Part shown: in pieces, positions 1 through 52,077 of the stretch
Layout: each line of letters starts with the position of its first letter
Position numbering within the stretch: position 1 is the first letter of the stretch
Source: a virus
Strand: one strand, 5' to 3'
IMG/VR virus record: IMGVR_UViG_3300013772_000008
Location: 1-52,077 of that record
Length of the DNA stretch: 52,077 bases
The notes under the pieces: generated by a model
The model's input: the letters and a program-made list of their open reading frames with translations, nothing else
The model's database searches: none
What the model was told of the DNA's origin: nothing
Position numbers and translations under genes: made by a program

Positions 1-710
1 CCCGCCGTAACCAGAATCGAGATCGCCTCGCCAGTCGAACTGGCACTGAAACTAACTAACTCGGTGCCTGATGCTCCGGCCGCACCCAACAGTAGATGCC
101 CGAGCGCCACTTCGGCTTTATGCGTAGTGCCGAGCGCGTTGCTTACGTCGCCGTCAATCGTGATCGCGCTGGAGGACGCAACAGCGGCGGCATTGTTCAG
201 CCCCACGGCGCCGATATACATCCAGCCAGCGTCGGTCGATGTCAACGACTCCAACGTGACGCTGGTGACAGCCCCGATTTGCTCGCCGGTCCCGACTACC
301 GAGATCGTGCCGCTGGGGCCACCAGTTATGACCTGGCAGACCGCCGCGCAGTCGGTCGCGGTCACGGTGAAAGAGGCACCCTCGGTGCCATCGGCCAGTC
401 GTGTCAGAATGAAGACTTTGCAGTTGGTGGTTCCGGCTAGGCTCGCCGCTGTGGTAAAGCCGGTAATGGTGCAGGTAGCGGTCGTGCTGTGTGTAGAAAC
501 GGCAAAGACGATCAGGTCGCCCGCGACCGTTCCCGTGGGGTTGTTGACGACAGGATTAGTGCCGGTACCCGTCGTGGCAGTCCGTACGGAGAGCCCCGTA
601 ACCGCGTCGAGCGCCCTGGTAAGGAGCTGGCTTACGGCCGCAGCGGGCGCGACAACCGAGCCAGCTCCGGCCAGTGGCAGCGTGGCTCTCGTGTACGTCT
701 GAGACGGCAC
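1..710 (-). CDS. N-terminal part of an 804-residue repeat-rich tail fibre-like protein (continues at 51979-50274)
   Basis: The frame opens at a GTG at 710 with GGAGGAG about five bases upstream, just after the stop of the previous gene at 726. It stays open to the window edge and, through the end overlap, continues to a stop at 50274, giving 804 residues. This first part (about 230 residues) is not repetitive, is rich in Ser, Thr, Gly and Val, has four cysteines, and shows no signal peptide or membrane span. It looks like a virion attachment domain ahead of the repetitive part. The place in the operon, after the tail-tip and lysis genes and beside other beta-rich small proteins, suggests a tail fibre or surface appendage. 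The function is inferred from position and composition only. Confidence 0.7.
   Translation of the reverse strand, partial: MPSQTYTRATLPLAGAGSVVAPAAAVSQLLTRALDAVTGLSVRTATTGTGTNPVVNNPTGTVAGDLIVFAVSTHSTTATCTITGFTTAASLAGTTNCKVFILTRLADGTEGASFTVTATDCAAVCQVITGGPSGTISVVGTGEQIGAVTSVTLESLTSTDAGWMYIGAVGLNNAAAVASSSAITIDGDVSNALGTTHKAEVALGHLLLGAAGASGTELVSFSASSTGEAISILVTA
2..99. repeat. Terminal direct repeat, left copy
   Basis: These 98 bases are identical to 51980-52077; base 1 (c) differs from 51979 (g). An exact repeat confined to the two window ends, inside a gene whose frame is continuous across the join, is what assembly of a circular or circularly permuted molecule gives. It is probably an assembly overlap, not a biological terminal repeat. 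Confidence 0.93.
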
Positions 711-725
711 GATTGCTCCTCCGCG

Positions 726-1154
726 TTACTCGCGGGTCGTTACGTAAATGTCCGCGGCGGAGGTGGCGGTCAGATTCCAGATAATCAAACTGCTAGAGAC
801 TGGTATCACCAGCCCCGGAAAAGCGAATTGCAGGATGATACCGTTGCCGATTGCTGCCGGTATGGAGATACGCCGCATGAAGTTCGCCGGGATCGTCGGC
901 CCCGTACCCCACGCTATGGCGATGGTCGCGGTCATCGGATCGCCGATGTCATACGGTAACAGCGTAATCGGCGCGGTGGGAGTGACGCCAATCGCTGCCG
1001 GTCTGCCAATGCCGAAAGTGCTGGCGGTTGCGGCAGCAATGAAAATGCCGATCTCCTCTACATAGGCGCGGTCGGTTGCGGCCGTCCGCAGTTCCCAAGT
1101 CGCCGCCCCAGTGGTAGTGTTGCTGGTTCGCACTGCAAGTGCGCCATGAGCCAT
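726..1154 (-). CDS. Putative virion (tail tip or fibre) protein
   Basis: 142 residues, ATG preceded by AAAAGGAG at good spacing. The protein is beta-rich and hydrophobic-polar alternating, with no membrane span, no cysteines and no known catalytic motif. N-terminal residues 1-40 (MAHGALAVRTSNTTTGAATW and following) look like a small beta-sandwich. It lies between a 80-residue beta protein and the 804-residue repetitive protein in the terminal part of the late operon, where fibres and decoration proteins normally sit. Family not recognised. Confidence 0.6.
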   Translation of the reverse strand: MAHGALAVRTSNTTTGAATWELRTAATDRAYVEEIGIFIAAATASTFGIGRPAAIGVTPTAPITLLPYDIGDPMTATIAIAWGTGPTIPANFMRRISIPAAIGNGIILQFAFPGLVIPVSSSLIIWNLTATSAADIYVTTRE

Positions 1155-1198
1155 AGTTCGTACTCCTTTTCAGATATCGAATGCTGCTACGAGTGCCA

Positions 1199-1441
1199 TT
1201 AGGGGCAGCTCCAGGCCAGATTAGCGTTAGCGACAACCACCGTGATGCCGTTGGGCACGGCAAAGGTCGTTGTGCCGGGCGCAAACGTGAGCGAATTCCC
1301 GTTGACGGTAACCGGCACGGGGGCTGGGCTATTGTTGACGACTGTCGCTGATGCGACCGCGCCATTGGCGTCGTTGTAGGTCAGTGAGACGGACAGAGTA
1401 CCGTCCCAGAGAGCGCCAATCGCAACCGTTTGTGTCGCCAA
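1199..1441 (-). CDS. Small beta-rich protein, probably virion-associated
   Basis: 80 residues starting at a TTG; an AAGGAG lies 13 bases upstream, which is long. An in-frame TAA lies just upstream, so no earlier start is possible. The sequence is Ala/Val/Thr/Asn rich and looks like a single immunoglobulin-like beta domain. It follows the displaced 3' end of the tail gene at 1462-1506, so before the cassette insertion it was the direct neighbour of the gene now at 2270-3028. Function unknown. Confidence 0.5.
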   Translation of the reverse strand: MATQTVAIGALWDGTLSVSLTYNDANGAVASATVVNNSPAPVPVTVNGNSLTFAPGTTTFAVPNGITVVVANANLAWSCP

Positions 1442-1461
1442 CCGTCGTGTTTACTCCTTGT

Positions 1462-1506
1462 TTAGCTCATCTGGACCGTGAGATTCCCCGAGGGGATGCT
1501 GGTTTG
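1462..1506 (-). pseudogene. Displaced original 3' end of the tail gene at 2270-3028
   Basis: Read leftward this encodes QTSIPSGNLTVQMS and TAA. The intact gene ends [15 protein letters not shown] and TGA at 2270-2317. The last seven residues are identical, but five of those seven codons (AAT/AAC, CTC/CTT, GTC/GTA, AGC/TCC and the Ile/Pro codons nearby) and the stop codon differ. The fragment has no start and stops abruptly at the promoter of the HNH cassette. It is best explained as the native C-terminus cut off when the cassette entered. Confidence 0.8.
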
Positions 1507-1520
1507 CCTATTGGAATGGA

Positions 1521-1536
1521 TGGTACAATTAGTACC
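1521..1536 (+). promoter_or_regulatory. Extended -10 promoter and palindrome for the HNH gene at 1561
   Basis: TGGTACAAT (TG, one base, TACAAT) at 1521-1529 is followed 31 bases later by the start codon. No good -35 box is seen, as expected for an extended -10 element. The -10 lies within the perfect inverted repeat GGTAC-AATTA-GTACC (1522-1536), a possible operator. Confidence 0.5.
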
Positions 1537-1560
1537 AGACATACCGTAGGAAGGTGATCG

Positions 1561-2289
1561 ATGGGTCGGATATGTTTGCCCGCATGCATCTGCACTGTCT
1601 GCGGGCAAAGCTTTCATCAACAGAGCCATACGTCCGGCGCCTACTGCAGCCGCGCATGCTATGAACGAATGCGTACTGACTTTCCGGCGCGTTTCTGGGA
1701 CAAGGTCAATCGCGGCGCTGCTAACGCTTGTTGGCCATGGACCGCGTGCTGCTTTCCCAATGGCTACGGGCAGATCTGCAGCAAGGGGAAAGCTAGAGGG
1801 GCACATCGCGTTGCTTGGGAACTGACATACGGGACGATCCCGTCCAACATGAGCGTCTGCCATACGTGTGATAACCGACGATGTGTCAACCCTGGGCATC
1901 TGTTTCTGGGAACTACGACAGAGAATATGCAAGATGCCGCCGTCAAAGGCCGAACGCTTGCTGGAGATCGGCACTGGAGCCGCCGCATGCCGGAGCGGCT
2001 TGCGCGAGGAGACGCGCATCCTTCGCGAGTGCATCCTGAGCGGGTGGCCCGCGGACTGCAATCCGGTGTCCATACCCATCCCGAGCGTTACCCGCGCGGA
2101 GAGGCCAAGCCCAACACGAAGTTGACTAACGTACAGGTAATCGAGATGCGCCATGAGCGGCAGGCAGGAATGACCCTCAAGGCCCTCGCCCACCGCTATG
2201 GCGTCGGCATCTCTACCATACATCGCATCGTGACCGGTCAAACGTGGCAATCTATTACGTCTCCGGCTATCAGGACATCTGTACCGTAA
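1561..2289 (+). CDS. HNH homing-type endonuclease, cassette 1
   Basis: 242 residues, ATG preceded by AGGAAGGTG. An N-terminal Cys-rich zinc-binding segment (residues 9-33, CxxC and CxxxC) is followed by an HNH_3-type core: AHR at 81-83, [19 protein letters not shown] at about 99-117. A linker with HPER-V/Y repeats (residues 140-170) leads to a C-terminal helix-turn-helix (about 178-225: [20 protein letters not shown]) that would read the target DNA. It is on the opposite strand to its neighbours and overlaps the last 20 bases of the tail gene it faces. With its own promoter and a duplicated target 3' end on its far side, it fits a self-contained homing cassette. Nuclease activity is inferred from the family. 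Confidence 0.88.
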
Positions 2290-3028
2290 GGTTCGAGATA
2301 GGGATACTCGGGGTCTGGTTAGCCCCACTCACCGTTATCGTGCCGGGAGCGCCTGCAGTAACCTGCGCAGCGGTAAACACGCCGGTTGTCGGCTGCGTCA
2401 CCATCGTCAGCGTGTGCGTCTGCCCGACGATATTGTTGTCGAGGAACGTAATCGTGAACGTCGTGCTGGTGGCCGTGAACGCCGTCGCCGTTGGAGTCAC
2501 GGTTACGCTGCCAACTGGCACGCTCGCGAGCCCCAGCGCCTCGATGTACTCAAGCAGCCCCGCGCCAGTCGTGCCAACCGGAATGGCAGCCGTGTTCGTG
2601 CCATCGACCGCAATGACGAACGTACCCGTCGCTGCAGTGGCATTCGTCGCCAATGTGTTGACGGCGTTCGTGCCCTTGAGAGCTCCGAAGTAGTACATGT
2701 TACCGGCTGCGAAGGTGGCGCTGTCGCACACCGCGAAATGGGTAGCGGCCGCTGAATAGGCCGCAGTTGACGCGGGGAACGTAACTACTGCTGAGTTAGC
2801 AATAGAAGTAGGAGTCGCGCCAGTCGGGGCGTTGGCGAACGCAATCACCGTCCGGGCATAGCCCCCGACGTTGCCCACTTCAGGCATCGTCGCGCCTGTC
2901 TGCGAGACCGTTGGCAGCGAGGAGCACAAGCACGCATAGAAGTTCGTTGGGGCTGCGTGCGTGGCGGTGTCGAGTTTTGGGAAACGCTCCAAGTAGATAA
3001 CCTGTGCGAAGTTACTTAGGTTTGCCAT
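2270..3028 (-). CDS. Tail-associated structural protein (GGYAR...THF family)
   Basis: 252 residues, ATG with AAGGAG eight bases upstream. Residues 1-120 follow a pattern common in phage tail or fibre proteins: an N-terminal helix, an 'xxLC-S' segment, GGYARTVI at about 55-62, VVTFPAS, then THFAVCDS and YYFGAL near 97-118. The second half (130-250) is Thr/Val rich and probably a beta domain. The final 15 codons are a diverged replacement of the copy stranded at 1462-1506. It lies directly downstream of a terminator, so it may have its own promoter or depend on read-through. Role in the virion surface or tail tip is inferred from family resemblance and position. Confidence 0.65.
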
Positions 3029-3054
3029 TGGGGTTGCTCCTTATTCGGGGTACG

Positions 3055-3097
3055 AAAAAAGGCCGCCTCCAACACCCGAGAGTGTTGCGAAGCGGCC
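3055..3097 (-). terminator. Rho-independent terminator inside the late region
   Basis: Leftward, a stem GGCCGC with an inner stem CAACAC-loop-GTGTTG closes with GCGGCC and is followed at once by six T. The polarity is right only for minus-strand transcripts. It separates the small genes ending at 3152 from the tail gene starting at 3028. Confidence 0.8.
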
Positions 3098-3151
3098 ACG
3101 CTTGTGTTGCGGTGGACCGGTATTCTGTTTGCGGCTGGATTCAGTATACGG

Positions 3152-3325
3152 CTACGGCGCCGGACCTGTCGCCTGCCGTCGCTCACCGCTGCGCCATTTA
3201 CGCATGATGTCTGCCGCTTTAATCTCGCCCGCCTCGAAATGCAGCACCACCGGGCCCGTCCGCTTCTCGGCGGCAAACGCCTGCAGGGCTTGCATAAGGT
3301 CCGGCGGGAACAGCGGCGGCGGCAT
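3152..3325 (-). CDS. Small hypothetical protein, 57 residues
   Basis: ATG at 3325 overlaps the TAA of the preceding zinc-ribbon gene (TAATG), which supports translational coupling. The sequence starts MPPPLFPPDLMQALQAFAAE and continues as a short alpha/beta protein with a basic end (MRKWRSGERRQ). No cysteines, no membrane span. It is the last gene before the terminator at 3055-3097. Family not recognised. Confidence 0.55.
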   Translation of the reverse strand: MPPPLFPPDLMQALQAFAAEKRTGPVVLHFEAGEIKAADIMRKWRSGERRQATGPAP

Positions 3326-3516
3326 TACTGCTGTTCTCTCGGTGGCCGTGCAGGACGCGGTTTCGCCGCCTTCTTAGCGCGGCATGTCGTCCAGTTGCTT
3401 AAGTCGCGGTGCCAGGTATACAAACCGTTCCGGCCGATGACGGCGGGGGAGGTTAGCAGTCGTCCGCATCGCGCGCAGGTCGGGGGATCGGTCGTAGGAA
3501 TCAGCGGGGTCGGCAT
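3325..3516 (-). CDS. Small zinc-ribbon protein, 63 residues
   Basis: ATG at 3516 with GAGAGGA upstream; an upstream in-frame extension to 3660 overlaps the preceding gene and is less likely. CARCGR at about residues 13-18 and a further Cys near the C-terminal basic tail (RAKKAAKPRPARPPR) suggest a half or degenerate zinc ribbon. It is one of many small Cys-pair proteins in this genome. Function unknown. Confidence 0.55.
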   Translation of the reverse strand: MPTPLIPTTDPPTCARCGRLLTSPAVIGRNGLYTWHRDLSNWTTCRAKKAAKPRPARPPREQQ

Positions 3517-3521
3517 TGTCG

Positions 3522-4295
3522 CTATCCTCTCGGCAGCCAATCCGGATCTTCCGGGACGGCCCACAGCGACCAGGCGCCGCACTTCCACGACGCCGGTGTA
3601 ATCCCGAACTGGGCATACCTCAATCGCCGCCGCTCCACCAGGGCCCGCTGGAATTGCCACGGGAGTTGCGCCAGCGGCGCGGCCGGCAGCTTTGGGCCAC
3701 CGGTACCGTAGGTGGTGACTTTCGGGCGTAGCTCAAGGTCCAGCTCGCGCTGCATCGCGGTGATAACCACCGCTACGTGCGTATCTGGCACCGGTTCAAT
3801 CGCGGGCGGGTCGGCGCCGGGATAGTACGCTGTCGGAGAGTCGAAACCAACTAGCGCGTCGTGAATGTCGCGCATTAACTCGTTCGCCAGGTCCTGGAGC
3901 CCGGTATGCAACATGGGGGTGCGACCAGCGACGCCAAGCGGCAGCTCGCGCAAGGCATCGCGCCCATCGATGAGCCTGAGCGACGTTGCTAGGGCCGCGT
4001 AGGCGGCGCGATAGGTGATGGGTCGCACCAATCCACCGATGAGCACCGTTCCCGCAAATCCTTTGAGCCGTAGGGAATCCGGCGGTACTCCGGGCGAGCC
4101 GTTACGCTCAATCAGTCGCATGAACACGCGTGCACGTCGGCCTGCAAGCGGCGATGGCGGCCCGTCCGGGTTGACGAAATACTCGCGCATCGGTGAGTCC
4201 AACCATGGATGCAGCGGCCCGCCACCATCTCGCAGTATGGGTGCGGAAGGCGGCCCGAACAGTGCGTACGGTCCCCAGCCGACGATAACCGGCAC
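3522..4295 (-). CDS. Hypothetical late-region protein, 257 residues
   Basis: One continuous leftward frame starting MPVIVGWGPYALFGPP. It contains no transmembrane span and no obvious catalytic motif. The middle part (residues 55-130) has an Arg-rich helix-forming segment and the C-terminus is Trp-rich (WSLWAVPEDPDWLP). It sits between the lysis genes and the terminator at 3055. I do not recognise the family; a virion or late accessory protein is the plain reading. Confidence 0.6.
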   Translation of the reverse strand: MPVIVGWGPYALFGPPSAPILRDGGGPLHPWLDSPMREYFVNPDGPPSPLAGRRARVFMRLIERNGSPGVPPDSLRLKGFAGTVLIGGLVRPITYRAAYAALATSLRLIDGRDALRELPLGVAGRTPMLHTGLQDLANELMRDIHDALVGFDSPTAYYPGADPPAIEPVPDTHVAVVITAMQRELDLELRPKVTTYGTGGPKLPAAPLAQLPWQFQRALVERRRLRYAQFGITPASWKCGAWSLWAVPEDPDWLPRG

Positions 4296-4301
4296 GGCTG
4301 C

Positions 4302-4448
4302 TTACGGACTCACGTCAGGTGACGCGGTCCGCCCAGCTTGGTCGGGACAGATCTTGAGCGGATCGGTGTACCTGTCCGGCCACGCGCTGGGTGTCGGCGC
4401 CGGCATCACCGGCGTTTCCACGGGGGTTGCGACGTCTGGGTTAGCCAT
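4302..4448 (-). CDS. Small Pro-rich hypothetical protein, 48 residues
   Basis: Starts MANPDVATPVETPVMPAPTP after GGAGAG; a longer frame to 4535 is open but runs inside the preceding gene. The sequence is Pro/Asp rich and probably unstructured. The start lies two bases after the TAG of the preceding gene. Function unknown. Confidence 0.45.
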   Translation of the reverse strand: MANPDVATPVETPVMPAPTPSAWPDRYTDPLKICPDQAGRTASPDVSP

Positions 4449-4450
4449 CA

Positions 4451-4855
4451 CTACTCTCCTTGCCCGTGCAGCCGCTGAACCACCTCGGCTCTGCCCGGCT
4501 GCGCTATAGGCTCCTCTGCATCTGGTAGTGGACACACACCACCGTTGAGCGCGAATCTCGCCGCGAAGCTCTTCAGTAGGATAAGTGCACCAATCATGAG
4601 CCCGTTGGCATCCTTATCCGCTTGCGGGATGCAATAGTCGATGACCAGGCAGTCGCCCCTCGAAAGTTGGAGCACTGCATCGGGACGATTGTCCCGATGG
4701 CAGACATGCAGCGCCTCAGCGATACGATCGTTCAGATCGAGTGACGCCGGCGGAAACATCCACTCGCCTTGCCGCGGGAACTCATGTCTTGTGTACCTTT
4801 GGATCAACCACATCTCGGCGTAGGTGAAGGTTGTGGGAACTGCCGTGTCTGCCAT
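4451..4855 (-). CDS. Hypothetical protein, 134 residues
   Basis: Compact alpha/beta protein beginning MADTAVPTTFTYAEMWLIQR, with a helical centre that includes CHRDNRPDAVLQLSRGDCLV. Two bases separate its ATG from the stop of the upstream holin-like gene, showing co-translation. No membrane span and no known motif. It belongs to the lysis-proximal cluster but has no clear role. Confidence 0.6.
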   Translation of the reverse strand: MADTAVPTTFTYAEMWLIQRYTRHEFPRQGEWMFPPASLDLNDRIAEALHVCHRDNRPDAVLQLSRGDCLVIDYCIPQADKDANGLMIGALILLKSFAARFALNGGVCPLPDAEEPIAQPGRAEVVQRLHGQGE

Positions 4856-4857
4856 TG

Positions 4858-5280
4858 CTATCCTCGTGGTGGCTGCGGTGGCGCCGAATGAGCGGAATCT
4901 ATTGTGCCTTCGATAGCAAATCTACTGCTAAGTACCGCCACGATCGCCGTAGCAGTAGCAATAACCAAGGTCTTAGGTGAATCAGTCGTGGTCCACGTCG
5001 CAAGAAACGTTGTCGCTCCAACCAGCAGTGCGGAAAGCACGGCGCGAATAGCCGCAACCGTGAACGGTGACTTGCCGGGGGGCGCGATCACGCTACGGGT
5101 CACCCACGGCGCGAAGGGACTATATGCGACCGTCGAGGTTGCGCTGCCGCTTGTAGATGTGCCCGGCGCCGCCGCAGCAGCCGGTACCCACACCGGCGGC
5201 AGTCGCTGGATAGCCGGCCCGGGACTGCCCCGTCGCGCTGCCGCCTCTCGTTCCGCCATCTCGGCTTTCGTTCGGGTCAT
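4858..5280 (-). CDS. Putative holin
   Basis: 140 residues. A charged N-terminus (MTRTKAEMAEREAAARR) and a Pro/Ala/Ser linker are followed by two hydrophobic segments at about residues 77-97 (AIRAVLSALLVGATTFLATW) and 104-120 (TLVIATATAIVAVLSSRF), then a short polar tail. This two-span layout and the place directly downstream of the endolysin fit a class II-type holin that would open the membrane for the GH25 enzyme. The start is set by AAAGGGA upstream. The long N-terminal extension is unusual for a holin; another membrane role is possible. Confidence 0.6.
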   Translation of the reverse strand: MTRTKAEMAEREAAARRGSPGPAIQRLPPVWVPAAAAAPGTSTSGSATSTVAYSPFAPWVTRSVIAPPGKSPFTVAAIRAVLSALLVGATTFLATWTTTDSPKTLVIATATAIVAVLSSRFAIEGTIDSAHSAPPQPPRG

Positions 5281-5294
5281 TGTCAGGTTCCCTT

Positions 5295-5405
5295 TCAGCT
5301 CGGCTCATACATGTAACAGTTGTGATTCGGGCATACCAGGCGTCCTGCGCGCGTGGACCAGACCAATACCGTGTGGCAACTGACACAACCTCCGAGGGTC
5401 TTCAC
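5295..5405 (-). CDS. Zinc-ribbon microprotein, 36 residues
   Basis: GTG at 5405 overlaps the endolysin stop (GTGA). The protein has CVSCH near residue 7 and CPNHNC near residue 25, a two-knuckle zinc-ribbon pattern. Fifteen bases later the holin-like gene begins. It extends the GTGA-coupled chain of zinc-ribbon genes from 6607 downwards. Function unknown. Confidence 0.55.
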   Translation of the reverse strand: MKTLGGCVSCHTVLVWSTRAGRLVCPNHNCYMYEPS

Positions 5406-6121
5406 GGTACGAACGGCACGAGCGCCTCCTGCAGTCCTGCCAGGTTCGGTGGATCGCTGGCGATCTGCTTCACCATGTAAATCAGGTCGTTATTGTCGGG
5501 CACCTTCACCACAGGCACCGGCACGCCGTACTGAAGGAACTGATCGATGGTCCCGTTGAAGATGTCCAGGTCTACCGGGCCGCTAATGCCCGGAACCGCA
5601 CCGCTACTACTGTGCTGCCACGCGGCCAAAAACGGCCAAGGGGCCGGAGTCGGCGGTTCTACCGCCTGATAGGACGCGAGCCACAAGCCGTAGTCCGCAA
5701 GCGCCGACGTTTGCAGCCCGTGGGGAACCATGTGCCACATGCCCGAGTAGAACAGCGGCCGACAACCTGCTGCGGCCTCGACATGCTGGAGCCACGTCAG
5801 CGCCCAGCCGGAGAGGTCGCCGGTGGCGTGCTCGTCTTCCATGTCGAGTGCGAGCACATCGCCAGGTTGCAGGTCCGTCACGATCGACAGGAAATAATCG
5901 GCCTCGGCCTCGGGAGTGTTCCGGCTCGGTCGCGCGAAATGGTAGCAGCCACGAGCAAGCCCCGCCGCCTTCATGCCCCGCCAGTTAGCAGCAAAGTACG
6001 GGTCACGGTAGGTTAACCCCTCCGAAGCCTTTGCTATTCCGAACTGGACGCCGCTCGCTGCGACCGCGGGAAAATCGATAACGCCGTTCCAGTTGCTCAC
6101 GTCGATCCCGGGGATGGTCAC
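5402..6121 (-). CDS. Endolysin, GH25 muramidase
   Basis: 239 residues from a GTG at 6121 with AAGGAG upstream; the open frame extends further but that part is the upstream zinc-ribbon gene in another frame. The GH25 fold is clear: GIDVSNWNG at residues 5-13, FGIAKASEG at 27-34, GCYHFARP at 58-65, and the catalytic pair in ALDMED (Asp93, Glu95), then FYSGMW and WLASYQ and the C-terminal DLDIFNG. It would cut the MurNAc-GlcNAc bond of peptidoglycan at lysis. There is no signal peptide, so it should need the neighbouring holin. After about residue 200 a short 35-residue tail may bind the wall. Confidence 0.92.
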   Translation of the reverse strand: MTIPGIDVSNWNGVIDFPAVAASGVQFGIAKASEGLTYRDPYFAANWRGMKAAGLARGCYHFARPSRNTPEAEADYFLSIVTDLQPGDVLALDMEDEHATGDLSGWALTWLQHVEAAAGCRPLFYSGMWHMVPHGLQTSALADYGLWLASYQAVEPPTPAPWPFLAAWQHSSSGAVPGISGPVDLDIFNGTIDQFLQYGVPVPVVKVPDNNDLIYMVKQIASDPPNLAGLQEALVPFVP

Positions 6122-6273
6122 TGCTTCCGCTCCTTGCCTTGAGACAGTATTTTGCAGCCGTATGAGCAATACCGTTTGCCGGCGCGACCCAGGATGTAGG
6201 AATCTCCGAACAGCGGTTCGCCGCACCCGTCGCATATCGGCTGGCGTGGTGCGTACTCAAGCGTTAGCGTCAC
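6118..6273 (-). CDS. Zinc-ribbon microprotein A, 51 residues
   Basis: GTG at 6273 overlaps the stop of the gene before it, and its own TGA overlaps the endolysin GTG (both GTGA). CDGCGEPLFGDSYI and RYCSYGC give a C-x2-C, C-x3-C zinc ribbon almost identical in layout to the next two genes upstream. These look like tandem duplicates. Role unknown; translational coupling ties them to the endolysin. Confidence 0.65.
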   Translation of the reverse strand: MTLTLEYAPRQPICDGCGEPLFGDSYILGRAGKRYCSYGCKILSQGKERKQ

Positions 6274-6422
6274 GGCTTGCCTCCGGGCCCTGCCGCCAGA
6301 AGACGGCACGAGTAAGAACAGAATCGCCGCATTGAGAACAGACTGGGCACGAACGTGTCTCCATACAGCGGTTCACGGCAGTAATCGCAGCGCGGCGGCG
6401 GGCGGTCCTTTACCAGCGTCAC
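6270..6422 (-). CDS. Zinc-ribbon microprotein B, 50 residues
   Basis: GTG start in a GTGA overlap with the gene upstream. CDYCREPLYGDTFV and RRFCSYSC mirror microprotein A (CDGCGEPLFGDSYI, RYCSYGC), so the two are paralogues. The C-terminus is a short Gly/Pro/Lys tail. No other domain. Confidence 0.65.
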   Translation of the reverse strand: MTLVKDRPPPRCDYCREPLYGDTFVPSLFSMRRFCSYSCRLLAAGPGGKP

Positions 6423-6607
6423 GTCGTCACCCGTCCTATTCGCGCCGGCCGAGCCTGCAAGGCACAGAATCCAGAGCAGTACATTCGGTTGTCTTGGCCT
6501 TGGAACGTCGTACCCGCCAACGCTCGCCCGCAATGGCCGCACGTAGCAGGAACCACGGTCCCGGTAGCAATCTGTCCCGTTGTGTAGGTAGCTTTTGTCT
6601 CGCTCAC
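6419..6607 (-). CDS. Zinc-ribbon microprotein C, 62 residues
   Basis: GTG at 6607 overlaps the stop of the 30-residue gene upstream. CGHCGRALAGTTFQG and RMYCSGFC repeat the pattern of microproteins A and B with a longer Thr-rich N-terminus. First of the three-member tandem set. Confidence 0.65.
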   Translation of the reverse strand: MSETKATYTTGQIATGTVVPATCGHCGRALAGTTFQGQDNRMYCSGFCALQARPARIGRVTT

Positions 6608-6696
6608 TGCTTTACTCCCAACCCAGACGCCGCCCGACTCGCAGCGCAGTACTCGCCGTAGGTCAGCCAGACGTGCAGGTGGTCAGGCACCGGCAT
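6604..6696 (-). CDS. Microprotein, 30 residues
   Basis: ATG at 6696 lies inside the last codons of the 303-residue gene and its TGA overlaps the next GTG (GTGA). The sequence starts MPVPDHLHVWLTYGEYCAAS. The coupling on both sides and the codon-tight fit support it, but the length allows no family call. Confidence 0.4.
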   Translation of the reverse strand: MPVPDHLHVWLTYGEYCAASRAASGLGVKQ

Positions 6697-7594
6697 TGCG
6701 CAGCCCCAATCGCATAGCCGCAACGGCTGATTCCAGTGCAGCCACGCGGGGCGCGAGGTCCGATGGCGGCGGCTGCGGAACCGGTGGTGGTGGTGGCGGT
6801 TGCGGAACTGGCGGCGGGGCTGCCACGTAGGCACCGAGCACGTTATTCCCGGCGGGGTCCGCGTAGCCCTGCACTACCCACGGCCCATACGTCTTTTGAA
6901 TCCAAGCGACGATATCAGCGTTCTCCATGCCGGTAGAGTCCTCATACCAGCCCTGCCCAGTCGGGTCGCTGATTGTCTCAGCCACCTCGTGACCTTCGAC
7001 CATCGTCGCGCCGACGAACGGGTCACCCTGGTTGCAGCCCTGACAGTCGGAGGCCGGCTGAATGGTGTACAGCACCAGCACTCCGGCCACCATCATCGAG
7101 CTATGGTAGCCGCAATACGCGGAGCAACTGGAGGAGCCGCCGAGCTGCGAAACAACGCCGTCCGGCAGCATGAGCGAGTAGATGGTTGAACCGTCCGGGC
7201 CCGGAACCATGTTGGCCGTAATGATGCTTTGTAGGTACTGCTGCAACTGTGCGTCGGAGTACGTGCCAGGTGCCAACGCGGGCCCCTCGTAGCTGCCGAC
7301 AAATGCACCGCCTGAACAACCGGCATAGGTCAACTGGGAGAGATAACCGCGGGTCATCAGTTCCGTGCAGAACGTGACGAACTTGGCCCAGTCGCCCCAC
7401 CAGGTCGGACCGACACGTACCACCACCAGCTTGGGATGGGCGATGGTCAACCCATTGTGGAATTGCATGGTGTGAGCGCCGGCACGAAAGTCTACCGGTG
7501 TTGACACAAGGTCGCTATCATCCACCAGCGGCGTGATTTGCATGCCGTCAAATGGACCGATCTTCCGGGCCGCGTCAAACGCTGATTCAGCCAT
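6683..7594 (-). CDS. EXORDIUM/PHI-1-like protein with Zn-protease-type HExxE motif
   Basis: 303 residues. Residues 45-250 form one domain in which GHEVAETISDP (near 200) and GWYEDSTGMENADI (near 213) match the pattern HE-x-AE-x-x-TDP...WYD...E-x-D seen in the PHI-1/EXORDIUM family and its bacterial relatives; CSGGAFVGSY and CxxC pairs suggest disulphides. A Pro-rich linker (PPPVPQPPPPPPVPQPPP, about 258-275) joins it to a short coiled coil (LAPRVAALESAVAAMRLGL). No signal peptide is seen, so it may be a virion part that acts on the cell envelope. The HE...E residues could bind metal, but activity is unproven. The ATG overlaps the gene upstream by eight bases. Confidence 0.6.
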   Translation of the reverse strand: MAESAFDAARKIGPFDGMQITPLVDDSDLVSTPVDFRAGAHTMQFHNGLTIAHPKLVVVRVGPTWWGDWAKFVTFCTELMTRGYLSQLTYAGCSGGAFVGSYEGPALAPGTYSDAQLQQYLQSIITANMVPGPDGSTIYSLMLPDGVVSQLGGSSSCSAYCGYHSSMMVAGVLVLYTIQPASDCQGCNQGDPFVGATMVEGHEVAETISDPTGQGWYEDSTGMENADIVAWIQKTYGPWVVQGYADPAGNNVLGAYVAAPPPVPQPPPPPPVPQPPPSDLAPRVAALESAVAAMRLGLRNAGA

Positions 7595-7883
7595 CGTCTA
7601 CTTCCTTCCGCAAATGCTTGGACACGGTTATCGGCTCCCCGCGGATACGCGCGTCGCACCGGACGCAGATACCCGCATGGCGGCTGGACGTGCCCTTGAA
7701 CGAAATCTTGATATCGTCGGCCTCGGTGTAATTCTTGCAGTGAGCACAGATACCATCCTGAACCGATAACGGGATGATCAGCTCAGGCGCTTGCCCCGCA
7801 GCCGACGCCGTTCCCGGTATCTGCGGTGGCTCGTACTGCGGTGTGTGCGGGCGTTCGTCGTCGTCGAGGTGGGGATAGCCCAT
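7587..7883 (-). CDS. Zinc-ribbon protein, 98 residues
   Basis: Start MGYPHLDDDERPHTP lies one base after the TAA of the lipoprotein gene. A Pro-rich acidic N-terminal half is followed by CAHCKNY and CVRCDAR, a two-knuckle zinc ribbon, and a basic tail (ISKHLRKE-like). The stop overlaps the next ATG. Function unknown. Confidence 0.6.
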   Translation of the reverse strand: MGYPHLDDDERPHTPQYEPPQIPGTASAAGQAPELIIPLSVQDGICAHCKNYTEADDIKISFKGTSSRHAGICVRCDARIRGEPITVSKHLRKEVDDG

Positions 7884-7884
7884 C

Positions 7885-8547
7885 TTACTTAAACTCGATT
7901 TGCAGAATTGGGTGAATCTCCGCGCCGTTCGGGGCCACTCCACGCTGCGAATGGAGCCGGTCGAGGAACGCCACGCCGGTAACCGTCACTGCTCGGTTAA
8001 CCGTCACGAACCCCGTGGCGCTCGGTTGCCCTAACGCCGCGAGGATGTCCGCTCTCGCCTTTGCCATCTCGGCTCGCAGTTGTGGCGCGGCGCGAACGCA
8101 ATGCGCCGCGTCCGAGGACTCGATGATCATTGTGTGATGATTCGTCGGATCCGACAGCACGAGGTGGAAATCACCGTCGCTTTCAGCCTTCCAGTCGGTG
8201 ACCACGCCAGAGACGGTGTAGGTCGCGAGCTCTGCCGGTTTCACCCGTCCAACGGTGGGCAGCGTCGGCGGCGCTGGTATCGCCCGTAGCTGGTCGATGG
8301 TCGCCGGGACCGGCACGAAGTTCACGAGCCCAACGTCAGGATCGCTCAAGGTCTTGGTACCCCATCGTTCGACGCCGCAATGGACTTGCGAGAGGTCCTC
8401 GGGGGTTGAGCCTGGCGCGAGTCCCGCCGTTTGTGCGGCTGGCAGGTTTGGACCCGTCAGTTGCTCAGTGTCCCCGCCCTGGCAGGCAGCCAACAGAACC
8501 GTTGCGACGAGGGAAACGCCGGCAACGGCGAGTACCAGCTTCTTCAC
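7885..8547 (-). CDS. Lipoprotein with signal peptide, bacterial OB-like family
   Basis: 220 residues. The N-terminus MKKLVLAVAGVSLVATVLLAAC is a textbook lipoprotein signal with lipobox LLAAC (Cys22). The mature part contains CGVERWGTKTLSDPD (near 57-71) and DFHLVLSDP (near 126-134), a pattern found in small bacterial OB-fold-like proteins of unknown role. The product should be tethered to the outer face of the host membrane. It lies among membrane microproteins between tail and lysis genes, so superinfection exclusion or a lysis accessory role is conceivable; neither is shown. Confidence 0.7.
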   Translation of the reverse strand: MKKLVLAVAGVSLVATVLLAACQGGDTEQLTGPNLPAAQTAGLAPGSTPEDLSQVHCGVERWGTKTLSDPDVGLVNFVPVPATIDQLRAIPAPPTLPTVGRVKPAELATYTVSGVVTDWKAESDGDFHLVLSDPTNHHTMIIESSDAAHCVRAAPQLRAEMAKARADILAALGQPSATGFVTVNRAVTVTGVAFLDRLHSQRGVAPNGAEIHPILQIEFK

Positions 8548-8870
8548 TTCAGCCCCCCTGATCCGGTGCGCGGTAGCCGCGGCGTTGACGTAATCACCGG
8601 TGGCGCGATCGTCGGCGTCGGAGGCGCTGGCGTAACCGTCGCTGTAACAACGGTCGTCGCCGTACGTGTGACCAGCGGGGTCACGATGACCGGCACAGGC
8701 GGTGGAGTCGGGAAAGGTGTCCGGATAGCTATCGGCGTCGGCGTGGCTGTAGCGGTCACTGTAGGCACTCGCGGCGGGTTGCCGCTACCGAGCGCGATGC
8801 AGGCGCCAGCCGTAGCGATGCCCGCAAGCAGAACACCCGCACCAACGCCGGCGAGAAGTTTGAGGTTCAT
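8544..8870 (-). CDS. Secreted or membrane-anchored Thr/Pro-rich protein, 108 residues
   Basis: ATG at 8870 overlaps the stop of the 21-residue gene upstream (ATGA). Residues 1-28 are hydrophobic (MNLKLLAGVGAGVLLAGIAT), a signal anchor. The rest is a low-complexity Thr/Pro/Val stalk (TPTPIAIRTPFPTPPPVPV and similar), like a cell-wall-spanning spacer. Its TGA overlaps the lipoprotein start. A spanin-like or envelope function is possible but not supported by a motif. Confidence 0.6.
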   Translation of the reverse strand: MNLKLLAGVGAGVLLAGIATAGACIALGSGNPPRVPTVTATATPTPIAIRTPFPTPPPVPVIVTPLVTRTATTVVTATVTPAPPTPTIAPPVITSTPRLPRTGSGGLK

Positions 8871-8932
8871 AGCACCACGACGATCAAAACGATTAGCAGG
8901 ATTATCACAATCATGCCCGCACTGACATACAC
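8867..8932 (-). CDS. Hydrophobic microprotein, 21 residues
   Basis: GTG at 8932 with GGGGGAGAG upstream; TGA overlaps the next ATG. The product is almost all Ile, Leu and Val after the first six residues, i.e. a single bare membrane span. Both junctions are tightly coupled, which argues that it is real despite its size. It could be a holin-like or membrane-modifying peptide. Confidence 0.5.
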   Translation of the reverse strand: MYVSAGMIVIILLIVLIVVVL

Positions 8933-8935
8933 GGC

Positions 8936-9043
8936 TTACTCTCCCCCGTGCCGTAACTCGCCGTACCAGCGCCACTCCGCAAGCGCCACGACGGCAGCCG
9001 CTCCGGCAAACGCCCCAACCAGGAACGCCAGAACTACGCTCAC
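8936..9043 (-). CDS. Single-span membrane microprotein, 35 residues
   Basis: GTG at 9043 overlaps the stop upstream (GTGA). Residues 2-22 (SVVLAFLVGAFAGAAAVVAL) form one membrane helix; a short charged tail ends GELRHGGE. Three bases separate its stop from the next GTG. Function unknown; part of a run of membrane microproteins at 8544-10017. Confidence 0.55.
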   Translation of the reverse strand: MSVVLAFLVGAFAGAAAVVALAEWRWYGELRHGGE

Positions 9044-9444
9044 AATGACCTCGCAATCATCTCGCGCACCCGCTCCGCATCCACCGCCGGGAACGGGACC
9101 ACCGGCCCGAATACCAGCCGTCGTGAATCGAAAAACGCGTCCAGTTCCGCCCGCTGCCAATCGCGTATCGGGAGCCCTGGGAGTAGGAGCCGCAACCGAG
9201 CGCATGAGACACGCGGCGCGTTGGTCCGCGGCTTTGAGACTTTGCAGGCACCTTTCGCGCCTCGCTCGCAGGACTGTAATGCAATCTCACGAGTAGTCGG
9301 CTCCCATAGCACTTGCAGATAGTCCGGCTGTCCGAGTAGACCCCAAGCGGCCGGCGTGAGCTCAACACCACCAGCCCGCAGCCGGCAATAGGCTGCCTCC
9401 GGCGTGCTGCCTCTGGACTTACCGACCAGCTCAAAGTCTGCCAC
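9040..9444 (-). CDS. Hypothetical protein, 134 residues
   Basis: Starts at GTG 9444, four bases after the stop of the previous gene, so initiation is probably by re-start after termination; the GGAGG is too close to act normally. The protein (MADFELVGKSRGSTPEAAYC...) is soluble, has five cysteines and an Arg-rich second half. No motif recognised. Confidence 0.5.
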   Translation of the reverse strand: MADFELVGKSRGSTPEAAYCRLRAGGVELTPAAWGLLGQPDYLQVLWEPTTREIALQSCERGAKGACKVSKPRTNAPRVSCARLRLLLPGLPIRDWQRAELDAFFDSRRLVFGPVVPFPAVDAERVREMIARSL

Positions 9445-9448
9445 CTCC

Positions 9449-9598
9449 TCACGGCCTGTGTGCGTGGCCCAGCACGTAGAAGATCAGCCACGCACCGAGA
9501 CACAGGATTCCCAGCACGACCAGGACCGTCACCAGTGTCGCAAACGAGATTCCAACATCACTCCCCGTTGCTGCTAACAGAATCGCTAACCCGATCAT
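9449..9598 (-). CDS. Membrane microprotein, 49 residues, two spans
   Basis: ATG at 9598 with an excellent AAAGGAG seven bases upstream. MIGLAILLAATGSD is a short hydrophobic head and TLVTVLVVLGILCLGAWLIF a clear membrane helix, ending GHAHRP. The layout resembles small class II/III holins. With the neighbouring membrane genes it may belong to the lysis set. Confidence 0.6.
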   Translation of the reverse strand: MIGLAILLAATGSDVGISFATLVTVLVVLGILCLGAWLIFYVLGHAHRP

Positions 9599-9651
9599 GC
9601 CGTTACTCCTTTATCCTTTGACTACCACTTTACGCTATCTGCCGATCCTGC

Positions 9652-10017
9652 TCATCTTTTACTTGACGCCCAAAACATCCGGAATGCTCGTCTGTGTATC
9701 CAGGACGCTAGTAGTCCGCGACCCGTGATAATTACCAGCGCTACTATCTGCCAAAGCTGTGCACCAGGGTTTGGCGTCGGCCAGTATAGGAGGTCCACGT
9801 CGGCAACTAACATCGGCAGGAGGGCCACGAAGATTAACAACTCGCTCCACGGCAGGAACGACGCCGTTCTCCATTCGGCTTGTGTAGAAAGGCGTTGTTT
9901 CGTGCGGTGACGATACTTGAGAGCCAGTAACGCGAGCGCAGCGTAAATCAGTACGGCAAGCACGTTGACGACTAGCCTAGCAATAACCCCAGTATCCCAA
10001 TACGGTCCGCGTTTCAT
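9652..10017 (-). CDS. Polytopic membrane protein, 121 residues
   Basis: ATG at 10017 with GGAG ten bases upstream. Three hydrophobic stretches near residues 10-33, 56-75 and 87-105 separated by basic loops (KYRHRTKQR; HRRAF) indicate a three-span protein with positive-inside loops. Family not recognised; holin or exclusion functions are possible given the neighbours. Confidence 0.6.
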   Translation of the reverse strand: MKRGPYWDTGVIARLVVNVLAVLIYAALALLALKYRHRTKQRLSTQAEWRTASFLPWSELLIFVALLPMLVADVDLLYWPTPNPGAQLWQIVALVIITGRGLLASWIHRRAFRMFWASSKR

Positions 10018-10047
10018 GCCGGGTTGACTCCGTTCTTGAGAAGCCCG

Positions 10048-10608
10048 TTACTCCGAACTGATATTGCCTGCCGCCACCGTAGCTGCCACCTTTGCCGCCC
10101 GCGCGGTGGTGGCCGCGGCGACAACTGCGGCATCTGCGGCGGCATCTGCGGCCGCTGCGGCGGCGGTATCGGCGGCCACGACCGCATCGTGCGCCGCAGC
10201 CGTTACCGCCTTGGCAGCGACCGCAGCGGCAGCGGTCACAGCGTCCGCGGCTGCTGTAGCAGCGGCAGCTACGGCAGCGGCAGCAGCAGCGCTCCCCCGT
10301 TCGAGCACGTCGATCCGACGCTTCAGCCCCACGATCTCGGCTGAGGCGGTGCGCCCGGTTTCCGCACAGTCAACGAGCTTGGCAAGCAGTTCGTCGGCCC
10401 GCCGTTGCAGCGGTTCAACGAGTTTGGCCTGCTCCTGCCAGAACTCCACTTTCGCAATCAGATCGCTGTCGGAGAGCGCGGACAGTTGCTTGCGTACCGT
10501 GGGCGCGTTGAGCACGTAATATTGAAAGATGGACCAGGTGAGCCCGCCAACGCCCACCAGCGCCAGCACCCACGGGAGCGCTTGTCCGAGGATTGCCGCG
10601 TTAATCAT
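10048..10608 (-). CDS. Membrane-anchored coiled-coil protein with Ala-rich tail
   Basis: 186 residues; ATG overlaps the stop of the baseplate gene (ATGA). Residues 8-32 form one membrane helix (LPWVLALVGVGGLTWSIFQY). Residues 40-105 form a coiled coil (Leu/Ala heptads with KVEFWQEQAKLVEPL and LKRRIDVLERG). The last 80 residues are almost pure Ala with Val, Thr, Asp and Lys, an unbroken helix. The shape, anchor plus long rod, resembles an inner-membrane spanin or a holin with a rod; the composition may also reflect repeat expansion. Function inferred only loosely. Confidence 0.55.
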   Translation of the reverse strand: MINAAILGQALPWVLALVGVGGLTWSIFQYYVLNAPTVRKQLSALSDSDLIAKVEFWQEQAKLVEPLQRRADELLAKLVDCAETGRTASAEIVGLKRRIDVLERGSAAAAAAVAAAATAAADAVTAAAAVAAKAVTAAAHDAVVAADTAAAAAADAAADAAVVAAATTARAAKVAATVAAGNISSE

Positions 10609-11783
10609 TGCTTTGCTCCACTAACAGGCGAGGTCTTCCACGCTATCTGTTGCGCCGATCGCTGCAAATCGAGGAGCCCCCGGAACATCGACCGCGGGTA
10701 GTTCTGCAGCGTGACCTCCAGCGTTCCGTAGATGGACCCGCCCACCGGCATGGCGTCATAAGAAGTCCCGACGATCATCGCCGGCGGCTGGTCCCCGACC
10801 TGGACCCACTCGCCGAAGCGCGGTAACCACGGGTCTGCCTCGGAGCCACCCGGCCGCGGCAGTCCCCGCCCGATACGTCGAATCGCACCGGCCACCCGTG
10901 GCGTACTCAAATAGGCAAGCTGGGTGTCGCGGAATTGTGTTGCTGCAACGGCGGTCACCGTGCCGCCCTGGAGGAGTGTGGAACGGCTAATGCCGTAGAG
11001 TCCCACGGTTGCGGGGTTGCTGCCGAGCGGCGTGGTGGCGATAACTGGCGGGTTAGCGGCAGGGAATACGGTATAGCGCACGGCAACAGAGCCGTACAGG
11101 TCGGTGTAATCCTCGTCCCACTGGGGGACCGAATCGTCAAAGCCCATCTGATACTGGACCTGCTGCGGCACGCTGCGCGCCTGCCACGAGGCTAGCCGGT
11201 TTTCCCACACCGCCCAGTCGTAGGGGATGGCGGCAACGCCGGAGCCAGTGCCCTCGGTCGAAAACTGCGCGATGACCTGCGCCGGAAAGAACCCGTCAAC
11301 TTCGGTCGGCGCGTGCATGATGTTGGTGTCGCCAAACGTATAGGGGTTCACCTGCAGCAGCGGCGCGGCTTGCACGAGCACGGCTTGTAGCAGGCTCCCC
11401 GCGCTCTGCAGCGTGGAACTGGTCCCGGTGTACCAGTTATCTTTGACGGCGTGGATACCGTAGCCGGTCGCGCTGAATCCTCTAATCTCGCCGCTTGCGG
11501 GCCGCGCCGGAATCAGCAAGCGCCCCTCGAAGCAGGTGTATCCGCCGATGGTCAGGGTGACGTGAGACAGTCCTTGAATTTCAATCGGCCGCGGCAGATA
11601 GCCGTACTCCGCGCCGCGCACGTCCCACACGTCCGGGTCACGCAAGCCGACGTTCAGCGCCTGGAAGCCGCCCGGGCCAGTGGTAAACTTCAAACTCGTA
11701 ATATCGGGGTTGATGTCAAGCGAATGCTGAAGTCCGTGCGCTGGGAGCGGTGCGTAAAGGTTGAGCGAGAATAATTCAGGCAT
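10605..11783 (-). CDS. Tail-tip or baseplate protein
   Basis: 392 residues from ATG 11783 (a GTG directly before it at 11786 is an alternative); the ATG overlaps the TGA of the distal tail gene. The order after it of a TMP, a 93-residue linker gene and a large distal tail protein is that of siphovirus tail tips, where this slot holds the tail-associated hub or ReqiPepy6 gp37-like protein. Beta-rich N-terminal half (LFSLNLYAPLPAHGLQHS; VTLTIGGYTCFEGRLLIPA) is typical of hub domains. No peptidase motif seen. Confidence 0.65.
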   Translation of the reverse strand: MPELFSLNLYAPLPAHGLQHSLDINPDITSLKFTTGPGGFQALNVGLRDPDVWDVRGAEYGYLPRPIEIQGLSHVTLTIGGYTCFEGRLLIPARPASGEIRGFSATGYGIHAVKDNWYTGTSSTLQSAGSLLQAVLVQAAPLLQVNPYTFGDTNIMHAPTEVDGFFPAQVIAQFSTEGTGSGVAAIPYDWAVWENRLASWQARSVPQQVQYQMGFDDSVPQWDEDYTDLYGSVAVRYTVFPAANPPVIATTPLGSNPATVGLYGISRSTLLQGGTVTAVAATQFRDTQLAYLSTPRVAGAIRRIGRGLPRPGGSEADPWLPRFGEWVQVGDQPPAMIVGTSYDAMPVGGSIYGTLEVTLQNYPRSMFRGLLDLQRSAQQIAWKTSPVSGAKQ

Positions 11784-14050
11784 CACGTAGTTCCGCGAGG
11801 GATGCGGAATCGAGGCACGTAGGTCAACTGCAACGTATACGTCTGATTCGTGGTGTCAACGCTGCCGCCCACGGCCTCGGTAAACACCGCTACCTGACAG
11901 CCGCCAATCGGTAGCAGGAACCGCCCCTTGACCGCTGCCTGCCCTTGGACCACGGCGCTGCCATCGGTGAGCGTGACGCCCGCCCGGAGGTCGCGGCGCG
12001 TGTCGGCTATCCAGGTGCGTTGCGTCCAGAGCTGAAGCCCGGACACCTCCGTGTGTAGCTGCGTCTCGTGGTGGGGCAGCAGCACCACCCCGGCAATGTC
12101 AGTCGCTGCCGGATTCGAGTGCGTAGACGAGACCTGCACCAGCAATTGCCATGCGGGCAGCGATAGCGCCTCAGTCCGGCTTACTGGCGGCAGTGTTAAC
12201 GTGCCGAGATTAACCAACTCCCATGTGCTGTTACCCAACACCAGCGATACAGCGCGACCGGCGACATAGGACGGGACCGGCGCGGAGAGCGCGGTCAACG
12301 GCAGTAGCTGGGGCAGCGCCGTGAGTGCGCTGGGCCCGCCGGGCGGATTGCCGCCAGTGCCGCCGCTGCCGGTTATGGTCACCGAGGTCGCTGTGCCGGT
12401 GGCATCGGTGACGTAGGCCCAGGCTCCTGCGGGGGTGAGATAATAGATGCGCTGCGTCGTCGGCTTGCCGCTGATCGTCCAGTTGACGACCAGATTTTGG
12501 CCGGTTGCTACCGTAGCGAAAGCCGAGAGGCTTGGCGCCCCCAGATTGGCACTCGCGTCCAACTCGACAACCTGCACGGTATAGGAGCCTACAGCTATAG
12601 TTCCGAGGCTACCGCTGCCGACGGCGGTTACTCCTGTTGCTACTCCGATAGGCGCGTTGGCCGTACGTGCCAGCGCGAAGATGTCAAACACGCCCGCCTG
12701 ATAGGCCCCCGTGACGGGCTGCGTTACCGTCGCCAGCGAGCGGAACGTGCCGTCAGGCGTCATGCGCGGTGTCGCGCCGCCCAGCGCGGTGGTATCGGTG
12801 AAATTCGTCGGGCTGGTGCGCGTGAGCGTCGGTGAGGTCGCGCCGGTGAGACTCGACGTCCACGTCACCGCGCCCTGCACGGCTGCGGCGAGCGTGCCGG
12901 CAAAGGTGATGATGAGCGGGTCTCCCGCTATCCCCGAACCGGTGACCGTGGCGTTGCCTGCTCCAACCGAGGCGAGCGCGGTAAACGCCGCTTGCACCGC
13001 CTGCGCCTGAGCAAGATAGCTAATCGCCGCGGTCGTGTTCGCGCCAAACGTCAGCGTGTAAGTGCCGCCGGTCGCGCCACCGAAGTAGAGCGCGTAGGTA
13101 GTCGGTACGGCCGCCGTGGTGCGCTGTACCGGCGTAAAGTCGGTTGACGCCATGCCGGGTGCGCTTCGCACGCCCATATGCACGCGGTTAACGACGGCCT
13201 TACTGGTGTTGCTGCCGGGAAGCGCCCCCGCCGGAGTGACCGTGCCGGTATCAATGAAGCTGCCAGCCGATGGCGGCAACGAGGCGATCAGCAGTTCGGC
13301 GCCCGTCGTGCGCCCGTAGACTTTCCAGCCGCTCACCCCGGGCTGCAGATTCCAGTTCAGGCTGTTGCTGTTGGTGGCGCCCGCGCCGGTGGTAACCGAC
13401 ACTTCGGCACAAGCAAGCGTCTCGCCGCCCCCGCCGGTCGCGCTTACGCGGTAGTAAAACGCCGTCGTCGCTGCCAGCGTGCCGCCAGCGGTCGAGGTGG
13501 TGACCGCCAGCCCGGTAGGTGTCGGCAATGCCCCGGCCGGTCCGGTATCGACCAGCGTGGCCTGGCAGAGCGCGGGCAGGTCGCCGGTGACGTTGGTGAT
13601 AAATACCCCGTTGCCGCCGTTGGTGAGCGTGCCCGAGGTTGTGCCGACAACTGGAGCGCCGCGTGCCCAGGGGAGGGTTGCTAGGGTAAGCACATACCGG
13701 CGGCCGGGACTCGGACCGAAGTCCTCAGCGGTAAGCAGCAGCGTGCCGCCCTTGACGTCGAAATAGACCGGCGTTGTGGAATCGAGCAGGGTGACTGTTA
13801 GCGCTACCGGCGAGCCGATCCACGTAGCGCCAATACCGACCGCCCGCTGCGCCTGCCAGAGTTGGGTTTCAATCAACCGCGCCGTGTCGAGCGAGGCGGC
13901 CATGGTCGCGCCCTGAATAAAGAGATTGATCTTGATCTGTCGTTCGCTGGAACCGGGGTTGAAATCGCCCAGGTCCAGCCCGCCAAACTCGATAAAGCAA
14001 GTCGGCGGGTTCATCAGGTTCACGGAGCCAAGCGTTACAGCGGTTGCCAT
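11783..14050 (-). CDS. Distal tail-like protein with added beta domains
   Basis: 755 residues, ATG in TGATG overlap with the gene before. Residues 1-135 resemble a distal tail protein N-terminal domain (FIEFGGLDLGDFNPG; RRYVLTLATLPWARG). Then come fibronectin-like repeats (LPTPTGLAVTTSTAGGTLAA; WNLQPGVSGWKVYGR) and a 'TYTLTFGANTTAAISY...AVQAAF' domain near 325-385, also found in the tail tube protein at 21091. The C-terminal 130 residues (QLHTEVSGLQLWTQRTW; YTLQLTYVPRFRIP) look like the second half of the distal tail fold. It would join the tube to the tip hub, with the insertions exposed, perhaps for adhesion. Confidence 0.7.
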   Translation of the reverse strand: MATAVTLGSVNLMNPPTCFIEFGGLDLGDFNPGSSERQIKINLFIQGATMAASLDTARLIETQLWQAQRAVGIGATWIGSPVALTVTLLDSTTPVYFDVKGGTLLLTAEDFGPSPGRRYVLTLATLPWARGAPVVGTTSGTLTNGGNGVFITNVTGDLPALCQATLVDTGPAGALPTPTGLAVTTSTAGGTLAATTAFYYRVSATGGGGETLACAEVSVTTGAGATNSNSLNWNLQPGVSGWKVYGRTTGAELLIASLPPSAGSFIDTGTVTPAGALPGSNTSKAVVNRVHMGVRSAPGMASTDFTPVQRTTAAVPTTYALYFGGATGGTYTLTFGANTTAAISYLAQAQAVQAAFTALASVGAGNATVTGSGIAGDPLIITFAGTLAAAVQGAVTWTSSLTGATSPTLTRTSPTNFTDTTALGGATPRMTPDGTFRSLATVTQPVTGAYQAGVFDIFALARTANAPIGVATGVTAVGSGSLGTIAVGSYTVQVVELDASANLGAPSLSAFATVATGQNLVVNWTISGKPTTQRIYYLTPAGAWAYVTDATGTATSVTITGSGGTGGNPPGGPSALTALPQLLPLTALSAPVPSYVAGRAVSLVLGNSTWELVNLGTLTLPPVSRTEALSLPAWQLLVQVSSTHSNPAATDIAGVVLLPHHETQLHTEVSGLQLWTQRTWIADTRRDLRAGVTLTDGSAVVQGQAAVKGRFLLPIGGCQVAVFTEAVGGSVDTTNQTYTLQLTYVPRFRIPRGTT

Positions 14051-14331
14051 CAGCTCAGCTCCTGGCCGACGATGGCAACAATGGACGCCCCGCCCTGCTG
14101 ATCGGCAAGCGCCTGTTGCAACGCGTTATTGGCAATCCATTGCCGCGCTAAGAAGCGGTTACCACTGAACCGGCTGAGCAGGTTCGGACCGTCGTAGTTA
14201 TAGACGCGGTGATTCAGCGTTTGCAGCGGCACGGTCGTATCCTGACACCCCGTGCCGAGTAGCCAATTCTCGCAGACGGTCACGGTAACGATGCCGCCTG
14301 CCAGTGCTGCCGCGTAGATTCCGACTGCCAT
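14050..14331 (-). CDS. Small tail protein between tape measure and distal tail genes
   Basis: 93 residues, ATG at 14331 with GGAGG nine bases upstream. An in-frame extension to 14409 crosses the HNH promoter and is rejected. The sequence has a hydrophobic N-terminus (MAVGIYAAALAGGIVTVTV) with two Cys and an Asn/Arg-rich centre (YNYDGPNLLSRFSGNRFLAR). The position suggests a tail accessory protein. The base before its ATG follows a TGA (14333-14335) that is probably the original end of the tape measure gene. Confidence 0.6.
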   Translation of the reverse strand: MAVGIYAAALAGGIVTVTVCENWLLGTGCQDTTVPLQTLNHRVYNYDGPNLLSRFSGNRFLARQWIANNALQQALADQQGGASIVAIVGQELS

Positions 14332-14350
14332 GTCAGGCCGCCTCCATTCG

Positions 14351-14359
14351 TGGTAAAAT
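14351..14359 (+). promoter_or_regulatory. Extended -10 promoter of cassette 2 (HNH)
   Basis: TGGTAAAAT, i.e. TG-n-TAAAAT, 69 bases upstream of the ATG at 14429; no clear -35. Same class as the promoters at 1521, 20264 and 40483. Confidence 0.5.
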
Positions 14360-14373
14360 AGAGGCGTGAAAGT

Positions 14374-14402
14374 GCCGCGGCGGTACGTGAATACCCCGCG
14401 GC
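14374..14402 (+). promoter_or_regulatory. Leader hairpin of the HNH gene
   Basis: GCCGCGG (14374-14380) and CCGCGGC (14396-14402) form a perfect 7-bp stem with a 15-base loop in the untranslated leader, ending 26 bases before the start codon. It could slow elongation or affect initiation. Confidence 0.4.
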
Positions 14403-14428
14403 GTGGCAACAGAAGCTGGAGGCTTCCG

Positions 14429-15334
14429 ATGCGTCTTAAGTCTACATCCCCCCGTCTTTGCTCGATTCCCGATTGCAGGCGTGTGCATAAAGGCTACGGC
14501 CTCTGTTCCCCTCATCTGCAACGTCAAAAGTACGCCGATAGGACTGGCACTTACCGCCAATGCTCCATTGCCGGTTGTGCTCGGACGCATCTCGCGGTCG
14601 GGTATTGCAGAATCCACTACGGACGATGGAAGGCAACTGGCGATCCGCTGCTTACGCGGTTGGAGGCACGACCGCCCCGACTGTGCATAGTCACGGGATG
14701 TGGCAAGCCGCGTCCTGGCAGACTGTATTGCGATATGCACTACGACCGTGTACGGAAGTACGGGGATATCAACTGTGCCCGCGATCCGAAGCGCCCGCGA
14801 CGCGAACGAAGGAAGCCGATCACCGCTGCTGAGTTGCTTGCTAAGTATCCCGTCGAAAATGTCTACCGCCCGCCGGAGGTCGCGGACCGATTCTGGTCGC
14901 ACGTCCAGCGCGGCGGTCCGGATGAATGCTGGGAATGGCAGGGCTTTCGGAATCGTCTCGGCTACGGCAGCGCGTGGTTGGGCATCCCGCACCGCCCAAT
15001 CAATGCCCAACGGGCCGCGTGGATTCTGACGTACGGTGACATTCCCTCGCCGCGCGTGCACGTCTGCCACCACTGCGACAACCCGCCATGCTGTAATCCG
15101 GCGCACCTGTTTCTTGGTAGCCACGCAGAAAACGCCCGAGATATGGCGAGCAAGGGACGTATGCCCTACAGAGTCGCCCTGACGATTGAGCAGGCAGAGC
15201 AAGTGCGGGCACGCTACGCGGTGGGCGATATCACGCAACGTGAACTCGCCCTCCAATTCGGCGTTTGCCAGATGACGATCCACATGGCTGTGAGATGTAA
15301 AGGCTCGTATGCGCTGCGGACCCGGATAATGTAG
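14429..15334 (+). CDS. HNH homing-type endonuclease with zinc-finger array, cassette 2
   Basis: 301 residues from ATG 14429, which has GGAGG seven bases upstream; the earlier GTG at 14366 lies in the leader hairpin region and lacks a ribosome site. Three C-x4/5-C-x9-C-x2-H fingers (residues 11-29, 45-63, 86-104) precede an HNH_3 core: CWEWQGFRNRLGYG (168-180) and VCHHCDNPPCCNPAHLFLG (212-230). In place of the AHR of its relatives it has AQR (193-195). A C-terminal HTH (about 255-290, ITQRELALQFGVCQMTIHMA) should recognise DNA. It is convergent with the tape measure gene, whose stop lies six bases away. Family assignment is firm, homing is inferred. Confidence 0.87.
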   Translation: MRLKSTSPRLCSIPDCRRVHKGYGLCSPHLQRQKYADRTGTYRQCSIAGCARTHLAVGYCRIHYGRWKATGDPLLTRLEARPPRLCIVTGCGKPRPGRLYCDMHYDRVRKYGDINCARDPKRPRRERRKPITAAELLAKYPVENVYRPPEVADRFWSHVQRGGPDECWEWQGFRNRLGYGSAWLGIPHRPINAQRAAWILTYGDIPSPRVHVCHHCDNPPCCNPAHLFLGSHAENARDMASKGRMPYRVALTIEQAEQVRARYAVGDITQRELALQFGVCQMTIHMAVRCKGSYALRTRIM

Positions 15335-15339
15335 GTAGG

Positions 15340-18300
15340 TCATATTAAACCAACCTGAAGCCGTAGCTCCTGAGTCAAGCCCCGCACGGCAGCACGGGCC
15401 AGCGCCTCATCGGTGGTCAGTGGGCGATTCTGAAGCGCGATTATCGCGTCGATTATCTTCTTGTAGGCGTCCAGTTGCGCCTTCACGCCGTCGGCAGCCC
15501 TCTGTGCATCCGCCGCCTGCGCCTGAGAGCGCGCGATTTCAGCAGATTGCATCCGGCTCTTTTCGGTATCCCCGACGTACTGCCCCGTGGTAGGGTCGGT
15601 CCACTGAGCGGCGGCCGCAGCCACTTTCGTCTGCTGCTCGGTCTGTTGGGCCCAGAACCGTTGCCTTGCTGCTTCATCGGAGAAGCCGTAGCTCTCTGGG
15701 CCGCCGCCTGTGTCGGCCCCCATTCTCTCCTCAAGCGGGGTGTTGATGTACCACAGCTTCCCCGAGCTGTCTTCGACCGCCGTGTGACGACCGGAGCCGC
15801 CCACATATTTGAGCCCGCTGGGAGCAGCGGCCCCGCCACCGCCGGCGCCACCGGCTGCTGCAGCAACGGATTCGTGCGCCGCTATCTGCGTGGTCGCGCT
15901 CGCTTGTGCATTCTGCCCCATTTGGGCTTCTGCACGTTGATTCGCGTTCAACATGTCGTCCAAGGTCCGTAGATAGTCCTCAAGTATGCTTCGGTTGATA
16001 CCCGAGAGTGTGGGATCTGCAAGCTGTCTGTGGACCGCTGCAATAGCCGCACTCAATTGCGAGTCTGCCGCTATGTAGGCCGGTAGCTGCGCCGCGGCGG
16101 CTGCGTAGTTATCCCGCTGCTGCTGGGTAAGCGACATATTGTTAGCTTGTATTTGGAAGTCGGCGATTCTATTAGCACTGGAAATGCGTAGATGTTCCGT
16201 CGCGTCCCATCCAGCGTTGTATGCGGTGATATCGGTCTGCGTTGTTGCTGCGTCCGTTACTGCGAGCGCCGTGAGTCCCGTCGATCGGTTCTGTGCCGCT
16301 GTAAGCCGCGCCTGAGCCGCGGCTACACCAGATGCGGCGTCGGCGATATCGATAGCGCTGGCGTGCGCCAGGTTCGCGTCATCGAGAGCACCTTGCGCCG
16401 TGTTCAGGTCCCTCTGTGCTTCAAGTACGTCATGATTCGCGTTGAGCGCCGCCTGTTTGCTAAGGTTCGCCGTACTTACGTCGCTCGCGAGTGTCTGGGT
16501 GTTGACCTCTCTATGCGCGGCGACCACACCGATGCCAGCGATCCGCGCCGTGTCCGCGCCTTCTCTCACGAGCGCCTGCTGCCCGGACGCCTCGTGTTCC
16601 GCCTGGGTCGTCCTCAGTGCCGAGTCGCCCGTGAATGACGTTGTAGCGTCGTGCCAGGCAGCGACAGCCGCATTAGCTGCATGAGTCGTGCTGTTAACGA
16701 CCAACTGGTCTTGTCTAATCGTCTCAGCGCTGACGCCGTTCGGATCGTTCAGGTCAGCGAGCAACTTGGCTTCGGCGCCACTGGCGTCGCCGAGACGTGC
16801 CTGTGCGGTGTCGAAGGCGCTTTTAACGGTTTCGCTGTCCGCCGCCGTGTAGGCACCGGTCAGCGTTGTGATCTGACCCTGTATCGTGTTGAGCGCCGTC
16901 GTTGCGGATTCGCTAAGCGCCGCGATCTGATCGGGCGTGAGGGGTTTATCGCCTGCTACCGGCTTCTCCTGCGCGGGCAACACCGGAGGGCCGCCGCCGC
17001 TGCCGCCGGCAGCCGCGTCCCCCCCGCTGGCATCTGGGGCCCCGCCCTCGGTGGCACCGCGCCCCGGTGCAGTGCCTACCCCGGGGCCAGCGTTGCCGCT
17101 CAACGTAGTACCAGCGGCCCTCCACGCTGCACTGAAGTCACCACGCCTCACGCGGGTATCATCTACGCTCCCGTTTGGCCGCTCCATCGCGATTTCCATC
17201 GCGTGCGCGCCAGCCTCTCCGCCGCCAGCCGCTTGATATGCCCGAATACCCGCTTGTAGATCGCCACTAGCTGCGAAGGCATCGAGACTGCCGCTAGCGG
17301 TCGTAACGTTGAACCCCGCAGCCTCCGCTGTCGCCCTTGTGCCGCCTGAGAACTGGAACGGATTGCCGGATGTACCGCCAGGGTCTTCATAATTCGATAC
17401 GGTGAGTAGCGCTCGCGCCAGCGTACCGGGGTCAACGCCGAAACGAGCCGCATTAGCAGCTGCCCAGCCAGCAATGTCACCCGCATTACCGGATAGGCCA
17501 GCGGGCATAGAACCACTGCCAGCACTCGACGAGCCAGTGCCCCACACCGTCTCCGGGTCCACGATCACGCCGTTCCGCGTGGTCACAATGTGCGTATGCG
17601 GCCCCTCGCTAAGGCCGGAATTCGGGTCTCCCACGGCGCCGCCTGATAGTCCGACCGTTGCGCCCGCGGCAACTCGGTCACCCACGGTGAGCAGAGTAGA
17701 CGAGAGATGACCAAACGTTTCCTCCAGGCCGTTTCCGAGGTCGATAGTGATCGATAGTCCGAGCCCTGTTTGCCCCTGCCTGCCGATTGCCTTAACAACC
17801 CCGGCGCCCGCCGCGCCCAGCGTCGTACCGACCGGAATAGCGAAGTCTTCTCCTTGATGGAAATGCTGGCCGTTGATCATCGGCTCCAGCGCTTCGTCGG
17901 TGGGCCCGTACGGTTGCGAGATACTACCGGATGTCGTGGGGCGCATAAGGCCGCCGGGCCCAACACCCGGAAACGACATCCCGCCGCTGCCGGAGCCTGA
18001 CCCGAGGATGTTAGGTATCGACCCGACTTTAGCGATCGCTCCCCCGATGGCGGCCGTTACCAAATCCCACGCCCGCGCGATGGGATCGATCACCAGCTTC
18101 TGGCGAACTGCCGACGCCTCGGTGTCGGTCGCCAGCGTGCCGACCGACTTCCCTGCCGTGCCGGTCGCCGTTGTCTGGTCTTTGTACGAGCCCTCAACCT
18201 TGCCACTAGAGAGACCGAGCAACCGCGCCCGCTCGGTCTCGGTGAGTCCCGTCTTGCCTTCTTGGGTAGCAGTATCTGCGCTGGCCTGGGTCTTATCTTG

Positions 18301-20103
18301 TTCGACTTTTATGTTGTCCTTAAGCGCCTGCTGGTGCGGTTTGAGGGCAAAGTCGATAGTCTTCTGGGCGTTTGCAAACGCGGCCCCCGATGGGTCGTAC
18401 TCGATCTGGCGATCAAGTTCGGCTTGATCGGCTGCTGTCTTCGAGGCGGCGGCGCCTGAGAGTTTGTCCTGATCGACGATGTTCTGCAGGTGAGCGATGT
18501 GCTGTTGCGAAGCATTGCCGTTCGACAGTTTGGCGTTGAACGTATCGATTTGCAGTTCTGTGGCGTGAAGCTGACGGGTAAGCTCGTTTTCCTCCGGCGA
18601 GGGGATTTTGAGCATCCCGACAATCTGCTCGTGGGCCTTGGCTATCTCCGGGAGAAGGCCCGAGTCCAGCTCCTGGGTGATGGTGTCGATCATCGATTGG
18701 ACGTTGCCGCTGGACGAGGCGGTATTCCACGCATCGTCAAGCTTCTTAACGTTATCGGCGGCTACTCGATAAGCCTCGGAATTTTCGGTGGTCGTCTCCT
18801 TAGCGTGCTTCAGGCTGTAATCGAACTGCGGAAAGACATCAAGCAGGCTCTGGACTTTCGTGTCGAAGCCTTCCACCTCGACCGCAGACGCCTTTGCCTG
18901 ATTGCCCATCAGCCCGAAGGTAGCACCCAGTTGGTCAACAAGCGGCCCAGCGACTGCGGCTGTCTTGCCCACCGTATCGATGTTCGTGGCAGCGAAGGCG
19001 AGCGGACCGGTGGCATTGGTAACGGCACTAGCAGCGCCGTCGGTATTATCCTTCACTTTGCCTAACTGATCCGCTGCGCCGGACCAGTCCAACTTGGCGG
19101 CGTCCCAAGCCCCCGCCGATAGGTGCAAGGCATCGGTTAGGAGGTGAAACTTATCATTCGCATCCTGCGCCTTTGTAATCGTCTCCTGGATCGGCGCGGG
19201 GAGCAAATGAAAGATGCCCAGCAAGTCCCTGACGTGCTGCTCGGCGCTGAGCACTTCCCTCGACAATCCGGTGATCGCGTTGATGACCGGCCCGCCGACC
19301 ACGACCTCAAAGCCCTGCATGGCGAGCGTTAGATCTGCCATCGACTTGTGGTAAGCCAGAACGCTTTTTTCGGTTACTCCGATGCTGGCTCCGGACGCGT
19401 CGATTGCCGCCTTAGCCTCATTCGTGGCGGCGCTGCCCTGATTCAAAATCGGGATTAGGTTTGCTCCGGACCGTCCAAAGAGGTCCATCGCGATCTGCGT
19501 TTTATTCAGAGAATCGCTAGCGTTCCGAAAAGCGTCAGCTACCGCAGCAAGCTGCTGGTCGGGGTTGAGCTTCAGAAACGTCCCGAGGTCGATTCCAAGC
19601 TTTTCAAGATCGAGCGCCATCTTGCCTGTAGGAGCCGAACCTCTGTCGATCTGATCAGCTAGCGTGCCTACGTTGCGCTCGAAGATTTGAAGCGCACGCC
19701 CAGAAGCGTCGGCGCTCTGCCCGATCGTCTCAAACTGGTAGCCAAGCGCTTGGACGGTTGGGATGCTTAGGCCGGTCTGCTCCGCCGTCTCGCGTACTCG
19801 ATCGGCAAGCCCGATAAGCGCATTCGCCGCACCAGCAGCCAAGGCGACCAGTGCCACACCTAGTAACGCCGCTCCTGCCTCAGCGGTTTCAGCGCCGCGG
19901 GCAAAGTCGAGTAACTCGGCCCTAGCTTGGCTGAAGCCCCCGGCAAGGTGTCCGGTCGCGAAATCGAGCCCCGCAACGATGCCGGTTAGATTGGTAGCTT
20001 CGACCGCTACGCTACGAGCTGCCTGGGCGTGCTCGGACGCCGCAGTGGCTGCCCCGCGGTGACTCTCAGCCCCGCGCCCGGCCGCGCCGGAAAGCGCATC
20101 CAC
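15340..20103 (-). CDS. Tape measure protein with M23 peptidase domain
   Basis: 1587 residues as annotated from GTG 20103. The N-terminal half is helical with a hydrophobic stretch near 75-98 (AGAALLGVALVALAAGAANA), typical of tape measure proteins that set tail length. Residues 735-860 are an M23 (lysostaphin-type) domain: HFHQGEDFAIP, FGHLSS and HTHI provide the zinc ligands His, Asp and His-x-His. A second globular part (870-1000, PNPFQFSGGTRATAEAAGF-like) may be a transglycosylase-like segment. The rest is helix-rich Ala/Gln sequence. The coding signal continues upstream of 20103 to about 20246 without a usable in-frame start (see findings), so the true N-terminus is uncertain. The 3' end abuts HNH cassette 2. 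Confidence 0.9.
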   Translation of the reverse strand: MDALSGAAGRGAESHRGAATAASEHAQAARSVAVEATNLTGIVAGLDFATGHLAGGFSQARAELLDFARGAETAEAGAALLGVALVALAAGAANALIGLADRVRETAEQTGLSIPTVQALGYQFETIGQSADASGRALQIFERNVGTLADQIDRGSAPTGKMALDLEKLGIDLGTFLKLNPDQQLAAVADAFRNASDSLNKTQIAMDLFGRSGANLIPILNQGSAATNEAKAAIDASGASIGVTEKSVLAYHKSMADLTLAMQGFEVVVGGPVINAITGLSREVLSAEQHVRDLLGIFHLLPAPIQETITKAQDANDKFHLLTDALHLSAGAWDAAKLDWSGAADQLGKVKDNTDGAASAVTNATGPLAFAATNIDTVGKTAAVAGPLVDQLGATFGLMGNQAKASAVEVEGFDTKVQSLLDVFPQFDYSLKHAKETTTENSEAYRVAADNVKKLDDAWNTASSSGNVQSMIDTITQELDSGLLPEIAKAHEQIVGMLKIPSPEENELTRQLHATELQIDTFNAKLSNGNASQQHIAHLQNIVDQDKLSGAAASKTAADQAELDRQIEYDPSGAAFANAQKTIDFALKPHQQALKDNIKVEQDKTQASADTATQEGKTGLTETERARLLGLSSGKVEGSYKDQTTATGTAGKSVGTLATDTEASAVRQKLVIDPIARAWDLVTAAIGGAIAKVGSIPNILGSGSGSGGMSFPGVGPGGLMRPTTSGSISQPYGPTDEALEPMINGQHFHQGEDFAIPVGTTLGAAGAGVVKAIGRQGQTGLGLSITIDLGNGLEETFGHLSSTLLTVGDRVAAGATVGLSGGAVGDPNSGLSEGPHTHIVTTRNGVIVDPETVWGTGSSSAGSGSMPAGLSGNAGDIAGWAAANAARFGVDPGTLARALLTVSNYEDPGGTSGNPFQFSGGTRATAEAAGFNVTTASGSLDAFAASGDLQAGIRAYQAAGGGEAGAHAMEIAMERPNGSVDDTRVRRGDFSAAWRAAGTTLSGNAGPGVGTAPGRGATEGGAPDASGGDAAAGGSGGGPPVLPAQEKPVAGDKPLTPDQIAALSESATTALNTIQGQITTLTGAYTAADSETVKSAFDTAQARLGDASGAEAKLLADLNDPNGVSAETIRQDQLVVNSTTHAANAAVAAWHDATTSFTGDSALRTTQAEHEASGQQALVREGADTARIAGIGVVAAHREVNTQTLASDVSTANLSKQAALNANHDVLEAQRDLNTAQGALDDANLAHASAIDIADAASGVAAAQARLTAAQNRSTGLTALAVTDAATTQTDITAYNAGWDATEHLRISSANRIADFQIQANNMSLTQQQRDNYAAAAAQLPAYIAADSQLSAAIAAVHRQLADPTLSGINRSILEDYLRTLDDMLNANQRAEAQMGQNAQASATTQIAAHESVAAAAGGAGGGGAAAPSGLKYVGGSGRHTAVEDSSGKLWYINTPLEERMGADTGGGPESYGFSDEAARQRFWAQQTEQQTKVAAAAAQWTDPTTGQYVGDTEKSRMQSAEIARSQAQAADAQRAADGVKAQLDAYKKIIDAIIALQNRPLTTDEALARAAVRGLTQELRLQVGLI

Positions 20104-20256
20104 TGCGCCGCTGGCGGGAGTTGCGGACGCCGGAATGGAATCGAGCGCTTCCCGATAGGCGGCGAGTTGGTCGCGCCCGGTGTCTGCTCCGGTGGTCTCT
20201 AAAGCTACTGCAAGCGTTGCTGCCTCGATGGCCGTGGCATTTAGCCTTTCGCTACA

Positions 20257-20268
20257 TCAGGCGTGATA
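20257..20268 (-). pseudogene. Possible 12-base remnant of the tail chaperone 3' end
   Basis: Leftward TAT-CAC-GCC-TGA (Tyr-His-Ala-stop) matches the chaperone end TAT-CAC-GGG-TGA at 20464-20475 in ten of twelve bases. It lies between the plus-strand membrane gene and the tape measure start, exactly where a displaced chaperone end would be expected. Too short to prove homology by itself. Confidence 0.35.
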
Positions 20269-20272
20269 CGAT
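20264..20272 (+). promoter_or_regulatory. Extended -10 promoter of cassette 3
   Basis: TGATACGAT (TG-n-TACGAT) 20 bases upstream of the ATG at 20293. Same class as the other cassette promoters. Confidence 0.45.
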
Positions 20273-20292
20273 CCACACGAAAGAGGTGCATC

Positions 20293-20454
20293 ATGTGGAT
20301 TGACTTCGATGTGAAGGTGCTCCAAGGAGCTGACTGGCTTACCGGCACGTTAGGGACGCGTGATCGGCTACTGGCGGGATTAGTTCTGCTCGTTGCGAGC
20401 TTGTTATTTGGTCTTTGCATGGAGTCCCTGCTCTTAACCGGCCGCCGCTCCTAG
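20293..20454 (+). CDS. Small single-span membrane protein, cassette 3
   Basis: 53 residues, ATG at 20293 with AAAGAGGTG upstream. Residues 1-30 are polar (MWIDFDVKVLQGADWLTGTL), residues 31-48 form a membrane helix (LLAGLVLLVASLLFGLCM), and the end is basic (LLLTGRRS). It is antisense within the tail operon, between the chaperone and tape measure genes, and its stop lies nine bases from the chaperone stop. The layout copies that of the HNH cassettes, but the product has no nuclease features. A lysogenic-conversion or exclusion peptide is a reasonable guess. Confidence 0.6.
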   Translation: MWIDFDVKVLQGADWLTGTLGTRDRLLAGLVLLVASLLFGLCMESLLLTGRRS

Positions 20455-20463
20455 GCCTCTCCA

Positions 20464-21077
20464 TCACCCGTGATATTTCCTGTTCATCGTGTCCGCCCAG
20501 TTCTGGTCCTTAATGCTCTCGTTCGTGGCGCCGTTCTCGGCCATCAGTGCCGCCTCATACCGGCTCTGCCAGTACGGCGACAGCTCCTGGTCGAACGCCT
20601 GAGCGGTCACGCCCGCTCGTTCGGCGACTTTAATCCGCCAGTACCAGCCGGCTAGTCGGCCCTCTCGACCTCCGGTGTGAAGCCATTTTTGGAGGGCTTC
20701 ACGCTCAAAAAATCCGGCGCTACGTCCTCCTGAATTGCGTTCAGCACCCGAACGAGAAACCGATCCGGTTCCTGCACCAGCCGCTTAGCGGTGATCGCGA
20801 TCGCCTTGCCACCATCCAGGTAATCCCACTCGGTCACCAACGCCACCAGGCTCTCCGCGTGAGCCAGCTTGTATTGCTGCGCCTTGGCTTCCATATCTGG
20901 CACGCCGCTGCCTTCAGCGGGCGGCGCCTCAATCTCGATGTACCGCTGGAGCCGGTGACGGGTGATCGCGTCCTGATCCATCGCCCGATAGCGGATGTTC
21001 AGCACGTCGTCCACGCCGGCGAACGTGATCGCTAATGGCCGGGTATAGTTGCGAATCGCGCTGACTTGCAGCGGCAT
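20464..21077 (-). CDS. Tail assembly chaperone, -1 frameshift (GT-like) form
   Basis: A second frame overlaps the end of the chaperone and is open to TGA 20464. After a -1 shift at the slippery heptamer (20706-20712) translation continues EREALQKWLHTGGREGRLAG and then a helical, Trp/Tyr-rich tail ending MNRKYHG. The downstream frame has no start of its own. This is the classical gpG/gpGT arrangement; the fused product would be about 204 residues. Shift efficiency cannot be judged from sequence. Confidence 0.8.
20652..21077 (-). CDS. Tail assembly chaperone, upstream (G-like) form
   Basis: 141 residues from ATG 21077 with GGAGG four bases upstream. Located between the tail tube gene and the tape measure gene, the fixed place of tail assembly chaperones in siphoviruses. 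The sequence is mostly helical with acidic and basic patches (RNYTRPLAITFAGVDDVLNI; DFLSVKPSKNGFTPEVERAD). It would bind tail tube and tape measure proteins during tail assembly and not remain in the virion. Ends at TAG 20652. Confidence 0.85.
   Translation of the reverse strand: MPLQVSAIRNYTRPLAITFAGVDDVLNIRYRAMDQDAITRHRLQRYIEIEAPPAEGSGVPDMEAKAQQYKLAHAESLVALVTEWDYLDGGKAIAITAKRLVQEPDRFLVRVLNAIQEDVAPDFLSVKPSKNGFTPEVERAD
20706..20712 (-). promoter_or_regulatory. Slippery heptamer T-TTT-TTG for -1 frameshift
   Basis: In the chaperone frame the codons are GAT-TTT-TTG, giving X-XXY-YYZ with X=Y=T. The -1 frame is open from here through the TAG of the zero frame to 20464. Runs of six T are otherwise rare in this GC-rich sequence. 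Confidence 0.75.
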
Positions 21078-21090
21078 AGAGCCTCCAAAC

Positions 21091-22392
21091 TTACGTTCCG
21101 AGAACGGTGCTGAGGTTCTCCACGCTGATCGTGAAACCGCCGCCATAGGTGGAGTCGTGCACGACCTCAAACGGCCAGGTGATCATTTTCATGCCCTGCG
21201 AGGCGGAGAAGTTCGGATCACCGCTGACCTTGACGCACAGGTCTTCGATGAACTTGAAGTTATGCGCTGACTCAATCAGCGCCCCGGTGGCCATCCCGCG
21301 CAGATACCAGGTTGAACCAGCGGTCATGTTCGTGAGCATTGCCATACCGGCGGCGTCCGCTTGGACCCCAAGAGAGCCAGTGACAGCCCCCGGCGCCGGT
21401 ACGGTCGTTGCGTATGAAGCATTCGCGGTATTAGCCGCAAACATCGGCGCGAAGCGGGTAGCAAAGGCCAGGCTCAGTTTCTCGGCCCGCAGTAGCTTGG
21501 TCGTGCCGAACGCGCCGCTCGTGGGGTCGATAAAGAAGTCCAACTGACTACCGAGCACCGGCACCAAGGGCACTTCGGTCCGTACGCCAGGGGTGGAACG
21601 CGTGATTGTGATCGCGCCGCCGGTCAGTCCCGTTGCTGTCCCGGTAACGAGGATGGGAGCGTTGGCATAGGCTCCGGTGAACGTGAACGTCAACGCCGCC
21701 GGCCAAGGGCCCGCGCCGGAGACGGTACAGTTACCCGTGCCGAGAGCCGTGTTAATCGCGGTTTGTACCGCCGCAGTGGTAAGGTTGTAGGCCATTGATG
21801 CGGTCGTGACCGCGGTGACGCCGTTGTTAAACGTTAGCGTCACCGTGCCGGCGCTGGCGGCGCCGAGGCCGATGCTGTTGATCTCGGCAACGGGTGTCAG
21901 CGTTGTCAGTGTGAAGGGGTCGCTGAACAGCTGCCCGATACCGGTGGCAGTGAATTTGCAGCCTGCGTTGCGATCCAGGTCGATGGTTAGGCCGGCGAAG
22001 CGACAACCCGAGGCGCGCTGGGCCCTGGCCGCTTGACCCTGCTCAATCGTGTAGGTCTTGGTGACCTCGACCGCGGTGCTGGAGGGTTTGACGGACCAGA
22101 CCTGCGAGACGAGCCCGCCGGCGGTTGGCGCCAGGAACTTAATCGCGCTAGCGAGGATGTAGGGCAGTTCGGTATAGGTGAGTCCACCGCTCGCCTTGAC
22201 GACGGTCCACTGTTTTATCGGGTCAACCAATACGGGCAAGTTGTAACCCATCCCGATTGTCCGGTTGAACGCCACCGTCGGGTCAACGTCAAAGCTCGAC
22301 GCCGATGCGCGGATGGTCGCCGGCCCGGCGGTGCCTTCGGTCGTTTCCACGAAAATCTGACTGATTTCGTAAAGTGCTGGCCGGTCGGCCAT
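21091..22392 (-). CDS. Major tail (tube) protein
   Basis: 433 residues from ATG 22392 with AAAGGGG eight bases upstream (a GTG at 22401 gives three more). The N-terminal part (ALYEISQIFVETTEGTAGPA) and the length fit the tail tube proteins of this type of siphovirus. Residues 185-280 hold an inserted beta domain (AGTVTLTFNNGVTAVTTASM...AVQTAI...TFTFTGAYANAP) that is related to one in the distal tail protein; such domains are usually displayed on the tail surface. Placement between tail terminator and chaperone genes agrees. Confidence 0.8.
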   Translation of the reverse strand: MADRPALYEISQIFVETTEGTAGPATIRASASSFDVDPTVAFNRTIGMGYNLPVLVDPIKQWTVVKASGGLTYTELPYILASAIKFLAPTAGGLVSQVWSVKPSSTAVEVTKTYTIEQGQAARAQRASGCRFAGLTIDLDRNAGCKFTATGIGQLFSDPFTLTTLTPVAEINSIGLGAASAGTVTLTFNNGVTAVTTASMAYNLTTAAVQTAINTALGTGNCTVSGAGPWPAALTFTFTGAYANAPILVTGTATGLTGGAITITRSTPGVRTEVPLVPVLGSQLDFFIDPTSGAFGTTKLLRAEKLSLAFATRFAPMFAANTANASYATTVPAPGAVTGSLGVQADAAGMAMLTNMTAGSTWYLRGMATGALIESAHNFKFIEDLCVKVSGDPNFSASQGMKMITWPFEVVHDSTYGGGFTISVENLSTVLGT

Positions 22393-22499
22393 TGGAGCCA
22401 CCCCTTTCGTATGCGACGAAAGCGGGCGCTCTGTGCGGCGGCTTCGTTTGCTGCTTGGCGAGGCTCACACGGGGCGAGCGTGGCCGGTGTCTGCGGTTG

Positions 22500-22607
22500 T
22501 TAGGTGCCGCCCTCCTTGGGCTCGGTACCGAACTTCTTGTCAAAATGGCGCACGATATAGACGAGGGTGCGCCGAATCACTAACCAGAGGGCGCGGTCGT
22601 CTTCCAT
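22500..22607 (-). CDS. Small basic protein, 35 residues
   Basis: ATG one base after the stop of the tail completion gene. The product (MEDDRALWLVIRRTLVYIV...) has an amphipathic helix and a Lys-rich end. The 100 bases between its stop and the tail tube gene contain only a possible hairpin CTTTCG/CGAAAG next to the tube gene's ribosome site. Function unknown. Confidence 0.45.
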   Translation of the reverse strand: MEDDRALWLVIRRTLVYIVRHFDKKFGTEPKEGGT

Positions 22608-22608
22608 C

Positions 22609-23037
22609 TCACGTTGTCTGCGCTACTATGTCGTACCGGAAACCGAGGTGCGTAAAGACGACTCCCGAGACTGGTGGATCGTCTCTCCTCACGGGGCTCC
22701 TGCCGCTACACGATTCAAGCGTGCCGCCGGTGATGGCCTGCGTCGGCGCTGCATGCAGTAACGCATCGATCCTATTGGCGATAGGCACCAATCCTGCATA
22801 GTTCTGCATCTTGTCGATGCCCACCACTTCGTAATCCAGTTGCTCCCACAGCTTGCTAGCGCCTACCACGAGCTTGAGCGTACCGGCCATAAAGCTGAAC
22901 ACCACAAACGGATAGGTCGCGCCTTCCGGCGCCAAGCGATTGAACACGCCACCCGGAGCCAGCGCCATCAAGGTCGTATCACCCGATAGCTTGCCGTACA
23001 TCCAGGCTTCCACCACCGGCGTCGCGATAGCCGTCAT
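22609..23037 (-). CDS. Tail terminator or completion protein
   Basis: 142 residues. The N-terminal segment MTAIATPVVEAWMYGKLSGD and PFVVFSFM near 43-50 follow the pattern of the small 'minor capsid / tail completion' proteins that cap the tail tube (vALxayLa...lg.....P.yP.vvf). It sits between the gp10-like gene and the tail tube gene as expected. ATG overlaps the stop of the gp10-like gene. Confidence 0.65.
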   Translation of the reverse strand: MTAIATPVVEAWMYGKLSGDTTLMALAPGGVFNRLAPEGATYPFVVFSFMAGTLKLVVGASKLWEQLDYEVVGIDKMQNYAGLVPIANRIDALLHAAPTQAITGGTLESCSGRSPVRRDDPPVSGVVFTHLGFRYDIVAQTT

Positions 23038-23387
23038 GAGTTCAGCGCCTCCGCGATGGCTTCCGGCAATCTATCCCGCGCCCGCGCGGCCGCTTGTGTG
23101 GCGGACGGTCTCGCCGGCTGATACCTCGTTCCGTATTCCTGATAGATCGCCCACTGGATATCAGTGCTCACAACCGTGCGATCGGGCCCGTCTTCGTCGA
23201 TAACGATATTGGCGTCGTAATCCCGCTGGTCGGCCTTGTCCAACGTAGTCTCCTGGTTGAACACGTCGCCCTGCCATTCGGACTGCACGTCGGACGCAAC
23301 GCCCTGGCGCGCGGCGGCAACCTTCGCGACCATGCCGTCGATGAACTGATCTAGATACGTCGTGTTCAGCGTGACCGTGATACCCAT
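23034..23387 (-). CDS. HK97 gp10-like head-tail connector protein
   Basis: 117 residues. IQWAIYQEYGTRYQPARPSAT near 77-97 followed by RARDRLPEAIAEAL is the hallmark of HK97 gp10/tail-component proteins (YGT....PF/RP). These act at the head-tail joint. The ATG follows the TAG of the gene upstream without gap. Confidence 0.8.
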   Translation of the reverse strand: MGITVTLNTTYLDQFIDGMVAKVAAARQGVASDVQSEWQGDVFNQETTLDKADQRDYDANIVIDEDGPDRTVVSTDIQWAIYQEYGTRYQPARPSATQAAARARDRLPEAIAEALNS

Positions 23388-23630
23388 CTACTTGTGCGCC
23401 TTCGCGGGGTTCGGAGTCGAAGCGGGAACGGGCTCCGGCTTCGGTGGCATATATTTTGAGCCGTCCTCGTAAGACACGGCCTTGAAGCCCGCCTTCGTGG
23501 TGTCCTTTGCCGCCTCGAAATCGGCGGGCAGCATCGCGTACTGACGCCCGTCCGGGTGCTCAATCAACACCATGGGGCCGTTGTCCCGGATTGCCCGTCC
23601 TTCAACACCCTGAATTATTTGCTCTGCCAT
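23388..23630 (-). CDS. Hypothetical connector-region protein, 80 residues
   Basis: Starts MAEQIIQGVEGRAIRDNGPM; N-terminal beta-like part (VLIEHPDGRQYAMLPADF) and a Pro/Lys-rich C-terminus (PPKPEPVPASTPNPAKAHK). Lies between the head-closure and gp10-like genes. Probably a virion or assembly protein; family not recognised. Confidence 0.55.
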   Translation of the reverse strand: MAEQIIQGVEGRAIRDNGPMVLIEHPDGRQYAMLPADFEAAKDTTKAGFKAVSYEDGSKYMPPKPEPVPASTPNPAKAHK

Positions 23631-23640
23631 TTCGTGCTCC

Positions 23641-24003
23641 TTAGCTAATCTCGTTACTAATAGCGGTCAGTTTGACCTCGTAGCCGCCACCACCAATTAC
23701 CGCCACCACCTCGAATGTCCGGGTCGCATTGACCTTTATCTGGTCCTTTTCCGTAACGTCCGTGCCGAGCGGTAGGTCCACCGCCGCCGGTTTAATCAGC
23801 GTCGGGCGGTCAGCGGTTATCTGCTCCGAGCCGGAGAGCGCCCGCAGCAGGCAGATGCCCGTCGAGGTGGTGGTGGTCGTACCGTGCTGCCCGCCGTATC
23901 CGTCCGGCGTGTAGACGGTGCGCAGAATCGAGAATGCGTCCGGCATCAGCGCCTGCGCGTAGCCCTCCATGGTCGTGAGCGTGCCCGCTGTCAGTATGGT
24001 CAC
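23641..24003 (-). CDS. Head closure (stopper) protein
   Basis: 120 residues, ATG overlapping the stop of the adaptor gene (ATGA). Sequence features (YTPDGYGGQHGTTTTTSTGI; ITADRPTLIKPAAVDLP; RTFEVVAVIGGGGYEVKLTA) match head-closure proteins of the SPP1 gp16 type: a small beta barrel with 'G.s' loop. It would plug the connector after packaging. Confidence 0.65.
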   Translation of the reverse strand: MTILTAGTLTTMEGYAQALMPDAFSILRTVYTPDGYGGQHGTTTTTSTGICLLRALSGSEQITADRPTLIKPAAVDLPLGTDVTEKDQIKVNATRTFEVVAVIGGGGYEVKLTAISNEIS

Positions 24004-24500
24004 GGCCCCACGACCCTTTGCGGCCAGTACGGCGAGCCGCTATAGGTCGGGTTATTGGCGTTCGGCGGTCCGAACAGGGGCAGGCTACCAATCGTGGGCG
24101 GTGACACCGGCTCAACCGTGGTCAACTCCCCTGACTGCGGGTCGGTGTCAGCTACCGAGAGCTTCTCCAGTTCGTTGATCATGGCGTCAGTCGAAAAGCG
24201 CTTAGCGTGCAGCGCTTGCATCTGTCCACTCGGATCGACGCTCACGCCGGTTCCCAAGTTCGCCTTGACCTGGTAGGACTCACGCACGGCGATCAGCGCG
24301 TCCAGACAATCGCGTTGTGTGTACAGTTCCTGCAGCCGTGGCCAGACTGAGGCCTTGTCCGCGTAGAGGCTCCAGAAGAACGCGACGTTGGTTGACAGCA
24401 CGCCCATTGAAGCAATCGCGGGACGATCACCCGTAGACGGGTCGAGGTCGCCCGTAATGAGCACGATCTTCTTTTGGATGTCGGCCGCCGCTAAAACCAT
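24000..24500 (-). CDS. Head-tail adaptor-like protein
   Basis: 166 residues, mainly helical in the first half (ADIQKKIVLITGDLD; FFWSLYADKASVWPRLQELY TQRDCLDALIAV). It occupies the slot of the first connector protein after the capsid genes. The C-terminal 40 residues are Pro-rich. Assignment by position and helix pattern. Confidence 0.55.
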   Translation of the reverse strand: MVLAAADIQKKIVLITGDLDPSTGDRPAIASMGVLSTNVAFFWSLYADKASVWPRLQELYTQRDCLDALIAVRESYQVKANLGTGVSVDPSGQMQALHAKRFSTDAMINELEKLSVADTDPQSGELTTVEPVSPPTIGSLPLFGPPNANNPTYSGSPYWPQRVVGP

Positions 24501-24509
24501 CGCGGGCTC

Positions 24510-24839
24510 CTACTCGGCTCTGGTAGACGCAGCGACACTATGCGCACTTGCCGGCCGTGCCGCCGCTTCGGCGTGACGTGGAACATACTCCGGTGCTCGC
24601 CTGACTGAGCCGACTTGTTCCGCCCAGAGCAGGTCATAGTCCGGCGCATCTTTGGGCGTAATCAAGTCGCCGCGAATGAACTGCGGCTCATAGCCGAACG
24701 TGTCGATCATGACCTCGAAGAGCGTATCTTTCGGCAGTTTCTCCCGCTCTTCCGGAGTGGACGGCGGCACCGGCGCCCCGCCGAGACCGGCGACGGTCTT
24801 CGGCCGTTCCTCGCCGCCATAGAGTGTGTTGCGTGGCAT
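24510..24839 (-). CDS. Hypothetical head-region protein, 109 residues
   Basis: MPRNTLYGGEERPKTVAGLG start, with GGAGG twelve bases upstream of the ATG. Acidic, Pro/Glu rich in the middle (STPEEREKLPKDTLFEVMID), Ala-rich tail. It lies directly after the capsid gene, where small head completion or decoration proteins are often found. No family recognised. Confidence 0.55.
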   Translation of the reverse strand: MPRNTLYGGEERPKTVAGLGGAPVPPSTPEEREKLPKDTLFEVMIDTFGYEPQFIRGDLITPKDAPDYDLLWAEQVGSVRRAPEYVPRHAEAAARPASAHSVAASTRAE

Positions 24840-24865
24840 AGCTCTGCACCTCCAAATATTGCGTA

Positions 24866-25843
24866 TCAGACCGTTGCGATCACAAATCCATTGGGATGGT
24901 ATAATACAGGTCCGCCGTTGTGCCCGTCCTGTATGATTATCTGCCTCGGTACTTCGTTGGGGTCATCGTCAACCTTGGTGTACGGTCCAGGCGCGAGCCC
25001 CGCGTTGTTGGCGTTGCGCGTAATCCGGTACTCCGCCAGCGGGTCGCCGGTGGAGCGCCGTCCGACAACCACGACCTTGTTGTTCGGAATCCACAACTGG
25101 AACGTTCCCGTGCTGTCGTAGTAGCCCTGGTCATAGACGACGATGTTGGCAAGCCCGTCCTGTGTGATGAGTTGGTTAATCTGGTCCGGGCTGTTCAGCG
25201 TTGAGAGGCCCGCAGCACGCCGGCCACCAAGGTCCGCCGCGTTCGTGTTGCTGAGCAACGAATTCAGCGTCGTCTGGTTCATGTACGCCTTGGCGCCGGC
25301 ACCGAAACTCAAGCTATAGCCGCGAGCCTTGAGCGCAATGGCCCGGAGGTCGGCCAGCGGCGTTGCCGTCGCCACCGTCGCCCACGGCACGCCCGCTGAG
25401 AATGTCTGCGTGGTGTAGGAGTCGGTATGCAGCACGCTGGTCCCGTCGGCCACGCTGAATGTGCCGGTCTCCAGCAGGGTCCAGCCGATGTAGCGCAACC
25501 GGTTCAGTCGCCGCTGCAGCAGCACGTCCTGGCCCTCACGAACGAGGTCAGTGATGCTGATGGCCCCAACAAACGTGCCCCACGGGCGACGAGCGGTCAA
25601 AGACATCTCGTCAATCGTGTAGAACTCGCCGTACACGCCGGGTTGCATCTGGTAGCGTTTGCCGCCGATTGGCTTGACGCGCGACGGCTCGCCGTTGAGC
25701 CCGCGTACGCCTTGCAACCCGAGGAAATTATCCTGCTGTTCCCATTCGAGCAGGTGAGCGTCCACGTTGCGGATGGGCATGATGTCCGCCAACATTGGGT
25801 CGCCGAGGACTAACTGCGGCATCATCTCCTGTTCGATCTGCAT
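24866..25843 (-). CDS. Major capsid protein (capsid E type)
   Basis: 325 residues from ATG 25843. The pattern (MADIMPIRNVDAHLLEWEQQ; YQMQPGVYGEFYTIDE; LDEMSLTARR region; FSVADGTSVLHTDSYTTQTF; KAYMNQTTLNSLL) matches phage capsid proteins of the E family (HK97 fold). It follows a decoration protein gene. The frame is open for 15 further codons upstream (GTAIADFTFPSAIEL) to a TAG, with no ATG, GTG or TTG; these residues read like a natural capsid N-terminus, so an unusual start or base error near 25879 is possible. Confidence 0.87.
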   Translation of the reverse strand: MQIEQEMMPQLVLGDPMLADIMPIRNVDAHLLEWEQQDNFLGLQGVRGLNGEPSRVKPIGGKRYQMQPGVYGEFYTIDEMSLTARRPWGTFVGAISITDLVREGQDVLLQRRLNRLRYIGWTLLETGTFSVADGTSVLHTDSYTTQTFSAGVPWATVATATPLADLRAIALKARGYSLSFGAGAKAYMNQTTLNSLLSNTNAADLGGRRAAGLSTLNSPDQINQLITQDGLANIVVYDQGYYDSTGTFQLWIPNNKVVVVGRRSTGDPLAEYRITRNANNAGLAPGPYTKVDDDPNEVPRQIIIQDGHNGGPVLYHPNGFVIATV

Positions 25844-25930
25844 CAGTTCGATCGCGGAGGGAAAAGTGAAATCAGCGATAGCAGTACCCTACCTTTCTTG
25901 CGCTCTGCGTGGTTCGTCTACCACGACGTT

Positions 25931-26359
25931 TTACGCCCCGTACATGCTGAACTTGCCGGCCGTGATCGTACCCTGCAAGAGCCTACCGAGCTTGGTGACG
26001 GCGCCGGCATCGAGCCCCACCAGGTCGGCACAGTTAAAAGTGCCGCTGATGAACATCGGCACGCCCTTCTGCGTTTGCGCGAACTCGCCGCCGCCCGAGG
26101 CGGAGTTGCCGAGCGTGATGTTCCCAGAGGCGTCCACCACGCAGGCGTATTCGAGCAGACCAGTTGCGAGCTGGCTGCCATCGACGTTGCCGGTCGCGTA
26201 CGTCTTGTACGTGCCCGGAGTCGCCGTCACCTCACCGAGCACCGTTCCCAGCGCATAGGTACCCGTAGCAAGGTTCACGTCGATGCGTGGCGCATCGTCC
26301 GGTTCAATCAGCGGAATCAGTCTCTGAGCTCCAAACGTTGCAATGGATGTAGTTGGCAT
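25931..26359 (-). CDS. Head decoration protein (gpD-like)
   Basis: 142 residues. VNLATGTYALGTVLGEVTAT (near 28-47), KTYATGNVDGSQLATGLLEY and the end FNCADLVGLDAGAVTKLGRL follow the lambda gpD-type decoration fold (G..L..Gt.lg.it....Y.......DGs..a.gil). It lies just upstream of the capsid gene, as in lambda-like head modules, and would stabilise the expanded head. Confidence 0.82.
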   Translation of the reverse strand: MPTTSIATFGAQRLIPLIEPDDAPRIDVNLATGTYALGTVLGEVTATPGTYKTYATGNVDGSQLATGLLEYACVVDASGNITLGNSASGGGEFAQTQKGVPMFISGTFNCADLVGLDAGAVTKLGRLLQGTITAGKFSMYGA

Positions 26360-26369
26360 AGCGTCCTCC

Positions 26370-27413
26370 CTAGTTCTTGCGACTGTTCAAAATGGACTGC
26401 CCAAGCGGCGTCATGCCGAGCATGTCCTTGATGCGCTCTGGTGATGCCGGCTTCGGCTGGGTCGGGTCCGGCGTGTCCTGCGTGGCACCGAAGATAGCCG
26501 CGTTGCCGGTCAGTAGCTCCGCAGTCAGTTCGTGCGGGGTGCGCGCAGCCTGCGCTGCTTTGAACGTGGCAACGGCGCTCTCGGGGTTGTCGGCAGAGAA
26601 GGCAGCGCCGCGCAGGGCGTCGAACTCGACCGCATAACCGTACTGCTTGACTAAGCCCGCCTCTTCGGCCGGCGTGGCACGGTTGGCGGCAATCTCGGAC
26701 GCTGCGAATGCTGCCGCCTCGATGCCGGTGCGCTTGGTGCGCTCGGCGACGAGCTCGGTTCGCAGTGCGTCCGCTTCAGGATTGCCCGCGGCGGCGACCG
26801 GAGAAGGAGATGCGGCGGCCGCCGCGGGCGTATCCTCGAATTCGTCCGGCATCCCGCCGGTCATCCAGGCGACTACCTTGTCTTTGAAACTCATGGGCTT
26901 CTGCTCCTTGCTAAACTGCACGTTCTTTACGTCGCACGCGGCCCCGAGGCCGGCGCTGTGATCGTGAATGGCTTGGATGTCTTTGGCGTCGGTCGCGTTA
27001 TTACGCTTGCCGGCAAACTCGGCGTAGGCACTGAATACGGCAGCATCGGGAATGTGCGGATCGAGTACCAGCGCGAGTCCTTCAAGCCGTTTGGTGCTCT
27101 TGTTCCACATCGCGGAGACCTTGCGTTCGGTTACGCCCAGCACATCGTCAAGCCACTTCGGCAGGCGCACGTCACCGAACAGGCTGTTGCCGTCGCGCCG
27201 CAACGATGTCAGTGCGCCAAGCTTCCCCGACAGCACCGTAGGCGTGTGCTCAAAGTCGATGGGGGCCTCAGTGAATCCCGCGATAGCGGCGTCCGCTTCC
27301 GTTTCGTTGAGACTGAACTGCTTCTCCGCATAGTTGCCGAGCTCGAAGACCTTCCCGGAACGTACGACATAACCGTCATCGCTGAATGTCACGACGCCGC
27401 TAAGCAAGGACAT
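26370..27413 (-). CDS. Prohead protease with fused scaffold region (Mu I-like)
   Basis: 347 residues from ATG 27413; the longer frame to 27464 would overlap the head gene more. The first 150 residues match Mu-like prohead proteases: IDFEHTPTVLSGKLGALTSL (near 53-72), LFGDVRLPKWL, then KVSAMWNKSTKRLEGLALVLDP. The His of DFEH and Ser in the 'SA-W' strand would be catalytic. After a Pro/Ala linker (near 215-245) the rest is an Ala-rich helical scaffold-like part, freed when the head matures. Followed by decoration and capsid genes. Confidence 0.78.
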   Translation of the reverse strand: MSLLSGVVTFSDDGYVVRSGKVFELGNYAEKQFSLNETEADAAIAGFTEAPIDFEHTPTVLSGKLGALTSLRRDGNSLFGDVRLPKWLDDVLGVTERKVSAMWNKSTKRLEGLALVLDPHIPDAAVFSAYAEFAGKRNNATDAKDIQAIHDHSAGLGAACDVKNVQFSKEQKPMSFKDKVVAWMTGGMPDEFEDTPAAAAASPSPVAAAGNPEADALRTELVAERTKRTGIEAAAFAASEIAANRATPAEEAGLVKQYGYAVEFDALRGAAFSADNPESAVATFKAAQAARTPHELTAELLTGNAAIFGATQDTPDPTQPKPASPERIKDMLGMTPLGQSILNSRKN

Positions 27414-27981
27414 ACGCTGCCCCCCGTGCGAATGCCGCAGCCTCGTCGAGGTCACAGCGATCATTGCCGCTGCATTCCAGGTCGCCGGGGAACACGTCCC
27501 AGTCGGATGCCCGTCGCGTCGTGCCGATCAGCTCGCGGCAACCATCACAGGTCGCCCCATCGAGCGTGCCGCTCCAGGTCATCTTTGGATCGCCGCTGTC
27601 GGCGGCCCCGCTGGCCTTCGCCATCTGGTACGCCGTGTAGGCGATCCCGCCCCACAGAACACTGCGCTGGGCAATCGCTGCCGCCGACAGTCCGCCGCCT
27701 GCAACGTCCGAGGCGAAGCCGTCGAGGTAATCCATCTTGCCGGCTACCAGCTTGTCCACGAACGCATCGTCAGAGAGGCCGACCGAAGCGTCTTGGCCGG
27801 CAGCCAGGAGCAGTGCCCGCGCTTGGGTCACGAACTCCGATTCGTCAATGTCCTCATCCGCGAGACTCTGCGCCAGGTCCTCGATTTGCGCTGCGAGGCT
27901 CGCCGCCAACGCAAGTGCTACGGCGGCGGTCGTCTTCTTGGGAGCAACAAACACAACCGGCTCAGCGGTGAACGTCGTCAT
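27400..27981 (-). CDS. Minor head protein (Mu F-like C-terminal type)
   Basis: 193 residues; ATG overlaps the portal stop (ATGA). The C-terminal part MTWSGTLDGATCDGCRELIG followed by DWDVFPGDLECSGNDRCDL matches the W.t..da.C..C..l.g....PG...C...CRC signature of Mu F/SPP1 gp7-type minor head proteins. It is shorter than usual because the N-terminal domain is reduced. Role in head assembly or DNA entry is inferred. Confidence 0.75.
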   Translation of the reverse strand: MTTFTAEPVVFVAPKKTTAAVALALAASLAAQIEDLAQSLADEDIDESEFVTQARALLLAAGQDASVGLSDDAFVDKLVAGKMDYLDGFASDVAGGGLSAAAIAQRSVLWGGIAYTAYQMAKASGAADSGDPKMTWSGTLDGATCDGCRELIGTTRRASDWDVFPGDLECSGNDRCDLDEAAAFARGAAYVLA

Positions 27982-29549
27982 GCCGCTGCACCTACAAGTT
28001 GCCTTTGCTCGGAGCCCGCGGCCCGCGTATCGTTCTGCGCCTGTTGCGCCAGCACGGGATCAGCGGCGGTCACCGGCACGCCCGGGAGCCCAACGTCGGC
28101 CGCTTGCCCCTGGTCGTCCGCCGGAATGGAGAGGTCACGCACGGCGATACCGATCTGGCTGTCAATCTCGGCGCGCTGCTCTTCGTTGCGGATATAGCCG
28201 GCGCTGTTCAGCGAAGCGGTGGATGCCCAGATGGCGGCTTTGTCCTGCTCGTCTCCGGCGCCGAGGTCGCAGATTGGCGTCAGCAGGTCTGCGGCGCGGT
28301 CGCCATAGTTGTAGCGGACCCACGGCGTGAGCACGTCACGACGGTATGCCGTCTGCAGGCCAAGTTTACCCTGACGCACGATGATGCCTTGGACGTCCAT
28401 GTGCACCTGCGAGGCTGCGCGGCTCTGATGCTCGCCCTCCTCCGTTGTTAACGTCTGCGTCAGGATCGCCTTCGTAATCTGCTGATCGCACTCGGCAAAC
28501 GCTTTGTAAAACGCTTCACCGTTGCCCTGGCTCTGGATGAGCTGCACGATGGCGCCGTTCGGAAACACCAGGGCCGAGCTGTTCTTGAGCCCCATCAGCG
28601 TGGCGAGCATCTTCTGTTGCGGCGTGAGTTTGACCGGCACACTCGTACTGGGATTGCCGAGGTCATCGGTGTTCGGCGCATAAGTCGTGGACGGCGGCGT
28701 GTAGCCAATCGTGGAGGGCGTGGCGAACTGCGCCAGAAACTTCAGATAGTCGCCGTAAATCTGTTGCTTGCGGTTCCAAGGAGCGAAGCACGGCCGCAGC
28801 GTACTCGTGCCGCGGGGGTCAGAGTCAATCGGCCGCCAGGTGTAAGCAAAGAAGCGCTCACGCGGCAGTAGGTTAGCCACGGCTTGCGGGTCCGCGATGT
28901 AGCCGAGCAGCACCGGCAGTCCCTTGCCCGGCATGGCGCCGAGAATGCCGATGATATTCAGGTACGCGTCCACCACGTAAGCGGTCGAGCGCCGCGGCTT
29001 GACCTTGATATCGGTTACGCGAAGCTGGGATTTGCCGGAGAGTGACGGGCTTTTACCCCACTTGATTTCAGCAATCTTGTTGCCGAACGGGATCGCGTCG
29101 GCCATGTTCCAGAGCACGTCTGCCAACGGCGTCACGTACTGGCCCTGCATCCGTTCGGCTTCTTTGTGGATGCCGACCGCCAGCTCGTAGTCGGGATCGT
29201 GCTTGTCGGTGATTGCCGGTTGCAGCTCCATGCCGGTCTCGACAATCGAGGCTTTGAGTACGGTGATGGAGGCCGACACCTGCGAGTCGAGCAGCATCCG
29301 GCTGTATATGTCATCGCCAAAATCCGCAGTAACGTCATCAAAACTCCACGGGAGTGCTTTCGGAACGTTGGTATAGAACTGCGTCGGCGCGCCGGAGACG
29401 TACTCATGCTGGAGCTGCTCAAGCGTGGGCGCGGGCAGCCGGGGGATGGCCGACATCGGCATGGTGAGGCTGTTGGCGATGTTTGCGGGCAACAACAAAA
29501 CCCTCGCTCGGTCGTTCAAGACGACGGTGAGCAAGGGCTCAAGGCCCAT
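27978..29549 (-). CDS. Portal protein (Mu gp29/DUF935 type)
   Basis: 523 residues. SRMLLDSQVSASITVLKASI and KHDPDYELAVGIHKEAERMQ near 83-135, SLSGKSQLRVTDIKVKPRRS, and KAILTQTLTTEEGEHQSRAA near 390-410 follow the DUF935 portal family. It forms the dodecameric ring through which DNA is packaged. The start is uncertain: neither ATG 29549 nor the internal Mets near residue 30 has a good ribosome site. The C-terminus is Ala/Gln rich. Confidence 0.85.
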   Translation of the reverse strand: MGLEPLLTVVLNDRARVLLLPANIANSLTMPMSAIPRLPAPTLEQLQHEYVSGAPTQFYTNVPKALPWSFDDVTADFGDDIYSRMLLDSQVSASITVLKASIVETGMELQPAITDKHDPDYELAVGIHKEAERMQGQYVTPLADVLWNMADAIPFGNKIAEIKWGKSPSLSGKSQLRVTDIKVKPRRSTAYVVDAYLNIIGILGAMPGKGLPVLLGYIADPQAVANLLPRERFFAYTWRPIDSDPRGTSTLRPCFAPWNRKQQIYGDYLKFLAQFATPSTIGYTPPSTTYAPNTDDLGNPSTSVPVKLTPQQKMLATLMGLKNSSALVFPNGAIVQLIQSQGNGEAFYKAFAECDQQITKAILTQTLTTEEGEHQSRAASQVHMDVQGIIVRQGKLGLQTAYRRDVLTPWVRYNYGDRAADLLTPICDLGAGDEQDKAAIWASTASLNSAGYIRNEEQRAEIDSQIGIAVRDLSIPADDQGQAADVGLPGVPVTAADPVLAQQAQNDTRAAGSEQRQLVGAAA

Positions 29550-29607
29550 CTATACGGTTGGTTGGTGATTATCTAGCTAAAGGCATACACGCATATGCAT
29601 TCACCTG

Positions 29608-29751
29608 TCAACTTCGCGCCAGCGCCGCGAGCTTCACCGTCTGGATTTCTCTGCAACTCCGGTTGTGACAGACGATCTCAATCCGGCCGTTTGCGTCGGC
29701 GCGAAACAGCAAACGCCCGCAGTCCTTACAGCGCACCTCGGTCAGTGCCAT
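29608..29751 (-). CDS. Com-like zinc-ribbon protein
   Basis: 47 residues from ATG 29751, four bases after the TerL stop. RCKDCGRLLFRADANGRIEI-VCHNRSCRE matches the Mu Com family: C-x2-C near the start, 'IEI.C..C' in the second knuckle. In Mu, Com binds RNA and activates mom translation; here no mom is seen, so the target is unknown. Com-like genes near terminase genes are common in phages. Confidence 0.7.
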   Translation of the reverse strand: MALTEVRCKDCGRLLFRADANGRIEIVCHNRSCREIQTVKLAALARS

Positions 29752-29755
29752 CGCT

Positions 29756-31117
29756 TCACCACCGCTGCCGGCCGCCGGCATATTCGGTGTACCGCGTCCG
29801 GTCGTTGGCCGACGCGGAATCAAAGTCTTCGTCTTGCACCTGTAGCATACCAAGCGCCCCGCTCACCGCATCCACCTGGTCATCGTGTGCTCCGCCCGGG
29901 AACGATTCAAACTCGTCAAGCAACGAGCCAATCCACGGACCACGCACCAGCTTGACGTTACCGGCCTGTGCTGCTGAACTGACTGGATTCGCCCGGACTT
30001 CCTTGCTGCCGGTGGTCTTGTTGCCTCGGAAGCTAAAGCCTATCAACACCTTACGCGCATAGTTGTCAATGGCGCCGACGCCTGACGCCCCCGGCTCCTG
30101 CTCCATCCAAACATCCACCGCCTGCCCGTCTAACTCCGCTGTCTGGCGAATTAACTGTTCAACCCCGAGCGGAGTTGTGCGTACCCGTCGAACGTCGCGA
30201 ATGTAGTAGATGCCAGCTCGCTCCCCCATCAACGCTCCACATGTCCAGTCGGGGTCACGGCCCGGCTTCGGCTCCGTTGCGGCCAGATCCCAGTATCGCA
30301 CCCATCGCAGTCCCGCCGGCGCTTCGCCCACGACCTCGAACCATTCGCGCCGAAACTTGGAACCGCTCTGATGGACTTCCCAATCCCCCTCTTCAAGCTG
30401 CGCCCGCGTGGTCGGGTCCAGTTCGGCCAGACTTTGGCGGTACTCGTCAACATCCAGATAGGGGTTATCAGCCAGCCGCGCCGGCACGAACACGCGTCCT
30501 GCAGACCGACCCTCGATCAGAAACCGCTGGCGCACCCATTCGTGGCCGACGCCGCCCGGATTGCTGGCGGCTCGCATGCGCAACGGTACATTGGCCGTTT
30601 CCAGGCGCCGAAGCCTGCTGAATAGGTAACGATATTGAACCTCCGAGAATTGCGTGAGCTCATCCCAGCCGATGAACTGCGCCTCTACGCCCTGGTAGCG
30701 GTAACGGTCGGCCTCGGCCTCCAGGTAGCCAAACGTAAGCGTTGCGCCGCTTGGAAACATCCATTGATGCTCATTGGCATTCCATCGCGCCGCCGTCCCG
30801 CCCAACCATGAACCTGCACGGTCCATCAACGCCCCTGGCAGCCTGAGGTCAGCATAGGTACGCCGGAACAGCAGCGCAGCGTAACCGGGGACATCGACGT
30901 ACTGGAGCGCAGCCATGAGCAGCGCCGAGCTTTTGCCGCCGCCAGCCGCCCCACCAAACAGCGCCTCACGAACCGGCAGGGTCAGAAAGGCGGCCTGTTG
31001 TCCCGTAGGAGTCTGCGGAATCCAGTGATTCTGGATCACCGTCTTCTGCAGCCACTCCCAGCCAGCCCGATACCAGCCGTCCGAAGACTCTCGCGTACTC
31101 GTCATAGCCGATGTCAT
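29756..31117 (-). CDS. terL: Terminase large subunit
   Basis: 453 residues as read from ATG 31117 (a GTG at 31039 is an alternative). ATPase: Walker A GGAAGGGKS at 55-63, Walker B FIGWDE near 150, coupling motif SNPGG near 190. Nuclease: YWDLAAT near 275, and HDDQVDA near 415. It pumps DNA into the prohead and cuts it. The first 50 codons overlap the small gene at 30966, an unusually long overlap. The motifs needed are all present. Confidence 0.93.
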   Translation of the reverse strand: MTSAMTSTRESSDGWYRAGWEWLQKTVIQNHWIPQTPTGQQAAFLTLPVREALFGGAAGGGKSSALLMAALQYVDVPGYAALLFRRTYADLRLPGALMDRAGSWLGGTAARWNANEHQWMFPSGATLTFGYLEAEADRYRYQGVEAQFIGWDELTQFSEVQYRYLFSRLRRLETANVPLRMRAASNPGGVGHEWVRQRFLIEGRSAGRVFVPARLADNPYLDVDEYRQSLAELDPTTRAQLEEGDWEVHQSGSKFRREWFEVVGEAPAGLRWVRYWDLAATEPKPGRDPDWTCGALMGERAGIYYIRDVRRVRTTPLGVEQLIRQTAELDGQAVDVWMEQEPGASGVGAIDNYARKVLIGFSFRGNKTTGSKEVRANPVSSAAQAGNVKLVRGPWIGSLLDEFESFPGGAHDDQVDAVSGALGMLQVQDEDFDSASANDRTRYTEYAGGRQRW

Positions 31118-31382
31118 GCGTCACCACGACGGACCCGCCGCCCTTACCAGTCAATTCGAGGTTATCAGGAACCTTGCCATCGATGCGCTCGAAGATCAGC
31201 CGCATGGCGACCATATCACCGTTTAGAGCAGCGGTTAGGAGTGCAGCCACCAACAAATCACGGTTGCGCTCTCCGCCCGGAGTTGCACGACGCAACAGCA
31301 ACGCCCGCAGTGCGACCGCCAGCGTGGCCGCAGTCTTCGGCCGGCCCCCCGGATTACCAGATTCACCCTTCTTGTATGGCAT
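30966..31382 (-). CDS. DUF5681-type protein, probable small terminase
   Basis: 138 residues from ATG 31382, which overlaps the TAA of the 28-residue gene upstream. The N-terminal MPYKKGESGNPGGRPKTAAT is the DUF5681 signature found in phage proteins next to TerL. A helical part follows (LLVAALLTAALNGDMVAMRLI) and the tail is acidic. The position just before TerL suggests the DNA-recognition terminase subunit. Its last 150 bases overlap the TerL frame. Confidence 0.65.
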   Translation of the reverse strand: MPYKKGESGNPGGRPKTAATLAVALRALLLRRATPGGERNRDLLVAALLTAALNGDMVAMRLIFERIDGKVPDNLELTGKGGGSVVVTHDIGYDEYARVFGRLVSGWLGVAAEDGDPESLDSADSYGTTGRLSDPAGS

Positions 31383-31468
31383 TAACTGATACACACGCTG
31401 TTTTTCAGTCCACCGCCTCCAGCGTCCTTCCAACCGCCTGTGGGGTCAACCGCTCGGCCGCTTAGCAT
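31382..31468 (-). CDS. Glycine-rich microprotein, 28 residues
   Basis: ATG overlaps the TGA of the DUF1003 gene (TGATG) and its TAA overlaps the next ATG (TAATG), so it fits exactly between the two genes. It starts MLSGRAVDPTGGWKDAGGGG. It may serve mainly to carry ribosomes to the terminase gene, or be a real peptide. Confidence 0.4.
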   Translation of the reverse strand: MLSGRAVDPTGGWKDAGGGGLKNSVCIS

Positions 31469-31974
31469 CAATCGCCCTCAAGTGTATCGATAGTATCCAT
31501 GACCTCGCGGATAGTGGTCGGCGCCTCCAACGCACGTGCCTCCTCGGGTGGCAAGTCACGAGTGGCGGGCAGGTCCATGCGCCGGGCCAGTTCGGTCACA
31601 ATGGTTAGGATGCGAGTCGTTTCCTGTTCGGTCAACATATTTATTTGTAGATCTATTTTGGCCCGACGGTCAGCGAGCCGCGCCTGTAAATTCTGAGAGA
31701 TGAGCACGAATGTCGCCAGAAAGATTGCCTCGAGCGAAACGATGACCGTCAGGAGCCCGAACGGATATGCGTCGAACATTGGAACGGGTAGCCCGCCGGC
31801 GTTCCAGACAATCCAGACCACGAAAAAGAGCGCATGAACGACGGCAAAGCCGATAGTACCGCTGAACTCGGCTAGCAGATTGGAGATATGGTCCGTGCGA
31901 CTCAACGCGAGCCGGTCACGCTGCTCCAGGCGCACAATCTGCGCGACGTTATGTTCGAGCCCCTCGCTGGTCAA
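31468..31974 (-). CDS. DUF1003 membrane protein
   Basis: 168 residues from a TTG at 31974 in a TTGA overlap with the stop upstream. Family pattern: DRLALSRTDHISNLLAEFSG, then two membrane helices (FAVVHALFFVVWIVWNAGGL; GLLTVIVSLEAIFLATFVLI), the signature SQNLQARLADRRAKIDLQIN and a helix rich in Glu/Leu. DUF1003 proteins are common in bacteria and rare in phages; no function is established. In a terminase-proximal slot it is probably cargo acquired from a host. Confidence 0.8.
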   Translation of the reverse strand: MTSEGLEHNVAQIVRLEQRDRLALSRTDHISNLLAEFSGTIGFAVVHALFFVVWIVWNAGGLPVPMFDAYPFGLLTVIVSLEAIFLATFVLISQNLQARLADRRAKIDLQINMLTEQETTRILTIVTELARRMDLPATRDLPPEEARALEAPTTIREVMDTIDTLEGD

Positions 31975-32426
31975 CCGCTTGCCTTGCGCCGCGGGTAGAG
32001 GCGTCGGCGCTCCGTCGAGTCTGACGGCCGCTCCTTGCCCTGCTGCCCGTCGCGTGTGATCACCAGCGGAAGCGGCTCCAACACCGGCCTCCAGCCGCAG
32101 CAAAGGCAATACCAGCTAGGCGGTAAGTCTAAGTCATCGCGGAACAGCCGACGCGCCCCACAGTGCCCGCAACACGCCGGCCGCGGGGGCACGGCGTGTG
32201 ACGGCGGTACCCACTCCGGACGCTTAGGCGCGACACGCTCGCCACGGGCACGGCCGGGCTGCACGTACCCCTCGGCCTTGCGGCGCAGAGCCAACGCCTG
32301 TTTGCGTGTGCGTTCGAGTTCGCGGCCCTCGTCGTCCAACCGTTGAGCCCAGCGCACATATGCTGCGCGTTTGCGGGCCCGCTCGCGTTCTCGGGCTTCG
32401 TCGTCATCCGAGCGGTTAGCTACCAC
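31971..32426 (-). CDS. Arg-rich zinc-ribbon protein, 151 residues
   Basis: GTG at 32426 with GGAGG ten bases upstream; the longer frame to 32537 lies inside the preceding gene. A coiled, strongly charged N-terminal half (RSDDDEARERERARKRAAYV; RELERTRKQALALRRKAEG) is followed by CCGHCGARR and YCLCCGWR, a zinc ribbon. DNA- or RNA-binding is likely by composition. Function unknown. Confidence 0.6.
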   Translation of the reverse strand: MVANRSDDDEARERERARKRAAYVRWAQRLDDEGRELERTRKQALALRRKAEGYVQPGRARGERVAPKRPEWVPPSHAVPPRPACCGHCGARRLFRDDLDLPPSWYCLCCGWRPVLEPLPLVITRDGQQGKERPSDSTERRRLYPRRKASG

Positions 32427-32659
32427 GGGCGTGCAACCTCCAAGTAGTGCTGATCGCAGCACCGCTTTCCGAGCCACATCCAACTTTGACCAAGGCCATC
32501 CCGCTGCCAGTGCCCAGCGAAACACAAGAAATAGCAACGGAAGCCAATCCGGACAACTCCAGCTGCTATTGTCTGACTAGGCTCGCCGCCAAAGAGGAAT
32601 GCCTGTTCTCGCTCCACCTGATCCCGGGTCATCCACGGTGGGTATCGTTCAGCGACCAT
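32420..32659 (-). CDS. Cys/Trp-rich small protein, 79 residues
   Basis: ATG inside the sequence ATGGTCGCTGA that also ends the gene upstream. Begins MVAERYPPWMTRDQVEREQA; later CYFLCFAGHW and CCDQHYLEV contain a likely metal site (C-x3-C...C-C-x2-H). Function unknown. Confidence 0.55.
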   Translation of the reverse strand: MVAERYPPWMTRDQVEREQAFLFGGEPSQTIAAGVVRIGFRCYFLCFAGHWQRDGLGQSWMWLGKRCCDQHYLEVARPW

Positions 32660-33017
32660 CGGGCACCTCTCGCACTATCGACACGTCGCCATAGACACGC
32701 TCCACGCAGGCGTGGCGGCCGCAACCTGCCACATGAGGCTGGATGGACCCAGGCCTTCCGGGGAATGGGTCCACGCAGTCCAAAGAACCACGGAAGCGCA
32801 GCACCCATCCGTCATGCCCAGCCAACGCCTCGATAGCCCCCCGCTGTTGCTGACCGTCGAGAGCCACTCTGATATTCGCGCTCTCAGGCCAGGTGTCCAA
32901 GTATACCGACACGTGATGCTCACCCAACCGGAACCGAGACGGATTGAGCGTCCGGTCGGTGCATTCGCAACTGCACCCCGCTCTGGCCTCAAGCGCAGCC
33001 AAGTTCTCAGCCGCCAT
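32649..33017 (-). CDS. Hypothetical protein, 122 residues
   Basis: ATG 33017 overlaps the stop of the gene upstream. N-terminal EARAGCSCECTDRTLNPS, central LGEHHVSVYLDTWPESANI, and a second Cys/His group (VAGCGRHACVERVY) suggest a small metal-stabilised fold. It ends VPDGR, sharing its end-sequence with the 50-residue gene at 33527. An overlapping frame (32675-33124) is its shadow. Confidence 0.5.
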   Translation of the reverse strand: MAAENLAALEARAGCSCECTDRTLNPSRFRLGEHHVSVYLDTWPESANIRVALDGQQQRGAIEALAGHDGWVLRFRGSLDCVDPFPGRPGSIQPHVAGCGRHACVERVYGDVSIVREVPDGR

Positions 33018-33537
33018 CGTTCCCCTCCAGCTCCCGTACCAGCGAGCGCACCTTCTCCAGCAGCGCAAGGATGTCCGCATCGCCCGTCTTGCCCATTGGC
33101 GCGCTTTCTGACTCGGCGGCCCAATCGCCGGCAATGTATTCCTGTAGGGCCTCAAGCGCGTGCTCAATCTCCGGTAGCAGAGCCAGCATAGCGTCAGGGG
33201 CTCTTGACCGAGGGGACGTGGCCGCCCCTCGTCGCTTGCCGTTTTTGGTCAGGTCCTTCGTCCGCGGACGAAGGAGCCCGCAGCGGGCACACTCAAGGAC
33301 GACGTCGGAATATGTAACCACTCGCCAGTCGTGGAAACCGAAAATGCATTTCATACCGTCTCCCACTCGAAATCGGGGCCTTCCGAGCTTGTTACGCTCC
33401 GTATTACAGCGAACGTACCAGTCCCCCGTCGCCGCGAAGGTCTCTAGTGCGGCTTGGCACCCTCGCGCCCATTCTTCAAGTGCCAGCGTCATTCCAACAA
33501 CAAGGCGGTCCCATTCCTCTCCGTTTTCAGCGACCAT
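33007..33537 (-). CDS. Zinc-ribbon hypothetical protein, 176 residues
   Basis: ATG 33537 with GGAGG six bases upstream; longer in-frame starts overlap the upstream gene. Helical N-terminus (MVAENGEEWDRLVVGMTLAL), then KCIFGFHDWRVV and LECARCGLLRPRTKDL form a zinc ribbon (C-x4-H...C-x2-C); the C-terminal third is a coiled-coil-like Leu/Glu segment. Function unknown. Confidence 0.55.
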   Translation of the reverse strand: MVAENGEEWDRLVVGMTLALEEWARGCQAALETFAATGDWYVRCNTERNKLGRPRFRVGDGMKCIFGFHDWRVVTYSDVVLECARCGLLRPRTKDLTKNGKRRGAATSPRSRAPDAMLALLPEIEHALEALQEYIAGDWAAESESAPMGKTGDADILALLEKVRSLVRELEGNDGG

Positions 33538-33679
33538 CGGGTACCTCCGGTCCGTCTCCCCGTCCGTGCTTGCGCCGCAACTGTCTGCCGGACTCCTGGC
33601 GTGCCTCCACGTCACGCAACCACGCTGCCCAGAAGCGGTTCCAATACCAGGCGTTCAGGGCCCTCCATAGGCTATTCAC
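33527..33679 (-). CDS. Small basic protein, 50 residues
   Basis: GTG at 33679 overlaps the end of the gene upstream by eight bases. The N-terminus is Trp-rich (LWRALNAWYWNRFWAAWLRD), the rest Arg/Gly. Its stop lies inside ATGGTCGCTGA, the start of the next gene, exactly as in the pair at 32649-32659. Possibly a membrane-surface helix; unknown. Confidence 0.45.
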   Translation of the reverse strand: MNSLWRALNAWYWNRFWAAWLRDVEARQESGRQLRRKHGRGDGPEVPDGR

Positions 33680-33794
33680 GTAACATCTCCGCGAGAGAGT
33701 TGATCAGTGCCGCCCGTGCAGCATAGGTGTCGCACCGCTGGCTGCGCAGATCAACCACGATCTCCAGGAGCTTCGCCCGCACTTCCGCGTCCAT
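33672..33794 (-). CDS. Small helical protein, 40 residues
   Basis: ATG 33794 overlaps the TGA of the gene upstream (TGATG). MDAEVRAKLLEIVVDLRSQR and the Leu/Glu-rich end indicate two helices. Function unknown. Confidence 0.5.
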   Translation of the reverse strand: MDAEVRAKLLEIVVDLRSQRCDTYAARAALINSLAEMLRE

Positions 33795-33991
33795 CACGTC
33801 GTCTCGCCCACGTCCGGCCACTGCAGCAGGCCGCGGTCCTCCAGCTCGAACAGCACCCACCGCAGTAAGGCGCTCACGCCCTCGGTGTTCCAGCGCGGCC
33901 CAACGGCGGGATCATCGGTTGCCGCATCGAGCAGCGCTCCCGCCCGCGCGGTGATACTCATACCAGCCAACTCTGCGTTCGTTGATTTCAT
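33794..33991 (-). CDS. Hypothetical protein, 65 residues
   Basis: ATG 33991 with GAGAGGAGAG upstream. Sequence MKSTNAELAGMSITARAGAL then a Trp/Leu helix (LLRWVLFELEDRGLL). First gene after the putative origin. A short Cys-pair frame (WWCKQPAPVGAQYGERWTCP) ends in an ATGA overlap with this start but has no usable start codon. Confidence 0.5.
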   Translation of the reverse strand: MKSTNAELAGMSITARAGALLDAATDDPAVGPRWNTEGVSALLRWVLFELEDRGLLQWPDVGETT

Positions 33992-34165
33992 GGGCTCTCC
34001 TCTCTCTCGATGCAGTCGGGGCAAGTCCAACGCTCGCCGTACTGCGCCCCGACCGGCGCCGGCTGCTTGCACCACCACTATCCGCCTACCTCGAATCGTT
34101 AACCTCAAGCGTAGCCCCCAACAGGATAGGCGAAGCGCTTGTCCGGGTGCAAGTCGTACCGCGAT

Positions 34166-34334
34166 GCGTAACAGTTCGAACGCCGCTTACTACTACTCTT
34201 TGAGTAGTAGATCTTAAACCGCGCGCGCGGGCGCGTTCATTTGTATACCGAGGCGTAACAGGGTGTTACGGGTGTTACGCATGGCCCCAAACTCAGCGTA
34301 ACAGCCGGTGTTACGCTTGTTACGCTTGTTACGC
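34166..34334. other. Iteron cluster, candidate replication origin
   Basis: The octamer GCGTAACA or its complement TGTTACGC occurs eight times: direct at 34166, 34253 and 34296, inverted at 34264 (last base changed), 34273, 34309, 34318 and 34327. The last three are a 9-base tandem (GTTACGCTT). GCGTAACA-GCCGG-TGTTACGC is a perfect interrupted palindrome. The cluster abuts the 3' end of a replicative helicase gene and fills the largest gene-free gap of this region. Iterons beside a replication gene are the usual sign of an initiator-bound origin. Confidence 0.7.
34190..34210. promoter_or_regulatory. Nine-base-pair hairpin in the origin region
   Basis: CTACTACTC (34190-34198), loop TTT, GAGTAGTAG (34202-34210). 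No T-run follows on either strand, so it is not a standard terminator. Its place between the single iteron at 34166 and the main cluster suggests a role in origin function. Confidence 0.55.
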
Positions 34335-34335
34335 T

Positions 34336-35652
34336 TCATTTATATGTGCCCTCGCTCGCCAGCCGGCCCCAACGCATCGTTCGCCCGTCCTGAATGGCAA
34401 CGAACTTGTCTTTGTGCCTGTTCAGAATCACGCGAATCTGTGCGGCCTTCATCGTCACCCCGCTCGCTTCCAGCGCCCGCTGAACATCCTCAACGAGCAT
34501 CGGCCCCCGGTTCTCGCTCAAGATGGTGTCAATCTGATGCGCCTGGCCCAGCCGAGGGAACATCCCCGGTACGTCGTTCAGGTCCATGCTTTCGTAGTGG
34601 ACCGATAGCAGCGCATCGCCTTCCCCGGTTACAAACTCGACGCCATACGCCCGCCGTCCGAGTGACTTGACATTGTTGCTCTTACGATTCTGTAGCACCA
34701 CGACGGCGGCTTCATCACCTCCTTCCTCTGCCTTCTCCATGCTCCAGGTCAGCCGCGCCGCGTTGGGCGTGAACACGGACCCGAACGGCTTGGACGGGCT
34801 TGCAGTGGTGCCCACTGATCCCGCGCCGTTCTTGGTCACATGGTCAATCCCCAACCAGGGGATGCGCAGCTCGCGCGCGGCATTAAAGAGCTTGAGCGTC
34901 GTCTCCGCGCTCTCCGGTTCTCCACCACGGGCCAGCGCGAGCGAGTCCACGATCATGAGGCCAACCTCGTATTGGCCGATGTAGCGCCGCAGTGCGTTCG
35001 TGCTCTCGGCTAGACTCGCAGACTGCCGACGATAGAGGATTGGCAATCCGTCGCCCGCCTCATAGATGCCCGCGCCCGCCTCAATTGCCCGCAGCCTTTC
35101 CGCGTGCGTCTCCGCGTCCGATTCCCAGTCGAGGTAGAGCACCGGCGCTCGTGCCGGCGCCGGACCGCCAAAGATGTTAACTCCGTGGGCAACTGCCACC
35201 GCAAGCGCCAGGCCGAACAGCGATTTACCGGAACCTCCATCTGCGAACAGTACCGTAGGGCCGCCGTACTCAATCCACGGGTGATAGAGCCAGCGCGTCC
35301 CCTGGCGGTCCGGAACGGTGTGCAATTCCACGACCGGTTCGCCCTCGCGGTAGTGCTGAATCGCATCGTGACAGAGCAGTGTAAGCACGTCCGCCCATTC
35401 GAGATCATCCTGTTTCACCTGTAGCGACCGCGAGAGGGTGGTGTGAGCCTGCGCCGATAGTAGGTTGAGCTTTGTCTGACTCAGGATTCCCGGATGTGGC
35501 TGCCGACTCGTCTCGACTATCACCTCGGCTGTTAACTCGCCGCCGCGCGCTTCGTGGAAGCGGTCAAATGTGATCTGCCATTCCTGCCGAGCAGAGCAGT
35601 AAACCGAACGGTCGGGTTCGTAGGTCGTCAAGACGCCAGCAAGCGCATTCAC
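34336..35652 (-). CDS. RepA/DnaB-type AAA helicase
   Basis: 438 residues from GTG 35652, in a GTGA overlap with the zinc-ribbon gene and with GAGAGGTG upstream. The ATPase core: Walker A FADGGSGKS at 136-144, YLDWES near 165, Walker B GLMIVDS near 225, the arginine region PNAARLTWSMEK near 290. This is the RSF1010 RepA-like (AAA_25) class of hexameric helicases. The C-terminal 90 residues hold a winged-helix-like part (MLVEDVQRALEASGVTMKAA). It should unwind DNA at the neighbouring iteron origin. An N-terminal 120-residue domain of unknown type precedes the ATPase. Confidence 0.85.
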   Translation of the reverse strand: MNALAGVLTTYEPDRSVYCSARQEWQITFDRFHEARGGELTAEVIVETSRQPHPGILSQTKLNLLSAQAHTTLSRSLQVKQDDLEWADVLTLLCHDAIQHYREGEPVVELHTVPDRQGTRWLYHPWIEYGGPTVLFADGGSGKSLFGLALAVAVAHGVNIFGGPAPARAPVLYLDWESDAETHAERLRAIEAGAGIYEAGDGLPILYRRQSASLAESTNALRRYIGQYEVGLMIVDSLALARGGEPESAETTLKLFNAARELRIPWLGIDHVTKNGAGSVGTTASPSKPFGSVFTPNAARLTWSMEKAEEGGDEAAVVVLQNRKSNNVKSLGRRAYGVEFVTGEGDALLSVHYESMDLNDVPGMFPRLGQAHQIDTILSENRGPMLVEDVQRALEASGVTMKAAQIRVILNRHKDKFVAIQDGRTMRWGRLASEGTYK

Positions 35653-35999
35653 GCATCGGCACCTCTCAGCAGTTGGCGCTCTCGCTTGGCAGGCAGAGAC
35701 TTGGGCTTGGCAACTGTCCGAGAAACTCGGACAGTTGCCGGCTTCGGCACCCACGGCGCCGGCACGCCAACAGTCCGATGACACCCGCGGCAGTGAGGGT
35801 TACCGTCCATGTCGTACGCTGCGTCGCCACTGGCTTGCACGACCACGCCGCAGATGCATTCCCGGATCGTGGCGAGCGTCTCGGCCTCCGAGAACATCGA
35901 CGCCGGTGCGGAGAGTCCGCACCGGCAATGACGGTGAGCCGCCGTAGCAGGCGCCGCGGCGGTTGGTGTCAGCGGGAAGACTACTGAGTGTTCGGTCAC
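35649..35999 (-). CDS. Zinc-binding protein, 116 residues
   Basis: GTG 35999 overlaps the stop of the RAMP-like gene (GTGA). Cys pairs HCRCGL, ECICGV and HCRGCH (near residues 24-27, 48-50 and 69-73) give two zinc sites. The C-terminus is basic (RVSRTVAKPKSLPAKRERQL). It is coupled to the helicase, so a replication-associated DNA-binding role is plausible. Confidence 0.6.
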   Translation of the reverse strand: MTEHSVVFPLTPTAAAPATAAHRHCRCGLSAPASMFSEAETLATIRECICGVVVQASGDAAYDMDGNPHCRGCHRTVGVPAPWVPKPATVRVSRTVAKPKSLPAKRERQLLRGADA

Positions 36000-36712
36000 T
36001 GTGCGCCGTTCGCCTCAAACCGCTCAACGTCAAAGCGTCCGAATCCCTGGGAACGCAGCGCCCCGAGTCCATTTTCCTCGGCATGATTCCAGATCTCTGG
36101 CCAGTCGGCCGGCTTGATCTCGTCATGCAACACGATCACCTCGAACTCAATCCGTGGACGTTCCACGAACTCGATATAGGTCAGATTCGATTGCGGCCCT
36201 TTGGGCCCCGAGACGTGACCGATGAATAGCTCGATACCACTCGGTTCCCTGAGGTGCCCGATAGTCACTGATCCGCCGTCGAAGTAAATCCGATCCGGAT
36301 TGACGAATACGCGCTCAGCGAAGAACGAGCGTGGCCCCTTCTTGGTTACGCCCCAGCGCTGTCCGGCGAAGAGGATGTTGACCGACTCCTTTAGCATCGC
36401 CTTGACCTGACGCGACTCGAGAAACAGACCACCGGTATCGCGTTTGAAGCCGTTGGTCTGCTTTTCGCCCGCAATGTCTGCGAGCGCCTTTTCGGCGTCC
36501 TCCTCGGCAATGGACACGTCGTGCCCCAGTTCGCTGAGCGTGCGCCGGACCATCAGCGCAAAGTCGCGCCCCTGGTCCGTGCCGATACTTTTCTTGATCC
36601 AGCCCTCAATGATCTTCGGGTCTTTCGGTACGCCGCCCATCAAGCGGTCCCGGATTTGCAGCGTGGCGTGGTAGCTGGTGAACGTTGTCGAGTCCTGTTT
36701 GAAGATGCCCAT
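35996..36712 (-). CDS. RAMP-like protein (Cas7/Cas5-type fold signature), phage family
   Basis: 238 residues, ATG with AAAGGA upstream. Features: LMGGVPKDPK near 24-33, GLFLESRQVKAMLKESVNIL near 94-113, FVNPDRIYFDGG, HVSGPKGPQ, and the C-terminal glycine-rich loop GLGALRSQGFGRFDV near 215-229, typical of RAMP proteins. I recognise this as a family found singly in many phages, with no known role; RAMP proteins usually bind RNA. There is no Cas1, Cas3, Cas10 or effector nearby. A 12-copy repeat array occupies its 5' leader. RNA binding is inferred from fold signature only. Confidence 0.65.
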   Translation of the reverse strand: MGIFKQDSTTFTSYHATLQIRDRLMGGVPKDPKIIEGWIKKSIGTDQGRDFALMVRRTLSELGHDVSIAEEDAEKALADIAGEKQTNGFKRDTGGLFLESRQVKAMLKESVNILFAGQRWGVTKKGPRSFFAERVFVNPDRIYFDGGSVTIGHLREPSGIELFIGHVSGPKGPQSNLTYIEFVERPRIEFEVIVLHDEIKPADWPEIWNHAEENGLGALRSQGFGRFDVERFEANGAQ

Positions 36713-36828
36713 GATGTCTGTCCTTTCGTGCGGTCGTTAAGTAACGGGTTGTGGGGGCCCGGTCCGAGTTGGGGCGTCGTTTGGTACTGTGCTGGCCCGC
36801 GCTGACCTGGGTCGTGCTGGGATGGCAA

Positions 36829-37315
36829 GTCGAAATGTTGTGGGTCGGGTAGCCAGGGATTGAGTAGTCGAAGCGGGGAGAGCCGGTGTGCTGAGGCGCG
36901 AGTGGAGACGGTTGGTCGAAGCGAAGGGCGCAGTGGTGGGAAGAAGTGACGGGTCGAAGTGAGTAGGCCAGGGATGTGCCGGCGTGGCAGGTCGAAGAGG
37001 CTAGGAGCGGAACGACTGGGGCAGACCTGGACCGGGACGTCGAAGAGGCACGATCTGAGCCGGATCGGATGGTCGCAACGTGATGGGAAGCGACCGGACT
37101 GAGCCGAGCTGGCATGTCGAAGAGCGCGGCGCTGGGCCGGACTGGGGGGACACGGGCCGTGTAGGACCGTCGCAGCGGGTCGGCCAGGGATGAATCGGCG
37201 TGACAGGTCGAAGAGAACGGTGCGGATCTGACTGGGCGTGGGCTGCTGAGGACAGGGGCGAGCTGTCGAATAGGCCAGCGGAGAGCAGTCCTGGTATGCG
37301 GTGAATAGTCGATTA
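36829..37315. repeat. Array of 12 short direct repeats (GTCGAAGAGGC core)
   Basis: The core GTCGAA (or GTCGCA/GTCGAT) recurs in the same orientation at 36829, 36867, 36915, 36953, 36991, 37039, 37072, 37116, 37169, 37207, 37265 and 37308. Better copies extend to GGCGTGGCAGGTCGAAGAGG (36982 and, changed at two places, 37198). Two copies also share GGCCAGGGATG about 22 bases upstream. Steps between cores are 33-58 bases, often exactly 38 or 48. The steps are not multiples of three, so the repetition is in the nucleic acid, not in a protein. The 612-base gap 36713-37324 holds no credible gene. Confidence 0.75.
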
Positions 37316-37324
37316 GCGGCATGA

Positions 37325-37846
37325 TTAGGCAGCCTCGCCGCGTACAATGCTGGTCCATATCTGCGTCAGCTCGGACCCGTTGAACCTTTCGCCGATCGTT
37401 TGCCCGCCTTCCAACCGAGCCTTAATTGAACGCAGGAACGAGACCGTTTTCAGTTCCGTGTAAGCCCGCTGTTCCCGTTCGGCGATGGCAGCGTCCAGGT
37501 CTTGAATGGTCATATCCATCAACTTCAGATGTCGGTCGCCGATGTGCTCCAGCCACGCATCCCAGCGGGAACGCTTGGTAAGCTGTTTCGGATCGTCCGG
37601 CGCTTCGTCATGCGAGACGGTCATGCGACTTGCGGCAGCCACCCGCTGCGCCGACTGGTAAGCAACCGTGTAGACCATCATGCCGATCGCCTCCTTGAGG
37701 AACTTCGCATCGTTCATCAAGTCATCGCGTACCCGCCGCGCGATCGTCGGTAGCTGTACCGAATCGTTCAGTGCATACTCTGCCTCCATCACGTTCTTGA
37801 CCTTGTTCGTAATGCGGACCTTGACCGGGGTAATACCGTCGTTCAT
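37325..37846 (-). CDS. Hypothetical protein, 173 residues
   Basis: ATG with AAAAGGAG seven bases upstream. Helix-rich, charged protein (MNDGITPVKVRITNKVKNVM; LPTIARRVRDDLMNDAKFLK; LMDMTIQDLDAAIAEREQRA). No catalytic motif or membrane span. It is the gene directly upstream of the repeat array and the RAMP-like gene in the same transcription direction. It could be the array-binding partner, but nothing in the sequence shows that. Confidence 0.65.
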   Translation of the reverse strand: MNDGITPVKVRITNKVKNVMEAEYALNDSVQLPTIARRVRDDLMNDAKFLKEAIGMMVYTVAYQSAQRVAAASRMTVSHDEAPDDPKQLTKRSRWDAWLEHIGDRHLKLMDMTIQDLDAAIAEREQRAYTELKTVSFLRSIKARLEGGQTIGERFNGSELTQIWTSIVRGEAA

Positions 37847-37867
37847 GGCGTTCTCCTTTTCAGCCTG

Positions 37868-38089
37868 CTACCCCATCCCCTTCGGCCTGCCGGTCGAGTG
37901 CCGCCGGCTCCACGTCCGCCCGCGTTTCAACGCCCGCAGCCGCTCGTCACGCGCCGCCACGGCGGCCCAGTCGATGATGATCACCGGTACCCGCGGTAGT
38001 GTGGGCGCCGACTCGAACGTTTGCCAGCCCGCCAGCCAGGCCTCATAGCCGGGATCGTCAGGTTGCATTCTGTAATCCGGCTTGTTCAT
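37868..38089 (-). CDS. Small basic protein, 73 residues
   Basis: ATG with GGAGG five bases upstream. MNKPDYRMQPDDPGYEAWLA then an Arg-rich C-terminus (RDERLRALKRGRTWSRRHST). May bind nucleic acid. Unknown family. Confidence 0.55.
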   Translation of the reverse strand: MNKPDYRMQPDDPGYEAWLAGWQTFESAPTLPRVPVIIIDWAAVAARDERLRALKRGRTWSRRHSTGRPKGMG

Positions 38090-38098
38090 AGCTGCCTC

Positions 38099-38935
38099 CT
38101 AGCGGTCGCTGCTACCCGTGGCTATGGTTGCCGGCTCCATGTCGAACACTTCCTGGCTGAGGCGCTTAGCGGCAATCTCGCAGTACCGCTCTTCGATCTC
38201 GATGCCGACGGCGCGGCGGCCCAGATCCTTTGCTGCGCGGAGCGTGGTCCCGCTGCCCATGAACGGGTCGAGGATCATCTCGCCCGGATCGCTGAACAGC
38301 GACACCAACTCACGCATAAGAGCCAGAGGCTTCGGACATGGATGATCTGGTCGCGCCTCCTTGCCCTTGACGGTGTTGTATGTCCAAAGGGCAGCACGGC
38401 CACCGCCATTCCAGCGCATTGCTCCCTGTGCGTGGACGATAGTGCAGGGCTCAAAGCCCACGGAGGGCCTATCACCGGAGAACTGTGGCATGGCGTCCGG
38501 CTTCACCCAGGCACCGGTTCGCACGTAGCGCATACCGACGACCTCGAGAGTGGAACGCCAGCGGTGGGTGCTCTCGGCATCGGAGAACACCACGGCCCAG
38601 CGCCTAGTTAGCCGCGCGAACTCCACGGAACACGGCTCAATCAGCTCGTCAACCTCACCGATGAATCCTGCTGCCAGCTTCTCAATCGACGTGCTCGAAT
38701 ACTGGTCATTCCGAATGCCCAGCAACGCCCCGACTCTTGGATCGGACACGGGAGAATGGCGGGGCTGGCCCTTGTGGACTTTCGCAGACGGATGTGGATG
38801 CCTTAGACGTGCGTACACGTCGCGTGCATATGGTGGGTCAGTCAGGATGTGATCTACTGGCTCGAGCTGCGGAAGAAAATCTCTACAGTTCCCGTGGTAG
38901 ATGGTGATACCGCCCTGGTCGTAGTACGGCGTCAT
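38099..38935 (-). CDS. N4/N6 DNA methyltransferase, beta class
   Basis: 278 residues. DPPY catalytic motif at 33-36 precedes the SAM-binding motif DPFMGSGTT at 223-231, the beta-class order. HILTDPPYARDV and GIEIEERYCEIAAKRL are typical. It would methylate A (N6) or C (N4). No matching restriction enzyme is encoded nearby, so it probably protects phage DNA or imitates host modification. It follows the C5-methyltransferase gene directly. Confidence 0.9.
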   Translation of the reverse strand: MTPYYDQGGITIYHGNCRDFLPQLEPVDHILTDPPYARDVYARLRHPHPSAKVHKGQPRHSPVSDPRVGALLGIRNDQYSSTSIEKLAAGFIGEVDELIEPCSVEFARLTRRWAVVFSDAESTHRWRSTLEVVGMRYVRTGAWVKPDAMPQFSGDRPSVGFEPCTIVHAQGAMRWNGGGRAALWTYNTVKGKEARPDHPCPKPLALMRELVSLFSDPGEMILDPFMGSGTTLRAAKDLGRRAVGIEIEERYCEIAAKRLSQEVFDMEPATIATGSSDR

Positions 38936-38960
38936 TGCCCGCCCTCGTGCTGCGTGATGC

Positions 38961-40409
38961 TCACAGGTCTACTCCTGCCCGCTCGGCGAGCACTCGGAAC
39001 GCGAACGCGGCGCACTGCGGCACGACGGCGTTGCCGAGCGCTCGGAGCTGGTCAACGCGATATCGGGGTTCGCCCAGTCCGGATGCAGCCCCATCAGCCA
39101 GGCCACGAAGCGAGGATTGAGGCGTGCCGCCGGAGTCGGCTTCGGCACCATATATTCCAGACTCGTTGGATATGTCTTGCCCTTGACCTTGCTTGACGTG
39201 CCGGGTTCCACTCGCGGTGTTGGCCAGAGCCGGCGCGAGTTCGGGCCAGCGTTCGAGGACGGCAGCCCATCCGGCGGCATCGCTTGGGCGTGGTGGGAAA
39301 GGTCCGATGCTCGCCGCCTGCCCGCGCTCGGCTTGTAGCCGTCCACCGCTTTCGGCGTCGCCCATCGTGGCGCTTGCCTTCCGAGTAGCCCGTTCGTCGG
39401 TGCGTTCTCCGATGGGCTCGTGCCGTCCTTGTGGTCGCGTGATGTCGGCGTCGCCCACGCCGCCGCTTCGCCCGCTAGCACCCGCCCGTGCGTCGTGCCG
39501 TGCGATGGCGCTGGCTTTGTGGTCCGGTTCTCGCTCATGCTGCTGCGTGGCGTCGACCAGAGTTTCGCCACGTTCTCTAGGCCGATCTGCCGCTTCTTGC
39601 CGTCCGGAGTCATGCCCGTGGGCGACGTTCCCGGCGTATTGATCCGTCCGCCGTTTGGAACGTTCGGCGTAGGCCAGAGTTGTGTTCTGAGGTCCGGACC
39701 GCAGTCTCCATGTCCCCCCGATCCATTCGTGATCGCACTGCGTGCCGTAGAGTAGCGCGTCGCTGCATCCCGTCGCCCTGGATCTTCCGCTATCGCCCCG
39801 AGATGCCGCGCTGCCCGCGATTGCATCCACCACGGCCGACCGTCGTCCTTCCACGGAGCTGTCTGCGATGTCCCAAGGGCCGCCGTTGCGGTAGGCCAAT
39901 ATGAAGACTCGTTCTCGTAGCTGTGATGCGCCGACTTCCGCCGCCGTGAAACAGCCCCATTCCGCAGCGAACCCCATTTCGGCCAGGTCACTGAGGACGA
40001 GTTCCAGTCCTCCCCCAGTAATGAGCCCTGGGACGTTTTCCAGGAACACGAACCGCGGTCGAACGTCGCGAATGATTCCCGCGATGGCCGGCCAGAGCCA
40101 GCGCTCGTCTGCGGTTCCGGCTCGCTTGCCAGCGACGGACCACGGCTGACAGGGGAAGCCTGCCAGGACGATATCCACGACGCCACGCCACGGTCGGCCG
40201 TTAAAGCTGTACAAGTCATCCCAGATAGGAAACGCATCCAAGGAGCCGTCTTGCTGACGCGCGACCAGGACCGCGGCAGCAAAGACTTCGATCTCAACTG
40301 CACAGACAGTCCGGTAGGCATCTCCGAGGGCCAGCTTGAGCCCGAGGTCAAGTCCGCCAATACCAGCGCAGAGTGAGAGCCCACGGATGGGATGTACAGC
40401 CACATTCAC
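38961..40409 (-). CDS. C5-cytosine DNA methyltransferase
   Basis: 482 residues from GTG 40409, which overlaps the stop of the displaced HTH-gene fragment (GTGA) and has GGAG five bases upstream; the open frame beyond it is the antisense of the HNH gene. Motif I GLSLCAGIGGLDLGL (10-24), motif IV GFPCQPWS with the catalytic Cys87, motif VI LENVPG (123-128), motif VIII QLRERV (163-168), and motif X GNAVVP near 457. The target-recognition region between VIII and X is about 250 residues, long, Arg/Gly rich. It makes 5-methylcytosine; the site read is unknown. Its ribosome site lies in the fragment at 40406-40471. Confidence 0.92.
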   Translation of the reverse strand: MNVAVHPIRGLSLCAGIGGLDLGLKLALGDAYRTVCAVEIEVFAAAVLVARQQDGSLDAFPIWDDLYSFNGRPWRGVVDIVLAGFPCQPWSVAGKRAGTADERWLWPAIAGIIRDVRPRFVFLENVPGLITGGGLELVLSDLAEMGFAAEWGCFTAAEVGASQLRERVFILAYRNGGPWDIADSSVEGRRSAVVDAIAGSAASRGDSGRSRATGCSDALLYGTQCDHEWIGGTWRLRSGPQNTTLAYAERSKRRTDQYAGNVAHGHDSGRQEAADRPRERGETLVDATQQHEREPDHKASAIARHDARAGASGRSGGVGDADITRPQGRHEPIGERTDERATRKASATMGDAESGGRLQAERGQAASIGPFPPRPSDAAGWAAVLERWPELAPALANTASGTRHVKQGQGQDISNESGIYGAEADSGGTPQSSLRGLADGAASGLGEPRYRVDQLRALGNAVVPQCAAFAFRVLAERAGVDL

Positions 40410-40471
40410 TGCGTCTCCGTGTACGCTGCCAGCGCCGCGCGGACGTGTCCCGAGGTTGTGCCGAACTTGGC
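40406..40471 (-). pseudogene. Displaced original 3' end of the LuxR-type HTH gene
   Basis: Leftward this reads AKFGTTSGHVRAALAAYTET-Q-stop. The intact gene at 41170 ends AAKFGTRSGQIRRALQHEAK and on. In the shared part KFGTxSGx(I/V)RxAL nearly every third codon position differs (TTC/TTT, GGC/GGG, ACA/ACG, TCG/TCA, CGC/CGG, CTG/CTT), so both copies evolved under selection as coding sequence. The fragment lacks a start, ends in the native GTGA coupling with the methyltransferase gene, and is cut 12 bases from the HNH promoter. Confidence 0.82.
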
Positions 40472-40482
40472 GGGAGAAAAAC

Positions 40483-40491
40483 TGGTATAAT
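40483..40491 (+). promoter_or_regulatory. Extended -10 promoter of cassette 4 (HNH)
   Basis: TGGTATAAT: TG, one base, and a perfect TATAAT, 58 bases before the ATG at 40550. No convincing -35 box. Confidence 0.6.
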
Positions 40492-40495
40492 AAGA

Positions 40496-40525
40496 GCGAG
40501 GCGCGTGCTTGTGACACGCCCTCGC
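40496..40525 (+). promoter_or_regulatory. Leader hairpin of the cassette 4 HNH gene
   Basis: GCGAGG-c-GCGTG (40496-40507) pairs with CACGC-CCTCGC (40515-40525) around loop CTTGTGA, an 11-bp stem with one bulge. It begins five bases after the -10, so the transcript would start with this structure; it could stabilise the 5' end or attenuate expression. Confidence 0.5.
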
Positions 40526-40549
40526 CCCGACACCGAAGAGGTGACTTCG

Positions 40550-41158
40550 ATGCGCCCTCAGTGTATCTGTTCCAACTGTGGTCTGAGTAAGCCCCATCAC
40601 GCTCGGGGGATCTGCAAGGCTTGCTATGACCGCGCCCGCCTTGTCGCCCATCCCGATGCTCGCCGCGATTATTTCGCCGCCTACCGTGCGACCCATCCAG
40701 ACGAACGACGGGCCTATTACGTCGCTCATCGCCAGGAGGTGTGTGCCCGAAGCACAGCTCGCCGTGTCGCTCTGCGCGATGAAGCGTTGGCTTATGGCGT
40801 CGCTTATTACGCGCGGCATCGCGCGGAGTTTGCCGCATACTCTGCGGCGCATCGGGGGGAAGAGCGCGCTCGTCGTGCTGCACATCCTGAGATAGGCCGA
40901 GAACAACGCCACCGACGCAGGGCCAGCCTTCGTGTGGCTTTCGTCGCACCCGTCTATTTTCTGGACATTTGGGAACGTGACAAAGCCGTCTGCGGTATCT
41001 GTCATAAGCGAGTGCCCCGGAAGCTTGCGAGCTTGGACCACATTCTGCCCATAGCCTGCGGCGGCACTCATGAACCCCGAAATGTGCGCTTGGCGCATCG
41101 CCGGTGCAACTTCAAGCGCCAGCATCGCGGCGCTGCCCAACTGCGGTTGATTGGCTAG
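40550..41158 (+). CDS. HNH endonuclease with tandem-helix linker, cassette 4
   Basis: 202 residues from ATG 40550 with AGAGGTG upstream; the earlier frame to 40373 is antisense to other coding sequence. An N-terminal Cys cluster (CICSNCG...CKACYDRAR, 5-30) is followed by four or five short repeats of the type (Y)YxAHRxE (40-115) and a C-terminal HNH core: CGICHKRVPRKLASLDHILP and GGTHEPRNVRLAHRRCN (about 148-190). This differs from the HNH_3 type of the other four nucleases. Convergent with the LuxR-type HTH gene, whose stop is 11 bases away. Confidence 0.88.
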   Translation: MRPQCICSNCGLSKPHHARGICKACYDRARLVAHPDARRDYFAAYRATHPDERRAYYVAHRQEVCARSTARRVALRDEALAYGVAYYARHRAEFAAYSAAHRGEERARRAAHPEIGREQRHRRRASLRVAFVAPVYFLDIWERDKAVCGICHKRVPRKLASLDHILPIACGGTHEPRNVRLAHRRCNFKRQHRGAAQLRLIG

Positions 41159-41169
41159 CATTGGCGCGG

Positions 41170-41409
41170 TCATAACTTTGCCCTCTTGGCTTCGTGCTGA
41201 AGTGCCCGCCGGATTTGTCCTGACCTCGTCCCAAACTTCGCAGCGATGCTCATCACGTACTGCCGAACGGTGGTCACCTTCACGCCCATGCTGCGAGCGA
41301 TCGTGCCGGTGGATTCGCCCTGCCAGAGCAGTTCGAGTACGCGCTTCTCACGCTCGGCTAGCTCCGGCGGGTGCGTGAGTGCGCTGGTCCGATCGCGGTA
41401 CGTCGTCAT
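41170..41409 (-). CDS. LuxR-type HTH DNA-binding protein, 79 residues
   Basis: ATG overlaps the stop of the zinc-ribbon gene (ATGA). Residues 19-66 form a LuxR/GerE-type helix-turn-helix: REKRVLELLWQGESTGTIAR, then VKVTTVRQYVMSIAAKFGTR. No regulatory domain is attached. It probably controls a phage or host promoter. The last 22 residues (after KFGT, 58-61) come with HNH cassette 4; the original end lies at 40406-40471. Confidence 0.8.
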   Translation of the reverse strand: MTTYRDRTSALTHPPELAEREKRVLELLWQGESTGTIARSMGVKVTTVRQYVMSIAAKFGTRSGQIRRALQHEAKRAKL

Positions 41410-41552
41410 GGCGTGTCCTTGTTGCGGAGCGGCGCCGGCGGATCGTATTTGCTGCAGGCGATGTTCGTGCAGACGTTTTCACCGCGGGCGGTGTCGCGCG
41501 TGAGCCCACGGCCGCAGACGTAGCAGTAGTCGTAATAGAGGATTGGCTTCAC
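41406..41552 (-). CDS. Zinc-ribbon microprotein, 48 residues
   Basis: GTG 41552 overlaps the rusA stop (GTGA) and has GGAGGAG upstream; its TGA overlaps the HTH ATG. CYVCGRGLTRDTARGENVCT-x4-C (near 10-34) is a zinc ribbon. Unknown function, in the coupled chain of early genes. Confidence 0.6.
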   Translation of the reverse strand: MKPILYYDYCYVCGRGLTRDTARGENVCTNIACSKYDPPAPLRNKDTP

Positions 41553-41998
41553 GGCAGCTCCTCCACGGTTACGGTGATCCCCGCCACATCAGCGCACTGC
41601 CCGGCGCCATGCCCCCTGTGCCGTTCTATTTCGACCGGACCTAGCTCCAAGTGATCCGCCGAATCTCCGGCGATAATCCCGGCAGCTATCAAGCTGTCGA
41701 TTAACGGCTTTGCCGCATAAATTGCGTTGCCCACGTCGATCGGGCAGTACACATCTTTGCCCTGCGTCCGGCAGTACACCCAGCGCATGGAGAGCCGCGC
41801 GTGCTCCATCGGCGTGAATCGCGTATACAACTCGCCGCGTGCTGCCGCTGCTAGCAGCCGGCAGTCCTCCCGGTAACGCTTTACCGCCTTGCTGTGCGTG
41901 GCCCAGTGCCCGTACGAGCCGTTGCTAGAGAGCGCACGCGGCGGCAGCGGCAGCAGGGTGGTGATGATTCTCAGTGGGGACTCACTCGAACCACACAT
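41549..41998 (-). CDS. rusA: RusA-like Holliday junction resolvase
   Basis: 149 residues from ATG 41998, inside the end of the Tat-signal gene. RusA family marks: LPPRALSSNGSYGHWATHSK near 18-37, then the acidic Mg-binding region IDVGNAIYAAKPLIDSLIAA near 90-109 with GDSADHLEL (Asp residues of D-x-x-N, KP-x-x-D, D-D type). It would resolve recombination or packaging branch points. It lies in the recombination block with the AAA ATPase. Confidence 0.82.
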   Translation of the reverse strand: MCGSSESPLRIITTLLPLPPRALSSNGSYGHWATHSKAVKRYREDCRLLAAAARGELYTRFTPMEHARLSMRWVYCRTQGKDVYCPIDVGNAIYAAKPLIDSLIAAGIIAGDSADHLELGPVEIERHRGHGAGQCADVAGITVTVEELP

Positions 41999-42314
41999 AG
42001 TCGTAATCTTCTCCGAGCCAAATCCCGTACACGTCCACACGGTCGGTGTCGGCTTCAAACCACCAGGCGGCGCCGGTGTCCTCGCACGTCAGCGTCAAGC
42101 CGGCGTTGACCAGGTGGACCGTCTGCCCGAGGTGCGTCACCGAACACGCCGCCGTGCGGCCCGCCGTGACGGTCGTGCCGGTAGCCGTTGTGCAGCACTG
42201 AAAATAGCTCGTTACCCTCGTGTATCCGTCTGCTCGTGCTTTCGGCGCCGGGAGGGCAGCGGCAATCGAAAGCATCACCGCTGCGCCAACCCCCAGCGCC
42301 TTGCGCCGCGTCAA
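41982..42314 (-). CDS. Exported protein with Tat-type signal peptide, 110 residues
   Basis: TTG 42314 overlaps the stop of the HNH gene (TTGA) with GGAGG five bases upstream. LTRRKALGVGAAVMLSIAAA followed by LPAPKARA is a twin-arginine-like signal with AxA cleavage. The mature part (about 80 residues) has four Cys and aromatic-rich end (WWFEADTDRVDVYGIWLGED). It should be secreted by the host. Function unknown; an envelope-acting or exclusion factor is possible. Confidence 0.65.
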   Translation of the reverse strand: MTRRKALGVGAAVMLSIAAALPAPKARADGYTRVTSYFQCCTTATGTTVTAGRTAACSVTHLGQTVHLVNAGLTLTCEDTGAAWWFEADTDRVDVYGIWLGEDYDYVWFE

Positions 42315-42898
42315 ACGTGCCTCCAAGTCTTGCCATGAATCACGTTATAAATGGCCGTAGGACCCACGCCGAACGCATTGGCTATCTGTTTCTGAAACTC
42401 TCCTTTCGCTACGCGACTCCGAATCTCGCGTACCGCACCCTCGGTAAGTTTTGATGAAACGTGATTTTCACCGCGTGGTAACCGCTCGGGGTGTAAGTGA
42501 TTACCGCTGTTATTGCCGCGTGGTCGTCGTTCAGGATGCGTGCGACTACCATGTCGCTCTCCGCGTGCTAGGCACTCGGGGTGTAGGCGACTACCGCTTC
42601 TATTTCCGGTAGCGGATCGTCCCTTCGCGGTCATATCGCGATTGTTGTCGGCGACGGTTCCCAGAAACAGATGATTCGGTCGCACGCATGGCGGGTTGTC
42701 GCAGTGGTGGCAAACGCAGAAACCGGAAGGGATGGGGCCGAATGTCAACGTCCAAGCAATTCGGTGCGTCCCGGTCTTGCGGCCGGTTCTACCGTCTCGG
42801 GCCTGCCCATAACCGCCGGTGGCTTTGCCGCCCTGCCATTCCCAACAATCGGCCGAGCGTTTGACCTTAGTCCAGAAGTTGGCAGTTGTGTCGGTCAT
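42311..42898 (-). CDS. HNH homing-type endonuclease, co-directional copy 1
   Basis: 195 residues from ATG 42898 in a TGATG overlap. HNH_3 core: DCWEWQGGKATGGYG (near 17-31), THRIAW (44-49), VCHHCDNPPCVRPNHLFLG (near 62-80). Then three HPER-type repeats (SGSRLHPECLARGERHG, SRTHPERRPRG, NHLHPERLPRG) and a C-terminal HTH (KLTEGAVREIRSR... IANAFGVGPTAIYNVI). It sits in the leftward operon with tight overlaps on both sides and has no own promoter. Confidence 0.88.
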   Translation of the reverse strand: MTDTTANFWTKVKRSADCWEWQGGKATGGYGQARDGRTGRKTGTHRIAWTLTFGPIPSGFCVCHHCDNPPCVRPNHLFLGTVADNNRDMTAKGRSATGNRSGSRLHPECLARGERHGSRTHPERRPRGNNSGNHLHPERLPRGENHVSSKLTEGAVREIRSRVAKGEFQKQIANAFGVGPTAIYNVIHGKTWRHV

Positions 42899-43137
42899 CA
42901 GACCTGCACCGCGCGGTCTGTCCGGTACTTCGACGGCACTAGCAACGTCGGCATCTCGCGCGCCGCCGTATTGGCGCACTTCGTCGAACAGTAAAGTCCA
43001 CTGACCGCGCAGTGTGCCCAGCCGGCGCGACCGATGCGCTGCCCACAGAGTTTGCAGACGGCCCATTGCGCGGCGGCGGCTGATAGCGGGATGCGACGTA
43101 ACGATTGGGGGTGGGCATCTTGGTATGAAGTGGTCAT
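42898..43137 (-). CDS. Zinc-finger protein, 79 residues
   Basis: ATG 43137 overlaps the stop of the HNH gene upstream (ATGA) and has AAAGGA before it. CKLCGQRIGRAGWAHCAVSG and LYCSTKCANTA form a zinc ribbon of the same kind as the microproteins at 6118-6607. It is placed between two HNH genes. Function unknown. Confidence 0.6.
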   Translation of the reverse strand: MTTSYQDAHPQSLRRIPLSAAAAQWAVCKLCGQRIGRAGWAHCAVSGLYCSTKCANTAAREMPTLLVPSKYRTDRAVQV

Positions 43138-43643
43138 GCTGTCATCCTTTCGACGGGCTGTACGTGCCCCCACGACTTGCCGTCGCGAATAAACCCGACC
43201 GCTCTGCGCGAGACGCTGTAGCGCCGGGCCAAATCGCCCATACTTACGAAGCCGAATGAAGACTTCATTTCGGCGACTTGCTGGGCCGTGAGTTTGGCGG
43301 CCCCGTTGCGTTCGCCGCGTGCTAGCCGGTCGGGGTGGGTGCGCGCTCCGTTGCGCTCACCGAGAGCGCCGCGACCCTTTAAGGCCGAGTCACGATTGTT
43401 ATCCGCCCGTGTACCGATGAAAAGATGGCCCGGTCGGCAGCACGGGGGGTTATCGCATCTGTGAAGTACGCATAGGCCAGGTGGTATGGGCCCACGGGCC
43501 AATTCCCAAGCAAGCCTGTGAGCCTTCACATGTTTTCCACCCCAGTGTGACTGGCCATATCCCTTCGACGTTCGGCTCGCCTGCCATTCCCAGCAAACCG
43601 GCCCACATTCAACATTCGCCCAAAAGGCCGCGGACGTGTTCAT
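43134..43643 (-). CDS. HNH homing-type endonuclease, co-directional copy 2
   Basis: 169 residues, ATG overlapping the stop of the ATPase gene (ATGA). VCWEWQASRTSKGYG (16-30), AHRLAWELARGPIPPGLCVL and HRCDNPPCCRPGHLFIG (about 61-77), one HPDR repeat, then a C-terminal HTH (KLTAQQVAEMKSS; ARRYSVSRRAVGFIRDGKSW). Closest in build to the nucleases at 42311 and 1561. It breaks the ATPase-zinc-finger pair without disturbing either frame. Confidence 0.88.
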   Translation of the reverse strand: MNTSAAFWANVECGPVCWEWQASRTSKGYGQSHWGGKHVKAHRLAWELARGPIPPGLCVLHRCDNPPCCRPGHLFIGTRADNNRDSALKGRGALGERNGARTHPDRLARGERNGAAKLTAQQVAEMKSSFGFVSMGDLARRYSVSRRAVGFIRDGKSWGHVQPVERMTA

Positions 43644-44869
43644 CGCGCCCGGCCTCGCTTTCCGTCCACCGGGTCACCGCCGGTGACCGCTACCAGCTCG
43701 CCCTGTTCCTCGGCAGCATCCATCTCCGCGTCCTCAGCGGCGTCTCGTGCCGCATCCCTGGCGGCTTCCTCGTCGGCGTCGATGCCATCGGCGTTCGGCA
43801 CGTGCTTGCGGTCCTGCAGCAGCTTCCGCGCCTCGTCCCATGAGTGAGCGTTGACCCAGAGCTGCAGACTTCCGCTCACGACCGGACTCAGACCAAGCGC
43901 GTTAGCAATCTGGTGCGGCGTGGTCAGTCCCCGTTCGCGCGCCACGGAGGCGAACAGCGCGCGAGCGGCGGCGGTCTCAGCCGGCGGGTACAGGTGATCC
44001 GCATTGGCCGGCGGGTGCTTCAGGTCCTGCACGCGGCTGAGGCTCAGCGGCTTCTCGACCTTCGGAATCGCCGCTGATTGGGGCATCTTAGCCGCCGGCT
44101 TGTTTCCGTTCGTGGACGGTTCAACCGCTGGCGCTTCGGTGGGAGCTGCGGCTACGACGTCAGCGCCGGAGTTGAGCCAGGTCAAGAGCGCGTCGGCGAT
44201 CGCGGCGTCCGGCTTACGAATCACTTGGTCAGACAACGCCGGGATCCGGCTCTTGGTGATGATCAGTTTGTGCTCGGTGTCGAGCTCGCCCACGAGGGTG
44301 AACTCGTACTCGATCTCACCTCGCTGGACCGGAGCCATGCCGACTTTGCGGGGGACCATCTTGCCGTTCTTGTCGGCCTCCATGATGTACTCGGTTTTCG
44401 AACGCATCGTCGCGATAATGTGCGCGGTCGAACCGAGCATCGAATCGACCAGGTGATTCTGGATAGGCGTCACGTCGCGCCAGGCGGTGAACTTGTTTCC
44501 CGCCCGGTTATCGGCACGGGCCGCGGCGTTGTCTACCAACTCAAGTGCGCCGTCCTTGCCAATCCACGCATGGGAGAGGCTGTCGATCACGATGGCCGCG
44601 TAGCCCGCCGCTTCGGCCGCGTGGATGGCGTCGATGTAGCGGTCTGGGTGAAAGCTGCTCAGTTCCAGCACGTCGAACGCAAACGTGTCTGCGTAGAGCG
44701 ACGCTGAACCACGCTCGGTATCGATTACAGCCACGCGCCCGCCGACTGCCTCAGCGAGCCGCTGAGCGATGACCAGGGCGGTGTACGTCTTGCCGCTGCC
44801 GGTCGGACCCACGAGGGCCAGCCGCAGTTTGCTTTTCGATTTGGTCGCTTTCTGGAATGGGTTGCTCAT
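43640..44869 (-). CDS. AAA ATPase, Sak4-like recombinase candidate
   Basis: 409 residues from ATG 44869 with AAAGGA upstream, overlapping the gene before (ATGA). RecA-like core: Walker A GPTGSGKT at 21-28, Walker B AAIVIDS at 91-97, IIATMRSKTEY sensor near 163-173. This AAA_24 type includes phage single-strand annealing or RecA-like recombinases such as Sak4. The C-terminal 170 residues are Ala/Pro linker plus a helical domain and a very acidic tail (DADEEAARDAARDAAEDAEM). It fits with RusA nearby as a recombination module. Confidence 0.78.
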   Translation of the reverse strand: MSNPFQKATKSKSKLRLALVGPTGSGKTYTALVIAQRLAEAVGGRVAVIDTERGSASLYADTFAFDVLELSSFHPDRYIDAIHAAEAAGYAAIVIDSLSHAWIGKDGALELVDNAAARADNRAGNKFTAWRDVTPIQNHLVDSMLGSTAHIIATMRSKTEYIMEADKNGKMVPRKVGMAPVQRGEIEYEFTLVGELDTEHKLIITKSRIPALSDQVIRKPDAAIADALLTWLNSGADVVAAAPTEAPAVEPSTNGNKPAAKMPQSAAIPKVEKPLSLSRVQDLKHPPANADHLYPPAETAAARALFASVARERGLTTPHQIANALGLSPVVSGSLQLWVNAHSWDEARKLLQDRKHVPNADGIDADEEAARDAARDAAEDAEMDAAEEQGELVAVTGGDPVDGKRGRAR

Positions 44870-45075
44870 TTCGTCGTCCTTTCGGTGTATTGCCGGTCGT
44901 GTTGCCGGCAGTAGGTTGTCAGTGTGAGTGACCAGCACTCCTGGCGGCCGCATCGGTGCCATGCTCCGAGCCGCGCCAGTATCTGGTCCCGCCGTGCCTG
45001 TCGGTTTTCACGTCGCTGGATGGCGGTAGCGCCTATCAGGGCGCCGACGATTAGCAAAAGCCCGAACGCGATCAT
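44866..45075 (-). CDS. Small membrane protein with Cys/His cytoplasmic tail
   Basis: 69 residues, ATG 45075 with GGAGG five bases upstream. Residues 2-20 (IAFGLLLIVGALIGATAI) form one span; then basic RRENRQARRDQ and a Cys/His group (HRCGRQECWSLTLTTYCRQH). Unknown function. Confidence 0.55.
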   Translation of the reverse strand: MIAFGLLLIVGALIGATAIQRRENRQARRDQILARLGAWHRCGRQECWSLTLTTYCRQHDRQYTERTTK

Positions 45076-45239
45076 GCGTCCCTCCGAGCACAGGCAACGT
45101 GCCGAGCCTGCTCTGGATTCCGGGACACGTACGCACGTTCCCCTGGCGGGATTGTGAGCGAGCACACGAAGCAGACCCGTGACGCCCAGAGTTGCTTTAA
45201 GCGCCCCCGGCGGTAGCGCGGCGGTGATTGTGCCGTCAT
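45072..45239 (-). CDS. Zinc-ribbon microprotein, paralogue 1 (55 residues)
   Basis: ATG with AGGAG upstream. RVCFVCSLTIPPGERAYVSR and HVACARR match the next gene upstream (RVCYVCRTVIQPGDRVYAS; HEACARR) almost residue for residue: tandem duplicates. C-x2-C...H-x2-C zinc site. Role unknown. Confidence 0.6.
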   Translation of the reverse strand: MTAQSPPRYRRGRLKQLWASRVCFVCSLTIPPGERAYVSRNPEQARHVACARRDA

Positions 45240-45379
45240 TGCGCGTTTCTCCTGGCGCAAGCTTCGTGCCGCGTTGCGCCCCACGGAGACGCGTACACCC
45301 GGTCGCCCGGCTGGATTACGGTCCGGCAGACGTAGCACACTCGGGGTAGTTTGACTGCCGGGGTCCATTGGAAGGTCAT
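45236..45379 (-). CDS. Zinc-ribbon microprotein, paralogue 2 (47 residues)
   Basis: ATG 45379 with GGGAGG upstream, also overlapping the stop of the 71-residue gene. MTFQWTPAVKLPRVCYVCRT then GDRVYASPWG and HEACARRN. Paralogue of the gene at 45072. Confidence 0.6.
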   Translation of the reverse strand: MTFQWTPAVKLPRVCYVCRTVIQPGDRVYASPWGATRHEACARRNAQ

Positions 45380-45594
45380 TACGTGGCCTCCCGGTTGAGC
45401 CGGCGTGTTGTGCGTTCGGCGCATTCCTGGGCCGTGCGCCTGGACTGGTGTAGCGACGGGCAACAAAACCGATCGTTATAAAGGCCCTCGCCCACAATCC
45501 CGCGCCATTGCTCTGTCGCCGCATCGTGGACTGTGCGGACGAAGATCCACCCGCCGTGGTCCTGGTGGGTTGCCGATTGTGGTAAGCTATCCAT
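45379..45594 (-). CDS. Hypothetical early protein, 71 residues
   Basis: ATG 45594 with AGGAAAG upstream. MDSLPQSATHQDHGGWIFVR, then YNDRFCCPSLHQSRRTAQEC: two Cys and several His. Small soluble protein of unknown function. Confidence 0.5.
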   Translation of the reverse strand: MDSLPQSATHQDHGGWIFVRTVHDAATEQWRGIVGEGLYNDRFCCPSLHQSRRTAQECAERTTRRLNREAT

Positions 45595-45632
45595 GTCAGG
45601 TTCTTTCCTCTCTGAGCGGTCTAGCTGTGCGG

Positions 45633-45809
45633 CTAGGCCGCTTCGGTTTTCAGTGACTCGCTGATTTCGTTCTCGCGGATCTCGGCCGCTTCCAGCCGTT
45701 GCAGGTCGTGTACGAGCGCGATTGCGAGCCGTTCGTCCCGTTTGATCACGATGATCCGGGCCATGCCTCGGCTGATGCTCCGGTCTCTTGCCGTTGGTAA
45801 ATGATTCAT
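45633..45809 (-). CDS. Small helical protein, 58 residues
   Basis: ATG 45809 overlaps the stop of the HTH gene (ATGA) with GGAG upstream. N-terminal basic part (MNHLPTARDRSISRGMARII) then a charged helix (LAIALVHDLQRLEAAEIREN). Could be a small DNA-binding or coiled-coil regulator. The 38 bases after it carry only the next ribosome site. Confidence 0.5.
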   Translation of the reverse strand: MNHLPTARDRSISRGMARIIVIKRDERLAIALVHDLQRLEAAEIRENEISESLKTEAA

Positions 45810-46081
45810 TGCACACTCCGTTGAGCCGAGAACGGCCCCCTGGTTTTGGTCTGCCGCCGGATGAGCCGCGGTCGGTCCGATTCGTAGCTGGACCGCAGTT
45901 GCCCGACCGCCAGCTCCAGGTCACGCCGGCGTACGAGCCGCTGATCGCCAAAGCGCACCGTGGGGACATCGCCCGTCCGAATCCGCCGGTACATGGTTGC
46001 CTCGGAGACGCTGCACAGCGCAGCCGCTTCCGAAATGCGTAGGAGCATCCGGGCTTCGATTGGCACGGCGTTGTCGGTCAT
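45806..46081 (-). CDS. Excisionase-like HTH protein A
   Basis: 91 residues, ATG overlapping the stop of the gene upstream. MLLRISEAAALCSVSEATMY-RRIRTGDVPTVRFGDQRLVR (near 12-52) is a HTH_17/MerR-type winged helix of the excisionase class, with a basic C-terminus. It could direct excision together with the integrase or regulate early transcription. Confidence 0.75.
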   Translation of the reverse strand: MTDNAVPIEARMLLRISEAAALCSVSEATMYRRIRTGDVPTVRFGDQRLVRRRDLELAVGQLRSSYESDRPRLIRRQTKTRGPFSAQRSVQ

Positions 46082-46338
46082 GCCGTTACCCCGTCAGGCC
46101 ATGTCTTGCGCCCCGGATTGGGGTCGTAGCGGCTGCGCCATGTCTCCAGATAGGTTCTGTCGAACATCCAGACACCGAACGCTTTGACGCCACGAAGGTG
46201 GCCATCTCTTTGCAGGCGTTCCACTGACCGCTGGTGGATATTCAGAAACGTGGCCGTCTCCCGTCGATCCAGGTAGTCGGAGAACAGCGGTGGGGCCGCG
46301 TAGGCTGCGTCATAGTAGGTTTTTGTCACTTGCGCCAC
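46078..46338 (-). CDS. Excisionase-like HTH protein B
   Basis: 86 residues. YLDRRETATFLNIHQRSVER followed by LQRDGHLRGVKAFGVWMFDR (near 22-62) is a second HTH_17-type domain, with a Trp in the wing and a basic end. It lies immediately upstream of HTH protein A; two adjacent excisionase-like genes are unusual and may act as a pair. Confidence 0.7.
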   Translation of the reverse strand: MAQVTKTYYDAAYAAPPLFSDYLDRRETATFLNIHQRSVERLQRDGHLRGVKAFGVWMFDRTYLETWRSRYDPNPGRKTWPDGVTA

Positions 46339-46631
46339 GCTTCCGCCACCGGTTGCCCGGTCACCAGCCCAACGAGGCGGTCGTAGGCTCGCTGATACCG
46401 GACATAGCGCCGGTCGAACGGTAGCCAGCCGGCCAGCTTGTAGGAGAGCGTCACCACGCGAGTGAGCACCAGGTCACGCCGCCGACTGCCCAGATCCTCG
46501 AACGCTGACGGGATCCAGTGCGTCTCCATGTAGTACTTCACGCATACGCGCCCGTCGTAGTTCGCCCACGAGCCGCAGTGCGGGCAGCGGTTGCCGGTAG
46601 AGATCGGCGGACTGAAAATCTGTGTGGTCAT
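46326..46631 (-). CDS. Hypothetical protein with zinc pair, 101 residues
   Basis: ATG in ATGA-type overlap. CPHCGSWANYDGRVCVKYYM near 16-35 suggests a zinc site; the rest is helical and basic (SRRRDLVLTRVVTLSYKLAG). Starts MTTQIFS, like the next genes upstream. Unknown. Confidence 0.55.
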   Translation of the reverse strand: MTTQIFSPPISTGNRCPHCGSWANYDGRVCVKYYMETHWIPSAFEDLGSRRRDLVLTRVVTLSYKLAGWLPFDRRYVRYQRAYDRLVGLVTGQPVAEAWRK

Positions 46632-46828
46632 GCCGGCACCTCACGCCCGTGTGGACGGCTTCGCCCGCGCTGTCGCTCCACGCACGCCAGCCGATCGGTG
46701 CAGAGCACGATGACCTCGCCGGGGCGGTCCCAGGCGTTCTCAAACTCCGAGACGCCGAGGCTCGTGTGCTGGCAGTGCTCGCACGTCTGTCCGACTATTA
46801 GAGTTCGGGTTGCGGTGGTGGTTGTCAT
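46628..46828 (-). CDS. Zinc-ribbon early protein, 66 residues (MTT series)
   Basis: MTTTTATRTLIVGQTCEHCQ begins like the next two genes (MTTPTTATRPPTIGQ; MTTPTIATAAR). C-x2-C near 16-19 and a second pair (LCTDRLAC near 42-49) give a zinc ribbon. Coupled by 4-base overlaps on both sides. Confidence 0.6.
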   Translation of the reverse strand: MTTTTATRTLIVGQTCEHCQHTSLGVSEFENAWDRPGEVIVLCTDRLACVERQRGRSRPHGREVPA

Positions 46829-47040
46829 CGTGTCGCCCCCTGGGAGTTCAGATGCGGTTTAACACCGGGAAACTGCCATGCGTACCAGCAAGCGCCGCAT
46901 GCAAATTCGTAGGTGCCACGTCCTTCGCGGCGAATCAGCTTCATGAATGGGTCTGGCAATCCGCAGGTGTGGCAGCGGTCCCATGCTTGCCGTTTCTGAC
47001 CGATGGTCGGGGGTCGGGTTGCGGTTGTCGGTGTGGTCAT
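46825..47040 (-). CDS. Zinc-ribbon early protein, 71 residues (MTT series)
   Basis: MTTPTTATRPPTIGQKRQAW start; CHTCGLPDPFMK near 23-34 and FACGACWYAW near 45-54 form the zinc ribbon. The N-terminus repeats that of its neighbours, which suggests duplication of the whole initiation region. Confidence 0.6.
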   Translation of the reverse strand: MTTPTTATRPPTIGQKRQAWDRCHTCGLPDPFMKLIRREGRGTYEFACGACWYAWQFPGVKPHLNSQGATR

Positions 47041-47282
47041 CGTCGTAGAACCTCCGGAGCGTTAGCGAAACAAGCGACGTGATAGTAGTAATCCCGCTTC
47101 TGGTAATAGATGCCGACGCCCCGACCAGCGGGTATAAACGCGCCGCACTCGGTACACGGATGACCTTCCCGCTCTGGCTCCGAACTGCAGCCGTGCCTGT
47201 AAAGCCATTCCTTCGCGCGTTGCCGCTGTTGGAAGTCCGCCTCGTCGTGTCGGGCCGCAGTTGCGATTGTCGGTGTGGTCAT
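47037..47282 (-). CDS. Zinc-ribbon early protein, 81 residues (MTT series)
   Basis: MTTPTIATAARHDEADFQQR, a helical part, then HPCTECGAFIPAGRGVGIYY and YYHVACFANA near 41-74: zinc ribbon of the C-x2-C...H-x2-C kind. Second gene of the leftward operon. Confidence 0.6.
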   Translation of the reverse strand: MTTPTIATAARHDEADFQQRQRAKEWLYRHGCSSEPEREGHPCTECGAFIPAGRGVGIYYQKRDYYYHVACFANAPEVLRR

Positions 47283-47491
47283 CGTGTCGCTCCCTCTGGA
47301 ACTTGCTGATTGTGCGCTAACTCCTTGCTGTTAGCAAGGTTCGGAGTTACAAAAAAGGGCGGGTCGCGCATGAGCTTATCCAGCGCAATTCGTACTGCGT
47401 GACTACGATTCAGGCCGAACCGCCGGCTCATATCACCAAGGAATGCGTCCTGCTCAGCCGAAATCACCACGGTTCGCCTGACTTCCGCCAT
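47279..47491 (-). CDS. Ribbon-helix-helix regulator, 70 residues
   Basis: ATG 47491 with GGAGG six bases upstream. RRTVVISAEQDAFLGDMSRR, then FGLNRSHAVRIALDKLM (residues 5-42) is a clear ribbon-helix-helix (CopG/Arc) domain: basic beta strand, helix, 'NRSHAVR' turn, helix. First gene of the long leftward operon, directly downstream of its promoter; it probably acts as the Cro-like early regulator. Confidence 0.8.
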   Translation of the reverse strand: MAEVRRTVVISAEQDAFLGDMSRRFGLNRSHAVRIALDKLMRDPPFFVTPNLANSKELAHNQQVPEGATR

Positions 47492-47513
47492 GTCTAACCT
47501 CCTGTCCTTTCTA

Positions 47514-47542
47514 ATAGTAAGCTTCGTTCATACCATTGTCAA
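47514..47542 (-). promoter_or_regulatory. Main leftward early promoter
   Basis: Read leftward: TTGACA (47542-47537), 17-base spacer, TACTAT (47519-47514). A perfect -35 and a near-consensus -10 in an AT-rich gap between divergent regulators. The ATG of the regulator gene lies 22 bases downstream of the -10. Confidence 0.8.
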
Positions 47543-47549
47543 GAGGTAT
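47530..47549. promoter_or_regulatory. Putative repressor operator
   Basis: ATACC (47530-47534) and GGTAT (47545-47549) form an inverted repeat centred on the -35 box of the leftward promoter. AGGTATTT and AGGTTATTT follow as direct repeats. Binding here by the CI-like or ribbon-helix-helix protein would switch off the lytic operon. Confidence 0.5.
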
Positions 47550-47609
47550 TTAGGTTATTTTGGCCCAAAGTATGAAATCATCTTACCGACAGCAAGGGAG
47601 AAGTCGGGG

Positions 47610-47999
47610 ATGGTTTGCGTGACTGATAGTGATGTCGGACCTCGTATTCGCGACACGCGCAAGGCGCTGCATATGAGCCAGGAACAGTTCGGGGCGCTGG
47701 TGAGCCTCTCGGATAGCTACATCTCTCAGATCGAGACGAACAAGAAAAGGCCGACCCCCGAGACGCTTGAAGCGATCAGCAAACGGACTGGCTTGGATTA
47801 CGAAGAGCTGTTGCGACTAGCCCACTATTTGCCTGCAAGCGACGACGAAGACGCCGCCTTAGCAGACCCCGAACTAGACCTGCTCTTCAACCAGCTTCGC
47901 ACCGCAGACCTGCCAGAGACTGACCTCATGTACGTCAAGGAGACGATTCGGCTCGCGCTGAAGATTCGCCGGGAACGTGCCGCACAGTCCGAGTCGTGA
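47610..47999 (+). CDS. CI-like repressor (XRE family HTH)
   Basis: 129 residues from ATG 47610 with GGGAG upstream; an open extension to 47490 runs through the operator and is rejected. XRE helix-turn-helix at 12-65: VGPRIRDTRKALHMSQEQFG, then SDSYISQIETNKKRPTPETL. The C-terminal half is acidic and helical and lacks the Ser/Lys autoprotease of lambda CI. With the next gene it forms the repressor/anti-repressor-protease pair seen in ICEBs1-like elements. It should keep the leftward promoter off in the lysogen. Confidence 0.85.
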   Translation: MVCVTDSDVGPRIRDTRKALHMSQEQFGALVSLSDSYISQIETNKKRPTPETLEAISKRTGLDYEELLRLAHYLPASDDEDAALADPELDLLFNQLRTADLPETDLMYVKETIRLALKIRRERAAQSES

Positions 48000-48385
48000 C
48001 CTGGCGCTCGCCCGATGCCGACGCATGGGTGTCTCGGCTCGGCCTCGTGGTGATCTGGCGCGACCTGCAAGAACTCGACGAGCTGATAGTGCCGCCAGTG
48101 ATTGCGCTACGAGCCACCACAACGGCCCCTGAGCGTCGCTGGCTAATCTTCCACGCAATTGCCCATCTCCGGCTGCACACGGGTAACCAGCTTTATCTGG
48201 TGCGTTCCGGCGACAGCGTGCGACTCGCCAAGCAAGAGCATCAGGCCGAAGTGTGGACAGCGCGGCTACTTGTACCGGGTTGCGAGTTAATGGCGGCAAT
48301 TGCCGACGGATTGGCCGGTGACGAGCTGGCGGAGATGTTTAGCGTTCCGGCCGCAGGCATTGCTTTGGGGATAGGGCTACTGTAA
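47996..48385 (+). CDS. ImmA/IrrE-like metalloprotease, Glu-less motif
   Basis: 129 residues in ATGA-like overlap with the repressor gene. The order and sequence (RRWLIFHAIAHLRLHTGNQL near 47-66; HQAEVWTARLLVP near 81-93) match ImmA/IrrE peptidases that cleave XRE repressors after DNA damage. The expected HExxH is HAIAH (53-57): the two metal His are kept but the catalytic Glu is Ala. It may bind the repressor without cutting it, or represent a known Glu-less subgroup. Confidence 0.75.
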   Translation: MTWRSPDADAWVSRLGLVVIWRDLQELDELIVPPVIALRATTTAPERRWLIFHAIAHLRLHTGNQLYLVRSGDSVRLAKQEHQAEVWTARLLVPGCELMAAIADGLAGDELAEMFSVPAAGIALGIGLL

Positions 48386-49560
48386 TGCGCAACCCACAAG
48401 GTGAAGGCTCAAAAATCCGGCAGCGGCCCGACGGACGGTACACCGCTTCGATTCGCATCGGTGACGGCCGGCGCAAGTCCGTCTACGGCCGCACCTATAA
48501 TGAAGCGCGGTCGAAGCTGGCCCGCGTGCGTGACCAACGCCGGCAGCATGTGCCGGTGCCATCCGAGCGGCTGAAACTCAGCACGTACCTGGACGAATGG
48601 CTGGCGGGCAAAGCGTCGGAGATCCGTCCTGGCACCTACGCGCCGTACGAGTCGCATATCAGGCTGCATCTGACGCCGCAACTCGGCAGCATCGTCCTGG
48701 TGAGGCTTGAGCCGGGGCACGTACGCCGGTTGTACGCCGGGCTGGTTGCCGGCGGCATGTCGCCTACAACCGTGCGCCGCGTCCACGCGGTACTGCGTCA
48801 GGCGCTGCAGCAGGCGATGCGCGACGGACTGGTATCGCGCAACGTCGCCGCCCTGGTGCGCCCTCCACGGGCTGCGGCCTTCACGCCGGTGGGGCTATCA
48901 CCCGAGCAGGCGCGGGCTTTCCTCGCAGCGGTGGCCGGTGACCACCTAGAGGCGCTGTACTGGCTCCTGCTCACGACAGGGTTGCGTGAAGGCGAACTAC
49001 TAGCGCTCAAATGGTCGGACGTCAATCTGGACGGCACTCAGCTCGCGGTACGGCGCACGCTTCGAACACGGGGTGGTGAGCAGTTCCTCGAGGAACCGAA
49101 AACGGCGAGCTCGAAGCGTGAGGTGATGCTCACCGGGCACATGGTTGATTTGCTGCGCCGCCACCGCGCCGCGCAACGCGTGCAACGTCTGCGCGTGGCC
49201 GACCTATGGCAGGACCAGGACCTCGTATTCTGCGATGGCGTTGGCCGGCCGCTTTCACCCTACCGTCTGCTCCGCACGGAGTTCCGCGGTCATCTGCGGC
49301 GGTTGGGTTTGCCGGCAGCGATGCGTCTGCACGACCTCAGACACGCGTTCGCGACGATGCTGATCGCGGACGGCGTGCCCGTCTCGACCGTATCCAGCAT
49401 CCTCGGGCATAGTAGGATCAGCACGACACTAAACGTCTACGTGCATCCCTCGACCGGGCAGCAGCAGCGGGCGATAGACGCGCTGGATCGGCTGCTACCG
49501 GGGGCAGGTGGTGGTCAAGATGGTTGTACAAGTTCGGGTGAAACGGTCCAACACGGTTGA
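48385..49560 (+). CDS. int: Tyrosine-family integrase
   Basis: 391 residues; ATG overlaps the preceding TAA (TAATG). Arm-binding N-terminal part (GDGRRKSVYGRTYNEARSKL) and a SAM-like core-binding domain (62-165) precede the catalytic domain with Arg201 (TGLREGELLALKW), Lys near 239-244 (PKTASSKREV), His316 and Arg319 (LHDLRH), His342 (LGHSRISTT) and Tyr352 (NVYVHPS). All catalytic residues are present. It recombines attP with the host site; the tRNA-like sequence 15 bases downstream is the likely attP core. Confidence 0.93.
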   Translation: MRNPQGEGSKIRQRPDGRYTASIRIGDGRRKSVYGRTYNEARSKLARVRDQRRQHVPVPSERLKLSTYLDEWLAGKASEIRPGTYAPYESHIRLHLTPQLGSIVLVRLEPGHVRRLYAGLVAGGMSPTTVRRVHAVLRQALQQAMRDGLVSRNVAALVRPPRAAAFTPVGLSPEQARAFLAAVAGDHLEALYWLLLTTGLREGELLALKWSDVNLDGTQLAVRRTLRTRGGEQFLEEPKTASSKREVMLTGHMVDLLRRHRAAQRVQRLRVADLWQDQDLVFCDGVGRPLSPYRLLRTEFRGHLRRLGLPAAMRLHDLRHAFATMLIADGVPVSTVSSILGHSRISTTLNVYVHPSTGQQQRAIDALDRLLPGAGGGQDGCTSSGETVQHG

Positions 49561-49574
49561 TTTCACGCCTACAT

Positions 49575-49614
49575 GAGCCGGTAGCACAGCGGCAGTGCAG
49601 TGGACTTTTAACCC
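49575..49614 (+). other. Putative attP core: tRNA-Lys-like 5' half
   Basis: GAGCCGGTAGCACAGCGGCA, then GTGCAGTGGACTTTTAACCC, reads like the acceptor strand, D-arm and anticodon loop (CTTTTAA, anticodon UUU for Lys) of a tRNA. The part after the anticodon loop does not form the anticodon stem, T-arm or acceptor partner. Such partial tRNA identity next to an integrase gene is the usual sign of an attachment site in a tRNA gene. Confidence 0.6.
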
Positions 49615-49810
49615 GAGCCGCGCGATTGTCACGTTCCGTCAGCGCCAGTCCCCACCACGCTACGCCTGTCACTACATTTATATAGGACCGCGCCGCACTG
49701 CGTTATGCACGCTACGGCGGTCATGCCCGGTCCGGGTCGCTCACGGCGTGGGGGTCAACATGGGGGTCAGACGCGGGCATCGGGATGAGCCACACAGAAA
49801 TAAATGCACA

Positions 49811-49845
49811 AACAAAAGAGCCGACCCGATTAGGGACCGGCCCTC
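49811..49845 (-). terminator. Terminator of the late leftward operon
   Basis: Leftward: GCCGGTCC, loop, GGGTCGGC (8-bp stem with two G-T pairs) followed by TCTTTTGTTTG. Just upstream on the same strand lies a second perfect stem, GCTCGCAC/GTGCGAGC (49856-49883). The pair closes the late operon after the gene at 49905; the remaining gene-free stretch 49615-49810 shows no other feature. Confidence 0.6.
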
Positions 49846-49904
49846 AGCCGCATTGGCTCGCACCCGGCGGCTCGCGTGCGAGCTTCGGAGGGATTGTAGC
49901 AGGT

Positions 49905-50270
49905 CTACGCCAGCGTCGGCTCGACGTGCACGATAAAATTAACGCCGTTCCCGGTCGGCCATTCCTGCTGCGGCGACGTGCCGCCGATGTTCGGCTTCCA
50001 ACTAAAGGCGTAGTATCCGGCGGTGGCCGTGTCGCCGGTCACCCAGTTGACGCCGAGTTGTAGATTGCCGTTGCCGTCATTCTGCGCGACCGCGGCCCTA
50101 TCTGCTATAAGCGTCGAGCCGGCCAGATTGCCGCCAGCGTCGCACGGGTCCGCCCGTACCGTCGTCGTGGTGCCCGCAACCCAGGGGACCGCCACGCCTT
50201 TGCCGTCCGTGACGGTAACTCTCAATGTGGGGAGCAAACTGTTCTGTCGGATCGCGAAACCTATGGCCAT
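49905..50270 (-). CDS. BppU-like baseplate or fibre protein, 121 residues
   Basis: N-terminal IRQNSLLPTLRVTVTDGKGV (residues 7-26), then VNWVTGDTATAGYYAFSWKP (near 77-96) and WPTGNGVNFIVHV near the end form the Ig-like domain found at the N-terminus of phage baseplate upper proteins (I.q.D....L...l.d..G.p.dltga...W...Dt...G.Y). It is the last gene of the late operon. Role: adsorption apparatus, by family resemblance. Confidence 0.65.
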   Translation of the reverse strand: MAIGFAIRQNSLLPTLRVTVTDGKGVAVPWVAGTTTTVRADPCDAGGNLAGSTLIADRAAVAQNDGNGNLQLGVNWVTGDTATAGYYAFSWKPNIGGTSPQQEWPTGNGVNFIVHVEPTLA

Positions 50271-50273
50271 GCA

Positions 50274-52077
50274 TCACCCCGCTACCAATACCAGTGTACG
50301 CTTCCCGGCGTCGGTTGCTGTCGGCGTCCGCGAGCCAGCATCGACAGCCATGAGGATTCGTCGCCCGTCGTCAATCGCGGTCAGCATCCGCGTTCCTGTG
50401 TCGGCGGTTATAAGCATCCGTTGGCCGTTGTCAATTGCGGTCAGCGTGATCGGCTCTAGGATTGGCGGAACCACGAACAGTTGTATAGACAGCGTGGTTT
50501 GCGCCGCTGTCCGCCCAGAGATGCGCCCGGCGAGTTGGGCACTGAGCGCCGCCACGACCTGCAGGAACGTTGCCAGCCGCGCCGTACCCGCCGCCGTTAT
50601 CGCCAGCGCAGTCTGGACGGGCTTCACCGACGCTTGCGGCAGCGCGGTTGCGGTGATGCTGGCACTGAGCGCTGCGCCGGCTCGTGCGAGTCCCGCCATC
50701 CGGACCGCGCCGAAAGTGACCGTTATCGTCGCCCCCGAGATAGCCGCCTCGGTTACTGAGGTGGCGCCGGTGACCAGAGCGCGTAGCAGTCCCGACAGCG
50801 CCGTCGCCGTGCTCGCGGAGCCCGTGCCCCGCGCGGTTGCGGTTGCCGCTGCTGACAATGCCGGGCGCTCGGTTGCGCCGGCTGTCAGTCTGACCAGCTC
50901 GGTCGCGCTGGCCGCGAGCGCCGCTTGCTCTATCGCCGCTCCGGTGAGACGCGCCGTTGTCGTGGCCTGCTGGGCGGTCGCCGGAGTTTCGCCTGCCTGT
51001 CCCTGCGGTCTGGCTGGCGCTGCCAGTAGTCCGCTCAGTGCAGCCGCTAGTCGCGCGGCCCCGACGGCCGAGGCAGCCTGTGCAACGATTGTCAGGATCG
51101 CGGCGGTAGTGACGCCCATCGTTGCGGCGCCACGAGGGCGGGCCGTCTCAGTTGCGGTTGCTGAGAGTGCTGGTTGCTCGGTCGCGCTGCCAGTCGGACG
51201 GCTCATCTGTGTAAGCGTGGCGCTCAGCGCGGCGGCGAGCCGGCTGGCTCCCACGAGCTGCGCCGCCTGGCAGACGATCGTGGTAAGCGCGGCGAGCGTC
51301 CCGGCCGCGGTCGCTGCACCGACAGGCCTCGCGGTTGCTGTCGCCAAAGCTGATAGCGCTGGCTGGTCGGTCGCTTTAGCAAGCGGTCGTGCCGTCGCCG
51401 TCCCTGCGAGGCTTAGCGCCGGTTGTTCGATTGCGCCGCCGAGTGGGCGTGCCGTCTCGGTTAGCGACTGCGCCAGCGCTGGTTGCTCGGTTGCACCGCC
51501 GGTCGGACGGGACGTCTCTGTGAGCGTAGCTGCGACTGCGGGCTGGTCGGTAGCTCGGACGAGCGGACGGACGGTAGCCGTAGTAGTCGGGGCGGAAGCC
51601 GGAGTCTCGGTTGATGCTCCGAGAGGTCGGGCAATCTGCGTCAGCACGGCACTTAATGCGGCTGCTAGTCGTGTGGCTCCGACAGCCTGGGCCGCCTGAA
51701 ACGCAACGGTCAGGATACTCGTAAGCGTGCCCGCGGCCGTCGCCGCGCCGGTGGCCCGTGCAGTCTCCGTTGCCGTAGCTGTTAGCGCTGGCTGTCCGGT
51801 TGCTGCCCCGAGTGGCAGGACGGTAGCCGCACCAGCGGGACTCAGCGCTGGTTGCTCAGTCGCCGCGCCGGTCGGGTTGCTGGTGAGCGTCTGTGTCGCG
51901 TCTACGGCTGGCTGCTCGGTAGCGCTGCCAGCACCCAGAGCGGGCTGGCAGTTGACCGTAAGCGTCGTGGTAGTCGAGGCCGCCGTAACCAGAATCGAGA
52001 TCGCCTCGCCAGTCGAACTGGCACTGAAACTAACTAACTCGGTGCCTGATGCTCCGGCCGCACCCAACAGTAGATGC
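50274..52077 (-). CDS. C-terminal part of the 804-residue repeat-rich fibre-like protein (begins at 710)
   Basis: Continuation, across the window ends, of the gene starting at 710 (51980-52077 duplicates 2-99). The bulk consists of about 25 imperfect copies of a 20-residue unit of the type RPLGAATEQPALSATATETA. Three longer units (AAQAVGATRLAAALSAVLTQ and relatives) interrupt them at regular distance. The last 55 residues are five decapeptides of the type TAIDxGxRML. The Ala/Thr/Pro composition and periodicity suggest an extended shaft with a small beta cap. The stop at 50274 lies three bases before the next gene. Role as fibre or surface protein is inferred. Confidence 0.75.
   Translation of the reverse strand, partial: HLLLGAAGASGTELVSFSASSTGEAISILVTAASTTTTLTVNCQPALGAGSATEQPAVDATQTLTSNPTGAATEQPALSPAGAATVLPLGAATGQPALTATATETARATGAATAAGTLTSILTVAFQAAQAVGATRLAAALSAVLTQIARPLGASTETPASAPTTTATVRPLVRATDQPAVAATLTETSRPTGGATEQPALAQSLTETARPLGGAIEQPALSLAGTATARPLAKATDQPALSALATATARPVGAATAAGTLAALTTIVCQAAQLVGASRLAAALSATLTQMSRPTGSATEQPALSATATETARPRGAATMGVTTAAILTIVAQAASAVGAARLAAALSGLLAAPARPQGQAGETPATAQQATTTARLTGAAIEQAALAASATELVRLTAGATERPALSAAATATARGTGSASTATALSGLLRALVTGATSVTEAAISGATITVTFGAVRMAGLARAGAALSASITATALPQASVKPVQTALAITAAGTARLATFLQVVAALSAQLAGRISGRTAAQTTLSIQLFVVPPILEPITLTAIDNGQRMLITADTGTRMLTAIDDGRRILMAVDAGSRTPTATDAGKRTLVLVAG
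50600..51960 (-). repeat. Tandem 60-base coding repeats of the fibre-like gene
   Basis: About 25 degenerate copies of a 60-base unit encode the 20-residue repeats; some neighbours are near identical (for example around 51370-51530), others strongly changed. Three copies of a longer unit lie near 51050, 51250 and 51680. Recombination between copies would change the length of the product. Confidence 0.75.
51980..52077. repeat. Terminal direct repeat, right copy
   Basis: Identical to 2-99; see the left copy. The genome length without the duplicate is about 51,978 bp. Confidence 0.93.

Follow-up and report, generated by a model that had tools for sequence, protein, structure and literature searches.

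A locus in IMG/VR record IMGVR_UViG_3300013772_000008 raises the question of how an antisense HNH endonuclease gene came to be set into the 3' end of a virion gene, with the virion gene's end repeated on the far side of the insert. The analysis covered the whole record, a stretch of 52,077 bases that is called the window here. It belongs to a tailed phage, with terminase, portal, and tape-measure-like genes, and it also codes for a capsid-E gene and a GH25 lysin; the closest terminases are about 45-55% identical to its own. Because a tyrosine integrase gene and a repressor-like gene are present, the phage is probably temperate. Besides three antisense HNH genes, the window holds two tandem HNH_3 genes in the early region in the sense orientation (Table 1).

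Table 1. Features of the window referred to in the text, by position in the 52,077-base stretch.
Feature	Position	Strand	Remarks
Next late-operon gene (80 aa)	1199-1441	-	Ig-like match below cut-off
E2, stranded second gene-end copy	1462-1506	-	QTSIPSGNLTVQMS-TAA (14 codons plus stop)
Mirror frame of first antisense HNH gene	1462-2328	-	Open for 288 codons; ends in frame with E2
Imperfect hairpin in HNH leader	1507-1550	+	3' arm enters the HNH ribosome-binding site
First antisense HNH endonuclease gene	1561-2289	+	PF13392 (HNH_3), HTH-like C-terminus; antisense to late operon
E1, end joined to virion gene body	2270-2317	-	
Virion gene (252 aa)	2270-3028	-	Gp80-type domain (PF23140) at aa 21-125, C-terminal part, then E1
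Second antisense HNH gene	14366-15334	+	HNH_3; at 3' end of tape-measure gene; no doubled gene end
Mirror frame of second antisense HNH gene	15343-14333	-	Fully open
Third antisense HNH gene	40550-41158	+	PF14279/PF01844, both over cut-off; between an early gene and a C5 methylase gene
Mirror frame of third antisense HNH gene	41173-40406	-	Open from HNH ATG to end (202 codons)
First tandem HNH_3 gene, sense	42311-43066	-	Early region
Second tandem HNH_3 gene, sense	43134-43643	-	Early region
Repressor-like gene	47490-47999		
Tyrosine integrase gene	48385-49560		

The antisense HNH gene lies exactly where the original prediction had placed it, and the second gene end that was reported beyond it is real. 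Among 646,953 stop-anchored pairs in the window, the pair formed by the end that is joined to the virion gene body (E1) and the stranded end (E2) has the highest score, 59, with the next pair at 52. In addition, the window has two occurrences of the codon pattern for NLTVQM, whereas 100 shuffles gave none. The likeness of E1 and E2 is not due to chance. E2 is in a reading frame that differs from that of the virion gene, and it lies 2-3 nt ahead of the ribosome-binding-site-like AAGGAG of the next gene. Both joins, that of the body to E1 and that of E2 to the next gene, appear seamless.

The two ends differ in their codons more than in their residues. Of the 36 bases in the last 12 codons, 12 differ, and 10 of 12 residues are the same, six of them through different codons. 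Random substitution of an equal number of bases keeps 4.7 residues on average, which gives a neutral P of about 5e-5, a value that is flattered by the fact that the E1/E2 match was picked by its residues. The original description has both copies keeping the same NLTVQMS and differing at most wobble positions, of which the latter was overstated: four of the last seven codons differ (those for N, L, V, and S) and three are identical, while third positions differ in six of the last 12. Because 10 of 12 residues are kept, six through different codons, E1 and E2 were most likely translated gene ends while they diverged, either of two alleles or of two paralogues, and a copy that drifted freely is unlikely. 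Gap-free similarity between them may reach 27 codons (1465-1545), the extension being weak (P 0.004-0.014).

The HNH gene itself is a clear member of its family, since its HNH_3 domain scores 56.2 bits against PF13392 vs a curated cut-off of 24.8; a putative C-terminal HTH is matched by PHROG 517 (E 3.4e-7), with Pfam HTH matches below cut-off. The HNH gene and the virion gene share 20 nt, and the HNH stop codon is supplied by the complement of the virion gene's last codons. As compared among the 60 relatives from 80 loci that could be aligned, its C-terminus is long: 13 residues follow the conserved Trp, as against 3-4 in 42 of the 60 and at least 13 in only two. Because these extra residues are mostly read off the complement of E1, it seems that a join near 2258-2272 cost the HNH gene its original stop. 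At its other end, the HNH leader adjoins E2 and contains an imperfect hairpin, which occupies the same stretch as the weak extension of the E1/E2 homology (to 1545). The fold of 1500-1570 has a z of -3.2 and is matched in stability by none of 200 shuffles; the hairpin could damp translation of the HNH gene. A scan of 1300-2500 gave no sigma-70 promoter. A group I or group II intron was considered and rejected, since Rfam gave no match within 1400-2400 at E values of up to 1 and none across the window at gathering scores. An integrase attachment site at the insert was likewise considered and rejected.

The gene into whose end the HNH gene is set was called a tail gene in the original prediction; the families that it matches are labelled fibre protein (PF23140) and head protein (PHROG 240), and it is referred to here as a virion gene. 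The match of its product to the Gp80 family (PF23140) has an E of 1e-12. Relatives with this domain are short (128-130 aa in 65 of the 79 complete ORFs found at 80 loci), and the window's protein carries about 110 residues beyond them. This additional C-terminal part has no significant relative, the best PHROG match having an E of 0.18 and none being found in phages. The best match of the protein to a solved structure is weak (E 0.017), and its structure model has a mean pLDDT of 61 and is of low confidence past residue 140 or so. Many Gp80-family proteins terminate in a strand like GNLSVTLA. At one other locus (L034, 3001-3810) a 269-aa gene contains two Gp80 domains fused in tandem, the sole case among 85 loci. 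At another (MW202481.1, 3001-4076, from Podoviridae sp. ctXG6705) the Gp80-type gene is immediately followed by an annotated HNH gene in the sense orientation; judged by eye, its sequence differs in make from that of the window's HNH gene.

A relative of the virion gene without the insert would reveal which end is native, and several routes were followed in the search for one. No uninterrupted allele was found by tblastn in phages, by pattern scans of viral and genome collections, or in the full records from which 10 of 12 terminase loci came. None was found either in two terminase-sharing contigs of about 30.7 kb, which are not syntenic at the HNH site. The gene at 726-1154 has relatives at four loci; of the three that were examined, two have other upstream genes and the third is a contig already covered, and none gave an uninterrupted allele. 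Neither the C-terminal part alone nor the E2 peptide alone gave a match when used as a query. Scans for NLTVQMS followed by a stop (with leucine as CTN) returned one viral and nine genome loci, none of them beside a Gp80-like gene as judged from the upstream translation. Neither an empty site nor a donor was found in the phage, virus, and genome records searched, collections from which records very close to the window may be missing.

A survey of HNH flanks indicated how unusual the doubled end is. A flank-to-flank, stop-anchored test was applied to 83 of 84 HNH loci (80 from the survey and four from the window; one survey locus was excluded for its short flank), some of the survey loci being near copies of one another. 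The window pair scores 59, which is reached by two of 6,806 cross-locus pairs, in a test that was selected after the pair had been seen and that suits its form. The next same-locus pair (at L180) scores 47, a value reached by 27 of the 6,806 cross pairs, and a clear doubled gene end was found at none of the 82 other HNH loci by this test. In a cruder whole-flank scan, which allows any position within 1.5 kb and all frames, the window pair ranks third, with a cross-pair P of 0.015. Doubled gene ends are no general habit of such HNH genes.

Taken together, these findings describe a scar that is both real and unusual; its best interpretation is as the counterpart in a phage of the mobile-ORF (mORF) hybrids of fungal mitochondria that are discussed below. 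The original prediction had seen a homing cassette that carries its own recoded gene end and thereby protects the new allele from its own nuclease. The part that stands is the structure, two diverged, formerly coding ends that flank the HNH gene in a mORF-like order; the part left without its counterpart is the native allele, as no uninterrupted relative was found in the collections searched. An insertion beside the site combined with ordinary divergence of alleles would give the same letters as recoding for self-resistance.

We give about an even chance to an origin by break repair between two divergent alleles, which joined E1 to the body and left E2 behind as a scar. According to this proposal, the alleles would be those of a Gp80-type virion gene, whose 3' end a free-standing HNH gene would have reached in the course of the repair. 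Homology within the gene would have mended one flank and illegitimate joining the other, with the result that the complete end of one allele (E1) became linked to the body while about 14 codons of the other allele (E2) were stranded beyond the HNH gene. The virion gene would have remained complete, and E2 would be the scar. We infer both the repair event and the nuclease as its cause. The apparent loss of the HNH stop at E1, together with a leader that adjoins E2, fits homology repair on one side and illegitimate joining on the other; one-sided illegitimate repair of double-strand breaks is documented for T4 introns (PMC2988022). As to which end is foreign, we lean, and only lean, towards E1 rather than E2 as the end that came with the HNH gene, since it is the stranded end that is native in the fungal mitochondrial precedent (PMC3630166).

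If the two ends diverged as paralogues rather than as alleles, another history would follow. Two related virion genes would have stood in tandem, and the HNH insertion would have deleted the body of the second, leaving E2 and not touching E1. Such a history would explain why both ends resemble normal translated ends and why the joins of body to E1 and of E2 to the next gene appear seamless, and the fused double Gp80 gene mentioned above is a known instance of two such domains side by side. It requires, however, the extra deletion of a gene body, and tandem Gp80 matches are rare, being found at one of 85 loci (flanks of at most 3 kb) and suggested by the count of 678 places in 677 phage records; a scan of the window gave no second Gp80 match. 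We regard the loss of a paralogue as rather unlikely.

Break repair could also have had the opposite polarity, with the body and E1 resident and the HNH gene bringing E2, a piece of a donor's gene end, on its 5' side. The continuity of body and E1, between which no join is visible, speaks for this possibility, as do the apparent disturbance of the HNH gene on its E1 side and the position of the leader hairpin next to E2. However, E2 stands as close to the ribosome-binding site of the next gene as a resident end would, and the stranded end of the fungal precedent is, again, the native one (PMC3630166); this polarity is decidedly unlikely. Very little credence is given to a target-site or other duplication that arose within the lineage when the insert came in and then drifted. 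E1 and E2 are indeed direct repeats around the insert, but an untranslated copy would rarely keep its residues to the extent given by the neutral test above. Convergence or chance on a short C-terminal beta-strand motif common to virion proteins is equally improbable: many Gp80-family proteins do end in similar strands, but none of the NLTVQMS-stop loci lies, to judge from the upstream translation, beside a Gp80-like gene, and the E1/E2 pair is the best in the window.

On the operon strand, a frame that runs across the insert is free of stops. The frame that runs antisense to an HNH gene in register with it, on the operon strand, is called here the mirror frame. That of the first HNH gene ends in frame with E2, which would happen in one of three cases by chance. 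The ATG of the second mirror frame overlaps the tape-measure stop (ATGA), and its stop comes 1 base before the ATG of the next gene; the third likewise begins in an ATGA overlap with the upstream stop and ends in a GTGA overlap with a GTG start of the methylase frame. Judged from the sequence, overlaps of this kind are the packing typical of translated operon genes. None of the three antisense HNH genes found in the window has a stop in its mirror frame, 745 codons in all, for which the chance at the window rate is about 7e-6; for the two HNH_3 mirror frames it is about 1.7e-4. The two sense HNH genes have seven and five mirror stops, and each of 26 other ORFs that were taken as likely genes has at least one, with 150 in 9,484 codons overall.

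The idea, which was formed on the window, was then tried on other loci under two rules for calling orientation. By the first, which uses the longest ORFs, the mirror frame is fully open in six of 13 antisense HNH genes, one of 37 sense genes, and seven of 30 in mixed surroundings (P 6e-4 against neighbour rates; Fisher 6.5e-4). By the second, which uses amino-acid-weighted ORFs and was applied to 116 HNH ORFs, 95 of them distinct and usable, the numbers are 13 of 27, five of 61, and two of seven. The expected numbers are 5.6 for antisense genes (P 2e-4) and 10.3 for sense genes, with the window's two HNH_3 genes included among the 27. The effect depends on base composition. At a GC content of 0.50-0.62, seven of 16 antisense genes are mirror-open vs none of 23 sense genes; at 0.62-0.80, the six of 11 antisense genes that are open do not differ significantly from the expected 4.27 (P 0.21), and five of 27 sense genes are open. 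Four loci (L145, L130, L132, and L191) were each counted more than once in these figures; counted per contig with the window excluded, nine of 20 are mirror-open. Loci with an antisense HNH gene and a fully open mirror frame include L172, L139, L125, L176, and, most striking, L186, whose neighbours carry about 4% mirror stops.

Other observations bear on how far this pattern should be trusted. Several antisense HNH genes have 4-9 mirror stops. The other two antisense frames show no depletion of stops in the antisense HNH group, and in the sense +1 frame at GC 0.50-0.62 that group has 2.75 stops per 100 codons vs 3.93 in the comparison group, which consists of all other HNH genes, sense and otherwise. 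Composition or codon usage could lie behind part of the openness, and an open mirror frame that extends into the flank may slightly bias the orientation call. The pattern is best taken as a real lead and not as a proven rule. It is possible, though in our estimate somewhat short of an even chance, that antisense phage HNH genes are selected for stop-free mirror frames, often coupled to their neighbours, that let the ribosomes of the operon cross; at the present locus such a frame would end on E2, and the insert would be readable both ways. Passage of operon ribosomes across the insert is the likeliest use that the arrangement suggests. If the pattern holds in a larger sample, it would show how an antisense insert avoids silencing the operon around it.

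Several known systems share parts of this arrangement, as they are described in the portions of the cited papers on which the comparison draws. In a search of titles and abstracts, neither an antisense HNH gene between doubled gene ends nor an open mirror frame of an antisense HNH gene came up. The original statement that no phage counterpart is known thus holds, at the level of titles and abstracts, in its narrow form (an antisense HNH gene between doubled ends); in its broad form it gives way to two cases in print, ShiLan and e14. Satellites embedded in their helpers, in the late genes of prophages, also place a mobile element within a phage late gene (PMC10111431). The mob and seg genes of T4, which are free-standing HNH and GIY-YIG endonuclease genes, resemble the window's HNH gene in standing alone beside a conserved phage gene; doubled coding ends, which the window has, go unmentioned for them in the sections of PMC2988022 drawn on here. 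The phage case nearest to the window, among the papers drawn on here, is the ShiLan domain, a hidden HNH that has been inserted in phage methylase genes; the first 11 in-frame residues of the insert resemble those that follow the insertion site (PMC11855218). As in the window, an HNH gene has been inserted into a phage gene and the frame on the host strand is left open. However, the ShiLan HNH gene shares the strand of the methylase gene, which reads through it in a different frame, whereas the window's HNH gene is antisense and the host gene ends before it.

The e14 element of E. coli K-12 is inserted in icd, which keeps a working end with 12 base changes and two residue changes, while on the far side of the element there is a 165-bp end, icdC (PMC11148124). 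The likeness to the window, in that an insert lies close to where a protein gene ends and a second end lies beyond it, is a loose one, since e14 is a prophage with an integrase, whereas the window's insert is about 760 bp and holds the HNH gene only. An integrative element of the e14 kind was considered for the window and rejected: only the HNH gene is seen in the insert, the ends differ as described above, and the integrase gene lies elsewhere.

The closest parallel is with the mORF hybrids of Glomus and Allomyces mitochondria, in which the core of a gene is followed by a complete end, an endonuclease gene, and a stranded end (PMC3630166). The likeness to fungal mitochondria drawn in the original prediction is borne out in this respect, as the order of parts in the window is the same: a complete end, an endonuclease gene, and a second end, the two ends presumably having come from the same gene. 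This order is shared by the four mORF hybrids, in atp6, atp9, cox2, and nad3. For the ends of the atp6 hybrid, DNA identity is 63.5% and protein identity 91% (PMC3630166). There are differences as well. Native relatives reveal which end of a mORF hybrid is foreign, whereas no such relatives were found for the window; the endonuclease of the atp6 hybrid is of the LAGLIDADG family, whereas the window has an HNH gene, in a phage; and two of the four mORFs are in phase with their genes, whereas the HNH gene is antisense. If the direction of the exchange were proved, it would mean that phage HNH genes can enter coding sites and bring a working gene end with them, as the endonucleases of fungal mitochondria do, and two separate literatures, that on phages and that on fungal mitochondria, would become linked.

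Follow-up and report, generated by a model that had tools for sequence, protein, structure and literature searches.

The window, that is, the whole stretch of 52,077 bases analysed here (a virus record with 62% G+C), has its genes for terminase, Mu-like portal, capsid and tail on the minus strand, and its plus strand encodes an integrase together with an HTH_3 regulator, which indicates that the phage is probably temperate. Antisense within this minus-strand late operon, a plus-strand ORF of 53 aa (Table 1) occupies the space separating the second tail chaperone frame from the gene for the tape measure protein (TMP). The chaperone frames match no family above cut-off in Pfam or PHROGs, and their assignment is therefore based on position and on the presence of two overlapping frames; the M23 peptidase domain of the TMP is recognised by Pfam. 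As stated in the first-pass annotation, nine bases (20455-20463) separate the TAG of the ORF from the stop of the facing chaperone.

Table 1 Features at the chaperone-TMP junction, embedded HNH genes of the window, and opposite-strand inserts before TMP genes elsewhere (positions refer to the window)
Feature	Position	Strand	Basis or remark
Tail chaperone, first frame	20652-21077	-	identity by position
Tail chaperone, second (frameshift-type) frame	20464-20691	-	identity by position; stop TGA 20466-20464
Chaperone end, one repeat copy	20459-20475		sequence; stop TGA overlapping ATG (TGATG)
Gene for a small single-pass membrane protein of 53 aa, candidate moron	20293-20454	+	ORF, predicted hydrophobic stretch
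Shine-Dalgarno AAAGAGGTG of the 53-aa gene	20280-20288	+	sequence
Extended -10 promoter-like site TGATACGAT	20264-20272	+	motif match
Degenerate copy of chaperone end, 17 nt	20252-20268		sequence match
ACG, proposed non-canonical TMP start	20233-20235	-	Shine-Dalgarno GAAAGG at 20250-20245; analogy with Firecracker
TMP, M23 peptidase domain	15340-20235	-	read from ACG at 20235-20233
HNH_3 gene facing TMP stop, same layout	14429-15334	+	Pfam
HNH_3 gene, same layout	1561-2289	+	Pfam; end 20 bases into facing ORF
HNH gene, same layout	40550-41158	+	Pfam; antisense to minus ORF 40406-41173
L132 insert, Opitutaceae assembly		opposite	49-aa one-helix ORF; only convincing case among 111
L148 insert		opposite	59 aa, hydrophobic; ATG preceded by AGGAGG; stops of insert and upstream gene one base apart
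L193 insert		opposite	56 aa, hydrophobic; in 600-nt gap, not abutting neighbours
L144 insert		opposite	Zeta_toxin (Pfam)
L154 insert		opposite	RelB (Pfam), PIN-like neighbour by eye
L185 insert		opposite	CcdA with CcdB (Pfam); CcdB stop overlaps upstream gene
L214 insert		opposite	FitA-like with PIN (Pfam)

The length of the ORF is ordinary, with ORFs of at least 50 aa arising in 1099 of 5000 dinucleotide shuffles of the gap, but an ORF that also encodes a 19-residue stretch with a Kyte-Doolittle value of at least 2.4 arises in a single shuffle of 5000, and one that has a Shine-Dalgarno sequence as well in none of 5000. The plus-strand gene proposed in the first-pass annotation thus gains support from the ORF and its hydrophobic stretch taken together. 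Its translation (MWIDFDVKVLQGADWLTGTLGTRDRLLAGLVLLVASLLFGLCMESLLLTGRRS) is predicted, from hydrophobicity, to be a membrane protein with a C-terminal hydrophobic stretch, and this hydrophobicity is matched by two of the 272 window ORFs of 40-80 aa, itself included. Pfam finds neither an HNH nor any other domain in the protein, which bears out the earlier suggestion of a non-nuclease gene, its membrane character being a prediction, and sets the gene apart from a free-standing homing endonuclease element. As a side observation, the highest hydrophobicity among the 40-80-aa ORFs of the window belongs to a 49-codon ORF at 9449-9598 (minus strand), possibly a holin-type protein.

The plain codon score of the ORF is weak (equalled by 29 of 130 ORFs of 45-65 aa), and the codon-based gene map of the window leaves it out; its own frame is preferred, with a score of -5.8 versus -29.5 and -24.0 in the other two forward frames, and the mirror frame on the opposite strand reaches a marginally better value (-2.9) but is interrupted by stop codons. 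The base composition of the stretch differs from that of its neighbours (55% versus 62% G+C) and falls within the lowest 5.1% of 185-nt window stretches. We regard it as quite unlikely that the 220 nt hold no gene and are instead a non-coding spacer, a leader or an antisense RNA with a chance ORF. The ordinary length and weak codon score would fit such a reading, as would the lack of homologues, of a -35 element and of a terminator directly behind the ORF; it is countered by the joint rarity of ORF and hydrophobic stretch, the frame preference, the promoter motif and Shine-Dalgarno sequence in place before the ORF, and the ordinary folding of the transcript (z 0.26). Highly improbable, in turn, is that the true gene is the minus-strand ORF of 59 codons at 20241-20420, serving as a late-operon spacer gene: although it runs with the operon and ends in TAA beside an off-frame ATG, its codon score is -14.5 versus -5.8 for the plus-strand ORF and its product is of low complexity.

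The extended -10 promoter claimed for the 53-aa gene is present as a motif; it has no -35, and a consensus sigma-70 scan lists no site there. Directly behind the stop of the gene, the plus-strand scan of the window finds no terminator; the two terminator-like sites on this strand (1.2 expected) lie inside the ORF (20388-20400) and 395 nt downstream. The pattern TGNTANNAT occurs seven times in the window, with 6.8 occurrences expected by chance, and five of these are on the plus strand. Four of the five are followed, at a distance of 20-69 nt, by the start codon of a plus-strand gene lying within the minus-strand block (the 53-aa gene and three HNH genes); four 80-nt stretches would be expected to hold about 0.02 sites, a comparison to be read knowing that the pattern was written with the sites at 14351 and 20264 in hand and that those at 1521 and 40483 were then found with it. 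All four genes are oriented opposite to the late genes and possess a Shine-Dalgarno sequence. Three of them end 5, 9 or 11 bases from the facing ORF, and the gene at 1561-2289 runs into it; three of the facing stops overlap an ATG (TGATG, ATGA and ATGA) and the fourth does not. Given this shared orientation, arrangement of ends, TGNTANNAT site and Shine-Dalgarno sequence in four of four genes, the phrase "same cassette layout" used in the first-pass annotation is right as a description. In one of these cases, the minus-strand ORF 40406-41173 (255 codons) is preferred by the codon map over the antisense HNH gene, whose reading is backed by Pfam, and either of the two, or both, may be real.

Several further observations concern these elements. 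Two more adjoining HNH_3 genes lie on the late strand (42311-43066 and 43134-43643). The leaders of the HNH genes starting at 14429 and 40550 (14351-14429 and 40483-40550, plus strand, from promoter to start codon) contain G+C-rich inverted repeats recognised by eye, and these could regulate translation in the manner of some T4 homing genes. A perfect extended -10 sequence, TGGTATAAT, stands at 24897-24905 (plus strand), antisense to the major capsid gene in its 3' part, with a 94-codon ORF (24920-25204, plus strand) downstream of it.

The start of the TMP gene bears on whether the 53-aa gene was inserted. The TMP frame contains no ATG, GTG or TTG for about 45 codons, from the in-frame TGA at 20259-20257 to a GTG at 20103, and it is coding-like up to about 20238 (codon score 7.7 versus -23.1 and -27.0 in the other frames); the ATG at 20240-20238 belongs to another frame. 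The purine-rich GAAAGG stands nine bases before the ACG, which is followed by codons for A-I, and the contig IMGVR_UViG_3300001538_000007 agrees with the window at every base of the TMP start, although the two may not be independent. By analogy with Cluster O mycobacteriophages, this ACG is likely to be the TMP start. Excerpts of PMC4351075 describe the tmp genes of Corndog, Firecracker and YungJamal as being without a usual start codon behind an HNH gene inserted after the chaperone, and report Corndog peptides showing that tmp is translated from a point directly behind an ACG, which occupies the site of the Dylan and Catdawg ATG; ACG initiation and ribosome bypassing are both left open by its authors. 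In the DNA that we checked, the chaperone TGA of Dylan overlaps the TMP ATG (TGATG), representing the empty site, and in Firecracker this TGATG is where the HNH gene begins, the TMP body picking up again at ACG-GCA-ATA. The window chaperone likewise ends in TGATG, and its TMP body resumes at ACG-GCC-ATC. We take the missing TMP start, seen beside the Firecracker and Dylan states, as independent evidence for an insertion of 20247-20463 at the stop/start overlap that would leave the TMP with a non-canonical start. As far as the excerpts of PMC4351075 go, the window thus resembles these phages in the junction used, in the absence of ATG, GTG or TTG from the TMP and in the ACG at the start position, and differs from them in that their insert is a codirectional HNH gene, whereas ours is an opposite-strand gene for a predicted membrane protein. 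At the Cluster O junction, eight of 30 listed phage records (31 in all, some of them double entries) match in two pieces, indicating an insert. The window TMP would then be a second, independent candidate for a TMP running without a standard start behind an insert.

The first-pass annotation had also noted a 12-base trace of the chaperone end (20257-20268) on the far side of the gene. The trace is present and longer than claimed, comprising 17 nt of which 14 match. An equally good match turns up in four of 2000 cases when the 53-nt stretch upstream is shuffled, at nine of 1394 stretches of 53 nt elsewhere in the window, in two of 3032 with the 17-mer only and, in a second set-up, in none of 1000 shuffles, figures that are optimistic because the place was chosen after the repeat had been seen. 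The repeat may record how the 53-aa insert came in. A comparable case, according to excerpts of PMC4351075, is YungJamal gene 60, an opposite-strand gene between tail genes: imperfect direct repeats matching the end of the gene upstream stand on either side of it, and relatives have a single copy. Unlike the window protein, its product is 160 aa long and non-hydrophobic; its Cys/His pattern is HNH-like by eye, with no Pfam match. As a general insertion signature, we rejected the flanking repeat: at five other opposite-strand inserts at the chaperone-TMP junction (those of L144 and L154 left out), 188 to 916 of 1000 shuffles are as good.

We compared this junction in other phages using TMP relatives (118 loci with 111 scorable junctions, duplicates kept). 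By a crude measure, the gap is at most 40 nt in 97 of the 111, and in the window it is 228 nt from the chaperone stop to the ACG. This measure takes every open stretch of 60 codons for an upstream gene and would miss inserts like that of the window, and opposite-strand ORFs were therefore listed separately. A second set from searches with PF10145 and the L132 TMP, two of which covered one and the same class of 293 genomes, added 143 loci (126 scorable, 17 skipped, duplicates kept), in which 40 rows from 32 loci pass a loose opposite-strand filter. Taken together, seven of the 237 scorable junctions hold an opposite-strand insert before the TMP that is convincing in our own judgement, three encoding small membrane proteins and four being toxin-antitoxin-type loci; the survey covers the TMP junction alone. 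In the L132 case, the stop of the ORF falls within a 10-nt overlap with the upstream gene's end, and the codon score is 14.0 versus -6.8. The remaining six (L144, L148, L154, L185, L193 and L214) come from the 126. Other rows stay uncounted because they encode no domain, score better in a plus frame or are of low complexity; examples are L033, L052, L063, L066 and L111 among the 111, and L157, L174, L178, L201, L206, L210 and L239 among the 126. In the Actinomycetota set, L254 (942-1151, opposite strand) may contain a 69-aa membrane gene with two hydrophobic stretches before the TMP, uncounted because the plus frame scores slightly higher. Complete opposite-strand pairs lie directly before the TMP in bacterial genomes, CcdAB in L282 (3024-3622 of the reversed locus) and FitA-like/PIN in L283 (3179-3918, reversed). 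Loss of the TMP start is not general, since the TMP begins with ATG in L132, L148 and L282 and with GTG in L283.

The four toxin-antitoxin-type loci among the seven convincing inserts lend some weight to the main rival of an exclusion function, namely that the 53-aa ORF encodes a small membrane toxin of a type I toxin-antitoxin or addiction-like system, and a single-helix peptide of about 50 aa would suit such a toxin. We nevertheless consider this unlikely: Rfam returns one sub-threshold chance match and no type I antitoxin, no antitoxin ORF is seen beside it, and the hydrophobic stretch is C-terminal.

The same survey weighs on the earlier proposal that the gene is cargo brought in, in trans, by the HNH endonucleases of the phage. 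The layout and promoter type common to the 53-aa gene and the three HNH genes are consistent with it, as are the HNH genes at this junction in Cluster O, the flanking degenerate repeat resembling that described for YungJamal gene 60 in the excerpts of PMC4351075, and the three of four facing stops that overlap an ATG, as if the cassettes had entered at a stop/start overlap. However, the five other inserts tested have no such repeat, no empty site of the window phage was found, the cargo at the junction includes toxin-antitoxin genes, and the layout is equally explained if this is the only tolerated place for insertion. Mobilisation in trans by the HNH proteins is thus unsupported, and we hold it to be very improbable.

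Searches of viral contigs (queried with the chaperone, TMP, tail tube, portal, a capsid alignment, the gene at 22609-23037 and the 53-aa protein) return as close relative only the near-identical IMGVR_UViG_3300001538_000007, which is identical to the window in the region, so that the 53-aa protein is seen in a single lineage (the window and this contig). The capsid alignment has no match among genome contigs, and the window DNA has two short matches among phage records, at an HNH gene, and none at the junction. In the distant relatives PFR1 and Mae-JY22, the junction is tight and holds no insert. For the 53-aa protein itself, a search of 50,697 phage records, HK97 included, yields no match up to E = 10, and Pfam, NCBIfam and PADLOC contain no homologue; the PHROGs match is weak (E 0.13).

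The closest functional parallel is offered by the moron gene 15 of HK97, whose product provides superinfection exclusion by blocking DNA entry of superinfecting phages. Like the window gene, it is a gene for a one-helix membrane protein at the chaperone-TMP junction of a temperate siphovirus; gp15 has 62 aa, and the peak hydrophobicity is 2.43 in both proteins. Unlike the window gene, which is reversed and has no terminator directly behind it, gene 15 points the same way as the tail genes and has an annotated terminator behind it, and gp15 has no sequence match to the window protein, whose role in exclusion is suggested by analogy. We count this codirectional orientation against an exclusion moron in the window, together with the rarity of the inserts (7 of 237, with L193 not abutting its neighbours). 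Genes antisense to an operon are known from noncontiguous operons, of which excerpts describe two with prophage immunity genes: phi80 tai, whose expression is lowered when Q is present (PMC11364771), and tha/ith of S. aureus 80alpha, switched by transcription (PMC11087260). The tai and tha genes lie opposite an operon of the other life phase, which the window gene would resemble; the same excerpts place tai mostly upstream of packaging genes and tha in the cI-controlled region, unlike the window gene, and no counter-defence gene was identified in the window. A position antisense to lytic genes is given as characteristic of accessory loci in the excerpted part of PMC7067206. The antiviral hotspots of P2 and P4, in the parts of PMC9122126 that describe them, similarly have a fixed place between conserved phage genes and exchangeable cargo, but belong to another phage type and place and hold 1-5 kb of cargo.

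Our preferred explanation, held with moderate confidence, is that the 53-aa ORF is a real accessory gene, a moron, inserted at the chaperone-TMP junction and expressed in the lysogen as a membrane protein that likely protects it. Both the missing TMP start codon and the tight junctions of most related phages speak for an insertion, and the insert is probably a moron placed like HK97 gene 15, in reverse. As a plausible mechanism, the gene would have entered this tightly packed junction against the direction of the late genes. In the lysogen, with the late operon silent, the extended -10 promoter would make a short transcript for the membrane protein, and after induction, late transcription running antisense through the gene would shut it off. 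As the form of protection, a block of DNA entry by superinfecting phages, as with gp15, would be our first choice by analogy.

More tentatively, and as a reading held with low confidence, the junction might serve temperate phages in general as a place where small opposite-strand lysogeny cassettes dock, their cargo being membrane proteins or toxin-antitoxin pairs. An insertion exactly at the stop/start overlap would take away the TMP start, and the TMP would survive by ACG initiation; through the reverse orientation of the cassette, late transcription would act as an automatic off-switch at induction. Each element of this reading is already known, namely morons, inserts at the chaperone-TMP junction, non-canonical TMP starts and opposite-strand immunity genes. 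In searches of an open-access library, we found no description of the junction as a recurrent site of opposite-strand toxin-antitoxin or membrane protein genes, which does not prove that there is none. The few hundred bases before the TMP gene would offer a defined, searchable place for small prophage genes active in the lysogen, which annotation pipelines easily miss. As a separate observation, an opposite-strand gene (L011:11843-12487, minus strand) of Microcystis phage Mae-JY24, a phage sharing 32-33% capsid protein identity with the window, lies stop-to-stop with a tail gene that resembles a TMP gene; by eye, the product of the opposite-strand gene contains Cys pairs and a hydrophobic stretch.

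Follow-up and report, generated by a model that had tools for sequence, protein, structure and literature searches.

The stretch of viral DNA analysed here (the window; 52,077 nucleotides, IMG/VR record IMGVR_UViG_3300013772_000008) carries, flanked by leftward genes at 37325-37846 and 35996-36712, a minus-strand array of 578 bases built of NNNNC pentamers and punctuated by the trinucleotide GAC. The features needed for the argument are the following:

36733-37310, minus strand: putative guide array, in which 14 GAC delimiters bound 13 units of NNNNC pentamers
35996-36712, minus strand: RAMP gene (Vipr-like, predicted Cas7/Csm3 fold), 238 aa, glycine loop GLGALRSQGFGRF
37325-37846, minus strand: candidate accessory (vap-like) gene, 173 aa, on the 5' side of the array
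37075-37115, minus strand: irregular 41-nt unit, one-base slip in the pentamer register
37119-37168, minus strand: putative guide unit matching a terminase gene, GGTCC TACAC GGCCC GTGTC CCCCC AGTCC GGCCC AGCGC CGCGC TCTTC
37172-37206, minus strand: putative 7-pentamer guide unit resembling unit 36956-36990 (direct repeat family D1, 83%)
37210-37264, minus strand: putative 11-pentamer guide unit, 0 matches with 10 NN pairs in IMG/VR (viral_contigs)

Upstream of the array system, two DNA methyltransferases of the N6/N4 and C5 types are encoded at 38099-40949, the C5 type being also that of a gene matched by a guide of another phage (see below). Two adjacent HNH endonuclease genes (HNH_3; 42311-43643) are possibly homing genes, and a perfect 9-bp tandem repeat, TGTTACGCT, present in 3.1 copies at 34309-34336, abuts the end of a helicase-like gene (34336-35784). 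A tyrosine integrase gene lies on the plus strand at 48385-49560, and the virus is therefore probably temperate.

Register and composition of the array

The first-pass annotation described twelve copies of one core placed nearly all on a 5-base grid. Twelve cores are indeed present (starting at 36829, 36867, 36915, 36953, 36991, 37039, 37072, 37116, 37169, 37207, 37265 and 37308) and take the plus-strand forms GTCGAA, GTCGCA or GTCGATT, although the core string then given, GTCGAAGAGGC, is found in full in only two of them, and the array is larger, with 14 GAC delimiters. The additional ones, GTC at 36776 and 36733, extend it nearly to where the downstream RAMP gene has its ribosome site. Steps from core to core measure 38, 48, 38, 38, 48, 33, 44, 53, 38, 58 and 43 bases; ten of these eleven equal 3 modulo 5, as the grid would have it, but that of 44 equals 4. 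The odd steps (33, 38, 43, 48, 53 and 58) resolve into the three bases of GAC plus 6-11 pentamers, and the units contain, in transcript order, 8, 11, 7, 10, an irregular number, 6, 9, 7, 7, 9, 7, 10 and 8 pentamers. Across the ten of eleven inter-core segments whose lengths are divisible by five, the fifth base is C in 81/81 minus-strand pentamers, a count that leaves out the 41-nt segment with the one-base slip. The unit is one of nucleic acid, as had been proposed, yet what had been taken for repeats of one core is punctuation, and the information lies in the pentamers between.

The 613-base intergenic region contains the pattern C(NNNNC)4GAC(NNNNC)4 11 times, whereas over 2000 dinucleotide shuffles of it the count averaged 0.0095 and never exceeded 2, so that the array withstands the shuffled-sequence check proposed for it; the backward-read version of the pattern has 0 occurrences in the window. 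The longest simple one-phase run of C, by comparison, reaches 12 against a shuffled mean of 7.2 and maximum of 17 and is not unusual. The non-chance feature is the register reset by GAC, not the simple run of C. Two minus-strand frames remain open across the array, which we attribute to composition rather than to coding. Against Rfam, 35900-38000 had no match with an E of 1 or less and no hammerhead family, the array RNA folds no better than its shuffles (z 0.10), no structured tail was found, and a long conserved direct repeat is absent from the array, in which nothing recurs but GAC and a short junction. This junction ahead of GAC reads T-K-C, often TTC in the window and TGC in the related phage G035.

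Units 37172-37206 and 36956-36990 appear from their letters to be duplicated and diverged copies. Their NN pairs read CT AC GA AT TG GA GC and CT AC GG AT TG TA AC, respectively, with three of the read pairs changed (GA/GG, GA/TA, GC/AC), as though a guide had been copied and then retargeted to a variant.

The RAMP gene and its association with arrays

The 238-aa protein is a small phage-encoded RAMP with an RRM core and a glycine loop. Its AlphaFold2 model (pLDDT 90.3, pTM 0.84, from a 38-sequence alignment) has as its best Foldseek match a chain of a type III-A Csm complex (E 3.9e-7), and VIA-align places it on a chain of a type VII Cas complex with Z 13.4 over 171 residues at 4.9 A and on chains named Csm3 with Z 12, identities being 6-16% among the matches listed. 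These matches bear out the earlier call of a RAMP-type protein, here with a Cas7/Csm3-type fold in a predicted model, and indicate that the nearest folds are those of backbone (Cas7-type) subunits. Sequence families say less. The protein had no PHROG family at E 0.1 and no NCBIfam family at E 0.05; Pfam gave Cas6_C only, below threshold (14.1 bits against a cut-off of 23; E 0.085), and the best PADLOC model was Cas6 (E 0.018). Among 39 homologues, five matched NCBIfam Cas6 (best E 0.0018) and none matched Pfam at E 0.01. The window protein thus exceeds no curated cut-off of the named Cas6, Csm4 and Cas7 families, and no cas family rose above its curated cut-off in the ten window proteins searched against Pfam and PHROGs.

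Three proteins were searched against a phage collection of 50,697 records and only Microcystis phage Mae-JY09 was retrieved, as the sole homologue of the RAMP protein (48%). Its array, mostly of six pentamers per GAC, lies downstream of the RAMP gene and holds 8 matches to the array pattern against 0 for the backward control. That array (L002 6755-7031, PP395641.1) carries no annotation in the public record, and the two stretches of this phage that were examined are 73% GC. Microcystis is AT-rich. Such a GC content being odd for a Microcystis phage, the host label may be wrong.

Scans with the 238-aa protein as a single sequence yielded nothing in viral_contigs, genome_contigs or plasmids, but alignment-based scans did match: a two-sequence alignment led to ten IMG/VR loci, nine of which have arrays. 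Similar arrays, which it had been proposed to look for upstream of related RAMP genes, accompany 9/10 loci found by protein, that of Mae-JY09 lying downstream. In the opposite direction, scanning IMG/VR with a two-GAC array pattern and no protein information retrieved 101 stretches (of unequal length, some under 2 kb), 61 of which hold a homologue of the RAMP gene. The proposal that the array belongs with this gene was sound; some of the 101 may be chance matches in stretches lacking a multi-unit array. The leftward reading first proposed was likewise right. In 124 of the 128 array-gene pairs, counting redundant loci, the array runs on the strand of its RAMP gene, and the array lies at most 1.5 kb from the RAMP ORF in 56/64 cases of the non-redundant fetched set. 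The whole records behind 50 chosen loci, chosen since most already showed arrays, contain a shorter array pattern in 48/49 cases, up to 108 times, against 0-5 for the backward control. One record, G008 (L126-L130), has 47+61 array pattern matches on both strands, and another, G031 (L131-L134), has 44.

The 187 arrays collected (redundant loci included) comprise 646 distinct units, most commonly of 6 or 7 pentamers. Pentamer position 4 is C in 65% and positions 1-3 are nearly free, with position 1 purine-rich and position 2 flat; the 100% C at position 5 is there by construction of the pattern search, which left position 4 free. At the DNA level the arrays are tandem 5-nt repeats with two variable bases. 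RAMP homologues also occur on cellular contigs of Streptacidiphilus carbonis, Actinomadura sp. KC216 and a proteobacterial bin; a chain finder detected arrays in the first and the last of these, and the Actinomadura contig (L124) has four clean units adjoining the RAMP gene. RAMP-bearing pieces span 44-73% GC.

The 173-aa neighbour matches weakly a PHROG of unknown function (E 3.3e-5). A profile of this protein and its Mae-JY09 counterpart recovered 33 ORFs in the fetched set, 32 of them in pieces with a RAMP homologue, that is, in 32/63 RAMP-bearing pieces, these being partial; the 33rd lies in L238, a piece ending inside its record's RAMP gene.

Turnover of units and matches in other phages

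Related loci differ by whole units. In L017 and L021, whose RAMP proteins are 97% identical and whose DNA is 88.5% identical over 7.65 kb, some units are near letter-identical and others unrelated while flanking genes are conserved; L044 and L120 have in common a run of near-identical units with unrelated units around it; and L027 and L053 (RAMP 94%) have hardly any unit in common. Whole-unit turnover of this kind would resemble that of CRISPR spacers rather than binding-site drift. Between homologous units (37 pairs) substitutions numbered 33/214 at pentamer position 3 and 22/214 and 23/214 at positions 1 and 2, a hint that the third, unread position varies somewhat more.

The rule by which such units may read a target, here termed NNx, is that pentamer positions 1-2 pair with the target and one target base is then skipped. 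We compared 755 guides with 2.54 Mb of phage sequence in which arrays were masked. For the 178/755 guides that had at least 8 pentamers, NNx found 3 perfect matches, where shuffled sets yielded 0.2 each; when the last pentamer was left off and no fewer than 8 pairs remained, the figures were 2 and 0.0 (n=81); at six or more pairs the excess was small (60 perfect matches against 47.7 in shuffles). Of fourteen other rules put through this masked test, positions 2-3 gave 1 perfect match against 0.0, positions 3-4 gave 4 against 2.8, positions 1+3 gave 2 against 0.6, and the remaining eleven gave 0, while for the rule of positions 1-3 at period 5 there were 9 guides with 3-4 mismatches, compared with 2.0. 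A first, smaller set of 303 units with arrays unmasked had shown no excess for NNx (1 perfect against 1.0), the rival rules scoring 8 against 2.3 (positions 1+3), 2 against 1.0 (positions 2-3) and 10 against 10.3 (positions 3-4); an initial comparison of numerous rules, made with 60 units, told nothing, since its period-5 results were self-matches. The array's own register was also examined for contiguous 4-of-5 pairing, which was rejected: 150/468 units of 6-8 pentamers showed no excess over column-shuffled controls.

The long matches carry the most weight. A unit of G003 matches the C5-methyltransferase gene of G009 (Pfam DNA_methylase, E 2.6e-32) at 20/20 NNx bases, in frame at NAADYGVPQT. 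A unit of G035 (L137) matches the RAMP gene of G045 at 16/16 (MPKTEDLI) and its own copy at 15/16; conversely, a unit of G045 (L139) matches the RAMP gene of G035 in antisense at 19/20 (GVTELLGGMP), or 18/18 without its last pentamer, and its own copy at 17/20. In both phages the own RAMP copy thus differs from the rival-aimed guide in one to three read bases, and from this reciprocity it would follow that two related phages aim guides at each other's effector gene. The third perfect match, 16/16 between a unit of L112 and L236, lies opposite a repetitive glycine/serine-rich ORF. An automatic frame test called 29/60 guide matches in frame against 107/286 shuffled ones; it miscalled the G045 match, which is in frame when placed by hand. 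Sorted by kinship, 394 guides gave 3 matches against 0.5 for own, 3 against 1.0 for related and 63 against 51.2 for other sequences, counting six or more pairs with no mismatch below 8 pairs and 1-2 above, and with G035/G045 not classed as related.

For the window itself, four of the five units that have at least 9 pentamers were compared with IMG/VR under NNx and one matched, the other three having no IMG/VR target. With nine NN pairs, unit 37119-37168 has exactly one IMG/VR match, and the tenth, unscanned pair also fits, making 20/20, antisense and in frame at IERLPLGTPYP, in the terminase large subunit gene of another phage (Terminase_6C, E 7.2e-7), which a portal gene follows (SPP1_portal, E 2.1e-16). 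A control pattern with these nine pairs reversed in order had no IMG/VR match. We consider this good, not conclusive, evidence for one guide. In the fetched phages the 12 window units reached, among the matches listed, only 5-6 pairs or 1-2 mismatches, which we take as chance. The one-nucleotide-skip rule appears to fit a minority of guides; most guides have no target in the sequence searched.

Comparison with VIPR and CRISPR, and readings of the locus

The pairing of a RAMP-type gene with such an array had been thought undescribed. This is not the case, as a RAMP with a 5-nt-repeat guide RNA has already been described as VIPR, with GGY/NN repeats (PMC13142463; bioRxiv 2026.04.26.720920). In that system a small RAMP (Vipr) acts with a vrRNA of 9-16 GGY/NN repeats whose NN pairs read target DNA with one base skipped, mostly the codon wobble; the targets are competing phages and prophages, and silencing and the 1-nt skip rule were shown by experiment (PMC13142463). 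The locus studied here is alike in its single small phage-encoded RAMP, in a 5-nt tandem repeat with two read bases per repeat (an RNA in VIPR, known here as DNA), in a further gene alongside, in targets lying in other phages and other RAMP loci, and in the one-base skip, which falls at the wobble base in long matches and is here deduced by sequence alone. It differs in that the fixed part of the repeat is not GGY but NCC (NN-NCC against GGY/NN), and in that the window has 6-11 pentamers per unit, GAC punctuation and one compact array, whereas VIPR has 9-16 repeats and a structured 3' tail, the latter described for type II on guide RNAs of ~100 nt (PMC13142463). A type II example is SUSP1 (PMC13142463), whose Vipr has 195 aa against 238 aa here and whose accessory protein (presumed vap1) showed no similarity to the 173-aa neighbour by hhalign. 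Similarity of the window RAMP family to SUSP1 Vipr is marginal: the family profile weakly matched a PDB entry, 'SUSP1 Vipr protein', at E 0.26, and hhalign gave a probability of 32% (P 5e-4) over 59 columns around the glycine loop. SUSP1 Vipr was not among the fold matches listed from a structure library reaching to 8 April 2026, which carries no weight either way. The preprint also names hammerhead-interspersed arrays, unlike the present one, in which no hammerhead family was found, and its main text names seven types and 'a related consensus' (fig. S17) (PMC13142463). Because its fixed part is NCC, we file the present system as a VIPR-like variant and not as one of the published types, as far as the main text of the preprint sets them out.

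The fold of type III Csm3 and type VII Cas7 subunits extends over nearly the whole RAMP protein (Z up to 13.4), but at 6-16% identity among the matches listed and with no other cas gene among the ten window proteins searched; five guide bases would here span three target bases, while in CRISPR pairing is disrupted at every sixth position (PMC13142463). CRISPR arrays likewise hold serial guide units with whole-unit turnover between relatives, but here 3-nt punctuation with a short junction takes the place of a long direct repeat and guide letters are interleaved with fixed ones. The full-length direct repeats and cas genes that define CRISPR-Cas were thus not found in the array and in those ten proteins, respectively.

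Taken together, it is highly probable that the locus encodes a phage-borne, VIPR-like RNA-guided system in which a multiplexed guide array is directed against rival phages. The array, the fold, the co-occurrence of the two, the turnover of units and a few long NNx matches were computed here. Two of the earlier suggestions, a binding array for the RAMP protein and a degenerate CRISPR-like array, came near the mark. Alternatively, the array could be a scaffold for RNA or DNA binding without guide function, the RAMP coating a C-spaced leader RNA for self-regulation, RNA protection or a block of translation. That the array in the window occupies the leader as far as the ribosome site, that position 4 is C in 65% though free in the search, and that most guides are without a found target would all suit such a scaffold; the Mae-JY09 array, however, comes after its gene, relatives swap whole units, and long NNx matches to rival genes are not expected of it, so that we hold it to be unlikely.

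A degenerate CRISPR array, serving as a source of crRNA with ordinary contiguous or 4-of-5 pairing, would account for the Cas7-type fold, the 33-58 nt unit spacing in the window and the turnover of units, yet it is hard to reconcile with the absence of a conserved full-length repeat, of any cas gene above its curated cut-off in the ten window proteins searched (Pfam, PHROGs) and of an excess over shuffles in the 4-of-5 register search (150/468 units); we give it scarcely any credence. Equally improbable is an array of DNA sites (stoperator, partition site or origin iterons) or a leader for Rho utilisation. The many short repeats of one direction between two genes and the C-rich, G-poor transcript would suit these, and nothing further came to light in favour of the Rho, stoperator or partition readings; against them stand the base-level 5-nt register, kept strictly over 578 bases around free positions, the pattern matches, which number up to 108 in a single phage (G008), and the link with a RAMP gene throughout a wide family.

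Under the preferred reading of a VIPR-like guide system, the leftward transcript would carry 13 guide units separated by GAC, and GAC with the preceding T-K-C would mark the unit ends and be the likely processing point. The NN-T-K-C-GAC junction may play the role of the structured 3' tail. Copies of the RAMP would coat each unit, one subunit per pentamer; by analogy with VIPR, the fixed C (often CC) at pentamer positions 4-5 would be held by the protein and the bases of positions 1-2 would stay free and be presented to target DNA. Each pentamer would then span three target bases, the third being unread and often the codon wobble base. The complex is predicted to bind genes of rival phages (terminase, the rival's RAMP gene, methyltransferase), which, again as in VIPR, would probably be silenced, and the 173-aa neighbour would be an accessory factor.

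Our findings would extend the very recent class of RNA-guided, gapped-code DNA recognition by a single small protein to another repeat alphabet and to a CRISPR-like multiplexed array, and the terse GAC-separated array could serve as a multiplex format. If the code holds, the targets of many guides would be predictable from sequence, and the origin of interleaved guides would be testable by comparing related phages. Because guides interleave target letters with fixed letters, new units would not be plain copies of target DNA. It is tempting to speculate, although we put this at somewhat short of an even chance, that a separate VIPR lineage has arisen with its own NN-NCC alphabet, GAC punctuation and many guides per compact array, its units being written by an unknown process or selected from duplicated ones, and that phages bearing it keep and exchange large heritable target lists.

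Follow-up and report, generated by a model that had tools for sequence, protein, structure and literature searches.

A free-standing HNH gene at the 3' end of a phage LuxR-type regulator gene and a presumed substitute end

Introduction

Homing genes that lie in neither introns nor inteins are usually thought to be limited to intergenic gaps, since a gene that received such an insertion would be destroyed. A close described counterpart of the locus reported here comes from fungal mitochondria, where mORFs carry a foreign C-terminal replacement, as in atp6 of Allomyces and in atp6, atp9, cox2 and nad3 of Glomus (PMC3630166). As is presumed for our locus, an endonuclease ORF comes with a foreign end that continues the reading frame of the host gene, and the native end is stranded beyond the nuclease (PMC3630166). 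The ends of the mORF-bearing genes, like those described below, are also less conserved at the DNA level than at the protein level, with values for atp6 of 63.5% at the nucleotide level and 91% at the amino acid level (PMC3630166). The mORF nucleases are, however, LAGLIDADG or GIY-YIG enzymes whose ORFs are reportedly cotranscribed with the gene (PMC3630166), whereas here two HNH subfamilies are involved, and the nuclease genes are convergent with their targets and have promoters of their own. Unlike the mORFs, moreover, the present case lies in a phage genome, and related phage cases replace the starts of genes.

Among phage systems, the free-standing homing endonucleases of the seg and mob type in T-even phages resemble the present one in that HNH genes lie between phage genes with neither intron nor intein, and both the co-conversion of flanking DNA and one-sided repair at microhomologies are documented for them (PMC2988022). 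Their insertions are intergenic with a distant cleavage site, and the accessible text of that review does not describe a stranded end together with a substitute gene end (PMC2988022). In ICP1, HNH and T5orf172 nucleases likewise sit near essential phage genes at the boundaries of genetic exchange; there, the split genes remain intact thanks to introns and splicing, and replaced ends are not described in the available part of that study (PMC10448857). Prophage e14 provides another parallel, having inserted in the 3' part of icd with a substitute end, the old end lying on the far side (PMC11148124). The substitute end spans 54 codons, with 12 nucleotide changes and 2 amino acid changes (PMC11148124). 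In contrast with the cassette described here, which has an HNH gene only, e14 uses an integrase and an att site (PMC11148124). No description of end replacement by phage homing genes was found in the open-access literature, and an earlier one may exist in subscription papers.

Results

The window, that is, the whole 52-kb stretch of an IMG/VR virus record that was analyzed, carries genes that include, according to Pfam profiles, an integrase gene (48385-49560) and a repressor-like gene. From about 37 to 45 kb the genes form a minus-strand run, mostly with short overlaps, and a lone plus-strand HNH gene breaks this operon run (Table 1). The initial annotation had this gene facing the 3' end of a LuxR-type HTH gene that stops at 41170; the coordinates proved right and both ORFs were confirmed. 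The catalytic domain of the nuclease was recognized by PF14279 (32.9 bits) and PF01844 (29.4 bits), both above the curated cut-offs. The gene is free-standing, being a separate ORF with its own promoter motif and an SD sequence (GAGGTGA, 40538-40544). It is the sole ORF of the cassette, in which no site-specific recombinase was found, the phage integrase being encoded elsewhere, and the Rfam group I and group II intron families gave no match at 40300-41500. The HTH gene is full length, since its frame continues into a homologous, presumably substitute, end, and GerE is matched up to position 49 of 57. This end is taken to run from about codon A57.

Table 1. Features of the HTH/HNH locus, cassette 1 and the third plus-strand HNH gene (positions in the window)
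Feature	Positions	Strand	Evidence or remark
LuxR-type HTH gene (PF00196 GerE) with its current end	41170..41409	-	79 aa; ORF; Pfam GerE 41.4 bits
HTH gene, presumed replacement of the 3' end (codon A57 onward): AKFGTRSGQIRRALQHEAKRAKL, then stop	41170..41241	-	Tail alignment, GerE scores
Stranded (presumed native) HTH end: AKFGTTSGHVRAALAAYTETQ, then stop	40406..40471	-	Tail alignment; completes GerE
Extended -10 promoter of the HNH gene: TGGTATAAT	40483..40491	+	Motif scan; separated from the stranded end by 11 nt
HNH leader hairpin, resembling a terminator on the minus strand	40499..40521	.	Consensus scan only
HNH nuclease gene (PF14279/PF01844; PHROG 1035/338)	40550..41158	+	202 aa; convergent with the HTH gene
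C5-cytosine methyltransferase gene, following the stranded HTH end	38961..40409	-	GTG start at 40409
Cassette 1 stranded end of the Gp80-like gene: QTSIPSGNLTVQMS, then stop	1462..1510	-	Tail alignment
Cassette 1 promoter: TGGTACAAT	1521..1529	+	Motif scan
Cassette 1 HNH_3 nuclease gene (PF13392)	1561..2289	+	ORF, Pfam
Cassette 1 target gene (PF23140 Gp80-like) with its current end, overlapping the HNH stop	2270..3028	-	ORF, alignment, Pfam
Promoter of the third plus-strand HNH gene: TGGTAAAAT	14351..14359	+	Motif scan
Third plus-strand HNH_3 gene	14366..15334	+	Convergent with the tape-measure gene 15340-20103

In a six-frame search of the whole window, the best match to the tail of the HTH gene was the minus-strand segment between the HNH promoter and the methyltransferase gene (score, 54; next best, 39), and none of 5,000 dinucleotide shuffles of the flank reached this score (maximum, 45; Gumbel P of about 1e-5). 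The two ends can be aligned over 14 codons only, with no alignment beyond, and of these codons 8 differ synonymously, 4 differ non-synonymously and 2 are identical. Nucleotide differences at codon positions 1, 2 and 3 number 2, 2 and 10 and thus fall mainly at the wobble position, which indicates that both ends diverged while coding. This agrees with the earlier description of the segment as a diverged HTH end with wobble changes. As a measure that does not depend on the gene's own tail, the Pfam GerE score of the HTH body was 34.2 bits with no end, 41.4 bits with the current end and 42.1 bits with the stranded end, and ten shuffled ends gave 33.3 to 35.0 bits. The stop of the stranded end (TGA, 40406-40408) overlaps the start of the methyltransferase gene (GTG, 40407-40409) in a GTGA junction, exactly as had been noted. 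The wobble-biased divergence, the completion of GerE, this junction and the lone plus-strand gene with its own promoter all support the proposal of the initial annotation that the HTH gene carries a replacement end.

Two side observations concern the methyltransferase gene. The hairpin in the HNH leader precedes the stranded end and, being terminator-like on the minus strand in the consensus scan, could separate expression of the methyltransferase from that of the HTH operon. The methyltransferase gene also has a second open frame (+1) along its whole length, which starts within a few bases (MWLYIPS...) and has LNPRFVAWLMGLHPDW near its end. This frame is open in most relatives of the methyltransferase (L003, L004, L006, L008-L013, L015 and L016), with a similar start (M.WL[YF][IV]P) and similar end motifs, and the gene and its +1 frame look like a long overprinted gene pair.

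The same anatomy was observed in cassette 1, with another HNH family: its nuclease matches PF13392 and that of the HTH locus PF14279/PF01844, which places the two in different subfamilies, as originally claimed. The fragment TSIPSGNLTVQMS (with its stop, ending at 1462) aligned to the end of the Gp80-like gene with a score of 59, which was reached by none of 5,000 shuffles, and 7 of 13 codons differ synonymously. The likely start of the third plus-strand HNH gene is the ATG at 14430, after GGAGG, and no stranded end was detectable at this gene. The promoter motif TGGTANAAT occurs at four sites in the 52 kb, where 0.25 would be expected (0 of 100 shuffles reached four), and three of these sites lie directly upstream of the window's three plus-strand HNH genes. 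The fourth site, TGGTATAAT at 24897, is inside a capsid gene and was not counted as a cassette. Two more HNH_3 genes (42311-42901 and 43134-43643, minus strand) are co-directional within the operon, with ATGA/TGATGA overlaps; neither stranded ends nor promoters of their own were seen at these genes.

No usable relative of the HTH gene was found in IMG/VR (one distant relative, in a different context), INPHARED or the GTDB genomes, and no phage with the HTH gene joined directly to the methyltransferase gene was found in these collections. A DNA pattern made of the HTH tail and the methyltransferase head gave 0 matches in IMG/VR, and the HTH gene was upstream of the methyltransferase in 0 of 78 methyltransferase relatives. 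Single-sequence searches for the HNH protein of this locus returned no relative in IMG/VR, and overall distant ones only. The cassette 1 target gene had no confirmed relative in IMG/VR, nor had the phage terminase in GTDB, and the collections searched held no empty-site relative of the HTH/HNH locus. The two HTH ends were assigned only through the GTGA junction and by analogy, with the segment at 40406-40471 presumed native and that at 41170-41241 presumed to be the substitute.

HNH loci from IMG/VR and INPHARED, picked by similarity to the HNH genes of the window, were surveyed for replaced ends (126 loci) and starts (101 loci) with stop-anchored and start-anchored tests evaluated against shuffles and cross-pairs. 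These anchored tests were used instead of an initial tblastx-like survey of the flanks, which was swamped by spurious Arg/Pro-rich frames. The survey can pick up ends from roughly nine codons upward, and the frequency of replaced ends it yields is therefore a lower bound; at most of the surveyed HNH loci a stranded end was not detectable. The T7-like HNH genes before the DNA polymerase gene had no stranded head. Tail matches at L170, L195, L197, L200, L201, L204 and W42311 were set aside as homology between neighboring HNH genes. At L107 and L108, short ORFs that flank the HNH gene on either side (at about -120 and +370) have YQR...DC....PG in common (z of about 8).

Besides the two in the window, a single 3' case emerged from the survey (L205, IMG/VR). 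Gene X (PHROG 10477) of this locus ends in ...LPGVRVISGRVAAVRS and stop, and the HNH ORF that follows it ends in frame in ...IPGIRVYSRRVSSVRSA and stop; the two ends are also given as ...ALPGVRVISGRVAAVRS and ...AIPGIRVYSRRVSSVRSA, respectively, each with its stop. The end of the HNH ORF overlaps the next gene as ATGA, and no empty site was found in INPHARED. In three 5' cases (L097, L130 and L137), a diverged copy of the next gene's start forms, in frame, the beginning of the HNH ORF, and the current start of that next gene overlaps the stop of the HNH ORF, with overlaps of 4, 1 and 8 nt, respectively. Their scores were 52, 52 and 49, against a null distribution of 2,988 cross-pairs with a 99.9% level of 38 and a maximum of 48. 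The target at L137 is the small terminase gene, for which addition of the stranded head raises the Terminase_2 score from 96.6 to 112.1 bits. This head shares AQD with the TerS start of Itty13, which has no HNH gene before TerS, and AQD is missing from the current head at L137. The match to an HNH-free relative suggests that the stranded head is the native one.

Empty sites were available for Vibrio phages. Phage 1.079.O has an HNH_3-like gene before its SSB gene, and 1.067.O and 1.003.O are without it, their empty site being ATGGCATCACGCGGCGTTAATAAAG (MASRGVNK). In 1.079.O the stranded SSB start corresponds to the first 14 nt of the empty site; next come a cassette bearing TATAAT and the nuclease gene, after which the current SSB start reads ATGAGTAGTAGAGGGATAAATAAAG (MSSRGINK). 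The flanks are 97.7% identical to those of the empty site over 300 nt upstream and 97.0% over 300 nt downstream. The 18-nt head has only 7 of 18 nt identical to the empty site, yet encodes MSSRGI against MASRGV. These comparisons show that the stranded SSB start of 1.079.O is native and that the current one is an 18-nt substitute, and the empty sites hold a single SSB gene prior to insertion. By eye, and with no empty-site pair in either case, phage 199E37-1 has a different HNH gene before SSB, after a stranded ATGGCATCACGTGGCGTAAATAA, with the SSB gene starting MQKGIN, and 1.038.O has a nuclease-like gene between a stranded MSKIGV and a gene that starts MSKIGV. The nuclease-like gene of 1.038.O is annotated as a DNA-binding domain protein and appears AP2-like by eye. 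The stranded ends of the Vibrio phages are short, at 5 to 7 codons. In Vibrio phages (L222, L226 and L227), different nuclease genes have repeatedly inserted at the start of SSB, or of the gene that occupies its position behind the ERF/SAK recombinase gene, and a stranded start precedes each of them.

Discussion

Several other histories could leave a second HTH end beside the HNH gene. If two tandem HTH paralogues had been present, insertion of the HNH gene with a deletion that removed most of the second could have left its last 21 codons; tandem HTH genes are plausible in phages, and they too would be expected to leave an end that has diverged, with changes at wobble positions, and whose junction is native. 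This explanation nevertheless requires independent repeats for the fiber-type gene of cassette 1 and for gene X of L205, and the Vibrio empty sites contain a single gene before insertion, so that we consider it unlikely. Target-site duplication of the HTH end at insertion, followed by drift, would account for an insert flanked on both sides by the same gene end. However, drift of a dead copy would neither place 10 of 14 changes at third positions nor preserve the fit to GerE, HNH enzymes nick or make short staggers, and the stranded copy in Vibrio is the undiverged one; a duplication is therefore very improbable.

The alignment spans 14 codons only, as might be expected if the resemblance were due to chance or to a short coding tail of unrelated origin. 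The outcome of the shuffles, the lead of 15 score units over any other match in the window, a gain in GerE score that shuffled tails do not match and the repetition of the pattern in cassette 1 make such a coincidence extremely unlikely. Splicing of an intron, which would join the HTH gene to the distal end and so complete it, is hardly credible given the absence of an Rfam group I or II match, the antisense orientation of the HNH gene and the presence, in the HTH gene itself, of a homologous end in frame and with a stop.

In our interpretation, the cassette (about 40472-41241) very probably represents a free-standing homing element of the HNH type. On entering the HTH gene at its 3' end, it would have brought along a substitute for that end, derived from a diverged homologue, by virtue of which the regulator stays full length. 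The predicted nuclease would cut the HTH gene near the AKFG codons, and the cut HTH body would invade a donor that carries the nuclease gene beside a diverged HTH end. Synthesis would then copy the substitute end, the nuclease gene and its promoter, and the second side would be end-joined at the cut, leaving the old end past the nuclease and still coupled to the methyltransferase start. There, it may act as a second homology arm for later, ordinary homing besides preserving the link with the gene that follows, and the current end, being diverged, would not be cut again. Eight of nine cases have the substitute end 3' of the nuclease gene and the stranded end next to its promoter, the reverse being seen at L205, and this polarity points to a fixed one-sided repair route. 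One-sided homologous repair with end joining is the simplest such route that we infer. During one-sided intron homing in T4, illegitimate second junctions form at microhomologies, according to a review (PMC2988022).

Whether the solution had arisen twice in the window or is a property of the insertion route was posed as an alternative in the initial annotation. The route is favored over two separate origins, because the same anatomy is found in other phages with several HNH families and at both starts and ends, and the Vibrio empty sites also speak for it. Since the arrangement recurs in other phages, also at gene starts, it looks like a general, harmless way of entry into coding sequence. We lean slightly towards the broader view that insertion into coding sequence, by a fixed one-sided route and with a diverged substitute start or end that heals the gene, is common among the free-standing HNH genes of tailed phages, and that many "intergenic" HNH genes have this origin but stranded ends so short that they escape notice. 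The Vibrio set, with occupied and empty sites in named phages and different nucleases at the SSB start, makes the route testable by crosses. A substitute end would lift the intergenic limit and explain how homing genes gain access to highly conserved sequence, and it would mix gene ends between diverged phages, giving rise to hybrid genes.
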